Positions 1 through 64,000 of a stretch of DNA of 64,000 nucleotides are shown piece after piece. Each line of letters starts with the position of its first letter. Within the stretch, counting starts at the first letter, position 1. The translations under genes were made by a program, and so were the position numbers. Under the pieces are notes generated by a model. It had not been told where the DNA came from, did not search any database, and worked only from the letters and a program-made list of their open reading frames with translations. This DNA is from Pragia fontium DSM 5563 = ATCC 49100 (GTDB lineage Bacteria; Pseudomonadota; Gammaproteobacteria; Enterobacterales; Enterobacteriaceae). Location: contig NZ_FOLW01000005.1 of assembly GCF_900112475.1 (NCBI RefSeq), positions 1-64,000 on the forward strand. Direction: 5' to 3'.

Positions 1-28
1 ATTGACTTAATAACGATACAGAATCGGT

Positions 29-105
29 GGAGCGGTAGTTCAGTTGGTTAGAATACCTGCCTGTCACGCAGGGGGTCGCGGGTTCGAGTCCCGTCCGTTC
101 CGCCA
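29..105 (+). tRNA. aspU: tRNA-Asp (GTC anticodon), aspU position
   Basis: A 77-nt cloverleaf that starts GGAGCGGTAGTTCAG, carries the anticodon GTC in the loop CTGTCAC, has the T-arm GGTTCGAGTCC and ends in an encoded CCA. It closely matches enterobacterial tRNA-Asp. A second identical copy lies at 10076-10152. In E. coli the matching gene ends the rrnH operon, so the 28 bases before it are probably the spacer after a 5S rRNA outside the window; that part is inference. A strong intrinsic terminator follows after 10 bases. Confidence 0.97.
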
Positions 106-115
106 CTTATTTTAG

Positions 116-145
116 AAGGCCTGCTATGATAGCAGGCCTTTTTTA
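116..145 (+). terminator. Intrinsic terminator after tRNA-Asp
   Basis: The inverted repeat AAGGCCTGCTA / TAGCAGGCCTT encloses a short loop and is followed by a T run. It ends the tRNA transcript, and the presumed rRNA operon upstream. Confidence 0.9.
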
Positions 146-886
146 TTGTGAGTTTTAAACATACCTATCTATTCTTCTCTCATATATCAATATGGATATT
201 ATTTTATAGCCATCGTCCTCTGCATTTAGCGCTTGATTATCTATATAGATGGAATAGATATGATTAGTCTAAGAGCAGATATTAAAGCTATGCTTAAACA
301 TGGGTTTTTATCTATCTAATTTACTTATCGCTACAAAGTATTGGGTGTTATTTCTTAAATTATTCCTCGCCGAGGATATCTTGATTTGTTTTTACTGTCA
401 GTATGATGGTGTGTTTTTATTGGTATCATATGTGAGAAGCTGTTTTTATAACTGAAATTTTATTGGTTATCATAATAAAAGTGAGAATATATTGATATAC
501 AAGGAATATCACATGAACTTTAATCTCATATATTATTATTGATTTTTATTAAATCTTATTCTCTCTCTTTTGTGATACTGGTATCTTATATTTTCCCATC
601 TAATATCAGTTGATTATTCTATCTGTTTAAATTTTAATTCTGCTTACTCTCAATTGAGGTTTTTTTTTAGTTTATTCATCTGTGATGGGTTAAATTTTGC
701 TATTTATTGAACAACTCTTCTGGTATTGAATTCTATTTTCTTATTTCTATAATCATTTCGACTTAGCGATTAAGACTTTTTATTATTTTTGCTAAGTAAT
801 TATTAATTAACCAATGTGTTATATGGTCATGGAGTTATTATTAATTAAGTGGCGTATTCGCATTATTTCAAAATAAGGAAATTATT
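146..886. other. AT-rich intergenic segment upstream of the microcin-like gene
   Basis: About 740 bases of strikingly AT-rich sequence with no convincing gene on either strand. The only small ORFs are very short (for example 19 codons at 260, and 9 codons at about 513 behind an AAGGAA). The 11-bp direct repeat TTATTAATTAA occurs at 800-810 and 838-848, just before the peptide gene, and could be a regulator site. No immunity gene is recognisable. The composition suggests horizontally acquired DNA that could be silenced by H-NS; this is inference. Confidence 0.5.
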
Positions 887-1030
887 ATGAAAGAGATTGA
901 ACTTCATCATGGTAAGAAAGCTGTTGGCGGTTGTTTGATTTGGAAACTGATCTGCTGGAAGCCTTGCAGACCTTGTAAACCAAAACCACCTTGTGGTGGC
1001 GGTAACGGCGGCGGTACTGGCCCTCGTTAA
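887..1030 (+). CDS. Class II microcin-like secreted peptide precursor (47 aa)
   Basis: A 47-residue ORF with an AAGGAA ribosome site at 875-880. Residues 1-15, MKEIELHHGKKAVGG, have the length and form of class II microcin leaders: MR/K-E-I/L start, hydrophobic residue before the end, and the cleavage pair Gly14-Gly15. Cleavage would release a 32-residue core starting at Cys16. The core has five Cys (16, 23, 27, 30, 36), two Trp, a Pro-Cys-basic segment KPCRPCKPKPPC and a Gly-rich tail ending TGPR. It has no acidic residue and a net charge of about +6. The next genes encode the matching C39 exporter and fusion protein. I recognise no family for the core. It could be an antibacterial peptide, a metal-binding peptide or a signal. 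No modification enzyme lies nearby. Confidence 0.75.
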   Translation: MKEIELHHGKKAVGGCLIWKLICWKPCRPCKPKPPCGGGNGGGTGPR

Positions 1031-1050
1031 TTCTTATCTGTAAGTAATAT

Positions 1051-1077
1051 TAGCGCTCTCATATATTGAGAGCGCTA
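1051..1077 (+). promoter_or_regulatory. Intercistronic hairpin between peptide gene and exporter
   Basis: A perfect 10-bp inverted repeat, TAGCGCTCTC / GAGAGCGCTA, lies 21 bases after the peptide stop codon and is not followed by a T run. Such hairpins between a precursor gene and its exporter commonly stabilise the upstream mRNA or attenuate transcription, so that peptide outnumbers exporter. The role here is inferred. Confidence 0.6.
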
Positions 1078-1139
1078 TATAAACCCTTTTAATTCCTTAA
1101 ATAGGGTGAATACGATATTAATAATTTGAATAATAAAAA

Positions 1140-3272
1140 ATGAACTTTTCATGGCCAGGAAGCCTGACTTCTCCTCATCAGGTACCACTTATACTTCAAC
1201 ATGAATATACAGAATGTGGATTAGCTTGTTTAGCTATGGTGATGGGCGCTTATGGCCATCGTACAACGCTTTCTGAATTACGGCGAGAATATCCAATCTC
1301 TTTAGAGGGAGGAACTTCTATCGCAGATTTAGCTGAATTTGCTATAACGAAAGGAATGACGCCAAGACTTCTTCAAGGGGAAATTGAAGATGTTCCACAG
1401 CTAACTTTTCCAGTTATTGCATTTTGGCGCAATTCACATTTTGTCGTTATTACCGAAGCAACTTCTTCCACTCTTTGCGTACATGACCCCATTTTGGGGG
1501 AGCAACAATATACATTAGAAGAAGCCCGCGCCCTGTTTTCTCAATACGTATTAGAATTAAGACCAACAACCAGCTTTAAAAAGCGTCAGCCTTCTGATGC
1601 ATTAAAGATGGGGACTTTAATTAGTTGGGTCAATGAGCACGGTAAGAATCAAATTATTCTATTAATGCTGATGTTCTTCGGATTGCTGTTGCTGTTGGCC
1701 GTTCCTTCCTATGTTCAGTTGGTTATCGATCAGGCGATACAGAAAAGTGATTTTGATCTGGCGATTCTATTGACCTGTATTTTTTCAATGGTCTTTTTGT
1801 TTCAGGCTATGACCCAATTATTAAGAACGTTGTTGGAGGTTGTGGCGCGTAATCTGAGTTATGACCAATTGAGCCAAACGGCCTGGCGGCATAATTTGAG
1901 TTTGGGGTTATCGTATTTTCAGCGTCGTCCTTTAGGGACCGTTTTGGCGATAGACAAGTCATTGGAAGCCTGTTCAGAATTTATCAGTAATGGTTATGCC
2001 AAGCTGATTTATTCCATCGTCATGGCATTGATTAGCCTGATATGCATGTTTTTGTATAACGTTGAGATGGCGGCATGGACACTACTGCTCATGTCGATAT
2101 TCTTCTTGATCCGTTATGCTTTGATTCGGCCGTTTAGACGAGCGGTGGATAAAGAGATTGCTGAATCAGCCCAATATGAATCGTTACTCGCTGAAACTCA
2201 TGAAGGAATTGCCTGTATTAAATCCAGTGCTATCGAAGCTGGCCGGGGAGCGGTTCTGGATAAGGCCATGCGCCGGTCTGTTGAAGCCCGCATTCGTAAA
2301 GATCAACTTACGGCCAAGTTTAATGCTGGTTCGATGATGGTGGTCAATGCCGAGCAACTGCTAGTCGTGTGCTTGGGTGCCTGGATGGTTATTCAAGGTG
2401 AGATTTCAATTGGTATGCTTTATGCCTACCTTTCCTATAAGCAATATTTTGCCGATAGCACTGTTGATGTTGCTGAAGGTTTACTGCATAAAGCCGCATT
2501 AGAAGCGCCATTGTCACGAATTTCTGACATGATGGCGACGGAATCAGAAGCTAAAAGCTTTGGTAATAAACGCTGTCCTCATCCATTACAACAAATTGAG
2601 CTGAATAATCTCTTTTTTGCTTACCCTAATCGCGCTTTGATTCTGGATGATATTTCTACCGTTTGGCATCGAAAGCAAGAAGTCGTGCTGGTTGGCCCGA
2701 GTGGTTCGGGTAAAACAACATTACTACGAATGCTGAATGCGATGTTAAGCCCTACCAGCGGCGATATTTTCTATGATGGCATCAATCAAAAAGAGATCAC
2801 TCCTGAATCATTACGTAAGCATGTTCGAGTTATCCATGCTGATGAACATGTGTTTTCTGGGACGATTCTGGAAAATATTTCTGGCTTTAGCTATCAGCCA
2901 GACTTATCCCGGGTGAAAGAGGTTTGTCGAATTGCTGAGATAGCAGAGGTTGTTGAGTTGCTATCTCATGGTTATGAAACTGAAATTATGCCCGGTGACT
3001 CTTATCTCTCCGCTGGGGAAAAGCAGCGTTTAGTATTAGCCAGAGCGTTGTACCATCAGCCTGATTTTTTGTTGTGTGATGAATTAACCGCCAATATGGA
3101 TCAGAAAACGGCGCATAAGATTTTACACAATCTGAGAGAGTTGGATCTGGGGCTGATTTTTATTACTCATACGCCTGAACAAGTTTATCAGCAGGGAGCA
3201 CTGTATATTTTACAACAAGGTAAGTTGATTGAAATTGATGAACCTAAACGTTATCTGCAGCAGCAAAGTTAA
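1140..3272 (+). CDS. Peptidase C39-containing bacteriocin ABC exporter (CvaB type)
   Basis: A 710-residue inner-membrane exporter that would cleave double-glycine leaders and pump out the mature peptide. The N-terminal C39 protease (about residues 15-145) shows the catalytic Cys in ECGLACLAMV, the His in SHFVVI and the Asp in VHDPILG. A transmembrane domain spans about residues 165-440. The ATPase domain has Walker A GPSGSGKT, signature LSAGEKQR and Walker B DFLLCDE. Length and order match CvaB of the colicin V system. It sits between the peptide gene and a fusion-protein gene, with only 5 bases to the next ORF. The ribosome site before the ATG is weak, so expression may depend on coupling. 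The outer-membrane partner would be TolC, encoded elsewhere. No dedicated immunity gene was found. Confidence 0.93.
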   Translation: MNFSWPGSLTSPHQVPLILQHEYTECGLACLAMVMGAYGHRTTLSELRREYPISLEGGTSIADLAEFAITKGMTPRLLQGEIEDVPQLTFPVIAFWRNSHFVVITEATSSTLCVHDPILGEQQYTLEEARALFSQYVLELRPTTSFKKRQPSDALKMGTLISWVNEHGKNQIILLMLMFFGLLLLLAVPSYVQLVIDQAIQKSDFDLAILLTCIFSMVFLFQAMTQLLRTLLEVVARNLSYDQLSQTAWRHNLSLGLSYFQRRPLGTVLAIDKSLEACSEFISNGYAKLIYSIVMALISLICMFLYNVEMAAWTLLLMSIFFLIRYALIRPFRRAVDKEIAESAQYESLLAETHEGIACIKSSAIEAGRGAVLDKAMRRSVEARIRKDQLTAKFNAGSMMVVNAEQLLVVCLGAWMVIQGEISIGMLYAYLSYKQYFADSTVDVAEGLLHKAALEAPLSRISDMMATESEAKSFGNKRCPHPLQQIELNNLFFAYPNRALILDDISTVWHRKQEVVLVGPSGSGKTTLLRMLNAMLSPTSGDIFYDGINQKEITPESLRKHVRVIHADEHVFSGTILENISGFSYQPDLSRVKEVCRIAEIAEVVELLSHGYETEIMPGDSYLSAGEKQRLVLARALYHQPDFLLCDELTANMDQKTAHKILHNLRELDLGLIFITHTPEQVYQQGALYILQQGKLIEIDEPKRYLQQQS

Positions 3273-3301
3273 GTAATATGATCGCAAAAGGAAAGAGCAC
3301 C

Positions 3302-4531
3302 ATGGAAGATAAATCAGATTTATCAGCACGTAATACCGCTTCATTTTACCGAATCAGTCTGGTGAATTTGCGTTCGGTAATATTACTTTTTATTAGCGCA
3401 CTGGTGTGTTTTATTCTATTTTCTATTTTTTTCAAATTCAATGACAGCGTTGCTGCGCGCGGTATTTTAATTAGTCCCGAAGGGGATATACAGGTAAAAG
3501 CGCCAGAGTCTGGTACGTTGATTGAATTTGCCGTTATTCCTGGGCAGAAAGTGACTGCCAATAGTGTTTTGTTTTGGATATCCAAGGATCATGGCGTTGG
3601 CAGTACGCCGTTAAGTAAATATAACCATGAGCGCTTAAGCCTTGAGTTAGAGCGCGCTAAGGCTCGCTTATCATTACTGGATAATTTGAAGCAGCAGCAG
3701 ACTCAACGATTTGAGCAGCAGCAAAAATTGTACGATGACAGTTTGCAGACGATGCGCACTAAGCAAGTGCAGCTTAAAACACTCAGTGCTAACGCTCGTC
3801 GTAAATATCAAGCCAGTAGGCAGCTAGCGGAAAAAAGTCTGGTTTCACGTACCGAACTGGATGAAGTGAATAGCAATATGCTAACGCAAGAGCTTAATGA
3901 GAAGATTGAAAACGGTAATATTTTGGATCTGGAAAATCGTAAAAGTGCCGCGGTGAGCGCCCATCAAATTGAAATTAATAGTATCGAGAATGAACAGTTT
4001 ACGCTACGGACTCAGATCAGCGATATTAAGCGCCAGATTCTGACGGATGGCACTAACCGAATTGCGGTACTGGCTCCCTCAGATGGTACGATTCTCTCTA
4101 TTAACTTACCGAAAGGCAGGGGGCTTTTAGCGAATGAAGAAACCGTAATGGTGCTTCGCTTGAGTGAGCCTGCGTATATGCAGGCATATCTGTACATACC
4201 GGCAACCGGTGTGGGTAATTTGGAAATGAATAAAGAAGTCAGACTACGTTTTGATGCTTTTCCGGTAGATAAATATGGTTCAGTCACCGCTAAACTGGAA
4301 GAAATGCACCCGGTTGCCATTGATCTAAAGTCAATGATGATTGAGGGGGATGTAAAACAAAACTACTATCTGGCACGTTTAACGATCCCTCCTTCATTTC
4401 GTGATGCTTACGGTAGCCAACATTTATTATTGGGTGGGATGACGCTAAATGCCGATTTGACCATTGACCGTAAACCACTAATCATGTTGTTGTTAAGTCC
4501 GCTGGAAAGAGTTCGTCAGCGATTCTTTTAA
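3302..4531 (+). CDS. HlyD/CvaA-type membrane fusion protein
   Basis: The periplasmic adaptor that would join the C39 exporter to TolC. The chosen start gives 409 residues and begins MEDKSDLSARN. It follows AAGGAAAG at 3288-3295; an earlier ATG at 3278 would add 8 residues but has a poor ribosome site. One transmembrane segment lies near the N-terminus (SVILLFISALVCFILFSIFF). It is followed by a lipoyl-like half motif, a long Gln/Lys-rich coiled coil (about residues 95-245), the second lipoyl half (IAVLAPSDGTILSINLPKG) and a beta-barrel. This is the family's usual order and length. It is almost certainly co-transcribed with the exporter. Confidence 0.9.
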   Translation: MEDKSDLSARNTASFYRISLVNLRSVILLFISALVCFILFSIFFKFNDSVAARGILISPEGDIQVKAPESGTLIEFAVIPGQKVTANSVLFWISKDHGVGSTPLSKYNHERLSLELERAKARLSLLDNLKQQQTQRFEQQQKLYDDSLQTMRTKQVQLKTLSANARRKYQASRQLAEKSLVSRTELDEVNSNMLTQELNEKIENGNILDLENRKSAAVSAHQIEINSIENEQFTLRTQISDIKRQILTDGTNRIAVLAPSDGTILSINLPKGRGLLANEETVMVLRLSEPAYMQAYLYIPATGVGNLEMNKEVRLRFDAFPVDKYGSVTAKLEEMHPVAIDLKSMMIEGDVKQNYYLARLTIPPSFRDAYGSQHLLLGGMTLNADLTIDRKPLIMLLLSPLERVRQRFF

Positions 4532-4738
4532 GTGCAGTAGAGCGTAGGGCCTACTCATTATTATCTGGTACCTATTCTTGATGAATGCATCGTGATGACC
4601 GTTCTTGACGTTTTTATTATTGGTTTAACGTTGAGTTTCTGGTTTGAAACCCCTATAACAGGATAAAGTAATCTTTATCTTCTGCTCATGGATGGGGTGT
4701 ATAATCTCAGGAAGAGAATTTCTTAATGACAGGCTCTA

Positions 4739-5533
4739 ATGGTGCGGAAAAAAAATTTTTCCATGAGGTATGCGGCGGGATTACCTGCCGAACGTATTTT
4801 CCCTGGTGTTCTTGCTGATACAGGGCAGTTAATCACGCCTCCGCTTCAGTCTTTACCGACGAATGGCGCGTTAAGCGTCATGGTGTGGAATATCTTCAAA
4901 CAGCAGCGAACAAACTGGTTAAACGTACTTAAAAAGTACGGCTTAGAAAGCCAACTGGTTTTGCTACAAGAAGCCCAGACTACACCTGAGCTGCTCCATT
5001 TTGCGACCTCTAACTATCTGGCAACAGATCAAGTACCAGCAATTGTTATGCCTCAGTATTCACTTGGGGTCATGACGCTGTCTTGCGCGAATCCTATTTA
5101 TTGTTGCCCTTTAAGGGAACGTGAACCGCTGTTACGTCTATCTAAATCGGCTTTGGTAACGGTATATCCATTAGATGATGGGCGGCAGCTGATGGTGGTG
5201 AATATCCATGCGGTTAATTTCAGCATTGGTGTCGATATTTATAAGCAGCAGTTAAAGCCGATTGGTGAGCAGATCCTTCAACATAAAGGACCGGTAATAC
5301 TGGCCGGAGACTTTAATGCCTGGAGTAGGCAGCGATTACATTCGTTATATCGTTTTTCAACGCTGACAGGATTACAGGAAGTCCGCTTTTCTCGCGATTG
5401 GCGAAAAAAAGCATTTGGCCGTCCTTTGGACTTTGTTTTTTATCGTGGATTACAGGTTGAAGAAGCATCGGTTTTAGTGACGGAAGCATCAGACCACAAT
5501 CCGTTACTGGTGAGGTTCCACGCTAATCCATGA
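4739..5533 (+). CDS. yafD: YafD, endonuclease/exonuclease/phosphatase-family protein
   Basis: A 264-residue protein very similar to E. coli YafD (about 266 residues), including [43 protein letters not shown] and ASDHNPLLV. These are the Glu, Asp-Asn and Asp-His motifs of the EEP nuclease/phosphatase fold. The exact substrate is not established; the family hydrolyses phosphodiesters in a Mg-dependent way. It is convergent with mltD, with 23 bases between stops. An inverted repeat, CCACGCTAAT / ATTAGCGTGG (5518-5546), covers its stop codon but lacks a T run. Its position before mltD-gloB is the conserved enterobacterial order. Confidence 0.95.
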
Positions 5534-5556
5534 CGAATTAGCGTGGAGAGACAGGA

Positions 5557-7071
5557 TTAGCGTTTATACAGCGTTAACGTATCACCCGGCTGAAGATTGT
5601 GTACATCCTCCAGGCTTGAATTCCACTTCAGCACATCATTAATATCGACTTTATGACGTCTGGCAATACTAGTGAGAGAATCGCCCTTACGTACACGATA
5701 AGTGATACCACGATTACTGCTGTTGCGGGTAATCTGGAGCGTTTGTCCCACTTTCAGTTTGCTGTTTTTAGCCAGTTTATTCCAACTTTGGATATCGCTG
5801 GTTTTAACTTTATGACGTTTAGCAATGGAAGAAAGGGTATCACCTGCGCGAACGGCGTATTTAACCTTTGAGGTTGCTCGGCTACTGGCGATTTGCGCTA
5901 TCTGAGCTTGTTGAACCGTTAGCTGAGCGATATATTCACCAGATAGCGGCAAAGTAATTTTCTGACCAGGGGCAACCTGTGCAGTTAAATTATTTGCTTG
6001 CTTGATTGAATCTATGCTGATGCCATAACGTTTAGCTAAAATTTCAATGGTTTCACCCTGAACAACACGATGCTCACCCCAGTTAACCAGATTCATTTCA
6101 CCACGGGTTAGTGATGCCTCTAGCTTTTTGGCATTTTTAACCGGCAGCATAATTGCGTGTGGGCCATTAGGGGCGGTGACATTATGTTTGTAGCCAGCAT
6201 TATAGGTTTTTAGCTTTTGCAGCGGCATGTCAGCCATTTTCGCCGCTTGAGTGAGTTCGATTTGTTGGCCCACTTCAATACGGGTCAAAGCACGATTCAG
6301 ATTGCTATTTGGCAGATCGAGGCCGTAACGGTCACTGTTCTTCACCATTTCGCTGAGAGCCAGCAGTTTGGGAATATAGCGCATTGTTTCTTTCGGTAAA
6401 TTCAGAGACCAGTAGTCTGTAGGACGACCCTTCGCCTGATTTTCCTTGATCGCATTGAGTACTCGGCCTTCGCCAGAGTTATAGGCAGCAATTGTTAATA
6501 GCCAATCCCCATCGAACAGACCGTTTAAGCGCTCCAACATATCCAGCGCTGCGGTTGTTGACTGTGCGACATCTCTGCGCCCGTCATACCACTTATCTTG
6601 CTTAAGACCGTAGTAGAGGCCAGTTGTCGGTACAATTTGCCATATTCCCGCAGCTGCGGCTGAGGAGGTAGCATTGGGATTAAAAGCGCTCTCCACTATG
6701 GGAAGTAGTACCAGTTCCATTGGCATATCACGATCTTTGATCTGGCTGACGATCCAGTATACATACGGTTCAGCCCGCAACGTTACATCGTGGAGATAGC
6801 TCTTGTGTTTGAGGTAGTACTCTTTTTGTTCACGAATCCGCTCGTTTTGCGGAATCTCCATTTCCAGCCCTTCACTGACAGCCTGCCATAAATTTTTCTC
6901 AGTCTGGCCGTCTTCATCCATAAGCCAGTCGATATCTGTTTGAGAATTACGTGCAAAAAAGTCATTAGCTGAAGACGGATTCTGCTTCGTTGTTGGTGTC
7001 GAAACCTGATGATTAGTACTCTGACATCCGACAAGTAATACAGAAGCGAATAAAATCGCTTTGGCCTTCAT
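5557..7071 (-). CDS. mltD: Membrane-bound lytic murein transglycosylase D
   Basis: An outer-membrane lipoprotein that cleaves peptidoglycan glycan strands to 1,6-anhydro products. The chosen start gives 504 residues, MKAKAILFASVLLVGC, with a lipobox LVGC; an ATG two codons upstream is possible. The SLT domain (about residues 100-250) contains the catalytic Glu in IVESAFNP, then AAGIWQI and AAYNSGEGRV. The C-terminus carries three LysM peptidoglycan-binding repeats, at about residues 335-380, 405-450 and 460-503. E. coli MltD has 452 residues and two clear LysM units, so this copy has gained or kept one. It is transcribed leftward, downstream of gloB with the same polarity. Confidence 0.96.
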   Translation of the reverse strand: MKAKAILFASVLLVGCQSTNHQVSTPTTKQNPSSANDFFARNSQTDIDWLMDEDGQTEKNLWQAVSEGLEMEIPQNERIREQKEYYLKHKSYLHDVTLRAEPYVYWIVSQIKDRDMPMELVLLPIVESAFNPNATSSAAAAGIWQIVPTTGLYYGLKQDKWYDGRRDVAQSTTAALDMLERLNGLFDGDWLLTIAAYNSGEGRVLNAIKENQAKGRPTDYWSLNLPKETMRYIPKLLALSEMVKNSDRYGLDLPNSNLNRALTRIEVGQQIELTQAAKMADMPLQKLKTYNAGYKHNVTAPNGPHAIMLPVKNAKKLEASLTRGEMNLVNWGEHRVVQGETIEILAKRYGISIDSIKQANNLTAQVAPGQKITLPLSGEYIAQLTVQQAQIAQIASSRATSKVKYAVRAGDTLSSIAKRHKVKTSDIQSWNKLAKNSKLKVGQTLQITRNSSNRGITYRVRKGDSLTSIARRHKVDINDVLKWNSSLEDVHNLQPGDTLTLYKR

Positions 7072-7147
7072 ATGCATTAAAATATTATTGGTTGATTAAA
7101 AGTCGACCGATAATACTTGGAGTGGCGCTATAACTCAACAAAAAGCG

Positions 7148-7903
7148 TCAGTAATTGTCCTTCATTGCTCTTAACTGTTTAAAAACCTGCCAAATTTCGA
7201 TAGTTGGATCATTGATGCCTAACTTTCTTTGTAAATCAATTTGATGACATCTTAGAAAAAGATTAATTTTTCGTTCTAACTGTAGCTCAGTTGGCACTGA
7301 AGCTTGGTTTTCTGCCCTTAATTGCTCAATTTGTTGCTGATATGTTTCAATGTCGATATCTTCTGGTAAAACATAGTTTGCGAAACGTAAATTAGACAGC
7401 GTATATTCGTGAGCGCAGCATACTTTTGTGTTATCGGGCAATGCAGCTAGCTTTTGAATTGAATGGTACATCTGTTTAGCAGTGCCTTCGAATATACGTC
7501 CGCATCCTGCTGAAAACAGTGTGTCACCGCAGAACAGATAAGGTGAGCAATAGAAGGCGATATGGCCGATGGTATGACCCGGCACATCAAGTACTGAGAA
7601 CGTCATTCCTCCAGCGACAACATGATCGCCTTCTTTAACGATGATTTGCGCCCCTTTACTGCGAGTTTCTTCAGGCCCATAAACCTTTAGCGCTGGATAA
7701 TGTCTAACTAACTCAGCTACACCACCAGTATGATCGTTGTGATGATGGGTTAACAAAATGGCATCAGGTGTTAATTGATGTTGTTGCAACGCCTGAATTA
7801 CGGGGTGAGCCGTGCCGGGGTCGACAATGATGGTTGTTTGACTATCTTTGGTTAATAGCCAAATGTAATTGTCCTGAAATGCGGGAATACTGATAAGATG
7901 CAT
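7148..7903 (-). CDS. gloB: Hydroxyacylglutathione hydrolase (glyoxalase II)
   Basis: A 251-residue metallo-beta-lactamase-fold enzyme that hydrolyses S-lactoylglutathione to lactate and glutathione, the second step of methylglyoxal detoxification. The metal-binding motif [10 protein letters not shown] lies at about residues 51-60. Further ligands lie in [15 protein letters not shown] and CCAHEYT. The C-terminal HAGH domain ([20 protein letters not shown]) is complete. Length equals the E. coli protein (251). It is divergent from yafS, with 44 bases between starts that must hold both promoters. Confidence 0.97.
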
Positions 7904-7947
7904 GATGGTCCCCTGATTTTAAATGCTACTAATAGAGATAATAATTC

Positions 7948-8667
7948 ATGAGAGCTGCCCGCACAGATAAAATTATCGCACCGCCAGCATCTTGGGATGA
8001 GTTATCTCATGGGGGAGCTTATCGTATAGCGTTAGAGCAACAATTAGAACCATGGTGGCCGAAATTATTTGGTTTTCACTTATTGAAACTGGGTAATCTA
8101 AGTGCGGCGATCAATACAGAAAAATGTCAGATTGCTCACCATATTAATGTTTCTGCATCGGGCGAACAGATAGATATTTATGCGGATAACCTGCAATTGC
8201 CCTTTATCGATAAAACCCTGGATGCCTGTTTATTGGCTAATACCTTAGCCTATTCGGAAGATCCCCACGGTATTTTACGCGAAGTTGATCGCATTTTAAT
8301 TGATGATGGCTGGTTAATCATCAGTGGATTCAATCCGTTCAGCTTTGTTGGCATCGGAAAGATGGTGCCGATGGTAAGAAAAAAACACCCCTATGCCAGC
8401 CGTATGTTCAGTAAAATGCGTATGATTGACTGGCTAAGCCTGCTGAATTATGAAGTGCTGTATCATTCACAGTTTCAGAGCGTGCCTTGGGGAGCACAAA
8501 ACGGTTTTTTGAGCACTCACATACCGGCTTTTGGTTGTCAGAGTTTAATTATTGCCCGCAAACGGACCATTCCTTTAACGTTGAATCCGCTTTTATCATT
8601 TAAAAAACGTTTTCGTGTGAGGTCTGGTGCCGTTGGCGCAACGAAAAATATGCCGAATGGCGATTAA
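7948..8667 (+). CDS. yafS: YafS, class I SAM-dependent methyltransferase-like protein
   Basis: A 239-residue protein in the conserved gloB-yafS-rnhA-dnaQ order. It has a methyltransferase-like fold: a degenerate first motif near HHINVSASGEQIDIYADN, then LPFIDKTLDACLLANTLAYSED and the REVDRILIDDGWLIISGFNP segment typical of methyltransferase domain 11. The substrate is unknown in E. coli as well. It is convergent with rnhA, with 13 bases between stops. Confidence 0.9.
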   Translation: MRAARTDKIIAPPASWDELSHGGAYRIALEQQLEPWWPKLFGFHLLKLGNLSAAINTEKCQIAHHINVSASGEQIDIYADNLQLPFIDKTLDACLLANTLAYSEDPHGILREVDRILIDDGWLIISGFNPFSFVGIGKMVPMVRKKHPYASRMFSKMRMIDWLSLLNYEVLYHSQFQSVPWGAQNGFLSTHIPAFGCQSLIIARKRTIPLTLNPLLSFKKRFRVRSGAVGATKNMPNGD

Positions 8668-8680
8668 ACTTTAGTTTATT

Positions 8681-9148
8681 CTAGGCTTCAGGGGTGTAAC
8701 CGGTATCGGTTAGCGTTGGGTTTTCAGCCGCTGTTTTGGCTAAAATATCGCAACGTTCATTTTCTTCGTGACCGGCATGGCCTTTTACCCAATGCCATTC
8801 GACATTATGGTGAGTAATCGCCTGATCGAGCCGTAACCAAAGATCGACATTTTTAACCGGCTTTTTATCGGCAGTTTTCCAACCCCGCTTTTTCCAGTTA
8901 TGGATCCATTTCATGATACCTTGTCGTACATACTGACTATCGGTACTCAGGGAGACACTACAGGGAGCGGTTAACGACTCCAGAGCGGTAATGGCCGCCA
9001 GAAGTTCCATCCGATTATTGGTCGTGAGAAAATATCCTGCACTAAGGGTTTTCTCATGCTGTTTATAGCGTAAAATAGCACCATAGCCACCGGGCCCAGG
9101 ATTACCCAGACAGGAGCCATCGGTGAATATTTCTACCTGTTTAAGCAT
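8681..9148 (-). CDS. rnhA: Ribonuclease HI
   Basis: A 155-residue enzyme that cuts the RNA strand of RNA-DNA hybrids. The start [12 protein letters not shown] was chosen because it gives exactly the E. coli length; an in-frame ATG 57 bases upstream would overlap the dnaQ promoter region. The catalytic residues are visible as Asp in [14 protein letters not shown], Glu in NRMELLAA, Asp in STDSQYV and the later Asp in ENERCDILA. The basic protrusion [17 protein letters not shown] is present. Divergent from dnaQ with 47 bases between starts, the classic overlapping-promoter layout. Confidence 0.97.
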
Positions 9149-9195
9149 ATCTGGTAGACTCATCATAAAGTTGAAAACGGTAAGTCTGACACAAA

Positions 9196-9960
9196 ATGGA
9201 ACCAATAAGCACTGAAATTACACGACAGATTGTTCTCGATACTGAAACCACCGGTATGAATATGGTTGGGGTTCACTATGAGGGACACCGAATTATTGAA
9301 ATCGGTGCTGTTGAAGTGGTGAACCGTCGCCTGACGGGCAGGCATTTTCATGTGTATATTAAGCCCGACCGCTTGGTTGATCCGGATGCTTATGCGGTAC
9401 ATGGGATTAGCGACGAATTTTTGGCGGATAAACCAACGTTTGCGGAAATCGCCGATGACTTTTATCAGTTTATTGATGGTGCGGAATTAGTGATTCACAA
9501 CGCGTCGTTTGACGTGGGCTTTATGGATCATGAGTTTCGCATGTTACGTAGCGATTATCCGAAAGTTGAGTCATTCTGTACGATAACTGACTCATTGCTA
9601 ATGGCGCGTAAGATGTTCCCGGGCAAGCGTAATAGTTTGGATGCGCTATGTACCCGTTTAGATATTGATAACAGCCGCCGAACGCTGCACGGCGCTTTAC
9701 TCGATGCCGAAATTTTGGCCGAAGTTTATCTAACGATGACCGGTGGCCAAACCTCATTATCATTTTCTGTTGATGGTGAGACGCAGACTCAAGCCCGAGG
9801 TGCCGAAATTCAGCGTCTTGTTCGTGCCGAAAGTGCTCTCAAAATTGTTTATGCCTCTGATGAAGAGGTGGAAGCCCACGAATCACGTCTCGATCTTATT
9901 GCCAAGAAAGGGGGCAGTTGTCTCTGGCGCACACCCGTTGACGGAGAAACCGTTAATTAG
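9196..9960 (+). CDS. dnaQ: DNA polymerase III epsilon subunit (proofreading exonuclease)
   Basis: A 254-residue 3'-5' exonuclease subunit of the Pol III core. The DEDDh motifs are complete: Exo [10 protein letters not shown] (Asp, Glu), Exo [15 protein letters not shown] (Asp), and Exo [18 protein letters not shown] (His, Asp). The C-terminal tail that binds the alpha subunit ([22 protein letters not shown]) is conserved. Length is close to the E. coli protein (243). It is followed by tRNA-Asp, as in E. coli (aspV). Confidence 0.97.
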
Positions 9961-10075
9961 CTGTTTTTATTCGGTTCGCTGAATTTGTGTGCAAATGATT
10001 CTGTTTGAGTAAATTTTCATTGACTCCCGCTGCACGGAACCTTACTATCATCCCGCTTTCCAAGGAAAGTCGAGT

Positions 10076-10152
10076 GGAGCGGTAGTTCAGTTGGTTAGAA
10101 TACCTGCCTGTCACGCAGGGGGTCGCGGGTTCGAGTCCCGTCCGTTCCGCCA
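10076..10152 (+). tRNA. aspV: tRNA-Asp (GTC anticodon), aspV position
   Basis: Identical over 77 nt to the tRNA-Asp at 29-105, with anticodon GTC and encoded CCA. It sits just after dnaQ, as aspV does in E. coli, and marks the left border of the phage-tail locus. No copy of its 3' end is found at the right border of that locus, so no intact attachment-site pair is visible. Confidence 0.97.
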
Positions 10153-10162
10153 CTACTTTAAG

Positions 10163-10192
10163 ATACCAGACCTTAGTGTCTGGTATTTTTTT
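10163..10192 (+). terminator. Intrinsic terminator after tRNA-Asp
   Basis: Inverted repeat ATACCAGAC / GTCTGGTAT followed by seven T. It ends the tRNA transcript. Confidence 0.9.
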
Positions 10193-10290
10193 ATGCGCAT
10201 GATATTTTTGTTCATTATTTGATCGATTAAATGTTTGATTTATTATTTTAGCCCGCTATCAATTCAATCAATATTGTCGGGAAGATGGCA

Positions 10291-10989
10291 TTAAACGATT
10301 GATGAGATCCACCATACTCGTCCTATAACGGTAAATTCCCCACATTCTATTTGTTCTTTAGCAACAATCTCGTCTTTATAGTTTGCATTATAAGAGCGCA
10401 TGGTGATGCTGCCATCTGAGTTCTGTATCAATGTTTTAATTTTTTGCACGTCGCCAATACGGATAGCATACATCTTTCCATCGCGCACAATTTTATCTGC
10501 GGTATCAATAGAAACAGTATCGTTATCAGAAAGTTTCGGCTCCATACTGTCACCCGTTACTCTGACGACCTTTAAGTTTTCAACATGAATACCTTCACGC
10601 CTGAGTGTGTGAGCCCTAAAAGGTAGCGTGTAGATTTCATTTTCTTCTGTATTGTAGTACCCATCGCCGGCTGAGAGATGAATGTCTAAAACTGGAACTT
10701 CAACAAACTCAGTATTTGTTGTCGATATCTCTTCCCAGGTAATGGGCTGTAGGCGTGATGGTTTTAAATTAGTATCAGTATGTGCATCTTGACCAAGACC
10801 GAATAATAGCCAATCAATAGAGTAACCGGTCTTCTCACAAATAATGCGTGCAACATTTTTACTCATTGAATTTCGTTTTAACCAGTTAGTGACGGATTGT
10901 GGTGAAGCACCAGCAAGTTTGGCTAATTCTGTTTGATTCAAATTTTTTTCTGTCATTATTTGTTTTAGTCTTTCTGATAATGAGCCCAT
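10291..10989 (-). CDS. LexA/CI-type phage repressor (HTH plus S24 peptidase)
   Basis: A 232-residue repressor transcribed away from the tail genes. The N-terminal HTH_3 domain (residues 1-65) has recognition helix SPQSVTNWLKRN. The C-terminal S24 domain shows the self-cleavage dipeptide in LSAGDGYYN, nucleophile Ser in VTGDSMEPKLSDND, and the general-base Lys region DGKMYAIRIGDVQKIK. RecA-stimulated self-cleavage after DNA damage is the known mode of this family, so the tail locus should be SOS-inducible. The divergent 127-base intergenic region holds three operator-like palindromes (11027-11107). Confidence 0.93.
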   Translation of the reverse strand: MGSLSERLKQIMTEKNLNQTELAKLAGASPQSVTNWLKRNSMSKNVARIICEKTGYSIDWLLFGLGQDAHTDTNLKPSRLQPITWEEISTTNTEFVEVPVLDIHLSAGDGYYNTEENEIYTLPFRAHTLRREGIHVENLKVVRVTGDSMEPKLSDNDTVSIDTADKIVRDGKMYAIRIGDVQKIKTLIQNSDGSITMRSYNANYKDEIVAKEQIECGEFTVIGRVWWISSIV

Positions 10990-11026
10990 GATATCTCCCT
11001 TTTCTTTAATTTATATAAACTATTTT

Positions 11027-11041
11027 TAAACAAACGGTTTA
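11027..11041. promoter_or_regulatory. Repressor operator O1
   Basis: TAAACAAACGGTTTA: half-sites TAAAC and GTTTA in mirror image, extending to a perfect TTTTAAAC / GTTTAAAA repeat (11024-11044). It matches the two palindromes further right in length and half-site. It lies nearest the repressor gene and probably overlaps the repressor's own promoter; inferred from position. Confidence 0.7.
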
Positions 11042-11050
11042 AAATTGCAA

Positions 11051-11065
11051 TAAACATTTTGTTTA
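11051..11065. promoter_or_regulatory. Repressor operator O2
   Basis: TAAACATTTTGTTTA is a perfect palindrome, TAAACA-TTT-TGTTTA. It lies 5 bases upstream of the -35 hexamer of the rightward promoter, a typical site for repressor binding. Confidence 0.72.
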
Positions 11066-11070
11066 TTTTG

Positions 11071-11099
11071 TTGACATGTTTGCGCATGTGCTTTAACAT
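11071..11099 (+). promoter_or_regulatory. Rightward early promoter of the phage-tail locus
   Basis: A consensus -35 TTGACA (11071-11076), 17-base spacing and a -10 TAACAT (11094-11099). The -10 lies inside operator O3, so bound repressor would block RNA polymerase. It would drive the Q-like gene. Confidence 0.75.
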
Positions 11100-11107
11100 T
11101 TTGTGTA
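11093..11107. promoter_or_regulatory. Repressor operator O3
   Basis: TTAACATTTTGTGTA is an imperfect copy of O2 (13 of 15 positions identical) that covers the -10 element of the rightward promoter. Confidence 0.68.
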
Positions 11108-11137
11108 TAGCTTAGGATGACTACAGGGAAAATAGTG

Positions 11138-11491
11138 ATGAGAGATATTAAAACAGTCTTAAAGGGCTGGGCAAATGTTAGAGGCACTAAACGAGTAGGT
11201 ACTGAGTTTCCTTCTCATTCTTCGGGGTTTATATCGGTCAATCAACAGTTTGATTATCGTCCTTTTTTAACTGAAGATGAAGCCGAGTTGGTTGATAAAT
11301 CTGTATTAAGATTAAGGAGTTCGGATCCGTTCGCTTATGCGGTATTAACTTCTTATTATTTAAATAGGATTTCATGTAACCGTCAGGCTAAGGTGATGGG
11401 CAAACGGCCTCATTCTATTTCTGAAACATTAAATTATGCTGAAAAATATGTTTTAGCTAAGATTGATGATGCAATGGACGTCGCTGCTTAA
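11138..11491 (+). CDS. Phage Q-type antitermination protein
   Basis: A 117-residue protein starting MRDIKTVLKGWANVRG, the typical opening of small Q-family antiterminators (Phage_antitermQ). The start at 11138 follows AGGGAA at 11125-11130. An ATG 21 bases upstream is in frame but less well placed. The middle (DPFAYAVLTSYYLNRISCNRQAKVMGK) is the helical segment usual for the family. It is the only early gene after the repressor. A strong terminator 76 bases after its stop precedes all the structural genes, which fits Q acting on late transcription. Alternative: another phage late-gene regulator of the same size. Confidence 0.8.
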   Translation: MRDIKTVLKGWANVRGTKRVGTEFPSHSSGFISVNQQFDYRPFLTEDEAELVDKSVLRLRSSDPFAYAVLTSYYLNRISCNRQAKVMGKRPHSISETLNYAEKYVLAKIDDAMDVAA

Positions 11492-11567
11492 AGTATTTAA
11501 ATGAAATATCAGACTTTATTTTTTATGTCTATCTAATAACTTTATTTGAGTTAATGGTAATTATCAT

Positions 11568-11590
11568 AACCAGCTTCGGCTGGTTTTTTA
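11568..11590 (+). terminator. Strong intrinsic terminator (presumed Q-regulated)
   Basis: AACCAGC-TTCG-GCTGGTT with the stable TTCG loop, followed by a T run. It stands between the Q-like gene and the tail genes, where lambda-type phages have the terminator that Q overrides. Confidence 0.88.
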
Positions 11591-11812
11591 TTATCTAAAT
11601 ATGGCTGAATGTAGAAATGCGTGATAGGTCATTTTATACATTTAAAAATTATATCAGCTAATTATAATTAAGCTGGTGTTATAGTTTTATTCATTATAAT
11701 AACGTTGGGTAAGTTAAAGGTTATTAGAACGAAATATTGCATATGTAATTTGTTTTTTATTATTTTTAACTGACAGCGGATTATATTAATCATTCATTTA
11801 GGGGATTTAAAC
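11591..11812 (+). other. Untranslated leader before tail genes
   Basis: About 220 AT-rich bases with no gene. It contains the imperfect palindrome CAGCTAATTATAATTAAGCTG (about 11656) and ends with AGGGGAT, the ribosome site of the next gene. I see no convincing promoter in it. Confidence 0.4.
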
Positions 11813-12370
11813 ATGCCTCTTGCTATTTTTATAGTGAGAGGACAGATATTGCCTATTTCATTGGTGATAAGAGTAATTAATATGCCAACAGAAACATTAT
11901 CCATCTACAGTGTAAAAGATATTCTCAAGTCTCTTTTACGTTTAACAGATGAACAAATTACAGCTTCATTTCAACCCAATTTGACCAGTCCTCTTGCTGC
12001 ATTGGCATTATTAGAGGTAGCTCCTTTAGGAGGAGCAAAATTGGAATTTCTTCATCATGATGAAATTGAACGTGTCACTGTTGATTGTTCATCAACTATT
12101 CGTTTAACAACCTATGGGGAACAAGCCTATGAATTAATGATGCGCGCTTATTGTGTAATTCATTCCAGCCAAGGTAAAAGTGAATTCAAAAGAAAACATT
12201 TAAGCCTTCTTAAAACGTCGCCGATAAGGCAACAAAATGAAGGGTCAATACCAGAACAATCTGTATCAATGGAATTGATCTTAACTCATAAAATCAATGT
12301 GGATGTAGAACAGCGACGCATGGACGCTTGCGGTCTGGTTGTTCATACAGAAACCAATAACTTAAAATAA
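11813..12370 (+). CDS. Putative tail terminator / neck protein (LIC_12616-like)
   Basis: A 185-residue protein directly before the sheath gene. The C-terminal part (MELILTHKINVDVEQRRMDA) resembles the neck or tail-terminator proteins that precede DUF3383 sheath genes in simple contractile phages. It would cap the tail tube and stop its polymerisation. The start at 11813 has a strong AGGGG site, but MPTETLSIY at 11882 is an alternative. The family call rests on position and pattern and is moderate. In a headless particle this cap is the only head-proximal part required. Confidence 0.6.
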   Translation: MPLAIFIVRGQILPISLVIRVINMPTETLSIYSVKDILKSLLRLTDEQITASFQPNLTSPLAALALLEVAPLGGAKLEFLHHDEIERVTVDCSSTIRLTTYGEQAYELMMRAYCVIHSSQGKSEFKRKHLSLLKTSPIRQQNEGSIPEQSVSMELILTHKINVDVEQRRMDACGLVVHTETNNLK

Positions 12371-12383
12371 GAAAGAGAGAAAT

Positions 12384-13889
12384 ATGTCACTACCTTTATC
12401 CCAAATTGTTAATGTACAGCTTAACTCATCACCAGTAGCGCCATTTCGACGCGACTTTGGCACGTTAGCGCTATTCACACCAGAATATGGTCATGTTTTT
12501 ACCGATCCCAATACCGTATTTATTGAATGTGCCACACAAAATGATGTGGAAAAAGCATTTGGCTCACGTTCTGAAACTGCGGCGGCATCACGTCTGTTTT
12601 TTTCCCAAACGCCAAAACCAAAACAGCTTATTATTGCGCGTTGGAATAACACGACTCAGACGATTTCGGCGGTTGAAGCGGCGGTTGAAGGATATCCTGT
12701 TAGCACAACATTAGCCGATATGGCCTATATTACCGATGGCTATTTATCATTGGTTGCTGATGGTCAGAAGTTTGATATTTCAGGCTTGGATTTATCAAGC
12801 GGCGTATCAAGCTTCACCAGTATTGCTACCATGATTAATTCATTGTTGCCAAAAACCAGCCCAATTAACGTCATCTTTGATGAAGTTGGGCAGCGGTTTA
12901 TTATTAAAGCTAAAAATGCCGGGCAGCAACATTCTGTTGATTATGTCGTTGATTCAGCATTATCCGGCACCTATATTGGCAAACTGCTACAGTTGGAAAA
13001 TGGGCAGGCTGAAAAACTGAAAGGTGGCGATGCGGCAACAATCTCCGTGCAATCATTGCCGGAAGCGTTTACCGCATTGCAAAATAAAAATCCAAATTGG
13101 TATGCAGCAAGTATTGTTGCGGCATTAACCGATAGTGAAATTCAAGCCGCGTCCGACTGGATTCAAGCCTCTGATAAAAAGGTGTTAGGTTTAACAACGT
13201 TAAAATCCTCTCATATTGAAAATAGTAATGGCAATATTTTCAAAAAGCTGGTGGATAAACAGAACGATCGCACAGTGGTTTTATATGATAAGAACGATCA
13301 ATATGCGATTAACTCTTGGTTAGCTCGAGCATTAGCCGTTAATTTTTCTGCCAATAATTCAACCATTACCATGAAATTTAAGTCATTACCGGGCGTTTCT
13401 GCGGATGATTTAACACTGACCGAAGCAAATAAATGTAAAGCATTAGGTCTGAACTATTACACCTATTTTGATCAGGCGGCCATGGTGGCGGAAGGCACTG
13501 TGCTTGGCAAACGTTTCTTTGATGAAGTACATATTCTTGACTGGTTTATTGATGCAGTTGAAAAAGAAACCTTTGCTGTGCTTTATCAGTCACCAACCAA
13601 AGTTCCTTTAACTGACGCTGGAACCGCTCGATTAATTGCTGCGGTGAAGAAAGTCTGTTTAGAAGGTATTAAAAACGGTGCTTTTGCACCTGGGGTATGG
13701 AATGGAGATAGCTTTGGTACATTAAATTCAGGCGATCGCTTAGACGATGGTTTCTATGTATGGGCTGATACCGTTGATAATTTATCAATATCCGACCGTG
13801 AACAACGTAAATCACCACCAATCCAAGTTGCAGTTAAGTTAGCAGGAGCCATTCATTCTGTCGATGTGATGGTGAATTTCAATCGTTAA
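12384..13889 (+). CDS. Contractile tail sheath protein (DUF3383 family)
   Basis: A 501-residue protein starting MSLPLSQIVNVQLNSSP. It contains the DUF3383 features EYGHVFTDPNTVFIECATQNDVEKAFG near the N-terminus, SETAAASRLFFSQTPKPKQLIIARW, and a C-terminal half rich in the EKETFAVLYQSPTKVPLTDAGT pattern. DUF3383 proteins are sheath proteins of contractile-tailed phages, so the particle is an R-type, contractile one. It sits 13 bases after the terminator gene. A short hairpin plus T run follows, perhaps setting the sheath-to-tube expression ratio. Confidence 0.88.
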   Translation: MSLPLSQIVNVQLNSSPVAPFRRDFGTLALFTPEYGHVFTDPNTVFIECATQNDVEKAFGSRSETAAASRLFFSQTPKPKQLIIARWNNTTQTISAVEAAVEGYPVSTTLADMAYITDGYLSLVADGQKFDISGLDLSSGVSSFTSIATMINSLLPKTSPINVIFDEVGQRFIIKAKNAGQQHSVDYVVDSALSGTYIGKLLQLENGQAEKLKGGDAATISVQSLPEAFTALQNKNPNWYAASIVAALTDSEIQAASDWIQASDKKVLGLTTLKSSHIENSNGNIFKKLVDKQNDRTVVLYDKNDQYAINSWLARALAVNFSANNSTITMKFKSLPGVSADDLTLTEANKCKALGLNYYTYFDQAAMVAEGTVLGKRFFDEVHILDWFIDAVEKETFAVLYQSPTKVPLTDAGTARLIAAVKKVCLEGIKNGAFAPGVWNGDSFGTLNSGDRLDDGFYVWADTVDNLSISDREQRKSPPIQVAVKLAGAIHSVDVMVNFNR

Positions 13890-13922
13890 TATTTCAATCT
13901 ATTTATTATTAATTAATTTTAG

Positions 13923-13942
13923 GCCCATTTAGGGCTTTTTTT
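13923..13942 (+). terminator. Weak hairpin with T run between sheath and tube genes
   Basis: GCCC-ATTTA-GGGC followed by seven T. The stem is only 4 bp, so at most a leaky terminator or mRNA end within the late operon. Confidence 0.5.
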
Positions 13943-13956
13943 ATAAGGAAAATAAG

Positions 13957-14388
13957 ATGGCAGTTTTTGACCCACAACAAACAGTAGTAATTTTAAATGG
14001 TGTCGTGATGAGTGATTGGGCCGATGGCTCAGATGTGATTAGCGCTACTCGGGCAACAGATATGGGGGCGATGACAATTGGTGCAGATGGTAAAGGTATT
14101 TTTATCCGGGAGCCAAATAAATCGGGTACGTTAGCATTAAAAATTAAACAGCATTCAGCAGATAACAAACAGTTTAGTGAATGGGCTCGTCAGCAAGAAA
14201 ATCTAAAAACATTTGTTCCTTTCACATTAGAAATTCGCGATTTACTTAATGAAGACCAAGTGACGGCCACGAAAGGTTATTTAACCACATTACCTGGTTA
14301 CGTTCGCGGTGCTGGTCATAATGCCCAAACGTGGACCATCGTATTTGAAAAAATGGATTTCCGCTTTGAAAAAGGATATGCAAACTAA
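13957..14388 (+). CDS. Tail tube protein (DUF3277 family)
   Basis: A 143-residue protein starting MAVFDPQQTVVILNGVVMSDWADGS. DUF3277 proteins are the inner tubes of the same phage group as DUF3383 sheaths. Typical features are DVISATRATDMGAMTIGADGKG, IREPNKSGTLALKIKQHSADNK and a C-terminal TIVFEKMDFRFEKGYAN. It is preceded by AAGGAAAATAAG, a good ribosome site. Its stop codon overlaps the start of the chaperone gene by one base. Confidence 0.88.
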   Translation: MAVFDPQQTVVILNGVVMSDWADGSDVISATRATDMGAMTIGADGKGIFIREPNKSGTLALKIKQHSADNKQFSEWARQQENLKTFVPFTLEIRDLLNEDQVTATKGYLTTLPGYVRGAGHNAQTWTIVFEKMDFRFEKGYAN

Positions 14389-14777
14389 TGGAAATGAAAC
14401 AAGAATTTTCAGTTGATGATGTGACTTATGTTATGACGCCAGCCAATGCCGTTGCAGCCTGGAGTGCATTAAAAAAAGCCGCTTCGTTATTGCGTGGTTT
14501 AGAGTTTGGTCATGGTCAGCAACCAGTTTCAATCGGTACGCTGTTGTCTAATTTAGGCGATCCAGTGGTTAATGACATTGAAAAATTGGTGTTTGAGCAT
14601 ACTTCGGTTTCCATTGAAGGAAATGCTTTTAAGCTAAGCAATAAAGTTAATGAACACTTTAATAAATACCGTTCTCATATGATTAATGTGCTTGTTGAGG
14701 GGGTGAAATATCAATTTTCTGATTTTTTCTCTGGCGGCGAGAGTCTGTTATCGGGTCTTCTACCGAAGACAGAGTAA
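14388..14777 (+). CDS. Tail assembly chaperone, short form
   Basis: A 129-residue protein between the tube and tape-measure genes, the conserved position of the tail assembly chaperone. Codons 112-114 read GAT TTT TTC and contain the slippery heptamer TTTTTTC. A -1 slip gives a longer product ending at the tape-measure start (see next entries). Two-form chaperones made by frameshifting are well known in tailed phages (lambda G/GT, P2 E/E'). The short form probably coats the tape measure during tube polymerisation. Confidence 0.82.
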   Translation: MEMKQEFSVDDVTYVMTPANAVAAWSALKKAASLLRGLEFGHGQQPVSIGTLLSNLGDPVVNDIEKLVFEHTSVSIEGNAFKLSNKVNEHFNKYRSHMINVLVEGVKYQFSDFFSGGESLLSGLLPKTE

Positions 14778-14941
14778 CAGGCTCTACTGATTGGTTCATT
14801 TTTGGCCCCGTTATGCGGGGCCTTTGTACTTTGAATGAGCTAAAAACAATTTATTCAATTGGTGATTTATGCTCATTTCATGAAGCCATAACGGAATGGG
14901 ATGAGATACAACGCCAGCATAATGAGAAGCCAATAACATGA
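14388..14941 (+). CDS. Tail assembly chaperone, -1 frameshift fusion form
   Basis: The -1 frame is open without a stop from 14723 to the TGA at 14939-14941. Slippage after codon 114 would add 70 residues, giving a 184-residue fusion. The added part begins LWRRESVIGSSTEDRVTG and ends in a charged helix (SFHEAITEWDEIQRQHNEK). An ATG inside it (14813) could also make a separate 42-residue protein. The stop overlaps the tape-measure ATG by four bases (ATGA). The reading is direct from sequence; that the slip happens is inferred from the perfect heptamer and the gene position. Confidence 0.72.
14723..14729 (+). promoter_or_regulatory. Programmed -1 frameshift site (T TTT TTC)
   Basis: In the zero frame the sequence reads gaT TTT TTC, a perfect X XXY YYZ heptamer. 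The -1 frame is open on both sides of it, and the stop of that frame abuts the tape-measure gene. Confidence 0.75.
14804..14825 (+). promoter_or_regulatory. GC-rich hairpin inside the frameshift extension
   Basis: GGCCCCG-TTATG-CGGGGCC followed by only three T. It lies 74 bases after the slippery site, too far for a classical stimulator stem. It could be a weak terminator or an RNA processing signal between chaperone and tape measure. Confidence 0.5.
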
Positions 14942-16791
14942 GTGCAGTAGGGCAATTATCAGATTTATCATCTGGAATGGATAAACTCAATGCTGCGCTA
15001 CTCAAACTTTCAGGAGTATTGGAAGTTCAGCAACAAGCTGTGCTTAAGAAATTTAATCAATCACACTCCAGAATGACAAAAGATATTGTTAATAATATTG
15101 AGAGTAGTGCTTCTAAAATTAACCAATTATTCAGTGGGGTAGATAAGTCTCAATCGAATGTTTTTAAAAATATTACCGCACAATCAAGCCATACCACGTC
15201 GATTTTTACTCGATTAGAAAATGGGGTGATCGGTTTTTCTTCTCGTCTTACTGAAATCGCTAAGTTATCAGGTCTGGAAGGGATCGAAAAACAAGCGGTA
15301 TTACTGTCAGAAAAGTTGAACCTGCTTGTTCAGTATATTAGTAAATTTGCAGCGATAAAGCAGCAATTCGATGAGCTACGTAACCATTTTGGCCAATTCA
15401 TTGACTTTGTGTCGGAGAAGAAAAATGAGTTAATGACCAGCTTTAAAGGGGTTCGAACCAGCTTTATTAGTCTACTGGCGGTTTTTAGCCAGAATATGGC
15501 GGATAAGGTCGATGGGGCGTTTAGTCAGGCAATAGTATCAAGTAAACAATTTTTTAGTCAGTTGGCTGAAAAATGTCAGCAATCTTTTCCTCTATTGTCA
15601 AAAATTCCGGCCGGACTTTCTCAGGGAATGAGTAAGTTAAGTTCTGGTATGGATAAAGCTTTTTCCGGGATAAAAAAAGGAGGGCTAACCATTTTTTCTA
15701 CGTTCTCCAAACTCAAAGGGGTTTTTTCTCATGCTTTTAATATATTGGGCGATATGTCCAAAATTCCGGGCATGGAGGGATTAGCGGAAAAGTATGAAAA
15801 AGTGCAGAAGAAAATATCTGAAGTCACAGATAAAGTATTTCAAGAATTATTAGCGGCTTTTTTGCCGATATTACTTGATATTTGTGAGCAACTACTTAAA
15901 TTTTTGAAAGAGAATAAAGAATCTGTTGATCAATTTATTGCTGCATTAGGTTCAGTATTTTCTTTCTTAGCAAATATACTAACAATGGTTGTGAAAGCGA
16001 TTTCTTCCGTTATTAATGGGACCGCTGGATTCAATGAGATCCTGATTACCGCCATTGCAACAGTGATTTTATTTGCTAAGTATCTAAGGCTTGCGTTTAT
16101 TTCAAACCCAATTGGATTGATTATTGCTGCGTTAATTGGCTTATACGCTTTATTTCAAGACTTCTGCAATTACCTTGATGGCGGTGAGTCAAGTCTGGCA
16201 GGATTTTGGGAGCCCTTAGTCAAGGGGTTTAATGCGGTTAAACAGTTTGTAATGGGGCTGTTTGATTTTTTTAAAAACCTTATTGTTGGTTATTTCAGTT
16301 TAATTTGGCGCATTGTTTCCAATCCATTACAGGCATTTAAAGATTTTATCGCATTTATTCAAGACGCATGTGCGGATATTCCTGACATTATTAGCGATGC
16401 TTTTGAGACCGCATGGGATTGGGTCTTAAGTGGTATTGATGCGGTCATCGGCTGGATAAAAGATAAGTTTTCGGCAGTAACCAGTATTTTTTCTGCTATC
16501 GGTAGCTTCTTTGGCTTTGGTTCCGATGATGATATTAGTGCCACTGTCGATAAAACGCTGAAGACGGTTAGTGAAGTTCCCAAAGCCGTTGATTCCGCTC
16601 GAACAAGGGCTTCCCATCAAATAAGAAGTGCTAAAGATAGAGATATTGCGGTTAATAATCATAGTGAGCAGACGGTTCATATGAATATCACATCGGATAA
16701 TCCCCACTTAGTTGCTGAAATTATTGATAAAAAATTAAAACAAAGGGATGTGTCAACCTATGAAGATAACCGGGCACAACTAAAGGTATAA
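14938..16791 (+). CDS. Tail tape-measure protein
   Basis: A 617-residue protein that would fix tail length and carry membrane-active segments. The first half is Ser/Gln/Lys-rich and helical (repeats such as FSRLEN, QLAEKCQQSF, GMSKLSSGMDKAFSGIKKGG). The middle has two hydrophobic stretches (AALGSVFSFLANILTMVV and ILITAIATVILFAKYLRLAF), followed by IGLIIAALIGLYALFQDF. This is the usual tape-measure pattern. At about 1.5 angstrom per residue it predicts a tail near 90 nm if all residues count. It overlaps the chaperone extension by ATGA. The C-terminus (NHSEQTVHMNITSDNP) resembles the end of many phage tape measures. Confidence 0.85.
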   Translation: MSAVGQLSDLSSGMDKLNAALLKLSGVLEVQQQAVLKKFNQSHSRMTKDIVNNIESSASKINQLFSGVDKSQSNVFKNITAQSSHTTSIFTRLENGVIGFSSRLTEIAKLSGLEGIEKQAVLLSEKLNLLVQYISKFAAIKQQFDELRNHFGQFIDFVSEKKNELMTSFKGVRTSFISLLAVFSQNMADKVDGAFSQAIVSSKQFFSQLAEKCQQSFPLLSKIPAGLSQGMSKLSSGMDKAFSGIKKGGLTIFSTFSKLKGVFSHAFNILGDMSKIPGMEGLAEKYEKVQKKISEVTDKVFQELLAAFLPILLDICEQLLKFLKENKESVDQFIAALGSVFSFLANILTMVVKAISSVINGTAGFNEILITAIATVILFAKYLRLAFISNPIGLIIAALIGLYALFQDFCNYLDGGESSLAGFWEPLVKGFNAVKQFVMGLFDFFKNLIVGYFSLIWRIVSNPLQAFKDFIAFIQDACADIPDIISDAFETAWDWVLSGIDAVIGWIKDKFSAVTSIFSAIGSFFGFGSDDDISATVDKTLKTVSEVPKAVDSARTRASHQIRSAKDRDIAVNNHSEQTVHMNITSDNPHLVAEIIDKKLKQRDVSTYEDNRAQLKV

Positions 16792-16794
16792 ACC

Positions 16795-17568
16795 ATGCCA
16801 ATATCAAATAAACGAGGAAAATCCCGCGCTTCTATTTCTAATCAAGAGCAACGGGTGAGCTTGTATAACCGTAGAGTGGGGCATTTAACGTTAGATGTGA
16901 CCAAGTCAGAACAACATGGTTCACAGCTGAAAATTACCGAAAATCCGGTTGAATTTGGTGCATCGGTTACTGACCATTCTATGGTGACACCAATATCAAT
17001 TAGTATCTCTGGCCTTGTTGTTGATTATGACAGTGAGCAGGAGGCTTTTTCTAATACTGCTTCGCCAACCATTCGCGGTAATAAGGATTTTGTGAATGAC
17101 GTTTCTATTCCGGGATTAAAAAATAGAACTGATTATGCAGAAAAACTGTGTCAAAAAAGGATCAAGAAAAATGCCAGTTTAAATAACGATAGCGCCAAAG
17201 AAGCAAAACATGCCATTACGCCATGGTCGCCGGATAACTCTCAAGCTTGGCTGAAAGATCGCTCAGTGAAAAGTAATCGTATTGAACGTATTTATGATGA
17301 CTTTCTGGCGTTACAAAAGCTAGGTCAGACAATAGAGATTACAACCGGCATTAAGCACTATAAAAATATGTTAATTGAATCTTTATCCGTTAGTCAGAGT
17401 TCTGAAGGATTCGCTGATTTTTCAATTACTGCCAGAGAGGTATTTATTGTGCAATCAAAAGTAATAAATGGCGTTGGTATTATTCTAAAAAATGAAAAGC
17501 AATTATCAGGACGGGCTGCCAGTCAAGGCTGTGCAAAGACGTCAGTGGGTTCTGTTGCTCCTAAGTAG
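16795..17568 (+). CDS. Baseplate protein, Dit-like N-terminal domain
   Basis: A 257-residue protein after the tape measure. The part from about residue 28 (RVGHLTLDVTKSEQHGSQLK, then ENPVEFGASVTDHSM) is characteristic of Dit-like baseplate or tail-hub proteins that connect the tube to the baseplate. The C-terminal part (RIERIYDDFLALQKLGQTIE) fits the same family. Gene order (tape measure, this protein, plug, hub, spike) matches simple myophages such as cyanophage Pam3. It is separated from the tape measure by 3 bases. Confidence 0.75.
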   Translation: MPISNKRGKSRASISNQEQRVSLYNRRVGHLTLDVTKSEQHGSQLKITENPVEFGASVTDHSMVTPISISISGLVVDYDSEQEAFSNTASPTIRGNKDFVNDVSIPGLKNRTDYAEKLCQKRIKKNASLNNDSAKEAKHAITPWSPDNSQAWLKDRSVKSNRIERIYDDFLALQKLGQTIEITTGIKHYKNMLIESLSVSQSSEGFADFSITAREVFIVQSKVINGVGIILKNEKQLSGRAASQGCAKTSVGSVAPK

Positions 17569-17587
17569 TTTTCAATTAGAGGCTGAT

Positions 17588-17914
17588 ATGTATAAAATAA
17601 AATTAAAATCAATGCCTTATCAAGAATTTCACTTCACGATTAGAGACTGTAAATTACGGGTGACTTTACGCTATAACAGTATTGGTACCCAATGGTTTAT
17701 GGATGTTTATGATGTGAAAAAGCAAAAGGTTATTGTACAAGGGGCTGCATTGGTGGTGGGTACCCCAATTCTTTGGCGCTCACCGACTGAATACTATTTT
17801 TATTTAACTGATGAGGAGCAATTGGGTTTAGATCCTATTTTTATGGACGATCTGGATTCTCGCTGTGTATTGCACGTTGGTTTAAAATCAGAGGTATTGG
17901 ATGAGGCAATTTAA
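17588..17914 (+). CDS. Baseplate plug-like protein
   Basis: A 108-residue protein starting MYKIKLKSMPYQEFHFTIRD. This start was preferred over an upstream ATG at 17492 because it follows AGAGG and does not overlap the previous gene. Its composition and position between the Dit-like and hub genes match the baseplate plug of Pam3-type phages. The closing segment LGLDPIFMDDLDSRCVLH is typical of that small family. It overlaps the hub gene by 14 bases. Confidence 0.7.
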   Translation: MYKIKLKSMPYQEFHFTIRDCKLRVTLRYNSIGTQWFMDVYDVKKQKVIVQGAALVVGTPILWRSPTEYYFYLTDEEQLGLDPIFMDDLDSRCVLHVGLKSEVLDEAI

Positions 17915-18722
17915 TCGCCAGTTTCGGCTTGATATTGGTGATGAAAATGATGGGATCTCCATTAATAACTTACGCGTAGAATTTTCTATCAGTAAAACCA
18001 TTGATAAAAAACCTAATCCGGCCCAGATTAAAATTTGGAATCTTAATCAAAGCCATCGTGAGCAATTAATTTCATTACAATTTAAATATCTCAAATTATT
18101 TGTCGGCTACGATCGGCTGAACATGATTTATGCAGGCAACATTAAGACTACGAAAGTTGTACGTGATGGGCTTGATATTCTTATTGAATTGGAATGTGCT
18201 GACGGCGATGTTGACTATAGAAATTCATTTATTTCAAGATCGTTAGCATCAGGGTGTACCGATCAGCATATTATTCAGGCGCTGTCAGACTCAATGAAAA
18301 ATACCCAACCCGGCTCGATTGATATTCAATCCGAGTTAAGCTTGCCGCGCGGTAAGGTTTTGCATGGAGCCTCACGTGATTTACTGAGTGATATTGCGAT
18401 AAAGCATAATGCCGATTGGTCGATTCAGGATGGAGAGTTGGTTTTCTTACCTAACGATCGTTTTCTGAATAAAGAAATTACGGTGTTATCACAAGATACC
18501 GGCATGATTGGCTCACCGGCAACGTCAGATAAAGATCTTGAAGTCTGTTGTTTACTTAATCCGCAAATACAGGTGGGGAGCAAGGTCCGTATTGAATCCA
18601 TCGAAAGTATTCATAACGGTGATTATAAAGTGATTAGTGTATTGCATCAGGGGGATGCCATTGGCGGTGACTGGAAAACCACATTACGGTTAATCAATAA
18701 AAGGGAAGAAAAGAATGAGTGA
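17901..18722 (+). CDS. Baseplate hub protein (gp27-like)
   Basis: A 273-residue protein with the beta-rich hub fold. It begins RQFRLDIGDENDGISINNLRVEFSI, has NPAQIKIWNLNQSHREQL and ends with VGSKVRIESIESIHNGDYKVISVLHQGD, features common to hub proteins of simple contractile tails. The hub would hold the spike beneath the tube. It overlaps both neighbours (14 bases with the plug, 8 with the spike), so all three are probably translationally coupled. Confidence 0.8.
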   Translation: MRQFNRQFRLDIGDENDGISINNLRVEFSISKTIDKKPNPAQIKIWNLNQSHREQLISLQFKYLKLFVGYDRLNMIYAGNIKTTKVVRDGLDILIELECADGDVDYRNSFISRSLASGCTDQHIIQALSDSMKNTQPGSIDIQSELSLPRGKVLHGASRDLLSDIAIKHNADWSIQDGELVFLPNDRFLNKEITVLSQDTGMIGSPATSDKDLEVCCLLNPQIQVGSKVRIESIESIHNGDYKVISVLHQGDAIGGDWKTTLRLINKREEKNE

Positions 18723-19425
18723 GCTATCAACCAGTATGCCCTCACAGGATAATGCGATTGCCAGCACAATCAAGGCAACGTTATTACAAATACACACCGC
18801 TTTTCCTGGCAAAGTTGTTGCATTTAACCCAGCGTTACAAACAGCCCAAATTCAACCGATGATCGATCAAGTTCTCATTGATGATACGGTTATTTCTTTA
18901 CCGGTACTGCTAGATGTTCCCGTTCAGTTTCCTCGAGCAGGTGAATTTGCTTTAACGTTTCCAGTTAAACCTGGTGATGAAGGGCAGGTGATTATTAATG
19001 AACGCTGTATTGATGGTTGGTTTCAATCAGGGGATCACAGTAAACCTTTAGATTATCGTTTATTTGATTTATCTGATGCGTCATTTATTCCCGGGATTAG
19101 TTCAGTACCAAAAGCGATACCGGCGTTTGATATGGACTGTATTGCGATACGTAAAGTGGATAATTCAGCTTATGTCAAAATTGATGACTCGGGCAGCATT
19201 GAGGTCGATGGCCAGCAGATGATTATCAAATGTCCTCTGTTTGTTGAGCAACTTTTGACATATCAGGGCGGAATGGCTGGTTCAGGAGGGAGTGGCGGCG
19301 CATCGGCCAGTATTTCTGGCACGGTTAAAGTTGCAGGTGATGTGATTGCCAATGGAGTGAGTTTAACCAATCACAGTCACCCTGGCGATTCAGGAGGAAC
19401 AACAGGAGCACCGAATGCGAGTTAG
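18715..19425 (+). CDS. Membrane-puncturing spike protein (Gp138 family)
   Basis: A 236-residue trimeric spike that would pierce the outer membrane on contraction. The OB-like N-terminal domain (FPGKVVAFNPALQTAQIQPM, RAGEFALTFPVKPGDEGQVI) is the Gp138 type. The C-terminus is a glycine/serine-rich beta-helical stalk ending NHSHPGDSGG. This His-x-His tip is the iron-binding apex seen in P2 gpV and phi92 gp138. No lysozyme domain is fused. It overlaps the gp25-like gene by 11 bases. Confidence 0.88.
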   Translation: MSELSTSMPSQDNAIASTIKATLLQIHTAFPGKVVAFNPALQTAQIQPMIDQVLIDDTVISLPVLLDVPVQFPRAGEFALTFPVKPGDEGQVIINERCIDGWFQSGDHSKPLDYRLFDLSDASFIPGISSVPKAIPAFDMDCIAIRKVDNSAYVKIDDSGSIEVDGQQMIIKCPLFVEQLLTYQGGMAGSGGSGGASASISGTVKVAGDVIANGVSLTNHSHPGDSGGTTGAPNAS

Positions 19426-19762
19426 ACGATTAGATAAAAACCATGATTGGTCATTTGGTTTGGGACGTTTTAATTATGCGCAGGATAGCGAATCTATTGC
19501 ACAGCGAGTCAAGACCCGATTACTGTCCTTTAAAGGTGATTGGGTACACGATCTGGAACATGGTATTCCCTGGTTGCCGCACTTTGAACGAAGCTTTGAT
19601 TTATCCCGACTCGAACGAGAAATTAAATTACAGATATTGGAAACGGAAGGGGTTAAATCATTAGACGAGTTCACCATGCGCTTAGATCCCGATAGTCGGC
19701 AAATGACGGTGTCCGTTTATTTAACCGACCAATATGACCAACAATTAATAGTAAAAACTTAA
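19415..19762 (+). CDS. Baseplate wedge protein (gp25/gpW family)
   Basis: A 115-residue protein with the gp25-like core (LLSFKGDWVHDLEHGIPWL, then LETEGVKSLDEFTM). Members anchor the first sheath disc to the baseplate and carry a lysozyme-like fold without proven activity. The usual length is about 100-130. A terminator-like hairpin overlaps its stop. Confidence 0.85.
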   Translation: MRVRRLDKNHDWSFGLGRFNYAQDSESIAQRVKTRLLSFKGDWVHDLEHGIPWLPHFERSFDLSRLEREIKLQILETEGVKSLDEFTMRLDPDSRQMTVSVYLTDQYDQQLIVKT

Positions 19763-19784
19763 ACCTGCGGAAGCAGGTTTTTTT
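19761..19784 (+). terminator. Terminator-like hairpin between gp25-like and gpJ-like genes
   Basis: AAACCTGC-GGAA-GCAGGTTT followed by a T run (the last eight bases are T-rich). A textbook intrinsic terminator, yet essential baseplate genes follow on both sides. This implies antitermination or leaky readthrough. Confidence 0.8.
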
Positions 19785-19795
19785 ATAGGTGAAAT

Positions 19796-20941
19796 ATGGG
19801 ACAACTTACACATACAGGCTATGTTCCTGAAAGGCTAAACACAATAATTGAAGAGCTGCAGTCCGGTTTCAAACGTATTTATGGTAATGATATTAATCTG
19901 GATCCTGATTCTCCAGATGGTCAAATGATTGGCTTAATTGGACAGATTAAAGCTGATTTAGAAGAACTGGCAGAAGTGATTTATCAAGCTCTGGATCCGG
20001 ATCATGCAACAGGCGTGTGGCTAGAACAAAGGGCTGCCTACGCAGGGTTAATTAGACGAAAAGCAAGCTATAGCTACTTACGTAATGTGGTACTTACTGG
20101 CGATCCGTTTACCAAAATTTATTCAGGCGCTGTTGTTAGCGATCCAAATAAAAATCGCTGGTTGCTGGTCAATGATGTCACGCTAAATGCTCAGGGGTCG
20201 GCAGTGGCCGATTTTCGCAGTGAATATTTAGGCAGCTACCCGGTTAGCGAAAAAACAGAACTAAAAATTGAAATCGTTGTTCTAGGCTGGCGATATGCAT
20301 TGAGCAGTTATGCTGCGGAGATTGGTCAGGAAGAAGAAAGCGATCCGGTGTTTAGAAAACGCTTTTTTCGTTCACGGGCTAAACAGGCGAAAAATAACGT
20401 TGATGGTTTAGTGGCCAGCTTAAATCAATTACCTGACGTTAAAGAAGTGATGATTCTGGAAAACTCGACCAGTGAACCGGATAAAAATCAGGTTCCGGCG
20501 CATTCTATCAATGTCATTATTGACGGTGGCGATGATTATTTGATTGCAGAAACCGTATTTAATAGAAAAACTGCAGGAACCGGATTATTCGGTCAAACAT
20601 CCGTTGTAGTACGTGATACACAAAATATTGCCAGAGATATCTGCTTTGATCGGCCTAAGTGGGCAAACTGCCAAGTTTATTTAGAACTGTGCCGTAATCA
20701 AGATTTTACCAGCATTGATATTGATGCAATTAAAGTGGCGATTAGTCAAATGACATTCTCTATTGGTCAGTCAGTGAATATTTCACGCTTATATACGCCG
20801 ATTAATCAGACTCAGGGCTTTTGGGTTGATAAGTTATTTATTGCCCGTAAGGGCGAACCTCTAAAAGCGCAGAATATTGATATTAATATTCGTGAAATTG
20901 CCAACATTCATATTGATGATATTGAGGTGATTGTGCGATGA
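19796..20941 (+). CDS. Baseplate wedge protein (gpJ family)
   Basis: A 381-residue Baseplate_J protein. Typical segments are DPDSPDGQMIGLIGQIKADL, DPDHATGVWLEQRAAYAGL, EEESDPVFRKRFFRSRA (the conserved D-x-x-FR-x-R motif) and QTQGFWVDKLFIARKG. It forms the wedge that links gp25-like protein and fibres around the hub. It is preceded by a hairpin and overlaps the next gene by four bases (ATGA). Confidence 0.9.
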   Translation: MGQLTHTGYVPERLNTIIEELQSGFKRIYGNDINLDPDSPDGQMIGLIGQIKADLEELAEVIYQALDPDHATGVWLEQRAAYAGLIRRKASYSYLRNVVLTGDPFTKIYSGAVVSDPNKNRWLLVNDVTLNAQGSAVADFRSEYLGSYPVSEKTELKIEIVVLGWRYALSSYAAEIGQEEESDPVFRKRFFRSRAKQAKNNVDGLVASLNQLPDVKEVMILENSTSEPDKNQVPAHSINVIIDGGDDYLIAETVFNRKTAGTGLFGQTSVVVRDTQNIARDICFDRPKWANCQVYLELCRNQDFTSIDIDAIKVAISQMTFSIGQSVNISRLYTPINQTQGFWVDKLFIARKGEPLKAQNIDINIREIANIHIDDIEVIVR

Positions 20942-21591
20942 AATATAGTGAGTTACTGATTTGGCAATATAAAGATAAGCCAAAGGCTAAAGCAACCATT
21001 GAGCTGGTTAGCGAACAATATCAAAAAACGGCTCAGGGTTTAATTAGCTTGGTTGAAGCACTCAATATTGATCGCGCAGAGGGTAAAAATCTTGATTTGA
21101 TTGGGAAACACGTTGGACAGTCACGCATATTAAATCATGCGATGTCAAAAGAGCTATTTGGCTTTTGGGCTTCTTTAAATAGTAAGGGCTTTAGTCAAAA
21201 AAGGCAGTCAGGCGGCAGGTGGTATAAAAAAGGCAGTATTTTAGCCGAGTCAGCAATACTGGATGATGAAGACTATCGTTTTTTAATTCGTTGTCGGATC
21301 GCTAAAAATTATATGACCGGCACTATTGAAAATATTACTGAACTATTAAGTTTTATTTTTAATTCTGAATCGATCGCCTACGACCAATATGATATGTCGC
21401 TTTCTGTTGTGATTAAATCCGATGATATTTCAACATTTAAGCGTTATGCCATCACCCAGCTGGATATTTTACCCAGACCCGCTGGCGTCAATATCTATTT
21501 CTATACAGCTATCTCGAATAAGCCCTTTGGCCTATTGGGAGGCGTTGGTGCGTATGCTTTTAATGAAGGACAATTTGCGAGAATACTATGA
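20938..21591 (+). CDS. Baseplate protein, DUF2612 family (gpI-like position)
   Basis: A 217-residue protein with the DUF2612 pattern: QLISLVEALNIDRAEGKNLDLIG in an N-terminal helical part, DDEDYRFLIRCRIAKNYMTGT, and a C-terminal RPAGVNIYFYTA. These proteins sit after gpJ and attach the tail fibres to the baseplate. It overlaps gpJ and the first fibre gene by four bases each, indicating tight coupling. Confidence 0.8.
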   Translation: MKYSELLIWQYKDKPKAKATIELVSEQYQKTAQGLISLVEALNIDRAEGKNLDLIGKHVGQSRILNHAMSKELFGFWASLNSKGFSQKRQSGGRWYKKGSILAESAILDDEDYRFLIRCRIAKNYMTGTIENITELLSFIFNSESIAYDQYDMSLSVVIKSDDISTFKRYAITQLDILPRPAGVNIYFYTAISNKPFGLLGGVGAYAFNEGQFARIL

Positions 21592-22844
21592 GTCAATATA
21601 CAAGACCGGATGAGAAGGTTTTTGCTCAATCAGCCAAAGTAGGCGAGGTTGAGTCATTTCCTGATGTTGAACGAGGATGGGGAGTTGCTTTTGAACAATC
21701 AGATGGCATCCCACCAATGGAATGGTTTAATGGGTTAGGTAAAAGGACGGATGAGTCAATTCGTTACCTGCTACAAAAAGGGATATCAGACTGGTCAGCA
21801 ACGGAAGACTATCCCCTTAATGCTTATGTTCAGCACAAAAATAAAATGTGGGTTGCTGTTAGAGCGAATATCAATGAACAGCCCTTAATGAGCAGCGCCT
21901 GGATACAAACCGCATTAACCATTGAAGAAATTAAACGGTTAATTCCGGATGTGCCAGTCAAAAGTGTGAATGGTAAGCTAAATCATGTGGTTCTTAATGC
22001 TCAGGATGTGGGCAGTTTTGAACGAAGCAAAAATCTGGCTGATGCTGACCCGGTGATTGTGCGTAAGAACCTGAGACTAGGAGCCGCAGCACTGCGTGAT
22101 GTTGGTGTCGCCAATAATCAACTGATGCAAGTTGGGGCATTTGGTTTAGGCAATCAGCAGACCCAGTATACCAATGTCACAACGGCAAATAACTTGCTTA
22201 CTACAGGGTTCTATTTTGTCGCCAGTACGGTGAAAGATATCCCCAAACTAAACGATAGCTATATTCTGGTTCATGTCGGGGTAAATACGGTTTATCAGGA
22301 CCTAACGGTAGCCAATAGCGGTGAAAAATTTTCTCGGATTAAGCGAGGCAATAGCTGGTCTAACTGGCAATTGGTTATCACCGATGTGAATAGCTTTGCG
22401 ATTACAACCCCGGTGGGCGTCCCCATGCCTTGGCCGAATATAAATCCACCTTCCGGCTGGTTAAAGTGTAATGGCGCATCCTTTGATAAAAATCGTTTTC
22501 CTCTTTTAGCGAAAGCTTACCCCGCTGGTGCTTTGCCTGATTTACGCGGTGAGTTTATTCGAGGCTGGGATGATGGGCGTGGTGTTGATGAGGCGCGAGG
22601 GATATTGACGGATCAGAATGATGCGATGCAAAAAATCACAGGGTACTTTCGTTCTATCGACAGGAATTATGACTGGATTGGCGGAAGTGCTTATTTACAT
22701 AGCCGCTGGAGTACCAGCATTAAAAGTGGTTCTGGTGATGGTTGGGGGACAAATGTCATGTTTGATTCATCCCGAGAGGTGAGAACAGCAGAAGAAACCC
22801 GTCCCCGTAATATTGCATTTTTATATATAGTCAGGGCGGCATAA
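21588..22844 (+). CDS. Tail fibre 1, with collar-like C-terminus
   Basis: A 418-residue receptor-binding fibre. Residues 1-140 are the shared baseplate-attachment module of this locus (RPDEKVFAQSAKVGEVESFP, PMEWFNGLGKRTDESIRYLL), including a CBM5/12-like segment DYPLNAYVQHKNKMWVAV. It differs from fibres 2-6 in many positions. The C-terminal third carries a tail-collar domain (WPNINPPSGWLKCNGASFDK, PDLRGEFIRGWDDGRGVD) and ends ETRPRNIAFLYIVRAA, the usual end of T4/Mu-type fibre tips. It is coupled to the baseplate operon and to the following chaperone gene by a one-base overlap. Confidence 0.88.
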   Translation: MSQYTRPDEKVFAQSAKVGEVESFPDVERGWGVAFEQSDGIPPMEWFNGLGKRTDESIRYLLQKGISDWSATEDYPLNAYVQHKNKMWVAVRANINEQPLMSSAWIQTALTIEEIKRLIPDVPVKSVNGKLNHVVLNAQDVGSFERSKNLADADPVIVRKNLRLGAAALRDVGVANNQLMQVGAFGLGNQQTQYTNVTTANNLLTTGFYFVASTVKDIPKLNDSYILVHVGVNTVYQDLTVANSGEKFSRIKRGNSWSNWQLVITDVNSFAITTPVGVPMPWPNINPPSGWLKCNGASFDKNRFPLLAKAYPAGALPDLRGEFIRGWDDGRGVDEARGILTDQNDAMQKITGYFRSIDRNYDWIGGSAYLHSRWSTSIKSGSGDGWGTNVMFDSSREVRTAEETRPRNIAFLYIVRAA

Positions 22845-23434
22845 TGAATAATATTAAATTTGATAAGTATGGATTAGCCAATAATGAAGGGATCATTCGC
22901 GTTTATAACGTTGATTCAATAACTGGCGAATATTTAAATTCAACCGATGAGCTTTTAGTTGCCGGTATAGGATTGCCTCAATACAGTTATCTTGATGAGC
23001 CTTTTGTGAGTCGAGCTGGGTTTGCTGTTTGTCGCAGAGATGGTGAATGGCAATATATTGAAGACCATCGGGGGGAAACAGCTTATGTAAAACATAACGG
23101 TGCTGAGCAGATTATGTCTGAGTTAGGGCCTATTCCGGCAGAGCTGACACTATTAAAACCGATGACGATTTATGATAAATGGCATGATGATCGGTGGGTA
23201 ACAGATAAGAACGCTGAGCATCAGGCTGAAGTTGATACTGCAAAAATAGAAAAACAGCAGCGGGATGAGCAAGCCAAAGATGAAATCGTGCGTTTATCTG
23301 ATGCCATTGAGTTTGGTATTGAACTTGATGACGATCGGGACAGATTAACGACCTGGCGTAAATATCGTATTTTACTCAACCGCGTTGATATTGAGACGGC
23401 ACCAAATATTCAATGGCCAGAACAACCAGAATAG
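22844..23434 (+). CDS. Tail fibre assembly chaperone 1
   Basis: A 196-residue tfa-type protein (Caudo_TAP) that helps fold or trimerise the fibre tip. It has WQYIEDHRGETAYVKHNG in the N-terminal half, LLKPMTIYDKWHDDRWV in the middle, and the typical end TTWRKYRILLNRVD plus IQWPEQPE. It is coupled to fibre 1. A strong terminator follows. Confidence 0.88.
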   Translation: MNNIKFDKYGLANNEGIIRVYNVDSITGEYLNSTDELLVAGIGLPQYSYLDEPFVSRAGFAVCRRDGEWQYIEDHRGETAYVKHNGAEQIMSELGPIPAELTLLKPMTIYDKWHDDRWVTDKNAEHQAEVDTAKIEKQQRDEQAKDEIVRLSDAIEFGIELDDDRDRLTTWRKYRILLNRVDIETAPNIQWPEQPE

Positions 23435-23445
23435 TCTGCTTAATC

Positions 23446-23486
23446 AAAGCCGCGATAATCATAGAAAAATTATCGCGGCTTTTTTA
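23446..23486 (+). terminator. Strong terminator after fibre 1 cassette
   Basis: A perfect 14-bp stem, AAAGCCGCGATAAT / ATTATCGCGGCTTT, with a 9-base loop, then more T. It would cut fibres 2-6 off from late transcription unless read through. Confidence 0.88.
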
Positions 23487-23519
23487 TTTAAAAAAATCAA
23501 GTAAATATGGATATAACTC

Positions 23520-23942
23520 ATGACAATCTACCAACGTCCAGATGAAAAAATCCTCGCTGAGTCATCAAAGCAGGGGGAAGTAAAAGACTTTCCCGATATT
23601 TCTCGCGGCTGGGGCGTGGCTTTCGATAAAACCGGCGGTATTCCACCAATGGAGTGGTTTAATGCCTTAGGTAAACGTACCGATGAGGCTGTTCGTTACC
23701 TATTACAACGAGGTATTGCGGAATGGTCAAAAACAGAAGATTACCCGGTAGGAGCGCTCGTTTCTCATAATCAAGGGATATGGCTGGCGGAGCAAAGCAG
23801 CAAAGGTGTAGAACCGAAAACCAATTCGTTATGGAAGGAAACTGCATTAACCATTGAACAGATCCGTAAGTTAATTCCTGTTAATAGTGTGAATGGAAAA
23901 ATGGGGAATGTGGTGTTAAATGCGGGGGATGTTGGGGCGTTA
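23520..23942 (+). repeat. Fibre N-terminal direct repeat, copy A
   Basis: About 423 bases coding for the shared fibre module, nearly identical in DNA to copies at 25284 and 27635. The large identical blocks are potential substrates for homologous recombination between fibres. Confidence 0.85.
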
Positions 23943-25166
23943 AAACGAGGAGACTTTGGTTTAGGTACAAGATCACCTTTATTGCCTGCCGGTACTAATT
24001 TTTCTAGCGATTTGGTGACATCGTCAAATAATGAATTCACTTTATCAGGAAAATATATTGGAACTCCGGATGATAATAAAGTGTGGGGGGCTACTTTAAC
24101 CGTCAAACGTCGACTGTATGATGCTAATTGTGCGTGTACTTTAATTTTATTTCATGAGGGTACTCACTATATAAAGCATGGTAATAAAAGTACTGGTTCT
24201 TGGATATGGAGTAATTGGGAAAGTATTATTTTATCATCGGGAGGGACCTTTTCCGGTGAGGTAATTATAGATAAAGATATTGCACCAACGTTAACATTTA
24301 AAAAGAAAAATCGTGTATATAGAAATGCTTTTAGTGGTGATGATACATTTATTCACTATATTACTGGTCAGGATGGTGATAAAACCCGATTAAGATGGAT
24401 TTCTGATAAGAATACATGGAATTTTGAAAGCTGTAACGTCACCAAAAATGGAAAGAATTTATTAGTTGATGGTGAATACGGCCTTGGCTCCAAAAATCTT
24501 GTTGTGGATAGCAAGTTTACTGATGATATAACAAAGCAAAATGGTACATTTCAAGCTTCACCACCAAATGAATTACCTGAATCAATGAAAGGATCAGGTA
24601 TGTTGGGATGCGCAGGATTAACCATTCCTTATAGGACAAGCAGCCTACCATATTCTTATAGAATATTATTTTCTGCAGATCCCTATGGTGTAGCAAGTAA
24701 AACACCGGCGGTATTTTTTCAAGAATATGCTTTAAACGGTTGGGGGAAACCGGTAGAGGCAATAACTACGGCTAATATTAATGATCATATGTTATCAAAT
24801 ATTGAATATGATTATTTAACTGGAACCTCTGAAAACCCGATAATTATTTCAATGAATAGCCATTATATTTTTAAAGATAAATATGCTGGTAAAGGTGTAA
24901 CTTATGTTCCTCAATGTAGAGTAATCGGTTCTGATGGGAAAACAAGGTGGTTAAAGCTTGTTTTTCTATCTCATTTCAATAACGGTGCTCAAAAGTGGTA
25001 TTCATATGGTGTTAATATTATTAGAGATATAGAGCATGCAGAATTAAATATTGTGACAGGTCAGACTTTGTTAGCTAAGAATAGAGATGCCTCTGGGATA
25101 CCCGTGAATTATTATCCATCCACGTCTATCGCAGAATTTCCTTTTAGATTGGCGATATATAAATAG
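23520..25166 (+). CDS. Tail fibre 2
   Basis: A 548-residue fibre. Residues 1-141 are the shared module MTIYQRPDEKILAESSKQGE with PVNSVNGKMGNVVLNAGDVG as linker. The variable part contains NFESCNVTKNGKNLLVDGE (shared with fibre 3), FTDDITKQNGTFQASP followed by FFQEYALNGWGKPVEAITTA (also like fibre 3), and an end domain (ENPIIISMNSHYIFKDKYAG to FPFRLAIYK) like that of fibre 4. No assembly chaperone gene follows directly; 117 bases separate it from fibre 3. It is a mosaic of its neighbours. Confidence 0.83.
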   Translation: MTIYQRPDEKILAESSKQGEVKDFPDISRGWGVAFDKTGGIPPMEWFNALGKRTDEAVRYLLQRGIAEWSKTEDYPVGALVSHNQGIWLAEQSSKGVEPKTNSLWKETALTIEQIRKLIPVNSVNGKMGNVVLNAGDVGALKRGDFGLGTRSPLLPAGTNFSSDLVTSSNNEFTLSGKYIGTPDDNKVWGATLTVKRRLYDANCACTLILFHEGTHYIKHGNKSTGSWIWSNWESIILSSGGTFSGEVIIDKDIAPTLTFKKKNRVYRNAFSGDDTFIHYITGQDGDKTRLRWISDKNTWNFESCNVTKNGKNLLVDGEYGLGSKNLVVDSKFTDDITKQNGTFQASPPNELPESMKGSGMLGCAGLTIPYRTSSLPYSYRILFSADPYGVASKTPAVFFQEYALNGWGKPVEAITTANINDHMLSNIEYDYLTGTSENPIIISMNSHYIFKDKYAGKGVTYVPQCRVIGSDGKTRWLKLVFLSHFNNGAQKWYSYGVNIIRDIEHAELNIVTGQTLLAKNRDASGIPVNYYPSTSIAEFPFRLAIYK

Positions 25167-25283
25167 ATTATTTATAGAGTTTTTTAATTTAAATAACTTT
25201 AATTATAAATAGGTAATAAATATAGAGTGAAACTGATGGCTAGTCAGGTTGATTTCTATATATTAAATATAGTGGCTAAAATA

Positions 25284-25706
25284 ATGACAATCTATCAACG
25301 TCCAGATGAAAAAATCCTTGCTGAGTCATCAAAGCAGGGCGAAGTAAAAGACTTCCCCGATATTTCTCGCGGTTGGGGCGTGGCTTTTGATAAAACTGGT
25401 GGTATTCCACCAATGGAGTGGTTTAATGCCTTAGGTAAACGTACCGATGAGGCTGTTCGTTACCTATTACAGCGGGGAATTGCTGAATGGTCGAAAACAG
25501 AAGATTACCCAACGGGAGCTCTAGTTTCTCATAACAAAAGGGTATGGCTGGCGGAACAAAGCAGCAAAGGTGTAGAGCCGAAAACCAATACGTTATGGAA
25601 GGAAACGGCATTAACCCTTGAACAGATCCGTAAGTTAATTCCTGTTAATAGTGTGAATGGAAAAACGGGGAATGTGGTGTTAAATGCGGGGGATGTTGGG
25701 GCGTTA
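25284..25706 (+). repeat. Fibre N-terminal direct repeat, copy B
   Basis: Nearly identical to the copies at 23520 and 27635; substitutions are mostly silent. Confidence 0.85.
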
Positions 25707-27047
25707 GATAAGTTAGGTGGAGTTTTGGATGGTGATCTACACGTTCAAAAAAGTGCTCTTGCAATGGTACGTTTAGTCACGAATCATCAAAATAAATTTA
25801 AGGCCGATTTATTTTGTAATCATACATTTGGTATAGCAACAGATAATGGAGCCGGCGGGACAACAACTAGATTTCGGTTTACTCCTGATGCAAGTAAAAT
25901 TTCAGGTGTTTGGAATTTCGAAAATTGTAACGTAACAAAAAATGGTATCAATATTCCGACGGTTAACCAAGTTGCTAATCAATTAGTTGTTGATTCAACC
26001 AGTAAACAAGTTAGATATGCCAAAATAGCAACGGGTAGAATAAATAGGATTGATATAGGAAATGTTTCATTTTTAGTTTCTGGCGCTAATAACTTTGGTA
26101 GCCCAAATAATAATTTAGAGTATGTATCGTTTAGCTGCCGTACAGAGAGTAATAAAGCGACTATTATTCACCAAATTATTACCCCATCATTGCATCCAGA
26201 TCATCAAAACCGTTATGGCTGGGTATTCAATGCCGTGGATAATACGGTAGAACTTTGGTTGAAAAGCACGTCTTACGGTGGCTTTTTAGGCTTAACCAGA
26301 TTAAGTGGATATCATCCATCTTATATCAGCGTTTGCGATAAACTTATTTGGCAAGATATTGAACCTGAAAAGATTGTTTATGTTGAGCCATCCAAAACAA
26401 TATCATCAAACGATCCGGTAATTATGAAAGGTGATTATGGAATAGGAAGTCTTAATCCGTTTATAAGTAAAACGAATAATAAATTTACAGATGATCTAAG
26501 TGAGCAATGGGGGGGATTTAAAGTTGCAGCAAGAAATGCATTACCTCCTTCATTTGGTGGCCCTAATGCTGGATTCATGGGAATAACGATGCCTTATTCA
26601 GCGAATGGGACTAATCCTAAAGGTAGCTGGGTGTCTCGATTATTGGTCACTCCTGATATAAATGGTTACGCAGCAAATATTCCAACAGCCTATTTACAAC
26701 AAAATGTTCAAGGAAACTGGAGTAAGTTATTTGAAATTATTACAACTGCTAATATTGGTAATTGTTTCAATGCATTAATTGGTGTAAATGGTTATCAAAA
26801 ATTACCCAGTGGGTTGATTATACAATGGGGTTCAATAGATGCACCGGTGGATAAAGCAATGAATTTTCTTTTTCCCGTTTCATTTATTAATCAATGTTTT
26901 CATCTTTCAGGTTCTGGTTCTATAAACAAAATTGGTGGTGGTATTAATCAGGCCGGTATGAACTTCAGTAATTTAACAAGAACGGGAGCTACATTATTTA
27001 ATGATGGCCATAATGAAACGGTCAGATGGATTGCGATTGGCTATTAA
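25284..27047 (+). CDS. Tail fibre 3
   Basis: A 587-residue fibre. The start at MTIYQRPDEKILAESS was chosen because the shared module begins there in the other copies; an in-frame start 57 bases upstream adds an unrelated tail. After the linker SVNGKTGNVVLNAGDVGALD it has DLFCNHTFGIATDNGAGGTT, NFENCNVTKNGINI and FTDDLSEQWGGFKVAA modules. The C-terminal domain (GYQKLPSGLIIQWGSIDAPV to GHNETVRWIAIGY) is the gp53-like receptor-binding tip found at the end of many enterobacterial phage fibres. An assembly gene follows after 10 bases. Confidence 0.84.
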   Translation: MTIYQRPDEKILAESSKQGEVKDFPDISRGWGVAFDKTGGIPPMEWFNALGKRTDEAVRYLLQRGIAEWSKTEDYPTGALVSHNKRVWLAEQSSKGVEPKTNTLWKETALTLEQIRKLIPVNSVNGKTGNVVLNAGDVGALDKLGGVLDGDLHVQKSALAMVRLVTNHQNKFKADLFCNHTFGIATDNGAGGTTTRFRFTPDASKISGVWNFENCNVTKNGINIPTVNQVANQLVVDSTSKQVRYAKIATGRINRIDIGNVSFLVSGANNFGSPNNNLEYVSFSCRTESNKATIIHQIITPSLHPDHQNRYGWVFNAVDNTVELWLKSTSYGGFLGLTRLSGYHPSYISVCDKLIWQDIEPEKIVYVEPSKTISSNDPVIMKGDYGIGSLNPFISKTNNKFTDDLSEQWGGFKVAARNALPPSFGGPNAGFMGITMPYSANGTNPKGSWVSRLLVTPDINGYAANIPTAYLQQNVQGNWSKLFEIITTANIGNCFNALIGVNGYQKLPSGLIIQWGSIDAPVDKAMNFLFPVSFINQCFHLSGSGSINKIGGGINQAGMNFSNLTRTGATLFNDGHNETVRWIAIGY

Positions 27048-27057
27048 CTGATAATAT

Positions 27058-27507
27058 ATGGTAATGAAAATGATAAATAAAAATTTAAATGAGTATAATC
27101 ATAAACATATTATTGAGTATTACTATAGCCCAAGTTCTAAAGGTTTCTACATCTCTAGTATAAATGATGATATTCCCTCTGATGTGATTAAATTATCTGA
27201 GAGTGAATACGAGATATTATTGATTGAACAATCTAAAGGTAAGGAGATTGTGTTTATTGATAATATCCTTAAGGCTCAGGAGATTATTTTGACTAAAGAG
27301 CAAGTAACATCAGTCAACAATAGAAAACGAACCTCCTTAACTGCTGAGGCAACAGAGAGAATTAATATACTACAAGATGCTATTGATTTGAATATGGACG
27401 TTTTGGGTGATAGGGATAAATTAGAACAGTGGAAGAAATATAGAATTTTATTAAGCAGAGTGGATTGTTCACAAAATACTATTCATTGGCCATATTTACC
27501 TGATTGA
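27058..27507 (+). CDS. Tail fibre assembly chaperone 2
   Basis: A 149-residue tfa-type protein. The first part (YYYSPSSKGFYISSINDDIP) and the C-terminal EQWKKYRILLSRVDCSQNT followed by IHWPYLPD match the family. Very AT-rich, as are its surroundings. The start could also be ATG at 27064 or 27070. Confidence 0.83.
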   Translation: MVMKMINKNLNEYNHKHIIEYYYSPSSKGFYISSINDDIPSDVIKLSESEYEILLIEQSKGKEIVFIDNILKAQEIILTKEQVTSVNNRKRTSLTAEATERINILQDAIDLNMDVLGDRDKLEQWKKYRILLSRVDCSQNTIHWPYLPD

Positions 27508-27581
27508 TAAATTAATTTATATATTAATTCTAATTTAATTATTTATATTTTATTTTCTAATGACTATCTTATTATTTAGAT

Positions 27582-27622
27582 AACAGTGCCTTTATGTTAG
27601 TGCATAAAGGCACTGTTTTTTT
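27582..27622 (+). terminator. Strong terminator after fibre 3 cassette
   Basis: A perfect 15-bp stem, AACAGTGCCTTTATG / CATAAAGGCACTGTT, with a six-base loop and a T run. It lies 13 bases before the start of fibre 4. Confidence 0.88.
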
Positions 27623-27634
27623 ACAGGTAAAATA

Positions 27635-28057
27635 ATGACAATCTATCAACGTCCAGATGAAAAAATCCTCGCTGAGTCATCTAAGCAGGGCGAACTAAAA
27701 GACTTCCCCGATATTTCTCGCGGTTGGGGCGTAGCTTTTGATAAAACCGGCGGTATTCCACCAATGGAGTGGTTTAATGCCTTAGGTAAACGTACCGATG
27801 AGGCTGTTCGTTACCTATTACAACGAGGTATTGCGGAATGGTCAAAAACAGAAGATTACCCAACGGGAGCCTTAGTTTCTCATAATCAAGGGGTATGGCT
27901 GGCGGAACAAAGCAGCAAAGGTGTAGAACCTAAAAACAATACGTTATGGAAGGAGACTGCATTAACTATTGAACAGATCCGTAAATTAATCCCTGTTAAT
28001 AGTGTGAATGGGAAAACGGGGAATGTGGTGTTAAATGCGGGGGATGTTGGGGCATTA
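27635..28057 (+). repeat. Fibre N-terminal direct repeat, copy C
   Basis: Nearly identical to copies A and B. Confidence 0.85.
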
Positions 28058-28669
28058 AAACAAGGGGATTTTGGACTTGGTAGTGCGAAAATAAATATTG
28101 GGGAAGGGAGTATAGATGATACTACAAGAGGGACTGGATTTTATTTAGCAAGTCCAAGGTCAGTTGGAGAGAGGCCTTATAATTATAGCTATTTTATACA
28201 TATAAAGGATACGGATGTAGCTGCTGCTCAACTTGGAATAAGATTAGATAGTAATAATATGTCATTACGTATTGCTAGAAATGGAGTTTGGACCGAATGG
28301 AATGAGTTTATTACAGCTTACGATATTGCTAATTACCTTCCAAAAATGGCTGTTTTATATCCACAGGGTACCAAAGATAATCCAATGATAATTGGTTTAA
28401 ATACCCGAGTCATTGTTGATAATCCATTTCCTGGTCATTGTGTTATATGTATGGTGGAAGTCAAATTTAAAGATAAATGGGGAGCTCCTGGATTTATTTA
28501 TTCATCAGGTGGCCATGGTACAGCAGCTTATCAATATGATGATGATAAAATTATTGTGCAAAGTGGTAATATTCAAGTCTTAAATAAGCCATACAATACA
28601 GGATCTCCTCACGCCATTGCTGATTTAACCTCTGCTCCATTTAGAGTAAAAGTTTGGAAGGTAACATAA
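27635..28669 (+). CDS. Tail fibre 4 (short)
   Basis: A 344-residue fibre, the shortest of the six. Shared module to about residue 141, then a DDTRGTGFYLASPRSVGERP segment with a TEWNEFITAYDIANYL module, and the end domain (NPMIIGLNTRVIVDNPFPGH to SAPFRVKVWKVT) related to the end of fibre 2. Its stop overlaps the start of the following assembly gene by one base. Confidence 0.84.
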   Translation: MTIYQRPDEKILAESSKQGELKDFPDISRGWGVAFDKTGGIPPMEWFNALGKRTDEAVRYLLQRGIAEWSKTEDYPTGALVSHNQGVWLAEQSSKGVEPKNNTLWKETALTIEQIRKLIPVNSVNGKTGNVVLNAGDVGALKQGDFGLGSAKINIGEGSIDDTTRGTGFYLASPRSVGERPYNYSYFIHIKDTDVAAAQLGIRLDSNNMSLRIARNGVWTEWNEFITAYDIANYLPKMAVLYPQGTKDNPMIIGLNTRVIVDNPFPGHCVICMVEVKFKDKWGAPGFIYSSGGHGTAAYQYDDDKIIVQSGNIQVLNKPYNTGSPHAIADLTSAPFRVKVWKVT

Positions 28670-29022
28670 TGAAAGTATATGCAAAAGTAAATACTTCAGA
28701 GCAACTGATTGATAGCAGCACAAGCGAATCCCTGCCATTTGACGGTTACATTAAGATGTTATCTCAGCGCCCAGCAGACGGCGATTGGCATGCCAAATTA
28801 GATGGTTTATGGCATAAGGGCGATCCGGCCATTGAGGACGCTTTTATTTCTGAGCAAATGCGTGTAATTGCTGATGAATTATTAAAACATGATGATGACG
28901 ATGATTCCGTAATAGCCACAAGACCAGCTTGGGTAGAATATAGAAAGGCATTAAGGAAATGGCGTTTTGAGCAAAATATAAATTATCCCGATCCTTCATT
29001 TAGACCTATTCAGCCTCAATAA
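28669..29022 (+). CDS. Tail fibre assembly protein 3
   Basis: A 117-residue protein coupled to fibre 4 by overlapping stop and start. MKVYAKVNTSEQLIDSSTSE was chosen as start; an upstream ATG would overlap the fibre by 16 bases. It has no clear Caudo_TAP end, but the pattern TRPAWVEYRKALRKWRFEQN followed by INYPDPSFR and its position fit a phage tail assembly chaperone of the other common type. Confidence 0.75.
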   Translation: MKVYAKVNTSEQLIDSSTSESLPFDGYIKMLSQRPADGDWHAKLDGLWHKGDPAIEDAFISEQMRVIADELLKHDDDDDSVIATRPAWVEYRKALRKWRFEQNINYPDPSFRPIQPQ

Positions 29023-29112
29023 ATTATTCCCAAATAAATTTTATATTTCATTAATTACAGTAGTTAGCGGCTATTGATTTATTCGCTGGCTATTTTTTAT
29101 GAGTAACACTCA

Positions 29113-29450
29113 ATGACAATCTATCAACGTCCAGATGAAAAAATCCTCGCTGAGTCATCAAAACAGGGGGAAGTAAAAGACTTCCCCGATATTTCTCGCG
29201 GTTGGGGAATCGTTTTTGATAAAACCGGCGGTATTCCTCCGATGGAGTGGTTTAATGCTTTAGGTAAACGTACCGATGAGGCTATTCGTTACCTATTACA
29301 GCGTGGAATTGCTGAATGGTCAAAAACGGAAGACTACCCAGTGGGCGCCGTTGTTTCTTATGATAAAAGGATATGGCTGGCGGAAAAAAACAATAAAGGC
29401 ATAGAACCAAAAATGAATACCGTATGGAGGGAAAGCGCTTTAACGATTGA
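29113..29450 (+). repeat. Fibre N-terminal direct repeat, shorter copy D
   Basis: Similar to copies A-C for about 340 bases; identity is lost before the SVNGKTG linker. Confidence 0.75.
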
Positions 29451-30585
29451 TTCAGCCAATTTTATTATCGAAGCGCCAAAAGATGGCGAACGTTACGTAA
29501 GATGTGCCGGACAATGGGTAAAAGAGGAAGCAACTCAAAGTAATTCAGAGAATATTGTTGAGCATCGATCAGATAAAGACGAGGACTTACACGTTGTCTT
29601 TGATATTCCATTGTTAAAAACATTAACGTCTGGCCGCCATATTTGGCAGGCTAAAAAGGGTTTTTGTCTTTATCTCTACTGGCAGAGTGAAGTTAGTGGT
29701 ACTGATGAGTCCGAATGGACATGTACAAAAATGCGTAATGACTATCCTTTTATATTACAGGTGGATAAGAACTCTTACTTTGATTCACCAGAATATTGGG
29801 ATGAAGAAGAACCATCAATATGTGTTGAGGGTAAGATGATACCTTATCTATCTTCCGCTGAGGTATATCCTATTTATTTTGAGATTTCAGGATGTGGCAA
29901 TGGGACGGATATTGATCTCAGTGAAAGAAAACAGAATATATCATTATGGTCCCAATATTGCAGTGGTTCAGGAACTGATGATATTCCTAATAAGGGGGTT
30001 GATACTCAAATGGATTGCGATATTCAGGCAATCAGGAGGGCTCAGGAAAACTATGGATCCAGGATTGTTGGTTATAATAATTGTAAAATGACGATTAAAG
30101 TTTCGGATGGAAGAGGGAATTTAATTGCAAGAAAAGATGGTTCTTCTGGTTATTATAGCTACTGTTCTTCTAGTGATATCACTTCTGAATATACACTACC
30201 TTATCTTCATTGGAGTGGTGTTAAACTTTTTCGCACGGAATTTCCTGATTATTTGGTCAGATTACGATGCGGTGAACAGGCAAGAAAAACCTATGATTTA
30301 GACGAGAAGAGTAATGGCAATGCAAAAATCGGATTTACTTGTGATATCGTTTCTCTTGAAGAAAATAAATATAACCGAAATCCAGAAACCTGGAAATCAT
30401 ATGACTTTAAAACCGAAAGCAATGAACTTATTCAGAAAGTAAAAAATGAAGATGCTGTTTATTTAGAACAGATTATGCCGGGAGGCATGTATTTTCAATT
30501 TTACGCTGAAGTACAATCCCAATTCAGTGCGAACAAATTCCCATTTGACGGTGCGTCAGTTGTAGCGGCACCTAAAACTCAGTAA
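29113..30585 (+). CDS. Tail fibre 5, with unusual Cys-rich C-terminal module
   Basis: A 490-residue protein. Residues 1-112 are the shared attachment module. The SVNGKTG linker is missing and replaced by SANFIIEAPKDGERYVRCAG. The remaining roughly 340 residues resemble none of the other fibres. They contain about a dozen Cys, many acidic residues and segments such as HIWQAKKGFCLYLYWQSEV, ISLWSQYCSGSGTDD and RIVGYNNCKMTIKVSDGRGN. No assembly gene follows. I do not recognise a family. It could be a different class of receptor-binding domain or a cargo domain carried on the baseplate. Confidence 0.75.
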   Translation: MTIYQRPDEKILAESSKQGEVKDFPDISRGWGIVFDKTGGIPPMEWFNALGKRTDEAIRYLLQRGIAEWSKTEDYPVGAVVSYDKRIWLAEKNNKGIEPKMNTVWRESALTIDSANFIIEAPKDGERYVRCAGQWVKEEATQSNSENIVEHRSDKDEDLHVVFDIPLLKTLTSGRHIWQAKKGFCLYLYWQSEVSGTDESEWTCTKMRNDYPFILQVDKNSYFDSPEYWDEEEPSICVEGKMIPYLSSAEVYPIYFEISGCGNGTDIDLSERKQNISLWSQYCSGSGTDDIPNKGVDTQMDCDIQAIRRAQENYGSRIVGYNNCKMTIKVSDGRGNLIARKDGSSGYYSYCSSSDITSEYTLPYLHWSGVKLFRTEFPDYLVRLRCGEQARKTYDLDEKSNGNAKIGFTCDIVSLEENKYNRNPETWKSYDFKTESNELIQKVKNEDAVYLEQIMPGGMYFQFYAEVQSQFSANKFPFDGASVVAAPKTQ

Positions 30586-30722
30586 AAACATAGCTTCAGT
30601 TTTTCCTTAACCTCCTTCTTTCTATAAATGAAGTTAATAAGATTAACTTACAGATATATTAATACCGATTATTCGTCGGATTTTTTGCGTACTTATTAAA
30701 TAAAAATATATGGATAAAAATT
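30586..30722. other. Intergenic gap between fibres 5 and 6
   Basis: 137 AT-rich bases. No assembly gene or clear terminator seen. Confidence 0.4.
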
Positions 30723-31142
30723 ATGACTATCTATCAGCGGCCAGATGAAAAAATTCTTGCTGAATCATCAAAGCAAGATGAAGTAAAACCATTCCCCGAT
30801 ATTTCTCGCGGCTGGGGCGTGGCTTTTGATAAAACCGGCGGTATTCCACCGATGGAGTGGTTTAATGCCTTAGGCCAACGTACCGATGAAGCCATTCGTT
30901 ACCTGTTACAACGAGGTATTGCCGAATGGTCAAAAACGGAAGACTATCCCGCTGGGGCGCTAGTTTCTTATAACAAAGATGTTTGGCTAGCAGAACGAAA
31001 TAGTAAAGGAATAGAACCAAAAGCTAATACCGTGTGGAAAGAAACTGCGTTAACCATTGAACAGATTAAAAAACTTATTCCGGTAAATAGTGTTAATGGT
31101 AAAACGGGGAGTTTGGTATTAAACGCTAGTGATGTTGGAGCA
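30723..31142 (+). repeat. Fibre N-terminal direct repeat, diverged copy E
   Basis: Same module with more substitutions than copies A-C, so older or under separate exchange. Confidence 0.75.
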
Positions 31143-32189
31143 GTAAGTAAATCTGGTGATACCATGTCTGGCGAGCTTAAAACAACTAACTTAGATGCTC
31201 ACCGAATTATGGTTAAGAATCGAGCGGCAATTTCAAGGTTTGATGGTTATGATTATTATATATTGTTTACTAATAATAACGATCCCCATGGCACCTGGAA
31301 TTCCTTAAGGCCGATTAGACTAAATTGGCAAAGTGGTCAGGTAACGTTTAATCATGGTATTAATACTAATTCAATGCTTGATAATTCAACTAATATTGGT
31401 AGAACCAATGGCTCACCAATGAAATCTATTTCATCAGATGATGATATTCTATCTTTGCCTATTGGGGCAAAGTTTATGTGTGTTCAATCGGGTGGGTATC
31501 AATTGCCGATATCTTATGGCTATATTGAAAAGATATGTAATAGAGATATTGGGCAGGGATTTGGTTGTATGTTCTATTCTTATCAGAGTTCTAGACTTTG
31601 GTATGGTTATAAAATGAATACCGATAGTCGTCTAGTTTGGAAGGAAATTATTACAACGGATAATATTAGCCGCCATATAGAGAAAACAACAGTTGGTTCT
31701 ATTCAATTATTGCCTTTTAGAAAGAATGAATTACCTGTTGGTTGGTATTTTACTAATGGTGATAAGTATTCGTTAACATCTGTTCAAGGGAAGGCGCTTA
31801 ACTCTTTATCTATATCATTTAAGACTGACTGGGGTATTAAAGTAATAAATAATACCATTAATTTACCTAATCTCTTTCATTCAGATGGGCGAGGTGTATT
31901 TTTGAGATCGGTTGATGGCATTTCAAGACAGGTTGGTCATATTCAGGATGATGCTATTCGGAATATTAATGGTGTTATTAATAATGTCAGTGATGGCCGA
32001 GGAGGGAGTAATGTTATCAGTTCTGGTGCATTTAAAACGACAAAAGCGATAAAAGGTCATCAGAATGGTACGTCTGGTTATACGCAAGTTTCTGAATTAA
32101 CATTTGATGCATCATTTACTGTTCCAACAGCTGAAGAAAATCGCCCTTTAAATATGGGAATGACGCCTGCAATTTATTTAGGCATTTAG
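30723..32189 (+). CDS. Tail fibre 6, with collar-like tip
   Basis: A 488-residue fibre. The shared module is more divergent here (SSKQDEVKPFPDISRGWGV), then the linker SVNGKTGSLVLNASDVGAV. The middle includes GDTMSGELKTTNLDAHRIMV and SNWQ-like repeats replaced by SRLVWKEIITTDNISRHIE. The end contains a tail-collar-type tip (RKNELPVGWYFTNGDKYSLT to RPLNMGMTPAIYLGI), as in Mu and P2-like fibres. It is followed after two bases by its assembly gene. Confidence 0.84.
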   Translation: MTIYQRPDEKILAESSKQDEVKPFPDISRGWGVAFDKTGGIPPMEWFNALGQRTDEAIRYLLQRGIAEWSKTEDYPAGALVSYNKDVWLAERNSKGIEPKANTVWKETALTIEQIKKLIPVNSVNGKTGSLVLNASDVGAVSKSGDTMSGELKTTNLDAHRIMVKNRAAISRFDGYDYYILFTNNNDPHGTWNSLRPIRLNWQSGQVTFNHGINTNSMLDNSTNIGRTNGSPMKSISSDDDILSLPIGAKFMCVQSGGYQLPISYGYIEKICNRDIGQGFGCMFYSYQSSRLWYGYKMNTDSRLVWKEIITTDNISRHIEKTTVGSIQLLPFRKNELPVGWYFTNGDKYSLTSVQGKALNSLSISFKTDWGIKVINNTINLPNLFHSDGRGVFLRSVDGISRQVGHIQDDAIRNINGVINNVSDGRGGSNVISSGAFKTTKAIKGHQNGTSGYTQVSELTFDASFTVPTAEENRPLNMGMTPAIYLGI

Positions 32190-32191
32190 CT

Positions 32192-32728
32192 ATGACAACA
32201 ACTAACTATTATTTTGATGATAGGCACTGTTATCGACCCTATACATTTTCATTAGAGGCAAATAGCGACTCACTTACTCCGGATAATGCATTACGTATTG
32301 TGCCTGAATTTAAAGCGGGCTACTGGCCGTGCGAGGCAAATGGTCAGTGGCAATTAATCATCGATTTACGAGGTAAAATAGCCTACTCAACGGAGACGAA
32401 AGAAAGTATTGTTATTCATCAAGTTGGTGATGTTCCCGTGGGATATACATTACAGAAACCACAACCTTTTGACTTTTGGGATGGCGAACGCTGGATTGAG
32501 GATATTGAACAGAAGTCTAGCTATGTAATAGAACAACAAACAGAGCGAAAGAACACGTTATTACAAGAGGCTAATTATCAAATTGAGTTGTTAAAGGATG
32601 CAATAAATCTGGATCTTGCAGAAAGCAACGATCAAGAAAAATTATTACAATGGAAGAAGTATCGAGTGTTATTAAATCGGTTGGTCATCGCTAATCCTTC
32701 AGATATTGTTTGGCCAGAAAAACCATAA
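32192..32728 (+). CDS. Tail fibre assembly chaperone 4 (last gene of the locus)
   Basis: A 178-residue Caudo_TAP protein: GQWQLIIDLRGKIAYSTETK, LQKPQPFDFWDGERWIEDIE and the end LLQWKKYRVLLNRLVIANPS. It pairs with fibre 6. After it the phage-like region ends, and no copy of the tRNA-Asp end or integrase is found. Confidence 0.87.
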   Translation: MTTTNYYFDDRHCYRPYTFSLEANSDSLTPDNALRIVPEFKAGYWPCEANGQWQLIIDLRGKIAYSTETKESIVIHQVGDVPVGYTLQKPQPFDFWDGERWIEDIEQKSSYVIEQQTERKNTLLQEANYQIELLKDAINLDLAESNDQEKLLQWKKYRVLLNRLVIANPSDIVWPEKP

Positions 32729-32883
32729 AGCTGATAGATAAGATTCTTCGGTTGTCCTGTTTCAAATAGCAACAACAAACCTATTTCTTGAATTCCACAC
32801 ATTTCTCTTTACACCAACGCGCGAATTAGTCTTAATCTTGCGGTAAGTTAATCCTGTCATTGTTCCGATTTCCAAAGGTCGCT

Positions 32884-33492
32884 ATGTGGTTCTTAAAATT
32901 ACTGTTCAAGAAAAAATTTGATGCTGAATTTGTTACCGGTTTTTTTCAGGTTCTATCTGAGCGTATTGCCGGTTTAGAACTGGTCTGGAAAAAAGGCGGT
33001 AGTGTGGTGGCGCAAGAAAGTGCCTCTTCTGCGGTAATTAAGAAGGGTAAAAAAGTGCTATTTTCTCAGGGGCCGCGCAGTGGATGGGTTGATCCGTTTA
33101 TAGCAGGAGACGATCGCCAAGCGTTGATAGATGTGACTCAACAGTTTCAGCTTGGTCGGGAGAAACCCAGCTATATGTTAGGCATAGCATGTATGGTGAT
33201 CTATCTGGTGATTGTTTTTGGCACACTGGGAATGTCAGAGCGTGATGCCACCATCAGTATGATCTATAACATTAGCGTTATTGCTGCGTTGGCGACGACC
33301 GGATTGATGGTTTTCAGTTATCGGGCAAACTGGTCTCATAATATTCGTAGCGTTTGTGCCACGTTGTGGGTGTTGGCGATTATTGTTGCTGCACTTTCTT
33401 CGGTGTTACTGTTGCCATTGGTGTGGGCCGCTAATCGGCAACAGTTGAATCGCCTATATCCTCAGGATAGCCAAAACAGCAATACAGAATAA
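32884..33492 (+). CDS. Membrane protein of unknown function
   Basis: A 202-residue protein starting MWFLKLLFKKKFDAEF. The start was chosen because AAAGG lies 8 bases upstream; an ATG 24 bases earlier is in frame. A soluble, basic N-terminal part (about 95 residues, including GSVVAQESASSAVIKKGKK) precedes three transmembrane segments: YMLGIACMVIYLVIVFG, YNISVIAALATTGLMVF and LWVLAIIVAALSSVLLLPLV. I recognise no family. It lies between the phage-tail locus and gmhA, so it is either the first right-flank gene or an accessory of the locus. Confidence 0.6.
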   Translation: MWFLKLLFKKKFDAEFVTGFFQVLSERIAGLELVWKKGGSVVAQESASSAVIKKGKKVLFSQGPRSGWVDPFIAGDDRQALIDVTQQFQLGREKPSYMLGIACMVIYLVIVFGTLGMSERDATISMIYNISVIAALATTGLMVFSYRANWSHNIRSVCATLWVLAIIVAALSSVLLLPLVWAANRQQLNRLYPQDSQNSNTE

Positions 33493-33600
33493 CATCAGTT
33501 AAGGCGGCATAGGATTATGGGGCTTCTCGCTAGGGCTGCTATCCGCTAAACTAGACGGTTAATGACTTACCAATATTGATGAATAAAAAAGAGGTTTTTC

Positions 33601-34179
33601 ATGTATCAGGATTTAATCCGTAGTGAATTAGATGAAGCTGCGCAAGTATTACAAAAATTCCTCAGTGATGACGCCAATATTGAATTGATACAGCGCGCGG
33701 CGTTATTGCTGGCTGATTCATTTAAAGCTGGTGGTAAGGTATTGTCCTGCGGTAATGGTGGTTCTCACTGTGATGCCATGCATTTTGCGGAAGAGTTAAC
33801 TGGTCGTTATCGTGAAAACCGTCCTGGCTATCCGGCTATTGCTATTTCCGATCCTAGCCATATCTCCTGCGTCAGTAATGATTTTGGCTATGACTATGTT
33901 TTTTCCCGTTATCTGGAAGCCGTTGGCCGTGAAGGGGATGTCCTGTTTGGCCTATCCACTTCTGGAAATTCCGCTAATATTTTAAAAGCAATTGATGCTG
34001 CCCGAGCAAAAGGCATGAAAGTGATTGTTTTGACCGGTAAAGATGGTGGCAAAATGGATGGCTTAGCCGATGTAGAGATTCGTGTTCCTCATTTTGGCTA
34101 TGCCGATCGTATTCAGGAAATACACATTAAAGTGATTCATATCCTGATGTTGTTAGTTGAAAAAGAGATGGTTAAATAA
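33601..34179 (+). CDS. gmhA: Sedoheptulose-7-phosphate isomerase
   Basis: A 192-residue SIS-domain enzyme, the same length as E. coli GmhA/LpcA, which converts sedoheptulose 7-phosphate to D-glycero-D-manno-heptose 7-phosphate for LPS inner core. Key segments are [36 protein letters not shown] and the C-terminal [17 protein letters not shown] with the metal/active-site residues. It marks the resumption of the conserved E. coli order after the phage-tail locus. Heptose-containing core is a frequent tailocin receptor. Confidence 0.97.
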
Positions 34180-34233
34180 GCATCTCAGTGTTTGATTATG
34201 CTGTCGTAAGTTGTTGCGGAGAGGGAGAGCGGG

Positions 34234-35001
34234 ATGTGTGAGTTACTTGGAATGAGCGCGAATGTGCCGACGGATATCTGCTTCAGCTTTACTGGATTAA
34301 TGCAGCGTGGTGGGCGTACCGGCCCGCATAAAGATGGCTGGGGAATTACCTTTTATGAAGGGAAAGGGTGCCGGACATTTCGTGACCCTCAACCCAGCTA
34401 TAATTCACCGATTGCCAAGCTGGTGCAGGACTACCCCATAAAATCCTGTGCGGTTATCTCCCATATTCGTCAGGCTAATCGTGGTGCGGTGGCGCTGGAA
34501 AATACCCATCCTTTTACCCGTGAACTCTGGGGGCGTAACTGGACGTTTGCCCATAATGGACAATTGACGGGCTACCGTAGTTTGAAAACGCCGTTTTTTC
34601 AGCCGATTGGTGAAACCGATAGCGAGTATGCGTTTTGTTGGATACTTGAACAGTTGAAGCAGCGTTACCCGCGCAAGCCGGCTAATTGGCCAGCAGTATT
34701 CAAATTTATCGCTAGCTGTGCCGAACAACTCAGGAAGAAGGGCGTATTTAATATGCTGCTTTCTGACGGCCATTATGTCATGGCTTACTGTTCAACTAAT
34801 TTGCACTGGTTAACGCGTCGGGCACCTTTTGGTAAGGCAACCTTATTGGATGAGGATGTGGAGATTGATTTTCAGCAGGAGACCACAGCGAATGATGTGG
34901 TTACGCTGATTGCTACTCAGCCCTTAACGGGAAATGAACAGTGGCAAAAAATCCAAGCGGGAGATTTTGCCCTGTTTCATTTTGGTGAACGCGTACTCTA
35001 G
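34234..35001 (+). CDS. yafJ: Class II glutamine amidotransferase-like protein YafJ
   Basis: A 255-residue protein with an N-terminal nucleophile Cys2 (MCELLGMSANVPTD) and the glutaminase pattern GPHKDGWGITFYEGKG, SHIRQANRG and FAHNGQLTGYR. It is the same length and position (after gmhA) as E. coli YafJ. The physiological acceptor is unknown. It lies 9 bases from the convergent yafK stop. Confidence 0.95.
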   Translation: MCELLGMSANVPTDICFSFTGLMQRGGRTGPHKDGWGITFYEGKGCRTFRDPQPSYNSPIAKLVQDYPIKSCAVISHIRQANRGAVALENTHPFTRELWGRNWTFAHNGQLTGYRSLKTPFFQPIGETDSEYAFCWILEQLKQRYPRKPANWPAVFKFIASCAEQLRKKGVFNMLLSDGHYVMAYCSTNLHWLTRRAPFGKATLLDEDVEIDFQQETTANDVVTLIATQPLTGNEQWQKIQAGDFALFHFGERVL

Positions 35002-35010
35002 TTTTACTGG

Positions 35011-35748
35011 TTATTGTGAAAACGGATTATTAGTTTTCTGTTGGTTATTCGCCAGTAATCCCTGAGGAGCAAGGTCATAACGCCCGTTAACCACAATCAT
35101 ATTCGGTGGCTGATGGGTTTTCTCAAAGAAGTCATAGCCTGATTTTAACTGCTGCCAAAAATCGTAGTGCACCGAATGGCTATAGCGTTGTAAATTCTCG
35201 TTGGTCATACGGAAAGGGAAGATATTAATATCGACCTGAGGCTGACCGTTAATCAAGGCATAATCAATAAACTGATAAATTTCAGCAATTTGTTTATCAG
35301 TCATGGCATAGCAACCACTAGAAACACAGTCGCCGTGCACCATGAGGTGTTTACCGGTGAAACCGTGTTGTTGATCAAACTGGTTGGGATAACCAATATT
35401 GAATGAGCGATAGAATTTGCTGTTAGGATTCAGACTTTGGCGGGTAACCTGATAAAAGCCTTCAGGGCTTTTAAAATCCCCCTGATAGCGTTTAGGACCC
35501 AGCCCACCGGAGTAGTTACAAATAGGGTAAGCCTGTACTAACTGGTAGTTCCCCTGATTTTGAACAAATAGCTCCAGCTTTTTCTCTTCTTTGATAATGC
35601 GAATATAGACAGGCTTACCCAGTAAGCGTTGTTTATCTGGTGATACCGTTGGTTGTTCCACCATAAACGGATCGACTGACTGTGCGCTGGCGTAAAACGA
35701 AAGCGGTGATAGTAATAATGCGCTGAGCACGATGAGATATTTGCTCAT
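35011..35748 (-). CDS. yafK: L,D-transpeptidase-fold protein YafK (DpaA)
   Basis: A 245-residue periplasmic YkuD-domain protein. The start MSKYLIVLSALLLSPLSFYASAQ was chosen because it gives a signal peptide and the E. coli length (246); an upstream in-frame stretch of 52 residues lacks sense. The catalytic region HGDCVSSGCYAMTDKQIAEI contains the active Cys. E. coli YafK/DpaA removes Braun lipoprotein from peptidoglycan, so the same role is likely. Confidence 0.93.
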   Translation of the reverse strand: MSKYLIVLSALLLSPLSFYASAQSVDPFMVEQPTVSPDKQRLLGKPVYIRIIKEEKKLELFVQNQGNYQLVQAYPICNYSGGLGPKRYQGDFKSPEGFYQVTRQSLNPNSKFYRSFNIGYPNQFDQQHGFTGKHLMVHGDCVSSGCYAMTDKQIAEIYQFIDYALINGQPQVDINIFPFRMTNENLQRYSHSVHYDFWQQLKSGYDFFEKTHQPPNMIVVNGRYDLAPQGLLANNQQKTNNPFSQ

Positions 35749-36362
35749 TTCTTTTCTCGTTGTGAAATACATGTTTTGGTAGCTAATCAATTTAGAGTTG
35801 TTGTATTTATAGTCAATTTCCTGCCGCGTAGTGTATGTCATAAAATAAAAAAAGAGTAATGATATTTCATTAATTATAAATACCATATTCTTATTTAACC
35901 TCATGTAAATTAATGATAATTTCTATTTATGTAATAATTTCTAACTTATTATATTGATGCAGCCATCGGTTTTTATTAATGAATGAGGAATTTATCGTTA
36001 TTTTAGCGAAGAAAGTCGCATCAGGCTGCCCGCTAGAAATAGTCGATAATAACAGTGTAGCAAGCCCGATAAGATAGCGGGTTTTTTGTGGCCATCAGAT
36101 CGTATTCCAGTAAATGGTTATTCTCTCTCCGCTCTTTTTTTATATTGTTCTTGTTCGAAATAATGAGCGGTGAATCAGTTAAAATAGCTCTGCTATGAGC
36201 GAGGTGGCCAACAAGTCAATTTAATTTAAGAATATAAGCATCGGTATATACCACCGCTTTGGTTATTTGGATAAAGTCGATTTAATGGATAATATTGTGT
36301 TAGCCATATTGATTCGGGTTCTCGGTTGTTGGTATTTAACTATTATAGTATAGGGTAACATT
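35749..36362. other. Intergenic region between yafK and apbE
   Basis: 614 bases with no gene. On the + strand there is a possible promoter (-10 TATATT at 35950-35955, weak -35 TTATGT at 35927-35932) followed about 110 bases later by an intrinsic terminator (36062-36087). Together these could make a small RNA, or be the scar of deleted genes. In Yersinia the nqr genes precede apbE. Confidence 0.4.
36062..36087 (+). terminator. Intrinsic terminator with no gene before it
   Basis: AAGCCCG, a 9-base loop, then CGGGTTTTTT. It lies on the + strand, where no coding sequence precedes it, and yafK is read the other way. Confidence 0.7.
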
Positions 36363-37388
36363 TTGAGTAATTTATCTAATTCATTGATGTCGTTATTATT
36401 TTTTATCAGTACATTATTTATTTCCGGTTGTAATCCTCAACAATCGGCCATTAATGGACAGACAATGGGAACATACTACTCAATAAAATATATTGCTTCA
36501 TCAGATTCACCCTCCGAATCGCAATTACACAACCAAATAGATTTGTTACTGGAAGAAGTGAATAACCAGATGTCAACCTACCGCCCTGATTCGGAATTAA
36601 GTCGTTTTAATCAGAGTAGGGAGATCAATCAACCATTCCCTGTTTCTGCGGCAACGGTAAAAGTGGTGAATGAAGCCATTCGCATTAATCAACTGAGCCA
36701 AGGTGCTTTGGATATTAGCGTTGGGCCATTGGTAAACCTGTGGGGATTTGGGCCTGAAGCTCATACAGACCAAGTACCGACTGAAGCCGAGTTGGAAAAG
36801 CGAAGAGCCTGGGTTGGAATGGATAAGTTGAAGGTTGAAGGGAACGCTTTGGTGAAACTGATTCCTGAGCTGTACCTTGATCTATCCTCCATCGCAAAAG
36901 GTTATGGTGTGGATGCGGTGGCGGAATATTTGGAGTCTGTGGGTATTGAAAACTATCTGGTGGATATTGGCGGTGAAGTTCGAACAAGAGGTATTAACGA
37001 CAGGAAACAGCCGTGGCGTATAGCGATTGAAAAACCATCTGCCGGTATTGAACAAACCGTACAGGAAGTGGTTGAGCCGGGGAATATATCCATGGCGACT
37101 TCCGGCAATTACCGTAACTTTTTTGAAGTGAATGGGGTTCGGTATTCCCACACAATTGATCCCCGTACTGGAAGGCCGGTTACCAACAATATTGTTTCTA
37201 TCACCGTGATGAGTCCATCCTGTATGACCGCCGACGGATTTTCTACGGCATTAGGGGTTATGGGGCCGGAGGAAGGCATTGCCTTGGCTGATAAACTGGG
37301 TATTCCAGTCATGGTGATTACTCAATCTGATAATGATTTTGTTGAGCACTACTCTGCGGCATTTAAGGCTAAAGTAGCAATACACTGA
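36363..37388 (+). CDS. apbE: FAD:protein FMN transferase (lipoprotein ApbE)
   Basis: A 341-residue periplasmic lipoprotein that attaches FMN to Thr/Ser of flavoproteins such as NqrB, NqrC or RnfG/D. The start is TTG, with AGGG upstream; an ATG at 36387 would give a cleaner signal peptide (MSLLFFISTLFISGC, lipobox ISGC). Conserved features are GQTMGTYYSIKY, DLSSIAKGYGVDAVAEYL, VDIGGEVRTRG and HTIDPRTGRPV. It stands next to dinB as in Yersinia-type genomes, but no nqr genes lie before it here. Confidence 0.94.
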   Translation: MSNLSNSLMSLLFFISTLFISGCNPQQSAINGQTMGTYYSIKYIASSDSPSESQLHNQIDLLLEEVNNQMSTYRPDSELSRFNQSREINQPFPVSAATVKVVNEAIRINQLSQGALDISVGPLVNLWGFGPEAHTDQVPTEAELEKRRAWVGMDKLKVEGNALVKLIPELYLDLSSIAKGYGVDAVAEYLESVGIENYLVDIGGEVRTRGINDRKQPWRIAIEKPSAGIEQTVQEVVEPGNISMATSGNYRNFFEVNGVRYSHTIDPRTGRPVTNNIVSITVMSPSCMTADGFSTALGVMGPEEGIALADKLGIPVMVITQSDNDFVEHYSAAFKAKVAIH

Positions 37389-37428
37389 TTTTACACAGGT
37401 CATTTTCCTTGAGCAGAAAACCTTTAGA

Positions 37429-37444
37429 CTGTATATTTATACAG
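37429..37444. promoter_or_regulatory. LexA (SOS) box of dinB
   Basis: CTGTATATTTATACAG fits the consensus CTGT-N8-ACAG exactly. It lies 22 bases before the dinB start and inside a perfect palindrome spanning 37421-37452 (arms of 15 bp). It should make dinB inducible by DNA damage. Confidence 0.93.
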
Positions 37445-37466
37445 TCTAAAGGCGTGGGGATATGGC

Positions 37467-38522
37467 GTGCGCAAAATCATACATATTGATATGGACTGTT
37501 TTTATGCGGCAGTGGAAATGCGCGATGACCCGAGTCTGGCGAATATTCCTATGGCTGTCGGCGGGCGCAGGGAACAGCGCGGTGTTATCAGTACGGCTAA
37601 CTATATCGCCCGTCGTTATGGGGTTCATAGTGCGATGCCAGTTGCTCAGGCGCTTAAACTGTGCCCTGGTTTGAAAGTGCTACCGGGTAGAATGGACGTT
37701 TATAAAAGTATTTCCCGGCAAATCCACGGTATTTTCCAACGCTATACTGCAATCATTGAACCGCTGTCTTTAGATGAAGCCTATCTGGACGTCACCGATT
37801 GCCCAAAATTCAATGGCTCGGCGACGCTGATTGCTCAGGATATTCGCGCGTCCATTTATCAAGAACTCAATCTTACGGCATCAGCAGGCATCGCATCGAT
37901 TAAATTTTTGGCGAAAATTGCTTCCGATCTGAATAAACCTAACGGCCAATTTGTTATTGCTCCAGATAAAGTGGCGGAATTTTTGTCTGATTTACCGCTG
38001 GGCAAAATTTCTGGCGTGGGAACCGTGACGGGTAAGAAGCTGGCGGAGCTGGGCTTACATACCTGTAAAGACGTGCAGAATTATGATCTGGCTATGTTAC
38101 TGAATCACTTTGGTAAGTTTGGTCGTATTCTGTATGAACGTTGTAATGGGATTGATAAGCGTGAGGTATGTCGCGACAGGCAGCGCAAATCTATCGGGGT
38201 GGAAACCACTCTGTCCGAAGATATTCACGATTGGCAAAGTTGTTTGAAAGTGATTGAACAGCTTTATCCTGAGCTGGAGCGGCGTTTAACCAAGATACGC
38301 CCTGACTTACGTATTGCACGACAGGGGGTAAAATTGAAGTTTAATGATTTTCAATTGACCACTCAGGAACACGTTTGGCAGAGACTCGATCGTCACGATT
38401 TACTCGCGGTTGCTGAGCAGATATGGCAAGAACGACGTCAAAATAGGGGCGTTAGGTTAGTTGGTTTGCATGTGACCTTAGTTGATCCCCAGATAGAACG
38501 GCAGCTTCCGCTGTTTTCATAA
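37467..38522 (+). CDS. dinB: DNA polymerase IV
   Basis: A 351-residue Y-family translesion polymerase, the E. coli length. The start codon is GTG ([18 protein letters not shown]), with GGGGA upstream; no ATG fits the conserved N-terminus. Catalytic residues are in HIDMDCFYA and [14 protein letters not shown]. The LexA box directly upstream makes it an SOS gene. The C-terminus ends QLPLFS, the beta-clamp-binding motif (QLxLF) required for Pol IV function. Confidence 0.97.
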
Positions 38523-38636
38523 CCTAATTGTCCCTTTTCGGATTATCAATTTTTTCAATAGCAAACTTGCTGGATTAAAACTAATTAGGTGTCGAATAAA
38601 GGCCCATCAGGATTGAGACAGATAGAATGAACATAA

Positions 38637-38662
38637 AAACGGCGGATAAATATCCGCCGTTT
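38637..38662 (-). terminator. Terminator between dinB and pepD
   Basis: A perfect 12-bp stem, AAACGGCGGATA / TATCCGCCGTTT. On the minus strand it is followed by a T run, so it ends pepD; it may also halt dinB transcripts. Confidence 0.85.
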
Positions 38663-38684
38663 GTCGCTAATTTATATTGATGGT

Positions 38685-40145
38685 TTAGTTACGTTCAGGA
38701 ATCGATTTCAATACCTGTGTCAGCAACTGCCAGTAACGGCCAACGCTGGCAATATGGACCTGCTCATCCGGAGAATGTGCGCCGGTAATGGTTGGCCCAA
38801 TAGAAACCATATCCATCTTAGGGTATGGATGTTTAAACAAACCGCACTCCAGGCCAGCATGAATCACCATGATATGTGGTGTGGTATCAAACAGCTTTTT
38901 ATAGCTTTCACTGACCAGATTCATCACTGGTGATTCAGGGTTTGGTTGCCAGCCAGGATAGCTGCCTTTCGCGTTCACTTTGGCTCCAGCCAACTCGCCC
39001 AGCGAGGTTAGCATTTCAACCACATACTGCTTGCCGCTGTCGGTTAATGAACGAATTAAATAGAGGATTTGAGCGCTGTCTTGCTCAGTTGTCACCACAC
39101 CAACGTTAAGAGATGTTTCGACCACACCTTTAACCGAGTCGCTCATTCTGATCACGCCGTTAGTGCTGGCATTGATTAAACTGATTAGGCGAGATTGGCT
39201 ATCAGCCGTCAGAGCCTGAAATCCACATTCACATGGCTCAACCAACAATGCCATATTTTTCTCAACGGCTTCCAGTTCGTGGTTAATTTCGCTCAGGAAG
39301 TCGGCGCAGGTTTTTTTCAGCAGTTCGGCTTGGGCTGCTGGCAGGCTCAGGACTACGCTGGCTTCACGAGGAATGGCATTGCGTAAGGTACCGCCGTTGA
39401 AAGAAAGCAGGCGAGCCTGAAGCTCTGCGGCATGGGCAAACAGGAAACGGGCCATCAGCTTATTGGCATTACCTAAACCAAGATGGATGTCGCAACCGGA
39501 ATGTCCGCCTTTTAGTCCTTTTAAAGACAGCTTAAAGGTTTGATACCCGTTGGGTACGGCTTCTCGGTTTAGCGCCAGATCGGTGATGCAATCGATACCA
39601 CCGGCACAACCCATATAAATTTCGCCTTCGGTTTCTGAATCGGTATTGATCAGAATTTCGCTTTGTAGCCAGTTTGGCTGTAAACCAAATGCACCATCCA
39701 TGCCGGTCTCTTCGGTCATGGTCAGTAATACTTCAATAGGGCCGTGGGACAGGCTGTCATCGGATAAAACCGCCAACGCAGATGCCATGCCAACGCCGTT
39801 ATCTGCGCCTAGGGTAGTGCCACGGGCTTTTAACCACTGGCCGTCAACATAGGTTTGGATCGGATCTTTGGTGAAATCATGTTCGGTATCGTTATTTTTT
39901 TGCGGAACCATATCCAGATGCGCCTGTAAAACTACAGACTGACGGTTTTCCATGCCTGCCGTAGCCGGTTTGCGAATCAGGATATTACCGACGGCATCAC
40001 GTTCAACGTGAAATTTTTTCTCTTTGGCCCAGTTAACAATATATTGTGCCAGGGCTTCTTCATGTTTAGATGGATGAGGAATAGAACAGATTTTTGCGAA
40101 GTGTTGCCATAAATGTTGTGGCGAGAGGTGAGCTAAGTCAGACAC
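38685..40145 (-). CDS. pepD: Cytosol non-specific dipeptidase (aminoacyl-histidine dipeptidase)
   Basis: A 486-residue zinc peptidase (M20C), the E. coli length. Metal-binding segments are VVLQAHLDMVPQKN, GTTLGADNGVGMASALAVL, LTMTEETGMDGAFGL and INTDSETEGEIYMGCAGG. The final motif is MVSIGPTITGAHSPDEQVHI. It cleaves dipeptides such as carnosine and Cys-Gly. Its position dinB-pepD-gpt is the conserved order. Confidence 0.97.
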   Translation of the reverse strand: MSDLAHLSPQHLWQHFAKICSIPHPSKHEEALAQYIVNWAKEKKFHVERDAVGNILIRKPATAGMENRQSVVLQAHLDMVPQKNNDTEHDFTKDPIQTYVDGQWLKARGTTLGADNGVGMASALAVLSDDSLSHGPIEVLLTMTEETGMDGAFGLQPNWLQSEILINTDSETEGEIYMGCAGGIDCITDLALNREAVPNGYQTFKLSLKGLKGGHSGCDIHLGLGNANKLMARFLFAHAAELQARLLSFNGGTLRNAIPREASVVLSLPAAQAELLKKTCADFLSEINHELEAVEKNMALLVEPCECGFQALTADSQSRLISLINASTNGVIRMSDSVKGVVETSLNVGVVTTEQDSAQILYLIRSLTDSGKQYVVEMLTSLGELAGAKVNAKGSYPGWQPNPESPVMNLVSESYKKLFDTTPHIMVIHAGLECGLFKHPYPKMDMVSIGPTITGAHSPDEQVHIASVGRYWQLLTQVLKSIPERN

Positions 40146-40442
40146 GATAAGTCTCCTGTAACAATCTTTTAGTCAGCAGCCGGTTTTGGGCGCCGTTATG
40201 AATAATATGGGATAATCATGGGTGATATTCCGTCACAGAATATCATTGAAATAGCAGCAACGGATGTATGAATTGTGTTGTTTAATCATGGATGACTTTT
40301 TTAACTGTTATCCACCGTTGTGTATAGTTGAATATTAACCGTAGAGCTATATATATAGATAGCCCTTTTTAGTTTATCGCTAATATCAGATGATTTATTC
40401 GCTATAATGACTAATAGCAGCATAAATTTATCGGGGTATTTC

Positions 40443-40943
40443 ATGTCAGAAGATCTGTTTTCGATTCCATTAACAACCATCACGGGGCAGGCTAAAACGC
40501 TGGCCGATTTTCCAGCCAAGGCTATTTTAGTGGTCAACACCGCCAGTGAGTGTGGTTTTACGCCACAATATAAAGGGCTGGAGCAACTTTGGCAGACTTA
40601 TCGTGATAGCGGATTGATGGTTTTAGGCTTTCCTTGTAATCAGTTCGGTCATCAGGAAAAGGGCAATAATCAGGAGATTGCGGCATTTTGTGAGTTGAAT
40701 TTCGGAGTCACCTTTCCGCTCTTTGCCAAGATTGAGGTGAATGGCGCTAATACGCATCCACTGTATCTCTATTTAAAATCACGGGCACCGGGGTTATTGG
40801 GGAATCAGGCCATTAAGTGGAACTTCACCAAATTTCTGATTACTGAACAGGGGCAGAAAATCGAACGTTTTGCGCCTGTAACCAAACCAGAAGCACTGAC
40901 GGAAAAAATTGTTCAGGGGCTTAACCTATCTCGCTTAGGTTAA
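40443..40943 (+). CDS. Glutathione/thioredoxin peroxidase (GPx family)
   Basis: A 166-residue GPx-fold peroxidase. The start MSEDLFSIPLTTI was chosen over an upstream ATG because it follows GGGG at 40433-40436 and fits the family length. The peroxidatic Cys is in NTASECGFTPQYKGLE, and the second region FPCNQFGHQEKGNNQEI and KWNFTKFLI complete the catalytic Gln/Trp/Asn set. It is similar to BtuE-type enzymes. It is not part of the E. coli pepD-gpt order, so it is an addition in this lineage. Confidence 0.92.
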   Translation: MSEDLFSIPLTTITGQAKTLADFPAKAILVVNTASECGFTPQYKGLEQLWQTYRDSGLMVLGFPCNQFGHQEKGNNQEIAAFCELNFGVTFPLFAKIEVNGANTHPLYLYLKSRAPGLLGNQAIKWNFTKFLITEQGQKIERFAPVTKPEALTEKIVQGLNLSRLG

Positions 40944-41023
40944 CCTTATGATTTTTCATGGTTAGTAATAAGCGGGTGGATTTTTGTCTGATTTAACCGC
41001 TGGTTTTTATTGGCCGGCATCTC

Positions 41024-41029
41024 TATAAT
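41024..41029 (+). promoter_or_regulatory. Probable gpt promoter -10 element
   Basis: A consensus TATAAT 66 bases before the gpt start. The -35 region (TGGTTT) is weak. Confidence 0.55.
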
Positions 41030-41094
41030 CCCCTGCAACTTTTTTCCCCTGAATATTAGGAAAGCCACATTTAGTTGGCTGGGATTCGATTGAT

Positions 41095-41553
41095 ATGAGC
41101 GAAAAATACGTCGTCACCTGGGATATGTTGCAAATGGAAGCCCGCAAGCTTGCCCGTCGTTTACTGCCAAGAGAACAATGGAAAGGCATCATTGCGGTAA
41201 GCCGTGGTGGTTTAGTTCCTGCCGCTTTATTAGCGCGTGAGTTGAGCATCCGTTACGTTGATACGGTATGTATTTCCAGCTATGACCATGACAACCAACG
41301 TGAAATGAAAATTTTGAAGCGTGCTGAAGGTGATGGTGAAGGCTTTATAGTGATTGACGATTTAGTTGATACTGGCAGCACTGCACAAGCTATTCGTGAT
41401 ATGTACCCGAAAGCGCACTTTGTGACGATTTTTGCCAAACCGGCCGGTAGACCTCTGGTAGATGACTACGTGGTTGATATTCCTCAGGACACTTGGATTG
41501 AGCAGCCTTGGGATATGGGCATTACTTTCGTTAAGCCTATTGGCGATTGCTGA
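41095..41553 (+). CDS. gpt: Xanthine-guanine phosphoribosyltransferase
   Basis: A 152-residue enzyme, the same length as E. coli Gpt, that salvages guanine and xanthine to GMP and XMP using PRPP. The PRPP-binding loop is [15 protein letters not shown]. The N-terminal [20 protein letters not shown] and C-terminal [14 protein letters not shown] are as in E. coli. Confidence 0.98.
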
Positions 41554-41570
41554 TTATTAGATTAATAGAA

Positions 41571-41602
41571 TAAGGCCCGATAATATCGGGCCTTATTTTT
41601 TT
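41571..41602. terminator. Bidirectional terminator between gpt and the csu operon
   Basis: An 11-bp perfect stem, TAAGGCCCGAT / ATCGGGCCTTA, with a three-base loop. T runs follow on the + strand and A-rich sequence precedes it, so it can serve both converging operons. Confidence 0.88.
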
Positions 41603-41625
41603 GGCTTGTCTGTCTCTTTTAAACG

Positions 41626-42615
41626 TTAATATTCCAGCGTAAACATAATGGTATCCGTATAACTTCCGGCCGGTTTCTCCGGCTGGTTTGGATTAATGGT
41701 TGCAGTATAAGAAAGACTTTGCGTCACGCCAGTGCCGGTTCCGCTGTTGGTTGCTGGCGCGGTATTTCCCCAAACGGTAGTGGTATTAGGATAGTAAATA
41801 TTATATTGCAGCATATCCGTGGTGGTTGTATTTTTCATCTGGCGCCAGGGCGCACTATAGTTACTGCCATTACTGAAATAGGCTTTAAACGGGGTTTGTA
41901 AGGTACAGGTCAGCATAATGTTATTGTTAACCGAGGTGAACTGTTCCACTAATGCCTGACCCTGGAAGTTAACATCTGGCGTACTGCTGATCATGCAATC
42001 CTTGGTGACCGTGAGTGTGACTTTGATAGTGGATGTGGCGTTTCCTTTATCAATCCCCGTTAGCGGCGGTATACAGATCAGGGAGGTACAGATACCGTAA
42101 TTCCAGTTAACGTGAATATAGTCAGAATAAACGCCAGCAGGGACATTGGCATTCACCGAGGTCATCACATACAGAGTTGTAGAAAACCCGAGGCTAACGC
42201 CCAGTAATGAAAGCAAGTTAACGCCGGGTATGGAGGTGCTGAAGTTAAACGGAGTACCGAGTGGGTAAGGATATTTATAGTCTTTATCGGCATACACCGT
42301 ATAGGGAATTTTGGCACTTGAATTTTGTTCATTAACTAAATACAGCTGATTATCTGAAGTCAGCGTGGCAATCAGATAGTCACTGGGTAATACTTGAATC
42401 GCTAATCTGTTGCAGCTGAGTCCCCCAGGGCCTAAGGTTTTCTGGTTGGTGTTGTAAACGGTAAAAGAGCTGACTGTACCAAAATTGATTGGGTTCGGTG
42501 TTGCCGCCACGGAACAGGCTGCTTCGACCGCCAGCGTTCGAAATAACAGGAACAGTATAATACTGGTTTTAACCAGCCTGATGGTAATATGGATAGCGGT
42601 TTTATTTTTTATCAT
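41626..42615 (-). CDS. csuE: Csu-type fimbrial tip adhesin (two spore-coat-U domains)
   Basis: A 329-residue secreted protein at the distal end of the operon, the CsuE position. After a signal segment (TSIILFLLFRTLAVEAACSV) come two domains of the spore-coat-protein-U type, meeting near DKGNATSTIKVTLTVTKDC. The C-terminal domain ends with the donor-strand pattern GSYTDTIMFTLEY. CsuE is the adhesive tip of Csu pili in Acinetobacter. The symbol is assigned by operon position and should be read as CsuE-like. Confidence 0.85.
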   Translation of the reverse strand: MIKNKTAIHITIRLVKTSIILFLLFRTLAVEAACSVAATPNPINFGTVSSFTVYNTNQKTLGPGGLSCNRLAIQVLPSDYLIATLTSDNQLYLVNEQNSSAKIPYTVYADKDYKYPYPLGTPFNFSTSIPGVNLLSLLGVSLGFSTTLYVMTSVNANVPAGVYSDYIHVNWNYGICTSLICIPPLTGIDKGNATSTIKVTLTVTKDCMISSTPDVNFQGQALVEQFTSVNNNIMLTCTLQTPFKAYFSNGSNYSAPWRQMKNTTTTDMLQYNIYYPNTTTVWGNTAPATNSGTGTGVTQSLSYTATINPNQPEKPAGSYTDTIMFTLEY

Positions 42616-42621
42616 TATGCT

Positions 42622-45168
42622 CTATTGCTCTCCTGAACAGACGATCGTATTAAGGGCCAGAACACCTTTTGGTAACGGCTTAGGTAAACTGAAATGTGCC
42701 TGACACTGTTTATTATTATCAGCTCGCTGTACCACTAACTGGTTTTCCTGACTCAGGTTCTCTAAATAGGAATCCCCATCCCAACCGACATAGCTAACGT
42801 TATTTTTCCCGTTTAAATAGATAATGCTGCCCCTGGGAATCGGCACACCGTTGGTATCCACCAGCGTTAGGGTTGCCGGAATAATTTTGCTGACCGGAAA
42901 TTCAATAACCGCTCCACCACCTTGCTGAATGGATCGATATTTTTCGACCTCGGAAACTTTAATATTGGCAGGTAAATTGAGCGGATCAATTTCATATTTT
43001 CCATTGGTATAGGAGGTGACGGTTGGAATGAGCAGATATCCATTACTGTCGGTTTTACCCAGAGACTGGTTTTCGTATTTAACCGGAATATCGGCGTAGC
43101 CAGTGGTTGAGACCAGAGCAAAGGCGTCATTAATCGCTCTGGAGGCATAGACATTCTGTTTGATAGCCACCAGCGAGCCGCTGAGTTCACCCCAATAGGT
43201 ATAATCATCACTGCCGTATACCCCTCCCTGAATACGCATTTTTCGGCCAGAAAAGTCCAGACCAGCCTGTTTGTAATCACTTTGCCCAGATGGTTTTTGG
43301 GCATAGGAAACATTCCATCCGAGTCCTCCATCGGTGGGGGCGGAACGGCTATAGGATGCCTGATGTGACCAATTATTATGTTCGTCTCGGCTGGAGGTGA
43401 CTGAGGCACTTCCCATGTCTCCTAACGGAATATTGATAATCAGTTGGGCGCTATAGCCGGAAGTACCAATTTCACGGTTAATAGAAGCATACAGACTATT
43501 ATTGCCAAACAGGGTGGTGTTATAAGAAAGGTTGAGTAGTCGAAGGCGGCTGTTATCAAAATTATGAATATCGAAATAGCCAACGCCTAGCGTTCCGATC
43601 TGCCCCAGTGAAGTGCTACCGGTAATCTGATCGGTTTGTTTGTTTAATCGATAGCTGCTTTTGTAGCTTGAGAGATCGCCATATTCTTCATCACGCATGA
43701 CCCGCTGCGCATGGATATTAAAATAACGCTGGTTATAGGAATAGCCTATGGACTTTTGATTGCCGTTCTCTTTTTTTGAGTTACTGACCGGTTGGGGATG
43801 GGAACCGTCAGAAAATACCGGGTCATTGACCGGCTTGAATGCCCCGGCCTTGGCTTGACTGGTGCTGTATGAAGCACTTAATACACCGAAGGAACCCAGC
43901 ATGATATTAGCACCAGCACCTTCAACCTTTAGCGCGCTGGCCCCTTCTACGCGGCCTTCAAGCGTCATCCAGTTGGTCAGGCCATAACGCAGCGTTCCAT
44001 TACCGGCACTATTATCGTAATCAAAGTTTTTAACGCCATAGTTATTACGGATTTTGCCAACGGATGCGCTGAAGTCGAAGAGCCCTTGCTTGAGTAAATC
44101 GCTGGAAACATAAAAGGGGACAGAGGTATTGACCTGACGTCCCAATGGGTCGGTAACAACGACGGTGGCATCGCCAGCGCCATTGATATAGGGCATGGTT
44201 TCAATGGCAAATGGACCAGGGTTCACATTAGTACTGGAATATTTATAACTATCAATATAAACGTCCACTGCACTGGGGACTGCCGCTTGCCCAGCGAACT
44301 GTGGTAATGGATAAGTAATCAGGTCAGGGCGTGCTGAGAAATTTCGTGAAACCTGTAGCCCACCCAGTCTGACCGATGTGGACCATGGCAGCGAACCAGT
44401 AATAATGTCTCCCACACTGTATTTGAGCATACGCTGTTCATCAGTGTAGTACCACTTGGTGTCATAACGTAGATAGCGGTTATCGGTAGGGCCGTTGTTG
44501 TCAGAGCGAATGTTATGGTTGTAAACGCCAGTGTTGGACAGAATACCGAAAGCACCTAGCAGTCGCTGCTCAGTGTAGGCAGAAGTATAATCCGTCTGTG
44601 TTTTGCCCGTAGAGTGGTTAGCGTAAATGTCATAGTTAAACAGTAACCCAAGGGCGCTTTCTGCTGGGGTAAATTCTGTGGTTCTATAATCAGAAATATG
44701 CTGTTTGGGCAAAAGGTCAGACGGAATAGAGATTAAAAGCTGCTGTGTGGCACTTTCATAGCTGACATTAAGTCCTTTCAGCGTATCAACTTCTACTTCC
44801 GGTACATCGGCGATTTTTATTGGTAGTTCAAGCCGATTAAAGGACTCAGCAGACAAGTAATAATGATCGTTTCGGTAGGTAACAGGAACAACCTGATTTG
44901 TTGGGCGACCATTGATCACCATTTCCAGCATTAAGGACATTTCCGGTAGAGCATCGTTTTCTGCAACAGGCTGCGGCGGTAAATCTACTTTTTCTGTCAT
45001 TGCAGATGTCGTTTTTGCTGGTGAAGGTGGAAGGTGTTTATTATCCGATGCATGCGTTGCAGAAGAGATGAGAACGAGTAAAAAAGTCAGACGAGTAGCC
45101 ATCCCAGACGAGAGGATAAAACGTGAAAGTCCGATAAAGCTCAGGCCATTGCCGCTATTCATTTTCAA
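42622..45168 (-). CDS. csuD: Csu-type fimbrial outer membrane usher
   Basis: An 848-residue usher that secretes and assembles pilus subunits. After the signal peptide the N-terminal domain contains LEMVINGRPTNQVVPVTYRND, followed by the beta-barrel and plug (VDVYIDSYKYSSTNVNPGPF, YINGAGDATVVVTDPLGRQ, SRNFSARPDLITYPLPQFAG). It ends with the C-terminal domain AHFSLPKPLPKGVLALNTIV and a Cys. It overlaps no neighbour; 6 bases separate it from the adhesin gene. Confidence 0.93.
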   Translation of the reverse strand: MKMNSGNGLSFIGLSRFILSSGMATRLTFLLVLISSATHASDNKHLPPSPAKTTSAMTEKVDLPPQPVAENDALPEMSLMLEMVINGRPTNQVVPVTYRNDHYYLSAESFNRLELPIKIADVPEVEVDTLKGLNVSYESATQQLLISIPSDLLPKQHISDYRTTEFTPAESALGLLFNYDIYANHSTGKTQTDYTSAYTEQRLLGAFGILSNTGVYNHNIRSDNNGPTDNRYLRYDTKWYYTDEQRMLKYSVGDIITGSLPWSTSVRLGGLQVSRNFSARPDLITYPLPQFAGQAAVPSAVDVYIDSYKYSSTNVNPGPFAIETMPYINGAGDATVVVTDPLGRQVNTSVPFYVSSDLLKQGLFDFSASVGKIRNNYGVKNFDYDNSAGNGTLRYGLTNWMTLEGRVEGASALKVEGAGANIMLGSFGVLSASYSTSQAKAGAFKPVNDPVFSDGSHPQPVSNSKKENGNQKSIGYSYNQRYFNIHAQRVMRDEEYGDLSSYKSSYRLNKQTDQITGSTSLGQIGTLGVGYFDIHNFDNSRLRLLNLSYNTTLFGNNSLYASINREIGTSGYSAQLIINIPLGDMGSASVTSSRDEHNNWSHQASYSRSAPTDGGLGWNVSYAQKPSGQSDYKQAGLDFSGRKMRIQGGVYGSDDYTYWGELSGSLVAIKQNVYASRAINDAFALVSTTGYADIPVKYENQSLGKTDSNGYLLIPTVTSYTNGKYEIDPLNLPANIKVSEVEKYRSIQQGGGAVIEFPVSKIIPATLTLVDTNGVPIPRGSIIYLNGKNNVSYVGWDGDSYLENLSQENQLVVQRADNNKQCQAHFSLPKPLPKGVLALNTIVCSGEQ

Positions 45169-45179
45169 CTCAGCAACTA

Positions 45180-45959
45180 TTAATGTCTGATTAACGGAAC
45201 GGGATCTGGATTATTATTAATCAAAGCCTGTAGTTTATTGCCTGAATTGATATTTCCAGGTAACGGTAAATTTATGGTTGTTCCGGGTAAAACATAGCCC
45301 AGTAATCCATTGACTAAAGTTGTACCTGATTGGGTGCTCAGCTGTGACAGGCGAGCGTGAACGATTCCTTCATTGCGTATTTCAATGGATGGTTGGCCGT
45401 TTTGATTGGTCAGGCGATAGCTAAGTTTTGGGGCGGTCGCGGTTTTGATATCTCGATTTTTGGTGTAATCCGGATTGGTCCAGACGCCTGACCCACTGAC
45501 GAATAAAGGAACCGAATAACGCATTTGGAATTTAACGCCAATGCTGACATTTTTGCTGTCGTCGGGTTCATCTGCTTTTTTAGCCCGAGGGGCTTCATCA
45601 ATCAGAATTCGATAAGCGCGTTCCTGATTGGCCGGTACCTGAGTATTTTTTATTAGTCGGACTAACTGGCGTTTGCCCGGTTCAATTAAAACGAAAGGAG
45701 GACTAACGGCAATATCGTTTTGTTTTTGATATTGGTTTTCACCGTTGAGCTGCTGCCATTCCAGAACTCGAATTTGCATATAAGCCGGTTTGCTATCTTT
45801 ATTTTCCAGCCAGAGAGCGGTGGCATTTTGGTCGTCTTCAATCACCGGATCGATAGGCCAGATTAAAATGGAGCCTGCTTTGGCAATAGGTTGGTTATAG
45901 AGGCAAAACCCAATGAATAGGGGAATCAAAAAAAGATTGAGTCGTTTTGTTATTTTCAT
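45180..45959 (-). CDS. csuC: Csu-type fimbrial periplasmic chaperone
   Basis: A 259-residue chaperone of the archaic group. It has a signal peptide (LFLIPLFIGFCLYNQPIAKAG), then the G1 and F1 segments ENKDSKPAYMQIRVLEWQQL and IEPGKRQLVRLIKNTQVPAN, and RAYRILIDEAPRAKKADEPD. It carries subunits to the usher by donor-strand complementation. It lies 11 bases from the usher start. Confidence 0.92.
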   Translation of the reverse strand: MKITKRLNLFLIPLFIGFCLYNQPIAKAGSILIWPIDPVIEDDQNATALWLENKDSKPAYMQIRVLEWQQLNGENQYQKQNDIAVSPPFVLIEPGKRQLVRLIKNTQVPANQERAYRILIDEAPRAKKADEPDDSKNVSIGVKFQMRYSVPLFVSGSGVWTNPDYTKNRDIKTATAPKLSYRLTNQNGQPSIEIRNEGIVHARLSQLSTQSGTTLVNGLLGYVLPGTTINLPLPGNINSGNKLQALINNNPDPVPLIRH

Positions 45960-45985
45960 GTTTATCTCATCCGTAAATAAAAAAA

Positions 45986-46552
45986 TTAATAACTAACAGT
46001 GACAAGTACCGTGTCACTGTACTGACCTACTGCAGGAAGCACGGTTGTCGAAAATAAACGGGCATAAATGTCGAATTGTTGAACGGTTCCATTAGCCGAG
46101 ACGCCCAGCGTCGGCCCTCCATTGCTGCCATTCCCCCAAATAGTCGTGTGATTAACATTTTGATAAAGCTGATACTTAAGCGTACTTGTTCCGCTGGTGA
46201 GCTTCATTAATCGTCCATTCGTGATGCTTCCGCCGCTATATAAGCCGCTATCGATGCTAAGTGTTGCGTTGAGCCCTGGAGTACATTTTAAAACGATGGA
46301 GCCTGCATTTTGGGTTGAGGTGATATCGACATTACTAAATAGGGTGGCAATGCTGTTGCCGAAATTGATATTGCCGAAATTGCTAGTATCAGTGCTACCA
46401 GTACCTAAAATACAGCCGGGGGTAATTGTGGCATTGACGGAAAAACTTTGTTGGCGGATATCAGCTGAAATGGAAAAAGCAGCAAACAGCGAAATTAGAA
46501 AAATAGACTGGCTGGGGACACGAAGATATCGAATAGAAGTAGAAGATAACAT
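45986..46552 (-). CDS. csuB: Csu pilus minor subunit (CsuB-like)
   Basis: A 188-residue spore-coat-U-domain pilin: signal segment SQSIFLISLFAAFSISADIR, then ITPGCILGTGSTDTSNFGNI and the end domain pattern GQYSDTVLVTVSY. Position between the chaperone and two further pilins fits CsuB. Confidence 0.85.
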   Translation of the reverse strand: MLSSTSIRYLRVPSQSIFLISLFAAFSISADIRQQSFSVNATITPGCILGTGSTDTSNFGNINFGNSIATLFSNVDITSTQNAGSIVLKCTPGLNATLSIDSGLYSGGSITNGRLMKLTSGTSTLKYQLYQNVNHTTIWGNGSNGGPTLGVSANGTVQQFDIYARLFSTTVLPAVGQYSDTVLVTVSY

Positions 46553-46562
46553 ATAGCGTCTC

Positions 46563-47090
46563 CTACCAGCTTACAGTGACTTGAACCGTATCAGTATAGG
46601 TATCTGCTACGGGAGAGGACTGGCTTGGAACACGTCCGTAAACATTTACCCACTCCTGTTGCCCGGTAGCCGTTTTGGTGATCCCGGTAGTGCCATCCCA
46701 GATGGTGGAATAGTTAGCATCGCTATATAAATTATAATTAACATGTTGAGCAAATTGATTACCTGACATATAGCGCTGATTTGTATTACCGCTGTTACCC
46801 CCATTCATGACGATTTGATAATTCACGCCGGGTGCACATTGCACCAGAATCGCTCCGGCATTCGCTTGCCCCGTTAGTTTGATTTCCTGGTTTAAGATGC
46901 TGTAGGTGCCAAAATTAAGCGTGCCGAAGGTGGTGTTGCCACCTGATATAGAACCCGCATTACAGGCGGCAACCACGTTAGCGCTAATGGTGACCGAGGC
47001 AGACTTGGTGGTTACGCTAAAAGCCGGTGACAGGGGCATAAATGTCAGCATCAATACAATGGATTGATTACATTTGTTGCATACACTCAT
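46563..47090 (-). CDS. csuA: Csu pilus minor subunit (CsuA-like)
   Basis: A 175-residue spore-coat-U pilin: ITISANVVAAC-like opening (VTISANVVAACNAGSISG), QANAGAILVQCAPGVNYQIV and a closing DTYTDTVQVTVSW. It lies second in the operon. Confidence 0.84.
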   Translation of the reverse strand: MSVCNKCNQSIVLMLTFMPLSPAFSVTTKSASVTISANVVAACNAGSISGGNTTFGTLNFGTYSILNQEIKLTGQANAGAILVQCAPGVNYQIVMNGGNSGNTNQRYMSGNQFAQHVNYNLYSDANYSTIWDGTTGITKTATGQQEWVNVYGRVPSQSSPVADTYTDTVQVTVSW

Positions 47091-47128
47091 TCCTGCCCCT
47101 GATATAGCTATCTTCTAATCGGTTTGAT

Positions 47129-47653
47129 TTACCAGCTTACAGTGACCAACACAGTATCAGCATAGGTGCCCGCTGATGGGGTGGATTGCGGCGGCACTTG
47201 ACCATAAACGATCAGATCGTCAGGGGCACCGGTTGAGGTCTTGGTTAGCGGCGTTCCACTTTCCCAAGGCGTGCTACGGTTGGAGTCTTTATACAGGTTG
47301 TAGGTCACATATTCAGTGCCCTGCTTTAGACGACGTTGTGAGGCCCCGTCAGCGTTGACACCATTATCCAGATCGACAGAGTAGGGCAGCGTATTGGTAC
47401 ACTGAACTTTAATTGCACCGCTGGTCGCCCCTGCTGAGGTACCGGTAATTGCCGTTGCCAGACTTGAAGTACTGCCAAAATTCAAGGTACCAATGTTGGC
47501 GGAACCCGTTGAGGCCGCATCGCCATTAATCGCACACCCATTGGTTACGGTTAACTGAACGCCCAAGCTTCCGCTGACGCTACCGGCAGCAAAAACATTT
47601 GTCGCACTGATTACAGATGTAATGCAGGCCAGTGTAATGAATATTTTTTTCAT
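47129..47653 (-). CDS. Csu pilus major subunit (CsuA/B-like)
   Basis: A 174-residue spore-coat-U pilin, first gene of the operon and so the likely shaft protein. The start MKKIFITLACITSVISATNVF was chosen because it gives a clean signal peptide and GGAG lies 7 bases upstream. Two Cys (GCAINGD and KVQCTNT) form the family disulfide. It ends GTYADTVLVTVSW. No promoter-proximal regulator gene accompanies the operon. Confidence 0.88.
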   Translation of the reverse strand: MKKIFITLACITSVISATNVFAAGSVSGSLGVQLTVTNGCAINGDAASTGSANIGTLNFGSTSSLATAITGTSAGATSGAIKVQCTNTLPYSVDLDNGVNADGASQRRLKQGTEYVTYNLYKDSNRSTPWESGTPLTKTSTGAPDDLIVYGQVPPQSTPSAGTYADTVLVTVSW

Positions 47654-48265
47654 ACAGCAACTCCGGACATTGTCATTGTTTAACTTAAATGCTTTGCAAT
47701 CTACTGAGTGAATAGAATAGACAGCGTTTGCCAACTATAAATAAATATTAAGCATGATGAATTTAGGTTGTTAATAATGAATATAGTCAGGAATTTAAAA
47801 TGTTCCAATGCTTAACGTTGATTTTTTTTAAACTGTGATTCCTACTGCTTTTTCAGAAAAAGTTTTTGATATCAGTTCGTTGGTTTGATTAAAACTAACG
47901 ATTCATGAGACGATGGTTTTAAAATTAAAGCGGTGTTAAATATTCATCTTTATTTATATTAATAATGATGTTTTTTTATCGTTAGTATTCTCTTTTGCCA
48001 GATATATTATAAAAAATTTATTTCTATCGAATATTTTAAACGTTTTAATCGAACGTTTAGATAATAACATTGTAATTTAGTAGGAAAATAAATTGGGCTT
48101 GGCTCAAAATGGTGTTCTAACAAAATGACGGCGGGTATTGCGTAAAGACAGGGAAGGTTACCTTCATCTGCTACCGTTTATTGGGTACACTACAGAAGTC
48201 ATGCTTTTAAACCTGTTATTATAAATCGCTGTTACCAAGCCATACAGGAGACCGCCGTCGCTATC
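47654..48265. other. Divergent regulatory region, csu operon and frsA
   Basis: 612 AT-rich bases with no gene. The notable structure is an 8-bp inverted repeat, TAAACGTT-N7-AACGTTTA, at 48037-48059. It may be an operator for one of the two divergent units. Confidence 0.45.
48037..48059. promoter_or_regulatory. Inverted repeat, possible operator
   Basis: TAAACGTT and AACGTTTA are perfect inverse copies with a 7-base spacer (15-base centre-to-centre), the geometry of a dimeric regulator site. No regulator is identified. Confidence 0.4.
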
Positions 48266-49513
48266 ATGCCAAAAGCCAACCTTTCAGAAGTGCTGTTTAA
48301 ACCTTCTTTTAAACATCCGGAAACCTCCACGTTAGTTAAACGTGTCGTGCAGACAACGGCCAGCATCAATTCACCGTTGGATGGGGAAACTCAGTCAAAC
48401 TGGTACCGCATGATTAATAAAACTGTTTGGGCCTGGCGCGGTGTTGATCCCATTGAGGTTGAAGAGGTTCTGTCACGAATTGCCGCTTCGACCAATGAAC
48501 GTACTGATAATCTCATGTTGGATACGGTAGTCGGTTACCGGGGCGGCAACTGGATTTATGAATGGGCTAAACAAGGCATGCATTGGCAAAAAGAGGCGTT
48601 GGATTTAGCCTGTAAAGATCCGGCCAAGGCTGGGCGTTATTGGTTGAAAGCCTGCCATTTATACAGCATCGCCAGCTATCCTCACTTACGCGGTGACGTG
48701 TTAGCTCAACAGGCGGAGTTACTGGCCGATCGCGCTTATCGAGAGGCCGCCAGCTATCTGCCTTATGAACTGAAATCTCTTGAGTTCAAAGTAGAAGGTG
48801 GAACGCTAACCGGGTTTCTTCATTTGCCACAAACCGGAACCGGCCCTTATCCTACGGTTTTAATGTGCGGTGGTTTAGATAATCTGCAAAGTGATTATCA
48901 TCAGTTGTTTCGTCAATATCTAGCGCCGCAGGGCATTGCGATGTTATGCGTTGATTTACCCTCTATCGGTTTCTCTTCTAAATGGACGCTCACGGAAGAT
49001 ACCAGTCAGCTACATCGTCAGGTGCTGAATCAATTGGATCAGGTTCCTTGGGTGGATCACCAACGCGTTGTGGCATTGGGTATTCGCTTTGGCGCCAATG
49101 TTGCGGTTCGTTTAGGTTATCTTGAGTCCCGACGTTTACGCGGCGTGGCCTGCGTTGGTCCCATTGTGCATGATTTGTTCGTTAATAAAGACAATCAACG
49201 GTTAACCCCAATGGTATACAGAGACACCATTGCCAGCCGCTTAAAGTTAGATTCAACTACCGATAATGTATTACACGCTGAGCTCAGTCGTTATTCATTG
49301 AAAAATCAGGGGTTGTTGGGGCGAGGTTGTCCGGCGCCGATGTGCTCAGTGGCCTTTGAAAAAGATGTGTTTAGCCCGCTGTCTGAATCAAAGTTGATCG
49401 TCTCGTCGGCTTGTGATGGAAAGTTAATTAGCGTCGCTTCGACACCATTGCTGAGTAACTTAAATAGCGGACTGGAACAATTGACAGGATGGATTAAACA
49501 GAAACTATGTTAG
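48266..49513 (+). CDS. frsA: FrsA, fermentation-respiration switch protein / esterase
   Basis: A 415-residue alpha/beta-hydrolase closely similar to E. coli FrsA (414). Conserved segments are LFKPSFKHPETSTLVKRV, VIGYRG-type DTVVGYRGGNWIYEWA, PTVLMCGGLDNLQSDYHQLF and DLPSIGFSSKWTLTED. In E. coli it interacts with the glucose-phosphotransferase protein IIA-Glc and affects fermentation. Position between gpt and crl is conserved, apart from the inserted csu operon. Confidence 0.96.
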   Translation: MPKANLSEVLFKPSFKHPETSTLVKRVVQTTASINSPLDGETQSNWYRMINKTVWAWRGVDPIEVEEVLSRIAASTNERTDNLMLDTVVGYRGGNWIYEWAKQGMHWQKEALDLACKDPAKAGRYWLKACHLYSIASYPHLRGDVLAQQAELLADRAYREAASYLPYELKSLEFKVEGGTLTGFLHLPQTGTGPYPTVLMCGGLDNLQSDYHQLFRQYLAPQGIAMLCVDLPSIGFSSKWTLTEDTSQLHRQVLNQLDQVPWVDHQRVVALGIRFGANVAVRLGYLESRRLRGVACVGPIVHDLFVNKDNQRLTPMVYRDTIASRLKLDSTTDNVLHAELSRYSLKNQGLLGRGCPAPMCSVAFEKDVFSPLSESKLIVSSACDGKLISVASTPLLSNLNSGLEQLTGWIKQKLC

Positions 49514-49573
49514 TATCTGACGGGTTTTTAACCAAATAAATGTTAAAAAGTAGAGTCATAGGGGTAAAACATA

Positions 49574-49972
49574 ATGCTGTTACCAAATGGTCACCCAAGA
49601 AGTCGGTTACTGAAAGAGTTTGTGAGTTTGGGGCCTTACATTAGGGAGTCTCAATGCAAAGGAAATCACTATTTTTTTGATTGTTTGACGGTGTGTGTTA
49701 GCAGCAAGCCTTCTCCGGAAAAAAGGGAGTTCTGGGGATGGTGGATGGATATTGAAGCTGATGAGCAGGGATTTACTTACCGTACTCAAATCGGGCTTTA
49801 TGACAAAGCCGGGGACTGGCAGGTAAAACCGATCAAAGATGCTGATGTCCAGAAAGAAATCGATGAGAACTTAAAGGAGTTTCAACAGAAACTCGAACGT
49901 TATTTAACCTCGATTAAGTTAACGTTTCGGCCAATGGTAAGCGCCGCCGCGAAGGATAAATCTCCCGCCTGA
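49574..49972 (+). CDS. crl: Sigma factor-binding protein Crl
   Basis: A 132-residue protein, the E. coli length (133), with GHPRSRLLKEFVSLGPYIRE, FFDCLTVCVSSKPSPEKREF and WGWWMDIEA. Crl binds RpoS and favours its holoenzyme. Gene order frsA-crl-proB is conserved; phoE, which E. coli has between crl and proB, is absent. Confidence 0.96.
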   Translation: MLLPNGHPRSRLLKEFVSLGPYIRESQCKGNHYFFDCLTVCVSSKPSPEKREFWGWWMDIEADEQGFTYRTQIGLYDKAGDWQVKPIKDADVQKEIDENLKEFQQKLERYLTSIKLTFRPMVSAAAKDKSPA

Positions 49973-50003
49973 TTCGATATTTTTCTCCAATTCCTGTTTA
50001 TTT

Positions 50004-50029
50004 CGCGTTATGCCTGTTGGCATAACGCG
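50004..50029 (+). promoter_or_regulatory. Hairpin between crl and proB
   Basis: A perfect 11-bp stem, CGCGTTATGCC / GGCATAACGCG, with loop TGTT and no T run behind it. It could be the end of the crl transcript or a structure in the proB leader. Confidence 0.55.
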
Positions 50030-50088
50030 CGACACCTGATAAAAAGAGTCTCTTGCATCATTTTTTAGCATTTAACGGCAGAATAATT

Positions 50089-51192
50089 ATGAATAATAGC
50101 CAAACGCTGGTGGTGAAGTTAGGAACCAGTGTATTGACGGGTGGTTCACTACGTTTAAACCGTGCTCATATTGTTGAACTGGTTCGCCAATGTGCTCAAC
50201 AGCATGCACTTGGGCACCGTATTATTATTGTGACCTCCGGCGCGATTGCTGCCGGGAGGGAACATCTGGGTTATCCCGAACTTCCTGCGACGATCGCCTC
50301 CAAACAATTATTGGCGTCTGTGGGGCAAAGCCGTTTGATTCAACTTTGGGAACAGTTGTTCTCTATTTATGGAATCAATATCGGCCAAATGCTGCTCACT
50401 CGAGCCGATCTGGAAGACCGTGAACGCTTTTTAAACGCTCGCGATATGATGCAGGCGTTATTGGATAATCAGATTGTTCCGGTGATCAATGAAAATGATG
50501 CGGTCGCTACCGCTGAAATTAAGGTGGGCGATAACGATAATCTGTCCGCCCTCGCTGCTATTCTGGGCGGGGCCGATAAGCTGTTATTACTAACCGACCA
50601 ATCAGGCCTGTTTACCGCCGATCCGCGCCATAATCCAGATGCCGAATTAATTCGTGAGGTTCAGAGTATTGATGATGCCTTGCGCGGTATTGCGGGTGAT
50701 AGCATTTCCGGTTTGGGTACCGGAGGAATGGCCACTAAATTACAGGCGGCAGATGTAGCTGGCAGAGCCGGGATCGAAGTGGTTATTGCTGCTGGTAGTA
50801 AGCCAGGTGTGATTGGTGATGTGATTAATGATGTGTCTGTTGGCACACGTTTTCATGCCCAAACCTCACCGCTGGAAAACCGTAAGCGCTGGATTTTTGG
50901 CGCACCGCCGGCGGGGGAAATTAGTATTGATGATGGTGCAGTTAAAGCCATGCTGGAGCGAGGTAGCTCTTTATTGCCAAAAGGGATTAAAGAGGTGAAA
51001 GGGGACTTCTCTCGCGGAGAGGTGATCCGTATTCGGGATCTGGCGGGCAAAGATTTGGCCCATGGTGTAGCGCGTTATAATAGTGATGCAATGCGGATGA
51101 TCGCCGGTCACCATTCTCAACAAATAGATACCATATTAGGTTATGAATATGGTTCGGTTGCCGTTCATCGGGACGATATGATCATCAATTAG
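50089..51192 (+). CDS. proB: Glutamate 5-kinase
   Basis: A 367-residue enzyme, the E. coli length, catalysing the first, proline-feedback-inhibited step from glutamate to proline. The start [20 protein letters not shown] was chosen over an in-frame ATG 36 bases upstream. The kinase domain has [35 protein letters not shown] and [15 protein letters not shown]. The C-terminal PUA domain spans about residues 275-350. It is 11 bases before proA and surely co-transcribed. Confidence 0.97.
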
Positions 51193-51203
51193 GAGTGTAA
51201 CCA

Positions 51204-52457
51204 ATGTTAGAACAAATGGGACGAGCTGCTAAACAGGCTTCTTATCAGCTGGCGGTATTAAATTCCGCTAAGAAAAATCAGGCTTTAGCCGTTATCGCCG
51301 ATACGCTGGAAGCCAATAGTGAAGTGATTCTGGCCGCTAATGAAAAAGATATCGAGCAAGCTAAACAAGCGGGCCTAAGTGAAGCGATGATCGATCGTCT
51401 TCAGCTAACGCCATCCCGTTTAGCGGCGATTGCTAACGATGTGCGCCATGTTTATCGTTTAACCGACCCGGTTGGACATATTATTGATGGCTCACAGCTG
51501 GATAACGGCTTAAGTTTACAGCGCCGTCGCGTGCCTTTAGGGGTGGTTGGCGTGATTTATGAATCACGGCCTAACGTGACGATTGATGTGGCCTCCTTAT
51601 GCCTGAAGACCGGTAACGCGGTGATTTTGCGCGGTGGTAAAGAAACGGTTAATACCAATCAGGCGATGGTGGCAGTGGTTCAGTCAGCATTAGAGAAGTG
51701 CGGTCTACCGGCCGCTGCGGTGCAATCTATTGATAATCCCGACCGCGCTTTAATTAATGAGCTACTTAAGCTCGACCGCTATGTGGATATGATTATTCCT
51801 CGTGGCGGGGCAGCGCTGCATAAACTTTGCAAAGAAAACTCAACGATTCCGGTGATTATCGGTGGTATTGGCGTGTGTCATACATTTGTGGACGCGTGTG
51901 CGGATTTTGATAAAGCGTTAACCATTATTGAGAATGCAAAAACTCAGCGCCCAAGCACCTGCAATACGCTGGAAACGTTGTTGGTTCATAGGTCGATTGC
52001 CGCAGAGTTTCTGCCTAAATTGGGCGAGAGAATGCACAGTTGTGGTGTGACGTTACATGCCTCACCTGAAGCAATGATGTACCTCAGCGGTGGTGAGGTG
52101 AAATTGGTGGCGGTTAACGATCCAGAATATGGTGAGGAATGGTTATCGTTGGATTTAAACGTCAAAGTGGTTGAGGGCATGGATGAGGCCATTGAGCATA
52201 TTCGTACTTATGGTAGTGCCCACTCTGATGCCATCCTGACCCGATCATTGATTAATGCCAATCGGTTTGTTTCTGAAGTAGATTCCGCTGCGGTATATGT
52301 TAATGCCAGCACGCGTTTCACCGACGGTGGTCAGTTTGGACTGGGGGCAGAAGTTGCCGTTAGTACCCAGAAGCTGCATGCTCGTGGTCCAATGGGATTA
52401 GAAGCATTAACCACGTATAAGTGGATTGGCTACGGTGATGATTTGATCCGCCGTTAA
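51204..52457 (+). CDS. proA: Gamma-glutamyl phosphate reductase
   Basis: A 417-residue NADPH-dependent reductase, the E. coli length, forming glutamate-5-semialdehyde from the ProB product. The active-site Cys lies in [13 protein letters not shown]. Other conserved stretches are [20 protein letters not shown] and [14 protein letters not shown] terminator follows; no tRNA-Thr (thrW) gene is found after it, unlike E. coli. Confidence 0.97.
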
Positions 52458-52480
52458 TTTATTATTTCTATATATGATTG

Positions 52481-52515
52481 AAAGCTGCCATCGATTGTTG
52501 AGCAGCTTTTATTTT
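52481..52515 (+). terminator. Terminator after proBA
   Basis: The stem AAAGCTGC / GCAGCTTT with a 13-base loop is followed by T-rich sequence. Confidence 0.8.
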
Positions 52516-52537
52516 ATTGAAGGAAGACCGTGGCTTT

Positions 52538-53653
52538 ATGAAGGAATTGATGCAGAATCATCCGCTTTTCCGGGATTTTCCGGTTAAGGGGTATAAGGTT
52601 GTTTGGCAGATATATCAAAATAATCAATTGCAGGGGGTTATTAGACTGTTACACCCGCTAATGGCCATTATTGGTATCATAGTCGTAATAGCGACGGCGA
52701 TTGGTATTGGGATTTCATGTCTAATTTTCGTTGGCATCGACAGTCTGGATAATGTTTCAGGCAGGTTAAATATCTTTTTTTCTCTCTGGGCCAGTACTGC
52801 GGTAGGCATTGTAATTATCATCATGATGGCGCAATGGATTTTGAGAGCGCCGGTGCGTGAACAACAACGTTATTATCATCAGGGAAATTTAACTCAGTTA
52901 GATGAGCGTAAGCGTTTGGCTTTGCGTCTTGATATTGTCGCTACCTATGGATATGGCTTTTGGATTGAAACTCTGGAGCATTACCCATTAACTGCTCGAT
53001 TAAAACAACCGGCTGAAACATTCCCATTATTAGAACCATCATCACCTCAAGCTCATAGAGAAGGGCTGTATGATGATTGGGGAATCGTTGATATTGATGG
53101 TTATCAGAGTATCGTTGAAAAACTTTGGGCTGGCATGCACTCCAGACATTTTTTTGTCAATATGCATCAGGAGAATAACGGCTCAATGGTAACAACGTTA
53201 GCTGCGCTGATTGAATTACCAAAAGATTATATTCAAAGCTGTGCTATATCAGGTAAAGATGGGCGACCACCAGCACTGGTATGGGCGTTTGATCTGTGGC
53301 GAGTGATTAAGCTAAGCCGTAATTGTTTCTGTGCCGGTATTATTAGTGAAAGATTGGCCTGGGATAATATATTAAAAACGGCTGATATGATTTATGAGTT
53401 ATTTGATAGTTTTGACAGTTATTATAATAATTATCGGTTGGGGCACGCTTTTTGGTCGAATGACTATTCGATGATTAAAGATCGTTTGGAGCAATATAAT
53501 AACTATAAGGCGCATTGTGACTGGCCAATAACGTTATTACCGTGGCCTACGCCACCTGGCATATCGTTAAGTGATGATATGCGTCATGGTTTTATGAAGA
53601 GCTCGGATCTAGCGTTTTCTTCATCCGTAATAAATAAAACTGTTATTATGTGA
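52538..53653 (+). CDS. DUF1266-domain membrane protein
   Basis: A 371-residue protein. The start MKELMQNHPLFRDFPVKGYK follows AAGGAAG at 52520; a TTG 21 bases upstream is the alternative. Two transmembrane segments lie at about residues 40-65 (LMAIIGIIVVIATAIGIGI) and 80-105 (ASTAVGIVIIIMMAQWIL). The C-terminal cytoplasmic half has the DUF1266 pattern WAFDLWRVIKLSRNCFCAG, RLAWDNILKTADMIYELFDS and NNYRLGHAFWSND. Members of this family (E. coli YbeU) have no known function. Confidence 0.7.
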   Translation: MKELMQNHPLFRDFPVKGYKVVWQIYQNNQLQGVIRLLHPLMAIIGIIVVIATAIGIGISCLIFVGIDSLDNVSGRLNIFFSLWASTAVGIVIIIMMAQWILRAPVREQQRYYHQGNLTQLDERKRLALRLDIVATYGYGFWIETLEHYPLTARLKQPAETFPLLEPSSPQAHREGLYDDWGIVDIDGYQSIVEKLWAGMHSRHFFVNMHQENNGSMVTTLAALIELPKDYIQSCAISGKDGRPPALVWAFDLWRVIKLSRNCFCAGIISERLAWDNILKTADMIYELFDSFDSYYNNYRLGHAFWSNDYSMIKDRLEQYNNYKAHCDWPITLLPWPTPPGISLSDDMRHGFMKSSDLAFSSSVINKTVIM

Positions 53654-53672
53654 TTTGTCGTATCTCAAAAAG

Positions 53673-53694
53673 CCCGCATATTTATGCGGGTTTT
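53673..53694. terminator. Terminator between the DUF1266 gene and lipoprotein gene
   Basis: The stem CCCGCATA / TATGCGGG is followed by TTTT on the + strand and preceded by AAAAAG, so it can act in both directions. Confidence 0.8.
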
Positions 53695-53712
53695 GGCTTT
53701 TATCATTCAGAA

Positions 53713-54003
53713 TCAATCATTGCTATATCCCTTAGCCCGCATACACTCCCCAACTAAGTTAATCTGCTGCTGCTCTCTAATTAACCCGCTATCAATGACT
53801 TGATCGGAATCCACTTCACCGACAGGATCGCGATGAAAAGCGGGATTAGTGGATGATTTACTTTCCGTTTCGCACTGAACTTTATCATTATCAGCCTCTT
53901 CCGCTGATGTGTTGATCTTGGACCAGTTACCTACCGTTGGTGTACTGTTACAGCCCGCCAGAACAAATAGCGATAGCAGTGATACAACAAGTATTTTTCC
54001 CAT
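53713..54003 (-). CDS. Small putative lipoprotein
   Basis: A 96-residue protein. The start MGKILVVSLLSLFVLAGCNS was chosen because GGAG lies 6 bases upstream. It has a signal peptide and lipobox LAGC, so the mature protein is about 79 residues and probably membrane-anchored. It is acidic, with two further Cys (KVQCETES and GECMRAKGY) that could form a disulfide. The C-terminal CMRAKGY is common in small enterobacterial lipoproteins. Function unknown. Confidence 0.75.
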   Translation of the reverse strand: MGKILVVSLLSLFVLAGCNSTPTVGNWSKINTSAEEADNDKVQCETESKSSTNPAFHRDPVGEVDSDQVIDSGLIREQQQINLVGECMRAKGYSND

Positions 54004-54241
54004 TGGTTGCTCCATTTTTAAATAATCCGTATTTAATAAATATAGACGAGTTTTTGTGAGTAAATGATTCGTTGTTGGAATGTATACCGCGCAAAATAGG
54101 TTAATTCAGACTATTTCATTCTCCGCTGATGTCAAACGCCATACGTGCTGTTAACCAAGTGAAGGGTATTTCCATAATATGGTTGTTAATGTAAGCTATA
54201 TTTAGTTAATTATCGCAACTAATTATTGGGGTGTTATAGCA

Positions 54242-55150
54242 ATGGAACCAGAATCACTAAGGCGGTTATCTCGTTCTTTGGTCAGGGAATTGGGCGTAAT
54301 GGACCAATGGGTAAGTGGAACGACTCTTTCTCCTCTACAAGCGCATATTCTGATTGAGTTAGAGGAAAAACCGCTGTCTGGTTTGGTATTGGCTTCATTG
54401 CTTAAAGTCGATAAGTCTGGCATTAGCCGCACTCTTCAGGGTTTAAAACAGTTGGCATTGATTGAAGTACAGCCTAATCCACAAGATGGTCGCAGTAGCT
54501 TAAATCAGCTTACGCCGAAAGGCAGGGAGCAGTTAGCCGATCTCAATAATAAAGCTAATCGTTACAACGCTAAAATCCTGGGGCAAATGAGTTCACAGGA
54601 ATATGGTGCATTAATGTCCGCCATGAAAACTTATGTGTCGGCGATACGTAGCGTTGCTCGACAGGCTGAGCGCACAGTTACTATTCGGCCCATAGAAGTC
54701 AGAGATAATGCCGCCATGGCTGAGATTATTTTAAGCGTCTTTGGTGAATATGGCTTGCTGGGGCGTGAAGGGTTTAGCTTTTCCGATCCAGCTCTACATC
54801 AATTGTCTGAGGTTTATCAGCAGCAGGGTTGTCGCTATTGGATTGTTGAACTGGATGGCGTAGTGTCTGGCGGTGTAGGTATTGCACCAATACAGCAGGG
54901 TTATTGTGAGTTACAGAAACTGTTTTTCCTGCCTTCCGTCAGAGGGATGGGCATTGCTCGTCGTATGGTTTTGGCCGCGCTGGCGTTTGCGGCGGAAGCC
55001 GGATATGACTACTGCTATTTAGAAAGTACTGAGGTGTTGAAGGAGTCATTAAAACTGTATGAATCGCTAGGTTTTAAGTACGTTACCGAGCGAATTGGCG
55101 ACAGTGGGCATCATGCCTGTGAAATATTGATGTTAAAAGAACTACATTAA
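54242..55150 (+). CDS. MarR-type regulator fused to GNAT acetyltransferase
   Basis: A 302-residue protein of two domains. Residues 1-145 are a MarR winged helix: LVLASLLKVDKSGISRTLQGL is the recognition region, followed by PNPQDGRSSLNQLTPKGREQL. Residues 150-302 are a GNAT fold with the acetyl-CoA site QKLFFLPSVRGMGIARRMVL. Such fusions are a known class, but the ligand and acetyl acceptor are unknown. It is a lone gene here, without obvious partner. Confidence 0.88.
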   Translation: MEPESLRRLSRSLVRELGVMDQWVSGTTLSPLQAHILIELEEKPLSGLVLASLLKVDKSGISRTLQGLKQLALIEVQPNPQDGRSSLNQLTPKGREQLADLNNKANRYNAKILGQMSSQEYGALMSAMKTYVSAIRSVARQAERTVTIRPIEVRDNAAMAEIILSVFGEYGLLGREGFSFSDPALHQLSEVYQQQGCRYWIVELDGVVSGGVGIAPIQQGYCELQKLFFLPSVRGMGIARRMVLAALAFAAEAGYDYCYLESTEVLKESLKLYESLGFKYVTERIGDSGHHACEILMLKELH

Positions 55151-55193
55151 TAAGTCGGAGGAAGACACGGGCTTCCTCCTGATTCTATGGCTA

Positions 55194-55517
55194 TCAGGTT
55201 CGCCAGCCCAAAATAATAATCAATGCTCCAGCCAGCACCACCGAAGCACCCAGCCAGTCATACATCGATAATTTGACTCCATCAACTAACCTGAGCCAGA
55301 CCAGCGCAGTAGCAACGTAAATCCCACCATAGGCCGCATAGACCCGACCGCTAGCGACGGGATGCAGGCTTAACAACCACACAAATAGTGCCAAACTGCC
55401 TGCCGCCGGGAGTAATATCCAGACGGATGCTGATTTTCTCAACCACAAATAGGGGAGAAAACAACCAATAATCTCAGCCAGCGCGGTGGCAATAAATAGA
55501 AATAGGATCTTAAACAT
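55194..55517 (-). CDS. ynfA: YnfA family small membrane protein (UPF0060)
   Basis: A 107-residue four-helix membrane protein, very similar to E. coli YnfA (108): [39 protein letters not shown] and [21 protein letters not shown]. It is related to small multidrug resistance transporters. The start at MFKILFLF gives the family length. It follows the ogt gene on the same strand. Confidence 0.94.
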
Positions 55518-55574
55518 CAATCTGCTCAGTAATGACCGGTAAGTTATTGCTGATGTTATCACAGGCCATAAGGA

Positions 55575-56087
55575 TTATTTGGCCCCTTTCTCGAAAGCCA
55601 ACAGCTTTTCTTTAATCAATACACCACCTTCATAGCCGGTAAGCGAGCCATTAGCACCGATCACGCGATGGCAGGGGATAATGACGCTAATTGGATTCGT
55701 TCCATTTGCTCTGCCTACCGCACGTGAGGCTTTGGGATTACCGACTCGCGTTGCCAGCGTTTGGTAACTGATGGTTTCACCAAACGGAATCTTATTCAGC
55801 TCATCCCAGACTTTCATTTGAAAAGGTGTACCGTTTAGGCCGATGGCAATATTAAATTCCGTCCGCTTACCCTGTTGGTATTCTTCAATCTGGCTGGCAA
55901 TAAATTGGACTCGATTATCGTCTCGCAATACCCCGTTTTCCACCGCATGTTGTAGATCGTCTTCAATATGAAATGAGAGACGAATTAACCGATTATCACT
56001 ATCTAGCCAGGCGGCCAGCTCGCCAAATTGGCTGTCAAATATGCCGATAATGACCGCTTGGCGTAAGGTTTTATAGGTTTGCTTCAT
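55575..56087 (-). CDS. ogt: Methylated-DNA-protein-cysteine methyltransferase
   Basis: A 170-residue suicide repair enzyme that removes methyl from O6-methylguanine onto its own Cys. The active motif is IIPCHRVIGANGSLTGYEGG, and the HTH region is ISYQTLATRVGNPKASRAV. The start overlaps the stop of the upstream Ada-AlkA gene by four bases (ATGA), so they are translationally coupled as an alkylation-repair operon. Confidence 0.95.
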   Translation of the reverse strand: MKQTYKTLRQAVIIGIFDSQFGELAAWLDSDNRLIRLSFHIEDDLQHAVENGVLRDDNRVQFIASQIEEYQQGKRTEFNIAIGLNGTPFQMKVWDELNKIPFGETISYQTLATRVGNPKASRAVGRANGTNPISVIIPCHRVIGANGSLTGYEGGVLIKEKLLAFEKGAK

Positions 56088-57553
56088 GATTTTTTCCTTA
56101 GGCTTTCCCATAGATACGTGGTGGCCTGTGTGCGAAAAGGACTGAAAGGCTTCATTAACTGTTCAACCTCGGTGGCAGTTGGGCGTTTATCTAACTGATA
56201 AAACTGTTGTAGCGCCGTGTGTAATCCGCTGTCGCCTACTGGAGTACAGTCAGCAAAGCCCAAACCACGCATCATGGTGTAGCGGGCGGTCCAGGGGCCG
56301 ATACCTTTAATAGCGCAGAGCTTTTTCTCCGCTGTAATCGCTGAACCGGTTGCCAATTGGTCAAGATCAAGCTCGCCATCAACAATCGCTTTGGCGGCGG
56401 TAATCAAATATTGTGCTTTAGCTCGTGAAAAACGAATGTCGGTTAACTGTTGGGGCTCTAAGGCGGCGATATTGATTGCCGATGGATGTATATGCAACGA
56501 GCTATCGCTGACGACAGGGCCAGCTAGCTTGATAAGGGCCTGACGTAACGCGGCGGCAAAGGTTAAATTAATCTGTTGCCCAATAATGGCCCACACCAGT
56601 GATTCGAAAGGCGTAGCAGTCATCGGGATATAAAGGGGCGATGATTGAGCGAGCAGTCGTGCCATTTGGCTATTTTGTTTAGCGCTGGATTGAAAAGCAC
56701 TGACGTTGGTATTTAATCCCAGTAGGCGTATCACCTGCTGGTGTATAAGTATGCCTACGGGCTGAGAATTAACGTCAGATGTAGAAGGTTGCTGCCAGTA
56801 GCAGTATGCAGTGGCGTTATCTATTTTAAGACGAATAATCACAGGAACGTGATTAATCCATAACGCCTTGGTAAAACCATGTTCATCAAGGTATTCAGAT
56901 AGGCTACTTTTATCCCGTAAATGGTAACGCCAGGCATAGTCTGGCGTGAAGTCTGCCGGTAGCTTTAAGGTAAATTCGCTGGTATCGCGTAATGAACGAT
57001 AGGCACTTGGCGTCATCGCTGTTTGGGATAAGAACTGGCGATGAAAACTGGCCTCGCTTTCGAAACCAACGGCAAGGCCGATATCTAATATTTTTTGGGA
57101 GGTCGTCACCAGCGCGAGACAGGCCGCTGCAATACGTTCCCGATTTAATAACTCTGCCGGGGAAATATGCGCGTGAACACGCACTAACTCATTAAGTTTG
57201 GTACTGCTGACACCACAGCTTTTAGCCAGAGTGCCAATGTTTTGGAAAGCGGCCGGATGGGCGCGAATTCGTACTAACATTTCATTAAACAGGTTTTCAT
57301 CCTGATTTTCACCACGATAGAACAAGTCAGGGCGGCAGCGCTTGCAAATGCGGAATCCCTCGGCAATCGCCTCTTGTTCGGTGGCTAAAAAACGAATGTT
57401 CTTTAACAATGGCTTTCTGGCCGGACAGGAGGGCAGGCAATAGATACCGGTGGACTTCACACAGGTTAGAAATTTACCGTTATATTTTTGCTCATGATTC
57501 AGGATAGCCTGATACATGAAATCATCGCTCCAGGGTAGTGACTTAAATTTCAT
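56084..57553 (-). CDS. Ada-type regulator fused to AlkA glycosylase
   Basis: A 489-residue three-part protein. Residues about 1-75 are the Ada zinc domain, with Cys in FLTCVKSTGIYCLPSCPARK and FRICKRCRPD; one Cys takes methyl from phosphotriesters and switches the regulator on. Residues 80-190 are an AraC HTH pair (LAKSCGVSSTKLNEL, ILDIGLAVGFESEASFHRQF). Residues 195-489 are AlkA: an N-terminal fold and an HhH-GPD domain with the catalytic Asp in ADCTPVGDSGLHTALQQF. Start chosen at MKFKSLPWSDDFM because AAAGG lies 7 bases before it. Coupled to ogt. Confidence 0.92.
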   Translation of the reverse strand: MKFKSLPWSDDFMYQAILNHEQKYNGKFLTCVKSTGIYCLPSCPARKPLLKNIRFLATEQEAIAEGFRICKRCRPDLFYRGENQDENLFNEMLVRIRAHPAAFQNIGTLAKSCGVSSTKLNELVRVHAHISPAELLNRERIAAACLALVTTSQKILDIGLAVGFESEASFHRQFLSQTAMTPSAYRSLRDTSEFTLKLPADFTPDYAWRYHLRDKSSLSEYLDEHGFTKALWINHVPVIIRLKIDNATAYCYWQQPSTSDVNSQPVGILIHQQVIRLLGLNTNVSAFQSSAKQNSQMARLLAQSSPLYIPMTATPFESLVWAIIGQQINLTFAAALRQALIKLAGPVVSDSSLHIHPSAINIAALEPQQLTDIRFSRAKAQYLITAAKAIVDGELDLDQLATGSAITAEKKLCAIKGIGPWTARYTMMRGLGFADCTPVGDSGLHTALQQFYQLDKRPTATEVEQLMKPFSPFRTQATTYLWESLRKKS

Positions 57554-58094
57554 GGTATTGCCTTTTGTCATGGCCATTATCATTTGCCTGTAACACCGTG
57601 GTCAGTCGTTAGAATCATATCCGTTTTTTCGTGCTGATATAGTGTGACGGCATGATAAATATTGCACCTCTCAATGACACCGTTAGATATTTTTTAGTGA
57701 AATCGCGCGGATAAGTCTCCGCTTAATATCTATGTAATGGTACGAGAAATGCCAAACTTATATGCTGGTTAAAATATAATCTGATGTGGTGCGGTTTATT
57801 AGATGTTTATGCTAATTCCCCTGCTGTTTTAACTGGTATTTGATTTTTATTTAGATGATTACTCTATGATTGGCAATAGGGCTTGTTTTTTATCACTGTT
57901 ATTGTGTTTACTTGTCAGTGTTGTTGATAGCTTCGTCATAAAAGTATCCTTATAACGGACAAATCCATCTTCTTTATTTTGCTTGATTATTGTTCAGGCA
58001 GTGAGCTGTGCTGTTGTATAGCTTATATACAATGTAATCGGGATGTGGCGAACAGGCAAAAATAATTATTTTACAGATACAGTAACCATTCAAT
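57554..58094. other. Intergenic region upstream of ada-alkA and brnQ
   Basis: 541 AT-rich bases between divergent starts. No gene, tRNA or clear repeat is visible. Confidence 0.4.
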
Positions 58095-59420
58095 ATGAAA
58101 CAATTGACTTCTAAAGACATTATCGCATTGGGCTTCATGACCTTTGCGCTGTTCGTGGGTGCCGGTAATATTATTTTCCCCCCAATAGTTGGTTTACAGT
58201 CCGGCGAAAACGTCTGGATTGCTGCTCTGGGCTTTTTGCTAACCGCCGTGGGATTACCGGTGATTACCGTTATTGCCTTGGCGCGAGTGGGGGGGGGCAT
58301 TGAAGCGCTAAGTTCACCGATTGGCAAAACGGCTGGGCTGATTTTGGCGATGATCTGTTATTTATCGGTCGGGCCACTGTTTGCGACACCGCGTACCACC
58401 ACGGTTTCTTTTGAACTTGGGATTGCCCCGCTACTCACCGATAAAGAGAGCCCTTGGCCACTATTTATTTATAGCGTGGTCTATTTTTCATTCGTGACGC
58501 TGGTTTCGCTTTATCCGGGAAAACTGTTGGATTCCATTGGGCGGGTTTTGGCCCCGTTAAAAATTGTTTCTCTGGCGATTCTGGGGCTTGCTGCCTTGCT
58601 ATGGCCTGCTGGTCATCACTTACCTGCGCTCAATATTTACCAGAATATTCCATTTTCCAAAGGCTTCGTTGAAGGCTATTTGACCATGGATACCTTGGGC
58701 GCTTTAGTATTTGGCATCATTATTGTTAACGCTGCGCGTTCACGGGGCGTTTCCAGCCCAAGGTTACTAACTCGTTATACTATCATTGCTGGTTTGATTG
58801 CTGGTATTGGACTGACGTTGGTTTACCTTAGCCTGTTTAATCTGGGCTCCAGCAGTGGCTCTTTGGTACCGGATGCAGCAAATGGTGCGGTGATTTTACA
58901 TGCTTATATTCAACAGACTTTCGGTGATTTTGGCAGTCTATTCCTGGCGGTGATGATTTTTATTGCCTGCATGGTGACGGCTATCGGCCTGACCTGCGCT
59001 TGTGCCGAGTTTTTTTCAAAGCTAATACCGTTATCCTACCGAACGCTGGTATTCATTCTGTCCGGTTTTGCCATGGTGATATCAAATCTTGGATTGAGCC
59101 ATTTGATTCAGTTTTCTGTTCCGGTGTTAACGGCAATTTATCCTCCGTGTATCGCCTTAGTGGTACTCAGTTTTACTAGTCGCCTGTGGCGCTCTGAAAG
59201 TCGTATTATGATCCCAGTAATGCTGGTAACATCACTCGTTGGCATTCTGGATGGTATAAAAGCCTCTGTGTTATCGGATTTCCTACCTGCTTGGGTAGGG
59301 CATCTACCCGGTGCAAACCAAGGATTGGCATGGTTACCTCCAGCCTTGGTTGTATTGGCGCTTGCCGCGATTGTTGATCGGTTTATGCCGTTGCATCGTG
59401 AAGCCACTAAAATGTCGTAA
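58095..59420 (+). CDS. brnQ: Branched-chain amino acid transporter
   Basis: A 441-residue, 12-helix cation symporter for leucine, isoleucine and valine, almost as long as E. coli BrnQ (439). The opening [20 protein letters not shown] is highly conserved. Helices run through the length. Order brnQ-proY matches E. coli. Confidence 0.96.
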
Positions 59421-59487
59421 AACTGATTTTCATTTCATTTTGACCAATGCGCCGCGGATGATAACTGCGGCGTTATAACGATAAAAT

Positions 59488-60876
59488 ATGAGTAACTTTG
59501 GCATGGAACAACAACAAACCAATAAGCTTAAACGAGGTTTAACCGCCCGGCATATTCGTTTTATGGCGCTGGGCTCGGCGATCGGAACTGGGTTATTTTA
59601 TGGTTCTGCTAGTGCAATCAAGATGGCGGGTCCGAGTGTGTTACTGGCCTACCTGATTGGTGGTATTTTCGCCTTTATTATCATGCGCGCGTTGGGGGAA
59701 ATGTCGGTTCATAACCCACAGGCGGGCTCTTTTTCTCGCTACGCTCAGGATTACTTAGGGCCAATGGCGGGCTATATTACCGGCTGGACTTACTGTTTTG
59801 AGATACTGATAGTGGCCATTGCGGACGTTACTGCATTTGGGCTGTATATGAGTTTCTGGTTCCCGAATGTCCCACTGTGGGTCTGGGCATTGAGCGTGGT
59901 ATTAATTATCGGCGCCATTAACCTGGTTCATGTGAAGGTATTCGGTGAGTTCGAATTCTGGCTATCATTTATCAAAGTCGCCACCATTATCATTATGATT
60001 CTGGCAGGTATCGGTATTATCGTCTGGGGATTCGGCAATCAAGGGGAACCCACCGGGATTCACAATCTGTGGGCCAATGGTGGCTTCTTCGCTAACGGTT
60101 TTATCGGTATGGTCTTGTCGCTGCAAATGGTGATGTTTGCCTACGGTGGTATTGAAATTATTGGTATCACCGCAGGAGAAGCTGAGGATCCGAAGAAATC
60201 GATTCCAAAAGCCATCAACTCAGTACCTTTCCGCATTTTGATTTTCTATGTGGGAACGCTGTTTGTCATTATGTCCATTTATCCATGGAATCAGGTTGGT
60301 ACTCACGGTAGCCCGTTTGTTTTGACGTTTGAGAATCTTGGCATTAAGGCGGCAGCAGGCATTCTGAACTTTGTAGTAATCACGGCGTCACTGTCTGCAA
60401 TTAATAGCGACGTGTTCGGCGTGGGCCGCATGCTGTTTGGTCTGGCAGAGCAGGGGCAAGCGCCTAAAATGTTTACCACGGTTTCTAAGCGTGGAGTGCC
60501 TTGGGTCACGGTGTTGTTTATGATGGTGGGACTGCTGTTTGCCGCCTATCTGAACTACATTATTCCTGAAGACGTCTTTGTGATTATTGCTTCACTGGCG
60601 ACTTTTGCGACGGTGTGGGTGTGGATCATGATTCTGCTTTCACAGATTGGTTTCCGCCGTAAGATTACCGCAGAACAAGCCAGTAAACTGGATTTCCCGC
60701 TGCGCGGTGGTTCAATAACTTCGGTGATTGCGCTGATTTTCCTGGTGGGAATTATTGGCCTGATCGGCTATTTCCCAACTACTCGAGTATCTCTGTACGT
60801 TGGTTTTGCCTGGATAGCGCTGTTAGTTGGTGTCTACTATTTGAAAGGAATGGGATCGACGAAGAACACCAATTAA
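59488..60876 (+). CDS. proY: Proline-specific permease ProY
   Basis: A 462-residue, 12-helix amino acid permease (APC family) with [40 protein letters not shown] and [20 protein letters not shown]. Very close to E. coli ProY (457). The start could also be [13 protein letters not shown], 15 bases downstream; neither has a strong ribosome site. malZ, which follows in E. coli, is absent. Confidence 0.94.
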
Positions 60877-60902
60877 TCGCCGATAGTTGGAATTGATTTA
60901 AG

Positions 60903-60934
60903 GCAGCCTCGAGTAATATCGGGGCTGCTTTTTT
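60903..60934 (+). terminator. Terminator after proY
   Basis: GCAGCC and GGCTGC arms, with an additional inner CGA / TCG pair, are followed by six T. Confidence 0.85.
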
Positions 60935-60989
60935 ATTGGTGTTAGTTAACTACGAGCACTTGAATTCAGCTGACGAGAGAGAGAAGCCA

Positions 60990-61150
60990 GCACGCCCCAC
61001 ATGGATGTGGGGCGAGGCACAGCGGCGCCGGGAGCGGCTCTGTGCCGGTGCGTTAAGGCTGAGCGAAAGAGGAAGGAAGTCGCCTAAGCGACCGGAATTC
61101 CCGTGCGGAAGCGTGGGAGTGCAGAGGGGATTCGCTAATCTCCTCTGCTC
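60990..61150. repeat. GC-rich multi-hairpin block (unidentified element)
   Basis: About 160 bases much richer in GC than the flanking DNA, with four stem-loops. They are CGCCCCACAT / ATGTGGGGCG (60993-61014), GGCACAG / CTGTGCC (61016-61046), GTCGC / GCGAC (61079-61092) and GCAGAGGGGAT / ATCTCCTCTGC with one G-U pair (61121-61148). A 76-codon ORF can be read across it, but it is Arg/Pro-rich and unlike the genes here, so I reject it. The block lies after the proY terminator and before the peroxiredoxin terminator. It looks like an interspersed repeat or a structured RNA. Confidence 0.6.
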
Positions 61151-61260
61151 GGCCGTTGCACCTTAGTTGAGGTAGTCGCTGGACTATTACGGACGAAATG
61201 TACACTTATCCTAAATAGAACCAACTTAAGGTCAAGAACGATTAGTGTATTTCTAATGCC

Positions 61261-61286
61261 AAAAAAAAGAGCCGCATAGCGGCTCT
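61261..61286 (-). terminator. Terminator of the peroxiredoxin gene
   Basis: Read on the minus strand, AGAGCCGC / GCGGCTCT is followed by a run of eight T. Confidence 0.9.
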
Positions 61287-61306
61287 TAATCAGAACAGTT
61301 AACTAA

Positions 61307-61909
61307 TTACAGTTTAGCAGCGTTCTGAGACAGGTACTTAGCAACACCTTCTGGTGAATCTTTCATACCTTCTTTACCTTTTTCCCACTGAGCTGGGCAT
61401 ACTTCACCGTGCTCTTCGTGGAATTGCAGTGCGTCAACCATACGCAGCATTTCGTCGATGTTACGGCCTAATGGCAGGTCGTTAACCACTTGATGACGAA
61501 CAACGCCGTTTTTGTCGATCAGGAATGAACCACGTAATGCTACGCCAGCTTCCGGATGTTCGATACCGTATGCTTGTTGGATTTCACGCTTAACGTCAGC
61601 AACCATTGCGTATTTCACTTCACCGATGCCACCGTTGTCGATCGGAGTCTTACGCCATGCGTTGTGTACGAATTCTGAGTCAAAAGAAACGCCTACAACT
61701 TCAACACCGCGTTTTTTGAATTCTTCATAACGGTGGTCAAAAGCGATCAGTTCAGAAGGACATACGAAAGTGAAGTCCATTGGCCAGAAGAACAGAACAG
61801 CTGGTTTGCCGTTCAGGTGATTTTTCAGGTTGAAATCGTTAACGATTTCGCCGTTACCAAGAACAGCCGCAGCGGTAAAATCAGGGGCTTGGCGAGTAAC
61901 CAGAACCAT
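61307..61909 (-). CDS. Typical 2-Cys peroxiredoxin (AhpC/TSA family)
   Basis: A 200-residue peroxide-reducing enzyme. The peroxidatic Cys is in DFTFVCPSELIAF and the resolving Cys in EHGEVCPAQWEKG; a C-terminal YF motif is absent. It resembles the TsaA-type protein found in Yersinia-like genomes at this locus rather than E. coli AhpC. It has its own terminator and a 230-base upstream region. Confidence 0.93.
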   Translation of the reverse strand: MVLVTRQAPDFTAAAVLGNGEIVNDFNLKNHLNGKPAVLFFWPMDFTFVCPSELIAFDHRYEEFKKRGVEVVGVSFDSEFVHNAWRKTPIDNGGIGEVKYAMVADVKREIQQAYGIEHPEAGVALRGSFLIDKNGVVRHQVVNDLPLGRNIDEMLRMVDALQFHEEHGEVCPAQWEKGKEGMKDSPEGVAKYLSQNAAKL

Positions 61910-62140
61910 AATAACTCTCCTGTCAATTAGGTTAATAAAGAAATGAACGTAGAATTTGTACGTTAGTATAGGCAGTCAGGTACCGTTCTTAAAGGATATA
62001 AGGCCAATTGTTGAGATAGCTTCTGCCTATGAATGAATCTGTTACGTGTTACAGCCAGTAACATAACTATATTACTATACGCCTGTAAAGCGGTTATACG
62101 ATTATTTACTTTAGGTTGATTATTTAGTTTGCTGATTTAA

Positions 62141-62722
62141 TTATAAATTTTTCGATTTTGCTTGCTGCATCATCAAGGGGTAAAACTGCATAAATGTCTC
62201 TTCCAATTGAGCATAATTCAGCTCAATATCCTGAATGCAATAGGATAACGCGGCCAGTTTGGGGCGTCGGATCGCCATGTTATGCAAGGTATTAGCGATG
62301 AATGGCAGTTCAGCGTAGCGTTCTAACCAGCGATCTTTCCATATATATTGATTGATATGCTGAAAGCTGGGTGGCGTTGAAGGCAATTGCGGTAAAATGT
62401 TGTCGCGAGCCTGATGAATAAAATCGGTCAGTGGTATTTGAGATTCAACCTGTTCCCAATGCAGGGATAAAAAGTGATCCCAAAGTACATCAAGGGCAAT
62501 CGGAGCGACTCGGTAATGCGCCTGACTAAACAGGCGACGTGCTTGCCTGACGGCTTCCAAACTATCGGTAAGCTTATCAACTCGACGATGTAGCCTAATG
62601 CCGCTGGCAATGTCCGCCGGGTAATCAGCATCAGGGTTGCCTCTGACAAAATCTGCCATGACGTTTCCCAGCAGAGAACTCTCGGCCAGAGACGCTAAAT
62701 GAAGGTGAGCAAGAAAATTCAT
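62141..62722 (-). CDS. acpH: Acyl carrier protein phosphodiesterase
   Basis: A 193-residue enzyme, the E. coli length, that removes the phosphopantetheine group from acyl carrier protein. Start MNFLAHLHLASLAESSLLGN; metal ligands are likely in IRLHRRVDKLTDS and VLWDHFLSLHW. In E. coli it is divergent from and next to queA; here a NYN gene lies between. Confidence 0.95.
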   Translation of the reverse strand: MNFLAHLHLASLAESSLLGNVMADFVRGNPDADYPADIASGIRLHRRVDKLTDSLEAVRQARRLFSQAHYRVAPIALDVLWDHFLSLHWEQVESQIPLTDFIHQARDNILPQLPSTPPSFQHINQYIWKDRWLERYAELPFIANTLHNMAIRRPKLAALSYCIQDIELNYAQLEETFMQFYPLMMQQAKSKNL

Positions 62723-62864
62723 GGCATGAGTATAGTGTAGTTTGTTAGATGTAGTCAGTTTTTAATTATAGAGGTAACGCTGATTGATATTCCTGATAAT
62801 GTTAATTAATTTTGTATTGAATTAATCAATGAGGGGGATTTCTGAGATGATTTTTTATTGTCTG

Positions 62865-63506
62865 TTAGAGAGTATCAACTCGACGCTTAATCATCATTGC
62901 CCCTTTAGGATCGCGCTGTACTAAAAAGGTATCAGGGTATTTTTCAAATAATTTAACATACTTGCCTTTTTGGGATGGATATCCGGCAGCTATCCAGTAC
63001 TTTGCTAATTGACTTATAGAAATCCAATCTTTTATTTCGCTAGGCCATATGCCCAAAATACGCATTTCTTCGGTGGAAAGCTTTTTACTCATAACAAATT
63101 GATTGCAAGCATGTTTAAAGGCTGGGGTAACTTTGTTTTCACTGATACCAATAACATAAGCGCCCATTTCTTTTAATCGAATGACTAATCTTACGAAATC
63201 ACTATCGTTTGTGACGAGTACGAATGTATTAAATTGCCCTGAATACATCAAATCCATAGCGTCTATCACTAACGCAATATCAGAAGAGTTTTTGCCGGAA
63301 ACATAGGAGGGCTGGTAAACAGGATGAATTCCATAATGCACAATGGTTTCTTGCCATTTATTTAGATTATGTTTTGCCCAATCGGCATAAGCCCTTATCA
63401 AATGAGGTTTTTTATTTTTTTCGAGGGACTTTATGACGTCTGGCATAACAGCACAGCTAACATTTTCAACATCAATAAGTACTGCTATTTTATTTTGGTT
63501 TCCCAC
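62865..63506 (-). CDS. NYN-domain protein (LabA/DUF88-like)
   Basis: A 213-residue protein. The NYN (PIN-like) domain takes about residues 1-140, with acidic residues in KIAVLIDVENVS, SDIALVIDAMDLMYSG and VLVTNDSDFVRLVIRLKEMG, the usual metal-binding set of this nuclease-like fold. The C-terminal part (SISQLAKYWIAAGYPSQKGK) resembles an OST-HTH/LOTUS-like RNA-binding domain. The family includes RNases and regulators, so an RNA-related role is plausible but not shown. It is inserted between acpH and queA, so probably accessory. Confidence 0.75.
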   Translation of the reverse strand: MGNQNKIAVLIDVENVSCAVMPDVIKSLEKNKKPHLIRAYADWAKHNLNKWQETIVHYGIHPVYQPSYVSGKNSSDIALVIDAMDLMYSGQFNTFVLVTNDSDFVRLVIRLKEMGAYVIGISENKVTPAFKHACNQFVMSKKLSTEEMRILGIWPSEIKDWISISQLAKYWIAAGYPSQKGKYVKLFEKYPDTFLVQRDPKGAMMIKRRVDTL

Positions 63507-63792
63507 GCGGCTTATCCAGAAGATAATCAGGGGACTAATGGTATATGAAAATATGAAAAGTACTTGAAAGATATCTTAATAATTCTTATTTCTTATCTAC
63601 TGTGTATCTGGTTGGTTGTTAAAATTCTTTTTTAAAGCATAACGTAAGACATATTATATTCAGGTTGTTGGAGCATTATGGTTGTTTGGTGGGCCGATAA
63701 CCTTCTTTCTTCTACTTTTATTACCTTATTGGTTGCAGCATAATCAGAGTGGCTCTAGACTAGACCGCTTATTTTTTGAGATTTGAAAACCC

Positions 63793-64000
63793 ATGCGCGT
63801 TACTGATTTTTCATTTGAACTCCCGGAATCGTTGATTGCCCGCTATCCTCAGGCCGAGCGTAGTGCCTGTCGTTTGCTTTCACTGGATGGCCCCAGTGGT
63901 TCATTAGCTGACGATGTCTTTACTGATGTGCTGAATAAGCTGGAAGCGGGTGATTTACTGGTGTTTAACAATACCCGGGTTATCCCAGCTCGCTTATTTG
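63793..64000 (+). CDS. queA: S-adenosylmethionine:tRNA ribosyltransferase-isomerase (partial, N-terminus)
   Basis: The first 69 codons of QueA, ending at the window edge: [20 protein letters not shown], and [17 protein letters not shown]. The enzyme converts preQ1 in tRNA to epoxyqueuosine. The start is unambiguous by comparison with E. coli QueA. Confidence 0.96.

Follow-up and report, generated by a model that had tools for sequence, protein, structure and literature searches.

Genes and features of the locus

The window, the whole analysed stretch of 64,000 nucleotides from Pragia fontium DSM 5563 = ATCC 49100 (contig NZ_FOLW01000005.1, positions 1 to 64,000), carries a three-gene cassette near its left end. 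The left border of the cassette site is a tRNA-Asp gene identified with ARAGORN (29..105, + strand). The contig end lies just before this tRNA, and the sequence to the left of the cassette is visible only as far as the tRNA. An AT-rich region (106..886, 26.9% GC) separates the tRNA from the precursor ORF (887..1030, + strand), which is followed by a C39-peptidase ABC exporter (PCAT) gene and a membrane fusion protein gene. The right border is a chromosomal gene (4739..5533, + strand) that matched NCBIfam NF003841 above cut-off and that we call yafD-like, after the E. coli name. The yafD-like gene was matched in six of six genomes searched, the window's own among them. In genome G237, tRNA-Asp lies 275 bases ahead of the yafD-like ORF and the site is empty.

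The precursor ORF encodes 47 aa, consisting of the double-glycine leader MKEIELHHGKKAVGG (15 residues, 887..931) and the core CLIWKLICWKPCRPCKPKPPCGGGNGGGTGPR (32 residues, 932..1030 with the stop codon). The core has five Cys (positions 16, 23, 27, 30, and 36 of the precursor), six Lys/Arg, and no Asp/Glu (net charge +6), the segment KPCRPCKPKPPC, and a Gly-rich tail. CxxC occurs once (C27-x2-C30), and the computed mass is 3381.1 Da in the reduced form. An AAGG ribosome-binding-like motif is present at the ORF, and GC content is 47.9% versus 26.9% in the adjoining flank. A leader matrix was built from eight sister-clade leaders (Erwinia, G027, G189, and G143), without the near-identical ones from Enterobacter plasmids. 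With this matrix, the ORF at 887 scored 22.3 and ranked first among the 3,045 start codons in the window (runner-up, 17.8). Each of the two leaders found in Budvicia is identical to the window leader at 8 of 15 residues, and the summed identity of 16 again ranked first among 3,045 starts (runner-up, 10). Codon-position counts in the leader gave a weak third-position bias. The AlphaFold model of the precursor (pLDDT 48, pTM 0.14) gives it no structural support. Judged from its sequence, the 47-codon ORF very probably encodes a genuine exported peptide, and the gene, its leader, and a cognate exporter are well supported beyond chance. The reading frame, leader length, and five-Cys core given in the first-pass annotation stand, with the leader ranking first of 3,045 starts, and the ORF is not conserved in relatives merely as non-coding sequence, as Budvicia keeps the leader as protein.

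A hairpin with an 11-pair stem was found by folding in the gap between precursor and exporter (1051..1077). A hairpin between the last precursor and the exporter was present in six of the six lineages folded, a count that leaves out G143 and E. mori and has no shuffle control. The hairpin at 1051..1077 may act as an attenuator or as a stabiliser of the mRNA end. A promoter scan gave 15 sites versus 14.2 expected.

Exporter, fusion protein, and outer membrane channel

The exporter (1140..3272, + strand, 710 aa) was assigned using Pfam, an exporter alignment, an alignment to PCAT1 (4ry2), and a tree. Pfam matches were to C39 (5.3e-28), ABC membrane (1.8e-21), and ABC (2.7e-26). The triad C26/H100/D116 is present, is invariant in six of six aligned exporters, and aligns with that of PCAT1. 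Identity is 61% to the exporter of Budvicia diplopodorum, the nearest relative found, 47-50% to those of six sister lineages, and about 28-29% to CvaB and MchF. For the tree, 18 exporters were taken from the 26 more distant ones (L011-L035 and L043), and E. mori was represented by one of its two plasmids. Of the 28 rows in the tree, eight including the window exporter form a clade (100/100), with CvaB and MchF among the other 20; the program issued a warning about long branches meeting.

The third gene (3278..4531, + strand) matched Pfam HlyD_3 above cut-off (1e-6) and NCBIfam TIGR01843 under cut-off (2.7e-27). A AAAGGAAAG motif lies upstream of the ATG at 3302, which is probably the start. 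The C39 exporter and the fusion protein had both been called from the letters of the sequence, and both calls were confirmed, the former by its Pfam domain and retained triad; the latter is better named HlyD family than CvaA-like. The TolC family (TIGR01844) has five matches in the window's genome, three of them above cut-off.

Relatives of the cassette and of the precursor

Budvicia diplopodorum has the three-part cassette as well, there with two precursors, between yhbQ-like and yhbP-like genes, a site unrelated to that between tRNA-Asp and the yafD-like gene. Since this minimal unit recurs at a second, unrelated site and the tRNA-yafD gap is empty in G237, the cassette looks movable. The payloads in both are cationic, with 30-32 residues and one to five Cys, and Budvicia peptide 2 has a single Cys beside the same exporter type. 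Window core and Budvicia peptide 1 aligned at IC[WF] and PCKP. Behind the first Budvicia copy, the start of an exporter and a copy of yhbQ remain in degraded form. Between yhbQ and the exporter start (L003, 3868-6050), the ORFs of at least 25 aa with a ribosome-binding-like motif are the two precursors, a 67-aa exporter remnant, and an overlapping 37-aa ORF.

The two Budvicia precursors belong to the two copies of a tandem duplication. Between these copies, the 5' flank is 72% identical (about 15 sd over shuffles), the leader 80% (about 9 sd), the 3' flank about 75-80% (about 20 sd), and the core 56% (about 1.3 sd, no better than noise). The core changes faster than the leader or the flank. 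A conserved leader with a fast core is the pattern of arms-race payloads, and core divergence could also come from replacement or relaxed constraint. Similarity of the window core over shuffles is about 2 sd for Budvicia peptide 1 and about 5 sd for peptide 2, so the cores are not wholly unrelated.

Among the exporter relatives, six of the eight rows of the clade carry paired, Cys-free glycine-zipper peptides beside fimbrial genes, matching published Cdz-like systems. The exporter of E. mori pEn542 is split. Precursor alignment A1 held 13 precursors and left out the L037 and L038 pairs, which the zipper counts include. All 14 sister precursors have at least two GxxxGxxxG runs filled with small or hydrophobic residues. 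The window core has the bare spacing once, in the tail (residue 37), filled by Gly, Asn, and Thr, and has no zipper run filled with small hydrophobic residues. Its A/V/I/L/M/F/G share is 34% versus 67-80% in the 14 sister precursors, and its length is 32 aa versus 46-51 aa. A chaperone-usher-like cluster is located at 41626-45959 of the window, 37 kb from the cassette.

The window precursor matched no family in Pfam or NCBIfam at E up to 1 and none in PADLOC. In PHROGs it had two weak matches (0.05 and 0.08), both to families without known function, and the value for Budvicia peptide 1 was 0.42. A match of Budvicia peptide 2 to MPN313 in NCBIfam (0.026) was far under cut-off and was rejected. 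A tblastn search of 72,556 plasmid records with the precursor gave no match at E up to 10, and the search for a second copy in the window's own genome gave one weak match (E 0.15). Precursor profile A2 was run on 392 genomes and matched 23 at E up to 0.1. The strong matches were the window's own genome (7e-22) and Budvicia (2e-23 and 3e-16); the remaining 21 genomes were at 4e-4 or weaker, and the best two of these (G072 and G373) had internal stops. Four weak matches were inspected: L054 (E 0.011) is a 66-aa ORF with a GG leader and four Cys, and the other three are not precursor-like. Among the genomes searched, this payload type occurs in two genera only. A scan of IMG/VR returned 10 loci with exporter identity of 25-30%. 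DNA of the Enterobacter precursors had no match in E. coli genomes. Proteus contact-dependent killing was considered as the same system and dropped; the available text of PMC8386478 names no genes for it.

Search for an immunity gene

The AT-rich region was examined by ORF scan and Markov shuffles. No ORF of at least 25 aa with a ribosome-binding-like motif lies entirely within 106-900. The longest ORF there has 51 aa, a length matched in 75 of 200 Markov shuffles. This ORF (300-455) is hydrophobic and carries no ribosome-binding-like motif; a search of the Budvicia loci gave it no relative (best E 3.7). The small ORFs left over are a 32-aa antisense ORF with a TTG start and a ribosome-binding-like motif (885-983), and ORFs of 25-37 aa at 1075-1188 and 4723-4836 that have no such motif. 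The first-pass annotation saw no immunity gene, and the ORF scan likewise found no credible one near the cassette. A role of the 51-aa ORF in immunity is improbable, and an immunity gene might lie unlinked to the cassette.

Proposed function

We propose, with a probability of roughly 0.55, that the precursor is processed and exported to give an antibacterial peptide, in a known kind of system whose payload has been swapped; its cleavage, secretion, and killing are predicted from sequence. The three genes would then form a complete unit for making and secreting a small peptide, with its precursor probably produced in excess over the exporter because a hairpin lies between the two genes. The C39 domain would read the 15-residue leader and cleave after Gly15, and the 32-residue core would leave through the exporter, the fusion protein, and a chromosomal TolC-type channel. 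Cys pairing would take place in the periplasm or outside, and with five Cys it would leave one free thiol or give a dimer. The hydrophobic N-terminal half and the cationic Pro/Cys segment may let the peptide attack competitors, probably related bacteria, at their envelope. The producer might be spared by an altered or missing target, prompt export, or an unlinked gene, or only incompletely, as in bacteroidetocin producers. That the peptide kills bacteria carries about the same probability. The leader match across genera, the retained triad, the recurrence of the cassette in Budvicia, the TolC family matches, the conserved leader with a fast core, as in arms-race payloads, and the bacteroidetocin precedent count for this reading; the lack of an adjacent immunity gene and the role in autolysis of the similar small Nap peptides count against it.

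If the peptide is not a weapon, no immunity gene is needed. It might then act on the producer population, as a signal or as an autolysis or self-limitation factor like the Neisseria Naps, and the lack of a credible immunity ORF here agrees with this, as does the Budvicia yhbQ-exporter stretch with its two precursors, exporter remnant, and overlapping 37-aa ORF. The cassette ORFs, however, include no sensor kinase or regulator, and cores that diverge while leaders stay speak faintly against such a role; peptide signals too can diverge into types. The Naps, as described in the available text of PMC11798529, have cationic cores of 16-36 aa with GG sites and do not kill competitors, but they do possess a LagC-like NapI. 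We consider a self-acting peptide rather unlikely. The closest non-Budvicia exporters (47-50%) carry two glycine-zipper precursors beside fimbrial genes, and this raises the idea of a cell-surface contact-dependent toxin like Cdz, with the common exporter clade and a different core. The single GxxxGxxxG spacing in the Gly-rich tail and the chaperone-usher-like cluster at 41626-45959 fit this idea; yet Gly, Asn, and Thr fill the tail in place of small hydrophobic residues, the core has 34% A/V/I/L/M/F/G versus 67-80%, the cluster is 37 kb off, and the cassette has no 244-250-aa partner gene, so we hold it to be improbable.

A peptide that binds metal or buffers redox by its Cys cluster, harming no cells, would accord with five Cys and one CxxC in 32 residues. 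It is very improbable given the single Cys of Budvicia peptide 2 beside the same exporter type, and no metal-uptake gene was seen among the ORFs adjoining the cassette. Decay is known in relatives, as in the degraded exporter start and yhbQ copy of Budvicia and the split exporter of pEn542, but the three genes of the window are intact, with the triad residues, leader, and ribosome-binding-like motif, and the reading as a remnant in decay, with precursor production lost, is highly improbable.

Within the antibacterial reading, a wider proposal is possible but doubtful. The peptides would form an unrecognised family in Budviciaceae (family name taken via the Budvicia match) of bacteriocins with about 30 cationic residues, one to five Cys, and no dedicated immunity gene. 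They would travel on a mobile cassette of three genes. Its exporter would have a common origin with Cdz-like glycine-zipper systems, the payload would have been swapped behind a conserved leader, and the producer would be spared via target variation or prompt export.

If the peptide kills, PCAT-exported Gram-negative bacteriocins in Enterobacterales would extend to cores of about half the accepted size, a single exporter clade would serve glycine-zipper as well as Cys/Pro-rich payloads that share a leader type, and a bacteriocin unit in Enterobacterales would lack an immunity gene of its own. Being short and without similarity, the peptide may be overlooked by pipelines trained on verified microcins. 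It is short enough for synthesis, so receptor and self-protection are directly testable.

Comparison with known systems

Verified class II microcin precursors have 75-120 aa (PMC9746304) and cores 60-90 aa (PMC10233263), compared with 47 and 32 aa here. The leaders of G492 and E492 have 15 residues by published lengths (PMC10233263), the Cys-His-Asp triad is required in the PCAT (PMC9746304), and an adjacent immunity gene is normal (PMC9746304, PMC13101503). The window shares with class II microcins (V, H47, and others) the GG leader, a C39 PCAT with triad, and a fusion protein, and presumably the TolC pathway. It differs in length, in having no immunity gene found, in an exporter outside the CvaB/MchF group, and in gene order, with the PCAT gene before the fusion protein gene, whereas the order is reversed at the cvaB and mchF copies read. 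The assignment to class II microcins made at first pass thus holds for leader, triad, fusion protein, and TolC family, and not for length, adjacent immunity gene, or exporter grouping. Its remark on small size is right with respect to verified class II microcins, but small Gram-negative GG peptides are already in print as Naps and bacteroidetocins.

The Neisseria Nap cores have 36, 16, and 31 aa with GG sites, and the available text assigns them a role in autolysis and no competitor killing (PMC11798529). They resemble the window peptide in their cationic charge, GG site, small size (16-36 aa), and C39 peptidase, and differ in the outer-membrane FapF-like exporter, the LagC-like, immunity-like NapI, and the autolysis role (PMC11798529). 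Genera with reported Cdz-like systems include Erwinia and Klebsiella, and adhesion or fimbrial genes are found in many of the regions (PMC5380434). Cdz and Cdz-like systems share a type I exporter unit and small GG-leader peptides with the window, whose exporter is 47-50% identical to those of six sister lineages with glycine-zipper precursors, CdzA-D being compared by description (PMC5380434). In contrast, the window core is shorter and has no hydrophobic glycine zipper, and adjoining fimbrial genes are absent.

In bacteroidetocins, leaders of 15 aa precede cores of 42 aa with four Cys and charges of +2 and +6; the available text describes no obvious immunity gene for them, and overlay assays in which the producers themselves are inhibited (PMC6671954). 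They belong to another phylum and differ in having 42-48 aa (first five), four Cys, a nearby TM-protein gene, and in most cases a thiol oxidoreductase gene (PMC6671954); neither gene is present in the window cassette, which holds precursor, PCAT, and fusion protein only. Set by description against the bacteroidetocin traits (15-16-aa GG leader, basic core, at least two Cys), the window peptide fits in leader, charge, and Cys, with a core of 32 versus 42-48 aa. The 15-aa GG leader, the small basic Cys-bearing core, the peptidase-ABC exporter, and the lack of an obvious immunity gene are common to both (PMC6671954).

Precursor and exporter

A leader matrix was built from eight leaders adjoining related exporters in Erwinia and in three relatives' genomes (G027, G189 and G143), and the 3045 window start codons opening 15 stop-free residues were scored with it. 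The small ORF at 887-1030 on the plus strand (leader|core, MKEIELHHGKKAVGG|CLIWKLICWKPCRPCKPKPPCGGGNGGGTGPR) ranked 1/3045 with a score of 22.3 (runner-up, 17.8; left-out training leaders, 26-42), and it also ranked 1/3045 when identity was summed over the two Budvicia leaders (16 versus 10 for the next). Its GC content is 47.9% versus 26.9% in the flank. Leader differences are only mildly biased towards the third codon position between the window and Budvicia (8/15 and 9/18) and unbiased between the Budvicia leaders themselves (4/9), so codon-position counts carry little weight for the reality of the gene. The first-pass annotation of a 47-residue ORF with a 15-residue double-glycine leader was upheld by both rankings, and the ORF is, judged from sequence, very probably a genuine gene. 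The predicted mature core has 32 aa, five Cys, and a computed net charge of +6, pI of 9.6, and reduced mass of 3381.1 Da. The precursor profile also matched (E 0.011) a 66-aa ORF in genome G252 (locus L054:1501-1701), whose 15-residue double-glycine leader (MKKMAMSQAETIVGG) precedes a 51-residue core containing four Cys.

Downstream lie a 710-aa C39-peptidase ABC exporter (1140-3272) and an HlyD-family fusion protein (3278-4531), both on the plus strand. The triad-equivalent residues C26, H100, and D116 are invariant across six aligned exporters and, in an alignment to PCAT1 (4ry2, E 7e-66), fall on its triad, in keeping with the proposed C39 exporter; for the proposed CvaA-like fusion protein, the position after the exporter stood and the family is HlyD, leaving kinship with CvaA putative. 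In the family group, exporter matches at E ≤1e-60 were found in 76/295 genomes and at least 48% identity in five, own genome included; the same five were recovered in a second draw of 392 genomes and two of them in an order-level draw of 394 (overlapping draws, best two to three candidates scored per genome). Among the best 25 of 799 plasmid matches, the top three were 49-50% identical to the window exporter and the fourth 32%. Relatives above 45% identity are rare within the genomes and plasmids searched, the nearest being that of Budvicia diplopodorum (61%). CvaB- and MchF-labelled matches, among the 30 of 799 plasmid matches listed, were 28.6-28.8% and 28.3-28.4% identical, respectively.

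In a 28-row exporter tree, the window, Budvicia, Erwinia, two Enterobacter plasmids, G027, G189, and G143 formed one clade (support 100/100, stem 3.29), with CvaB, MchF, and 18 other exporters outside it and with window and Budvicia as a pair (99/100). The deep placement of this clade is less secure than the clade itself because the tree program warns of long branches meeting. The own genome holds a second C39-type exporter with a fusion protein and a TolC-like gene (contig C10, L043:3958-6117), which clusters with the G237 and G154 exporters.

Related cassettes

In the sister clade (Erwinia persicina, two E. mori plasmids, an E. hormaechei plasmid record, G027, G189, and G143), the exporter is preceded by a pair of precursors (61-66 aa), each with a 15-residue double-glycine leader. 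All 14 cores have 46-51 aa, are Cys-free, and carry at least two GxxxGxxxG runs with small or hydrophobic filling; the Pfam class II bacteriocin model matched weakly, under cut-off (0.013 and 0.13). Fimbrial genes lie upstream, annotated on plasmids as CS1-pili usher and receptor and labelled by ORF reading in the remaining genomes; the E. hormaechei adhesin matched EcpD at 6e-27 but scored 94 bits where the cut-off is 900, and the chaperone fell slightly below the EcpB_C cut-off. In all glycine-zipper cassettes read (L004, L036-L038, and L040-L042), the exporter is separated from the fusion protein by a 244-250-aa protein; searches with the L004 and L038 proteins matched nothing in Pfam or NCBIfam. 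Neither the fimbrial genes nor this protein occurs in the window and Budvicia cassettes. The exporter is split into two annotated ORFs in E. mori plasmid pEn542 (L036:4594-6599) and is a single ORF in pEn718.

The Budvicia cassette is flanked by yhbQ-like and yhbP-like genes, names which we take over from Escherichia coli. Its two precursors (cores SVAFSGFFTIKPTICFGPPKLMKPCKPRRCC and FFFWTVIKHIGDLFNIKINIGCGGRTFSNK) belong to a tandem duplication (1.2-kb spacing) in which yhbQ and the start of the exporter also recur as degraded copies. The copies were compared piecewise against 200 shuffles, giving 72% identity for the 5' flank (about 15 sd), 80% for the leader (about 9 sd), 56% for the core (about 1.3 sd), and about 75-80% for the 3' flank (about 20 sd); the cores have therefore changed much faster than the leader and non-coding neighbours. 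The window core retains residual similarity to Budvicia peptide 2 (about 5 sd), which speaks against a clean story of core divergence, and little to peptide 1 (about 2 sd), with which it shares a PCKP motif.

Site, expression, and immunity

The window cassette lies between tRNA-Asp (29-105) and a yafD-like gene (from 4739) present in 6/6 genomes searched, own included. Compared over window 29-5533 and loci L046 and L075-L078, this interval is empty in G237 (275 bases), holds other genes in G142, and holds the cassette in the window. The yafD neighbourhoods of G046 and G179 carry other material, T6SS-like and integrase-like by ORF reading, and tRNA-Asp was not found in the stretches read there. 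That two genera carry this three-part cassette at unrelated sites suggests a unit complete in itself; it is intact and probably mobile. Elsewhere in the window, a phage-tail-like cluster (12384-33000; sheath-like, baseplate-like, and tail-fibre-like by ORF reading) could represent a tailocin, or a prophage, equipped with alternative fibres: the tail-fibre-like ORFs at 23520, 25227, 27635, 29113, and 30723 share a near-identical N-terminal segment with differing C-termini, and that at 21588 is related.

In 6/6 lineages folded without a shuffle control, the last precursor is separated from the exporter by a hairpin, a placement that fits an excess of precursor over exporter. The window hairpin (1051-1077) has an 11-pair stem without a strong T run; the Erwinia, E. 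hormaechei, and G027 hairpins are followed by terminator-like T runs, and the G189 hairpin by a weaker one.

The earlier remark that no immunity gene is visible held. On either strand of 106-900, no ORF of at least 25 aa with a ribosome-binding-like motif was found, and the longest ORF is of chance length (reached in 75/200 shuffles). The same scan in Budvicia returned, besides both precursors, just the exporter remnant and one ORF overlapping it. Two weak candidates are a hydrophobic 51-aa ORF (300-455), with neither such a motif nor a relative in the Budvicia loci, and an antisense 32-aa TTG-start ORF (885-983) with the motif.

Comparison with known systems

Cdz-like systems are described, in the part of the source cited, from genera that include Erwinia and Klebsiella, and adhesion or fimbrial genes accompany many of them (PMC5380434); the sister cassettes fit that description. 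The window cassette differs in having no fimbrial genes; the window does contain a chaperone-usher-like cluster, at a distance of 37 kb (41626-45959, minus strand; chaperone, usher, and pilin- or adhesin-like ORFs by ORF reading).

Class II microcins, as far as the cited sections go, have verified precursors of 75-120 aa and adjacent immunity genes (PMC9746304) and cores of 60-90 aa (PMC10233263), whereas the window core has 32 aa and no immunity gene was found nearby. The proposed much smaller size is thus borne out. The class II assignment itself stands in part: the double-glycine leader, C39 exporter, and fusion protein favour it, while the size, the adjacent immunity gene, and an exporter outside the CvaB/MchF group count against it. 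A microcin survey gives, in the portion cited, matches in 100% of three Budviciaceae species (PMC9746304), among which the window peptide is unlikely to figure because of its length and lack of similarity; nor was it found in literature on microcins or bacteriocins of Pragia and Budvicia (mostly main texts in open access).

Bacteroidetocin producers inhibit themselves and have no obvious immunity gene in the passages cited (PMC6671954), and by analogy they would be a better functional parallel than class II microcins. Neisseria Naps, which according to the cited excerpt do not kill competitors (PMC11798529), may serve as a warning against assuming killing. Export of the processed peptide is predicted with a probability of about 90%, and we lean slightly towards a putative antibacterial action. 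The cassette is real and of the PCAT type, and its Cys-rich payload is unusually small; it represents a variation on the double-glycine peptide systems of Gram-negative bacteria.
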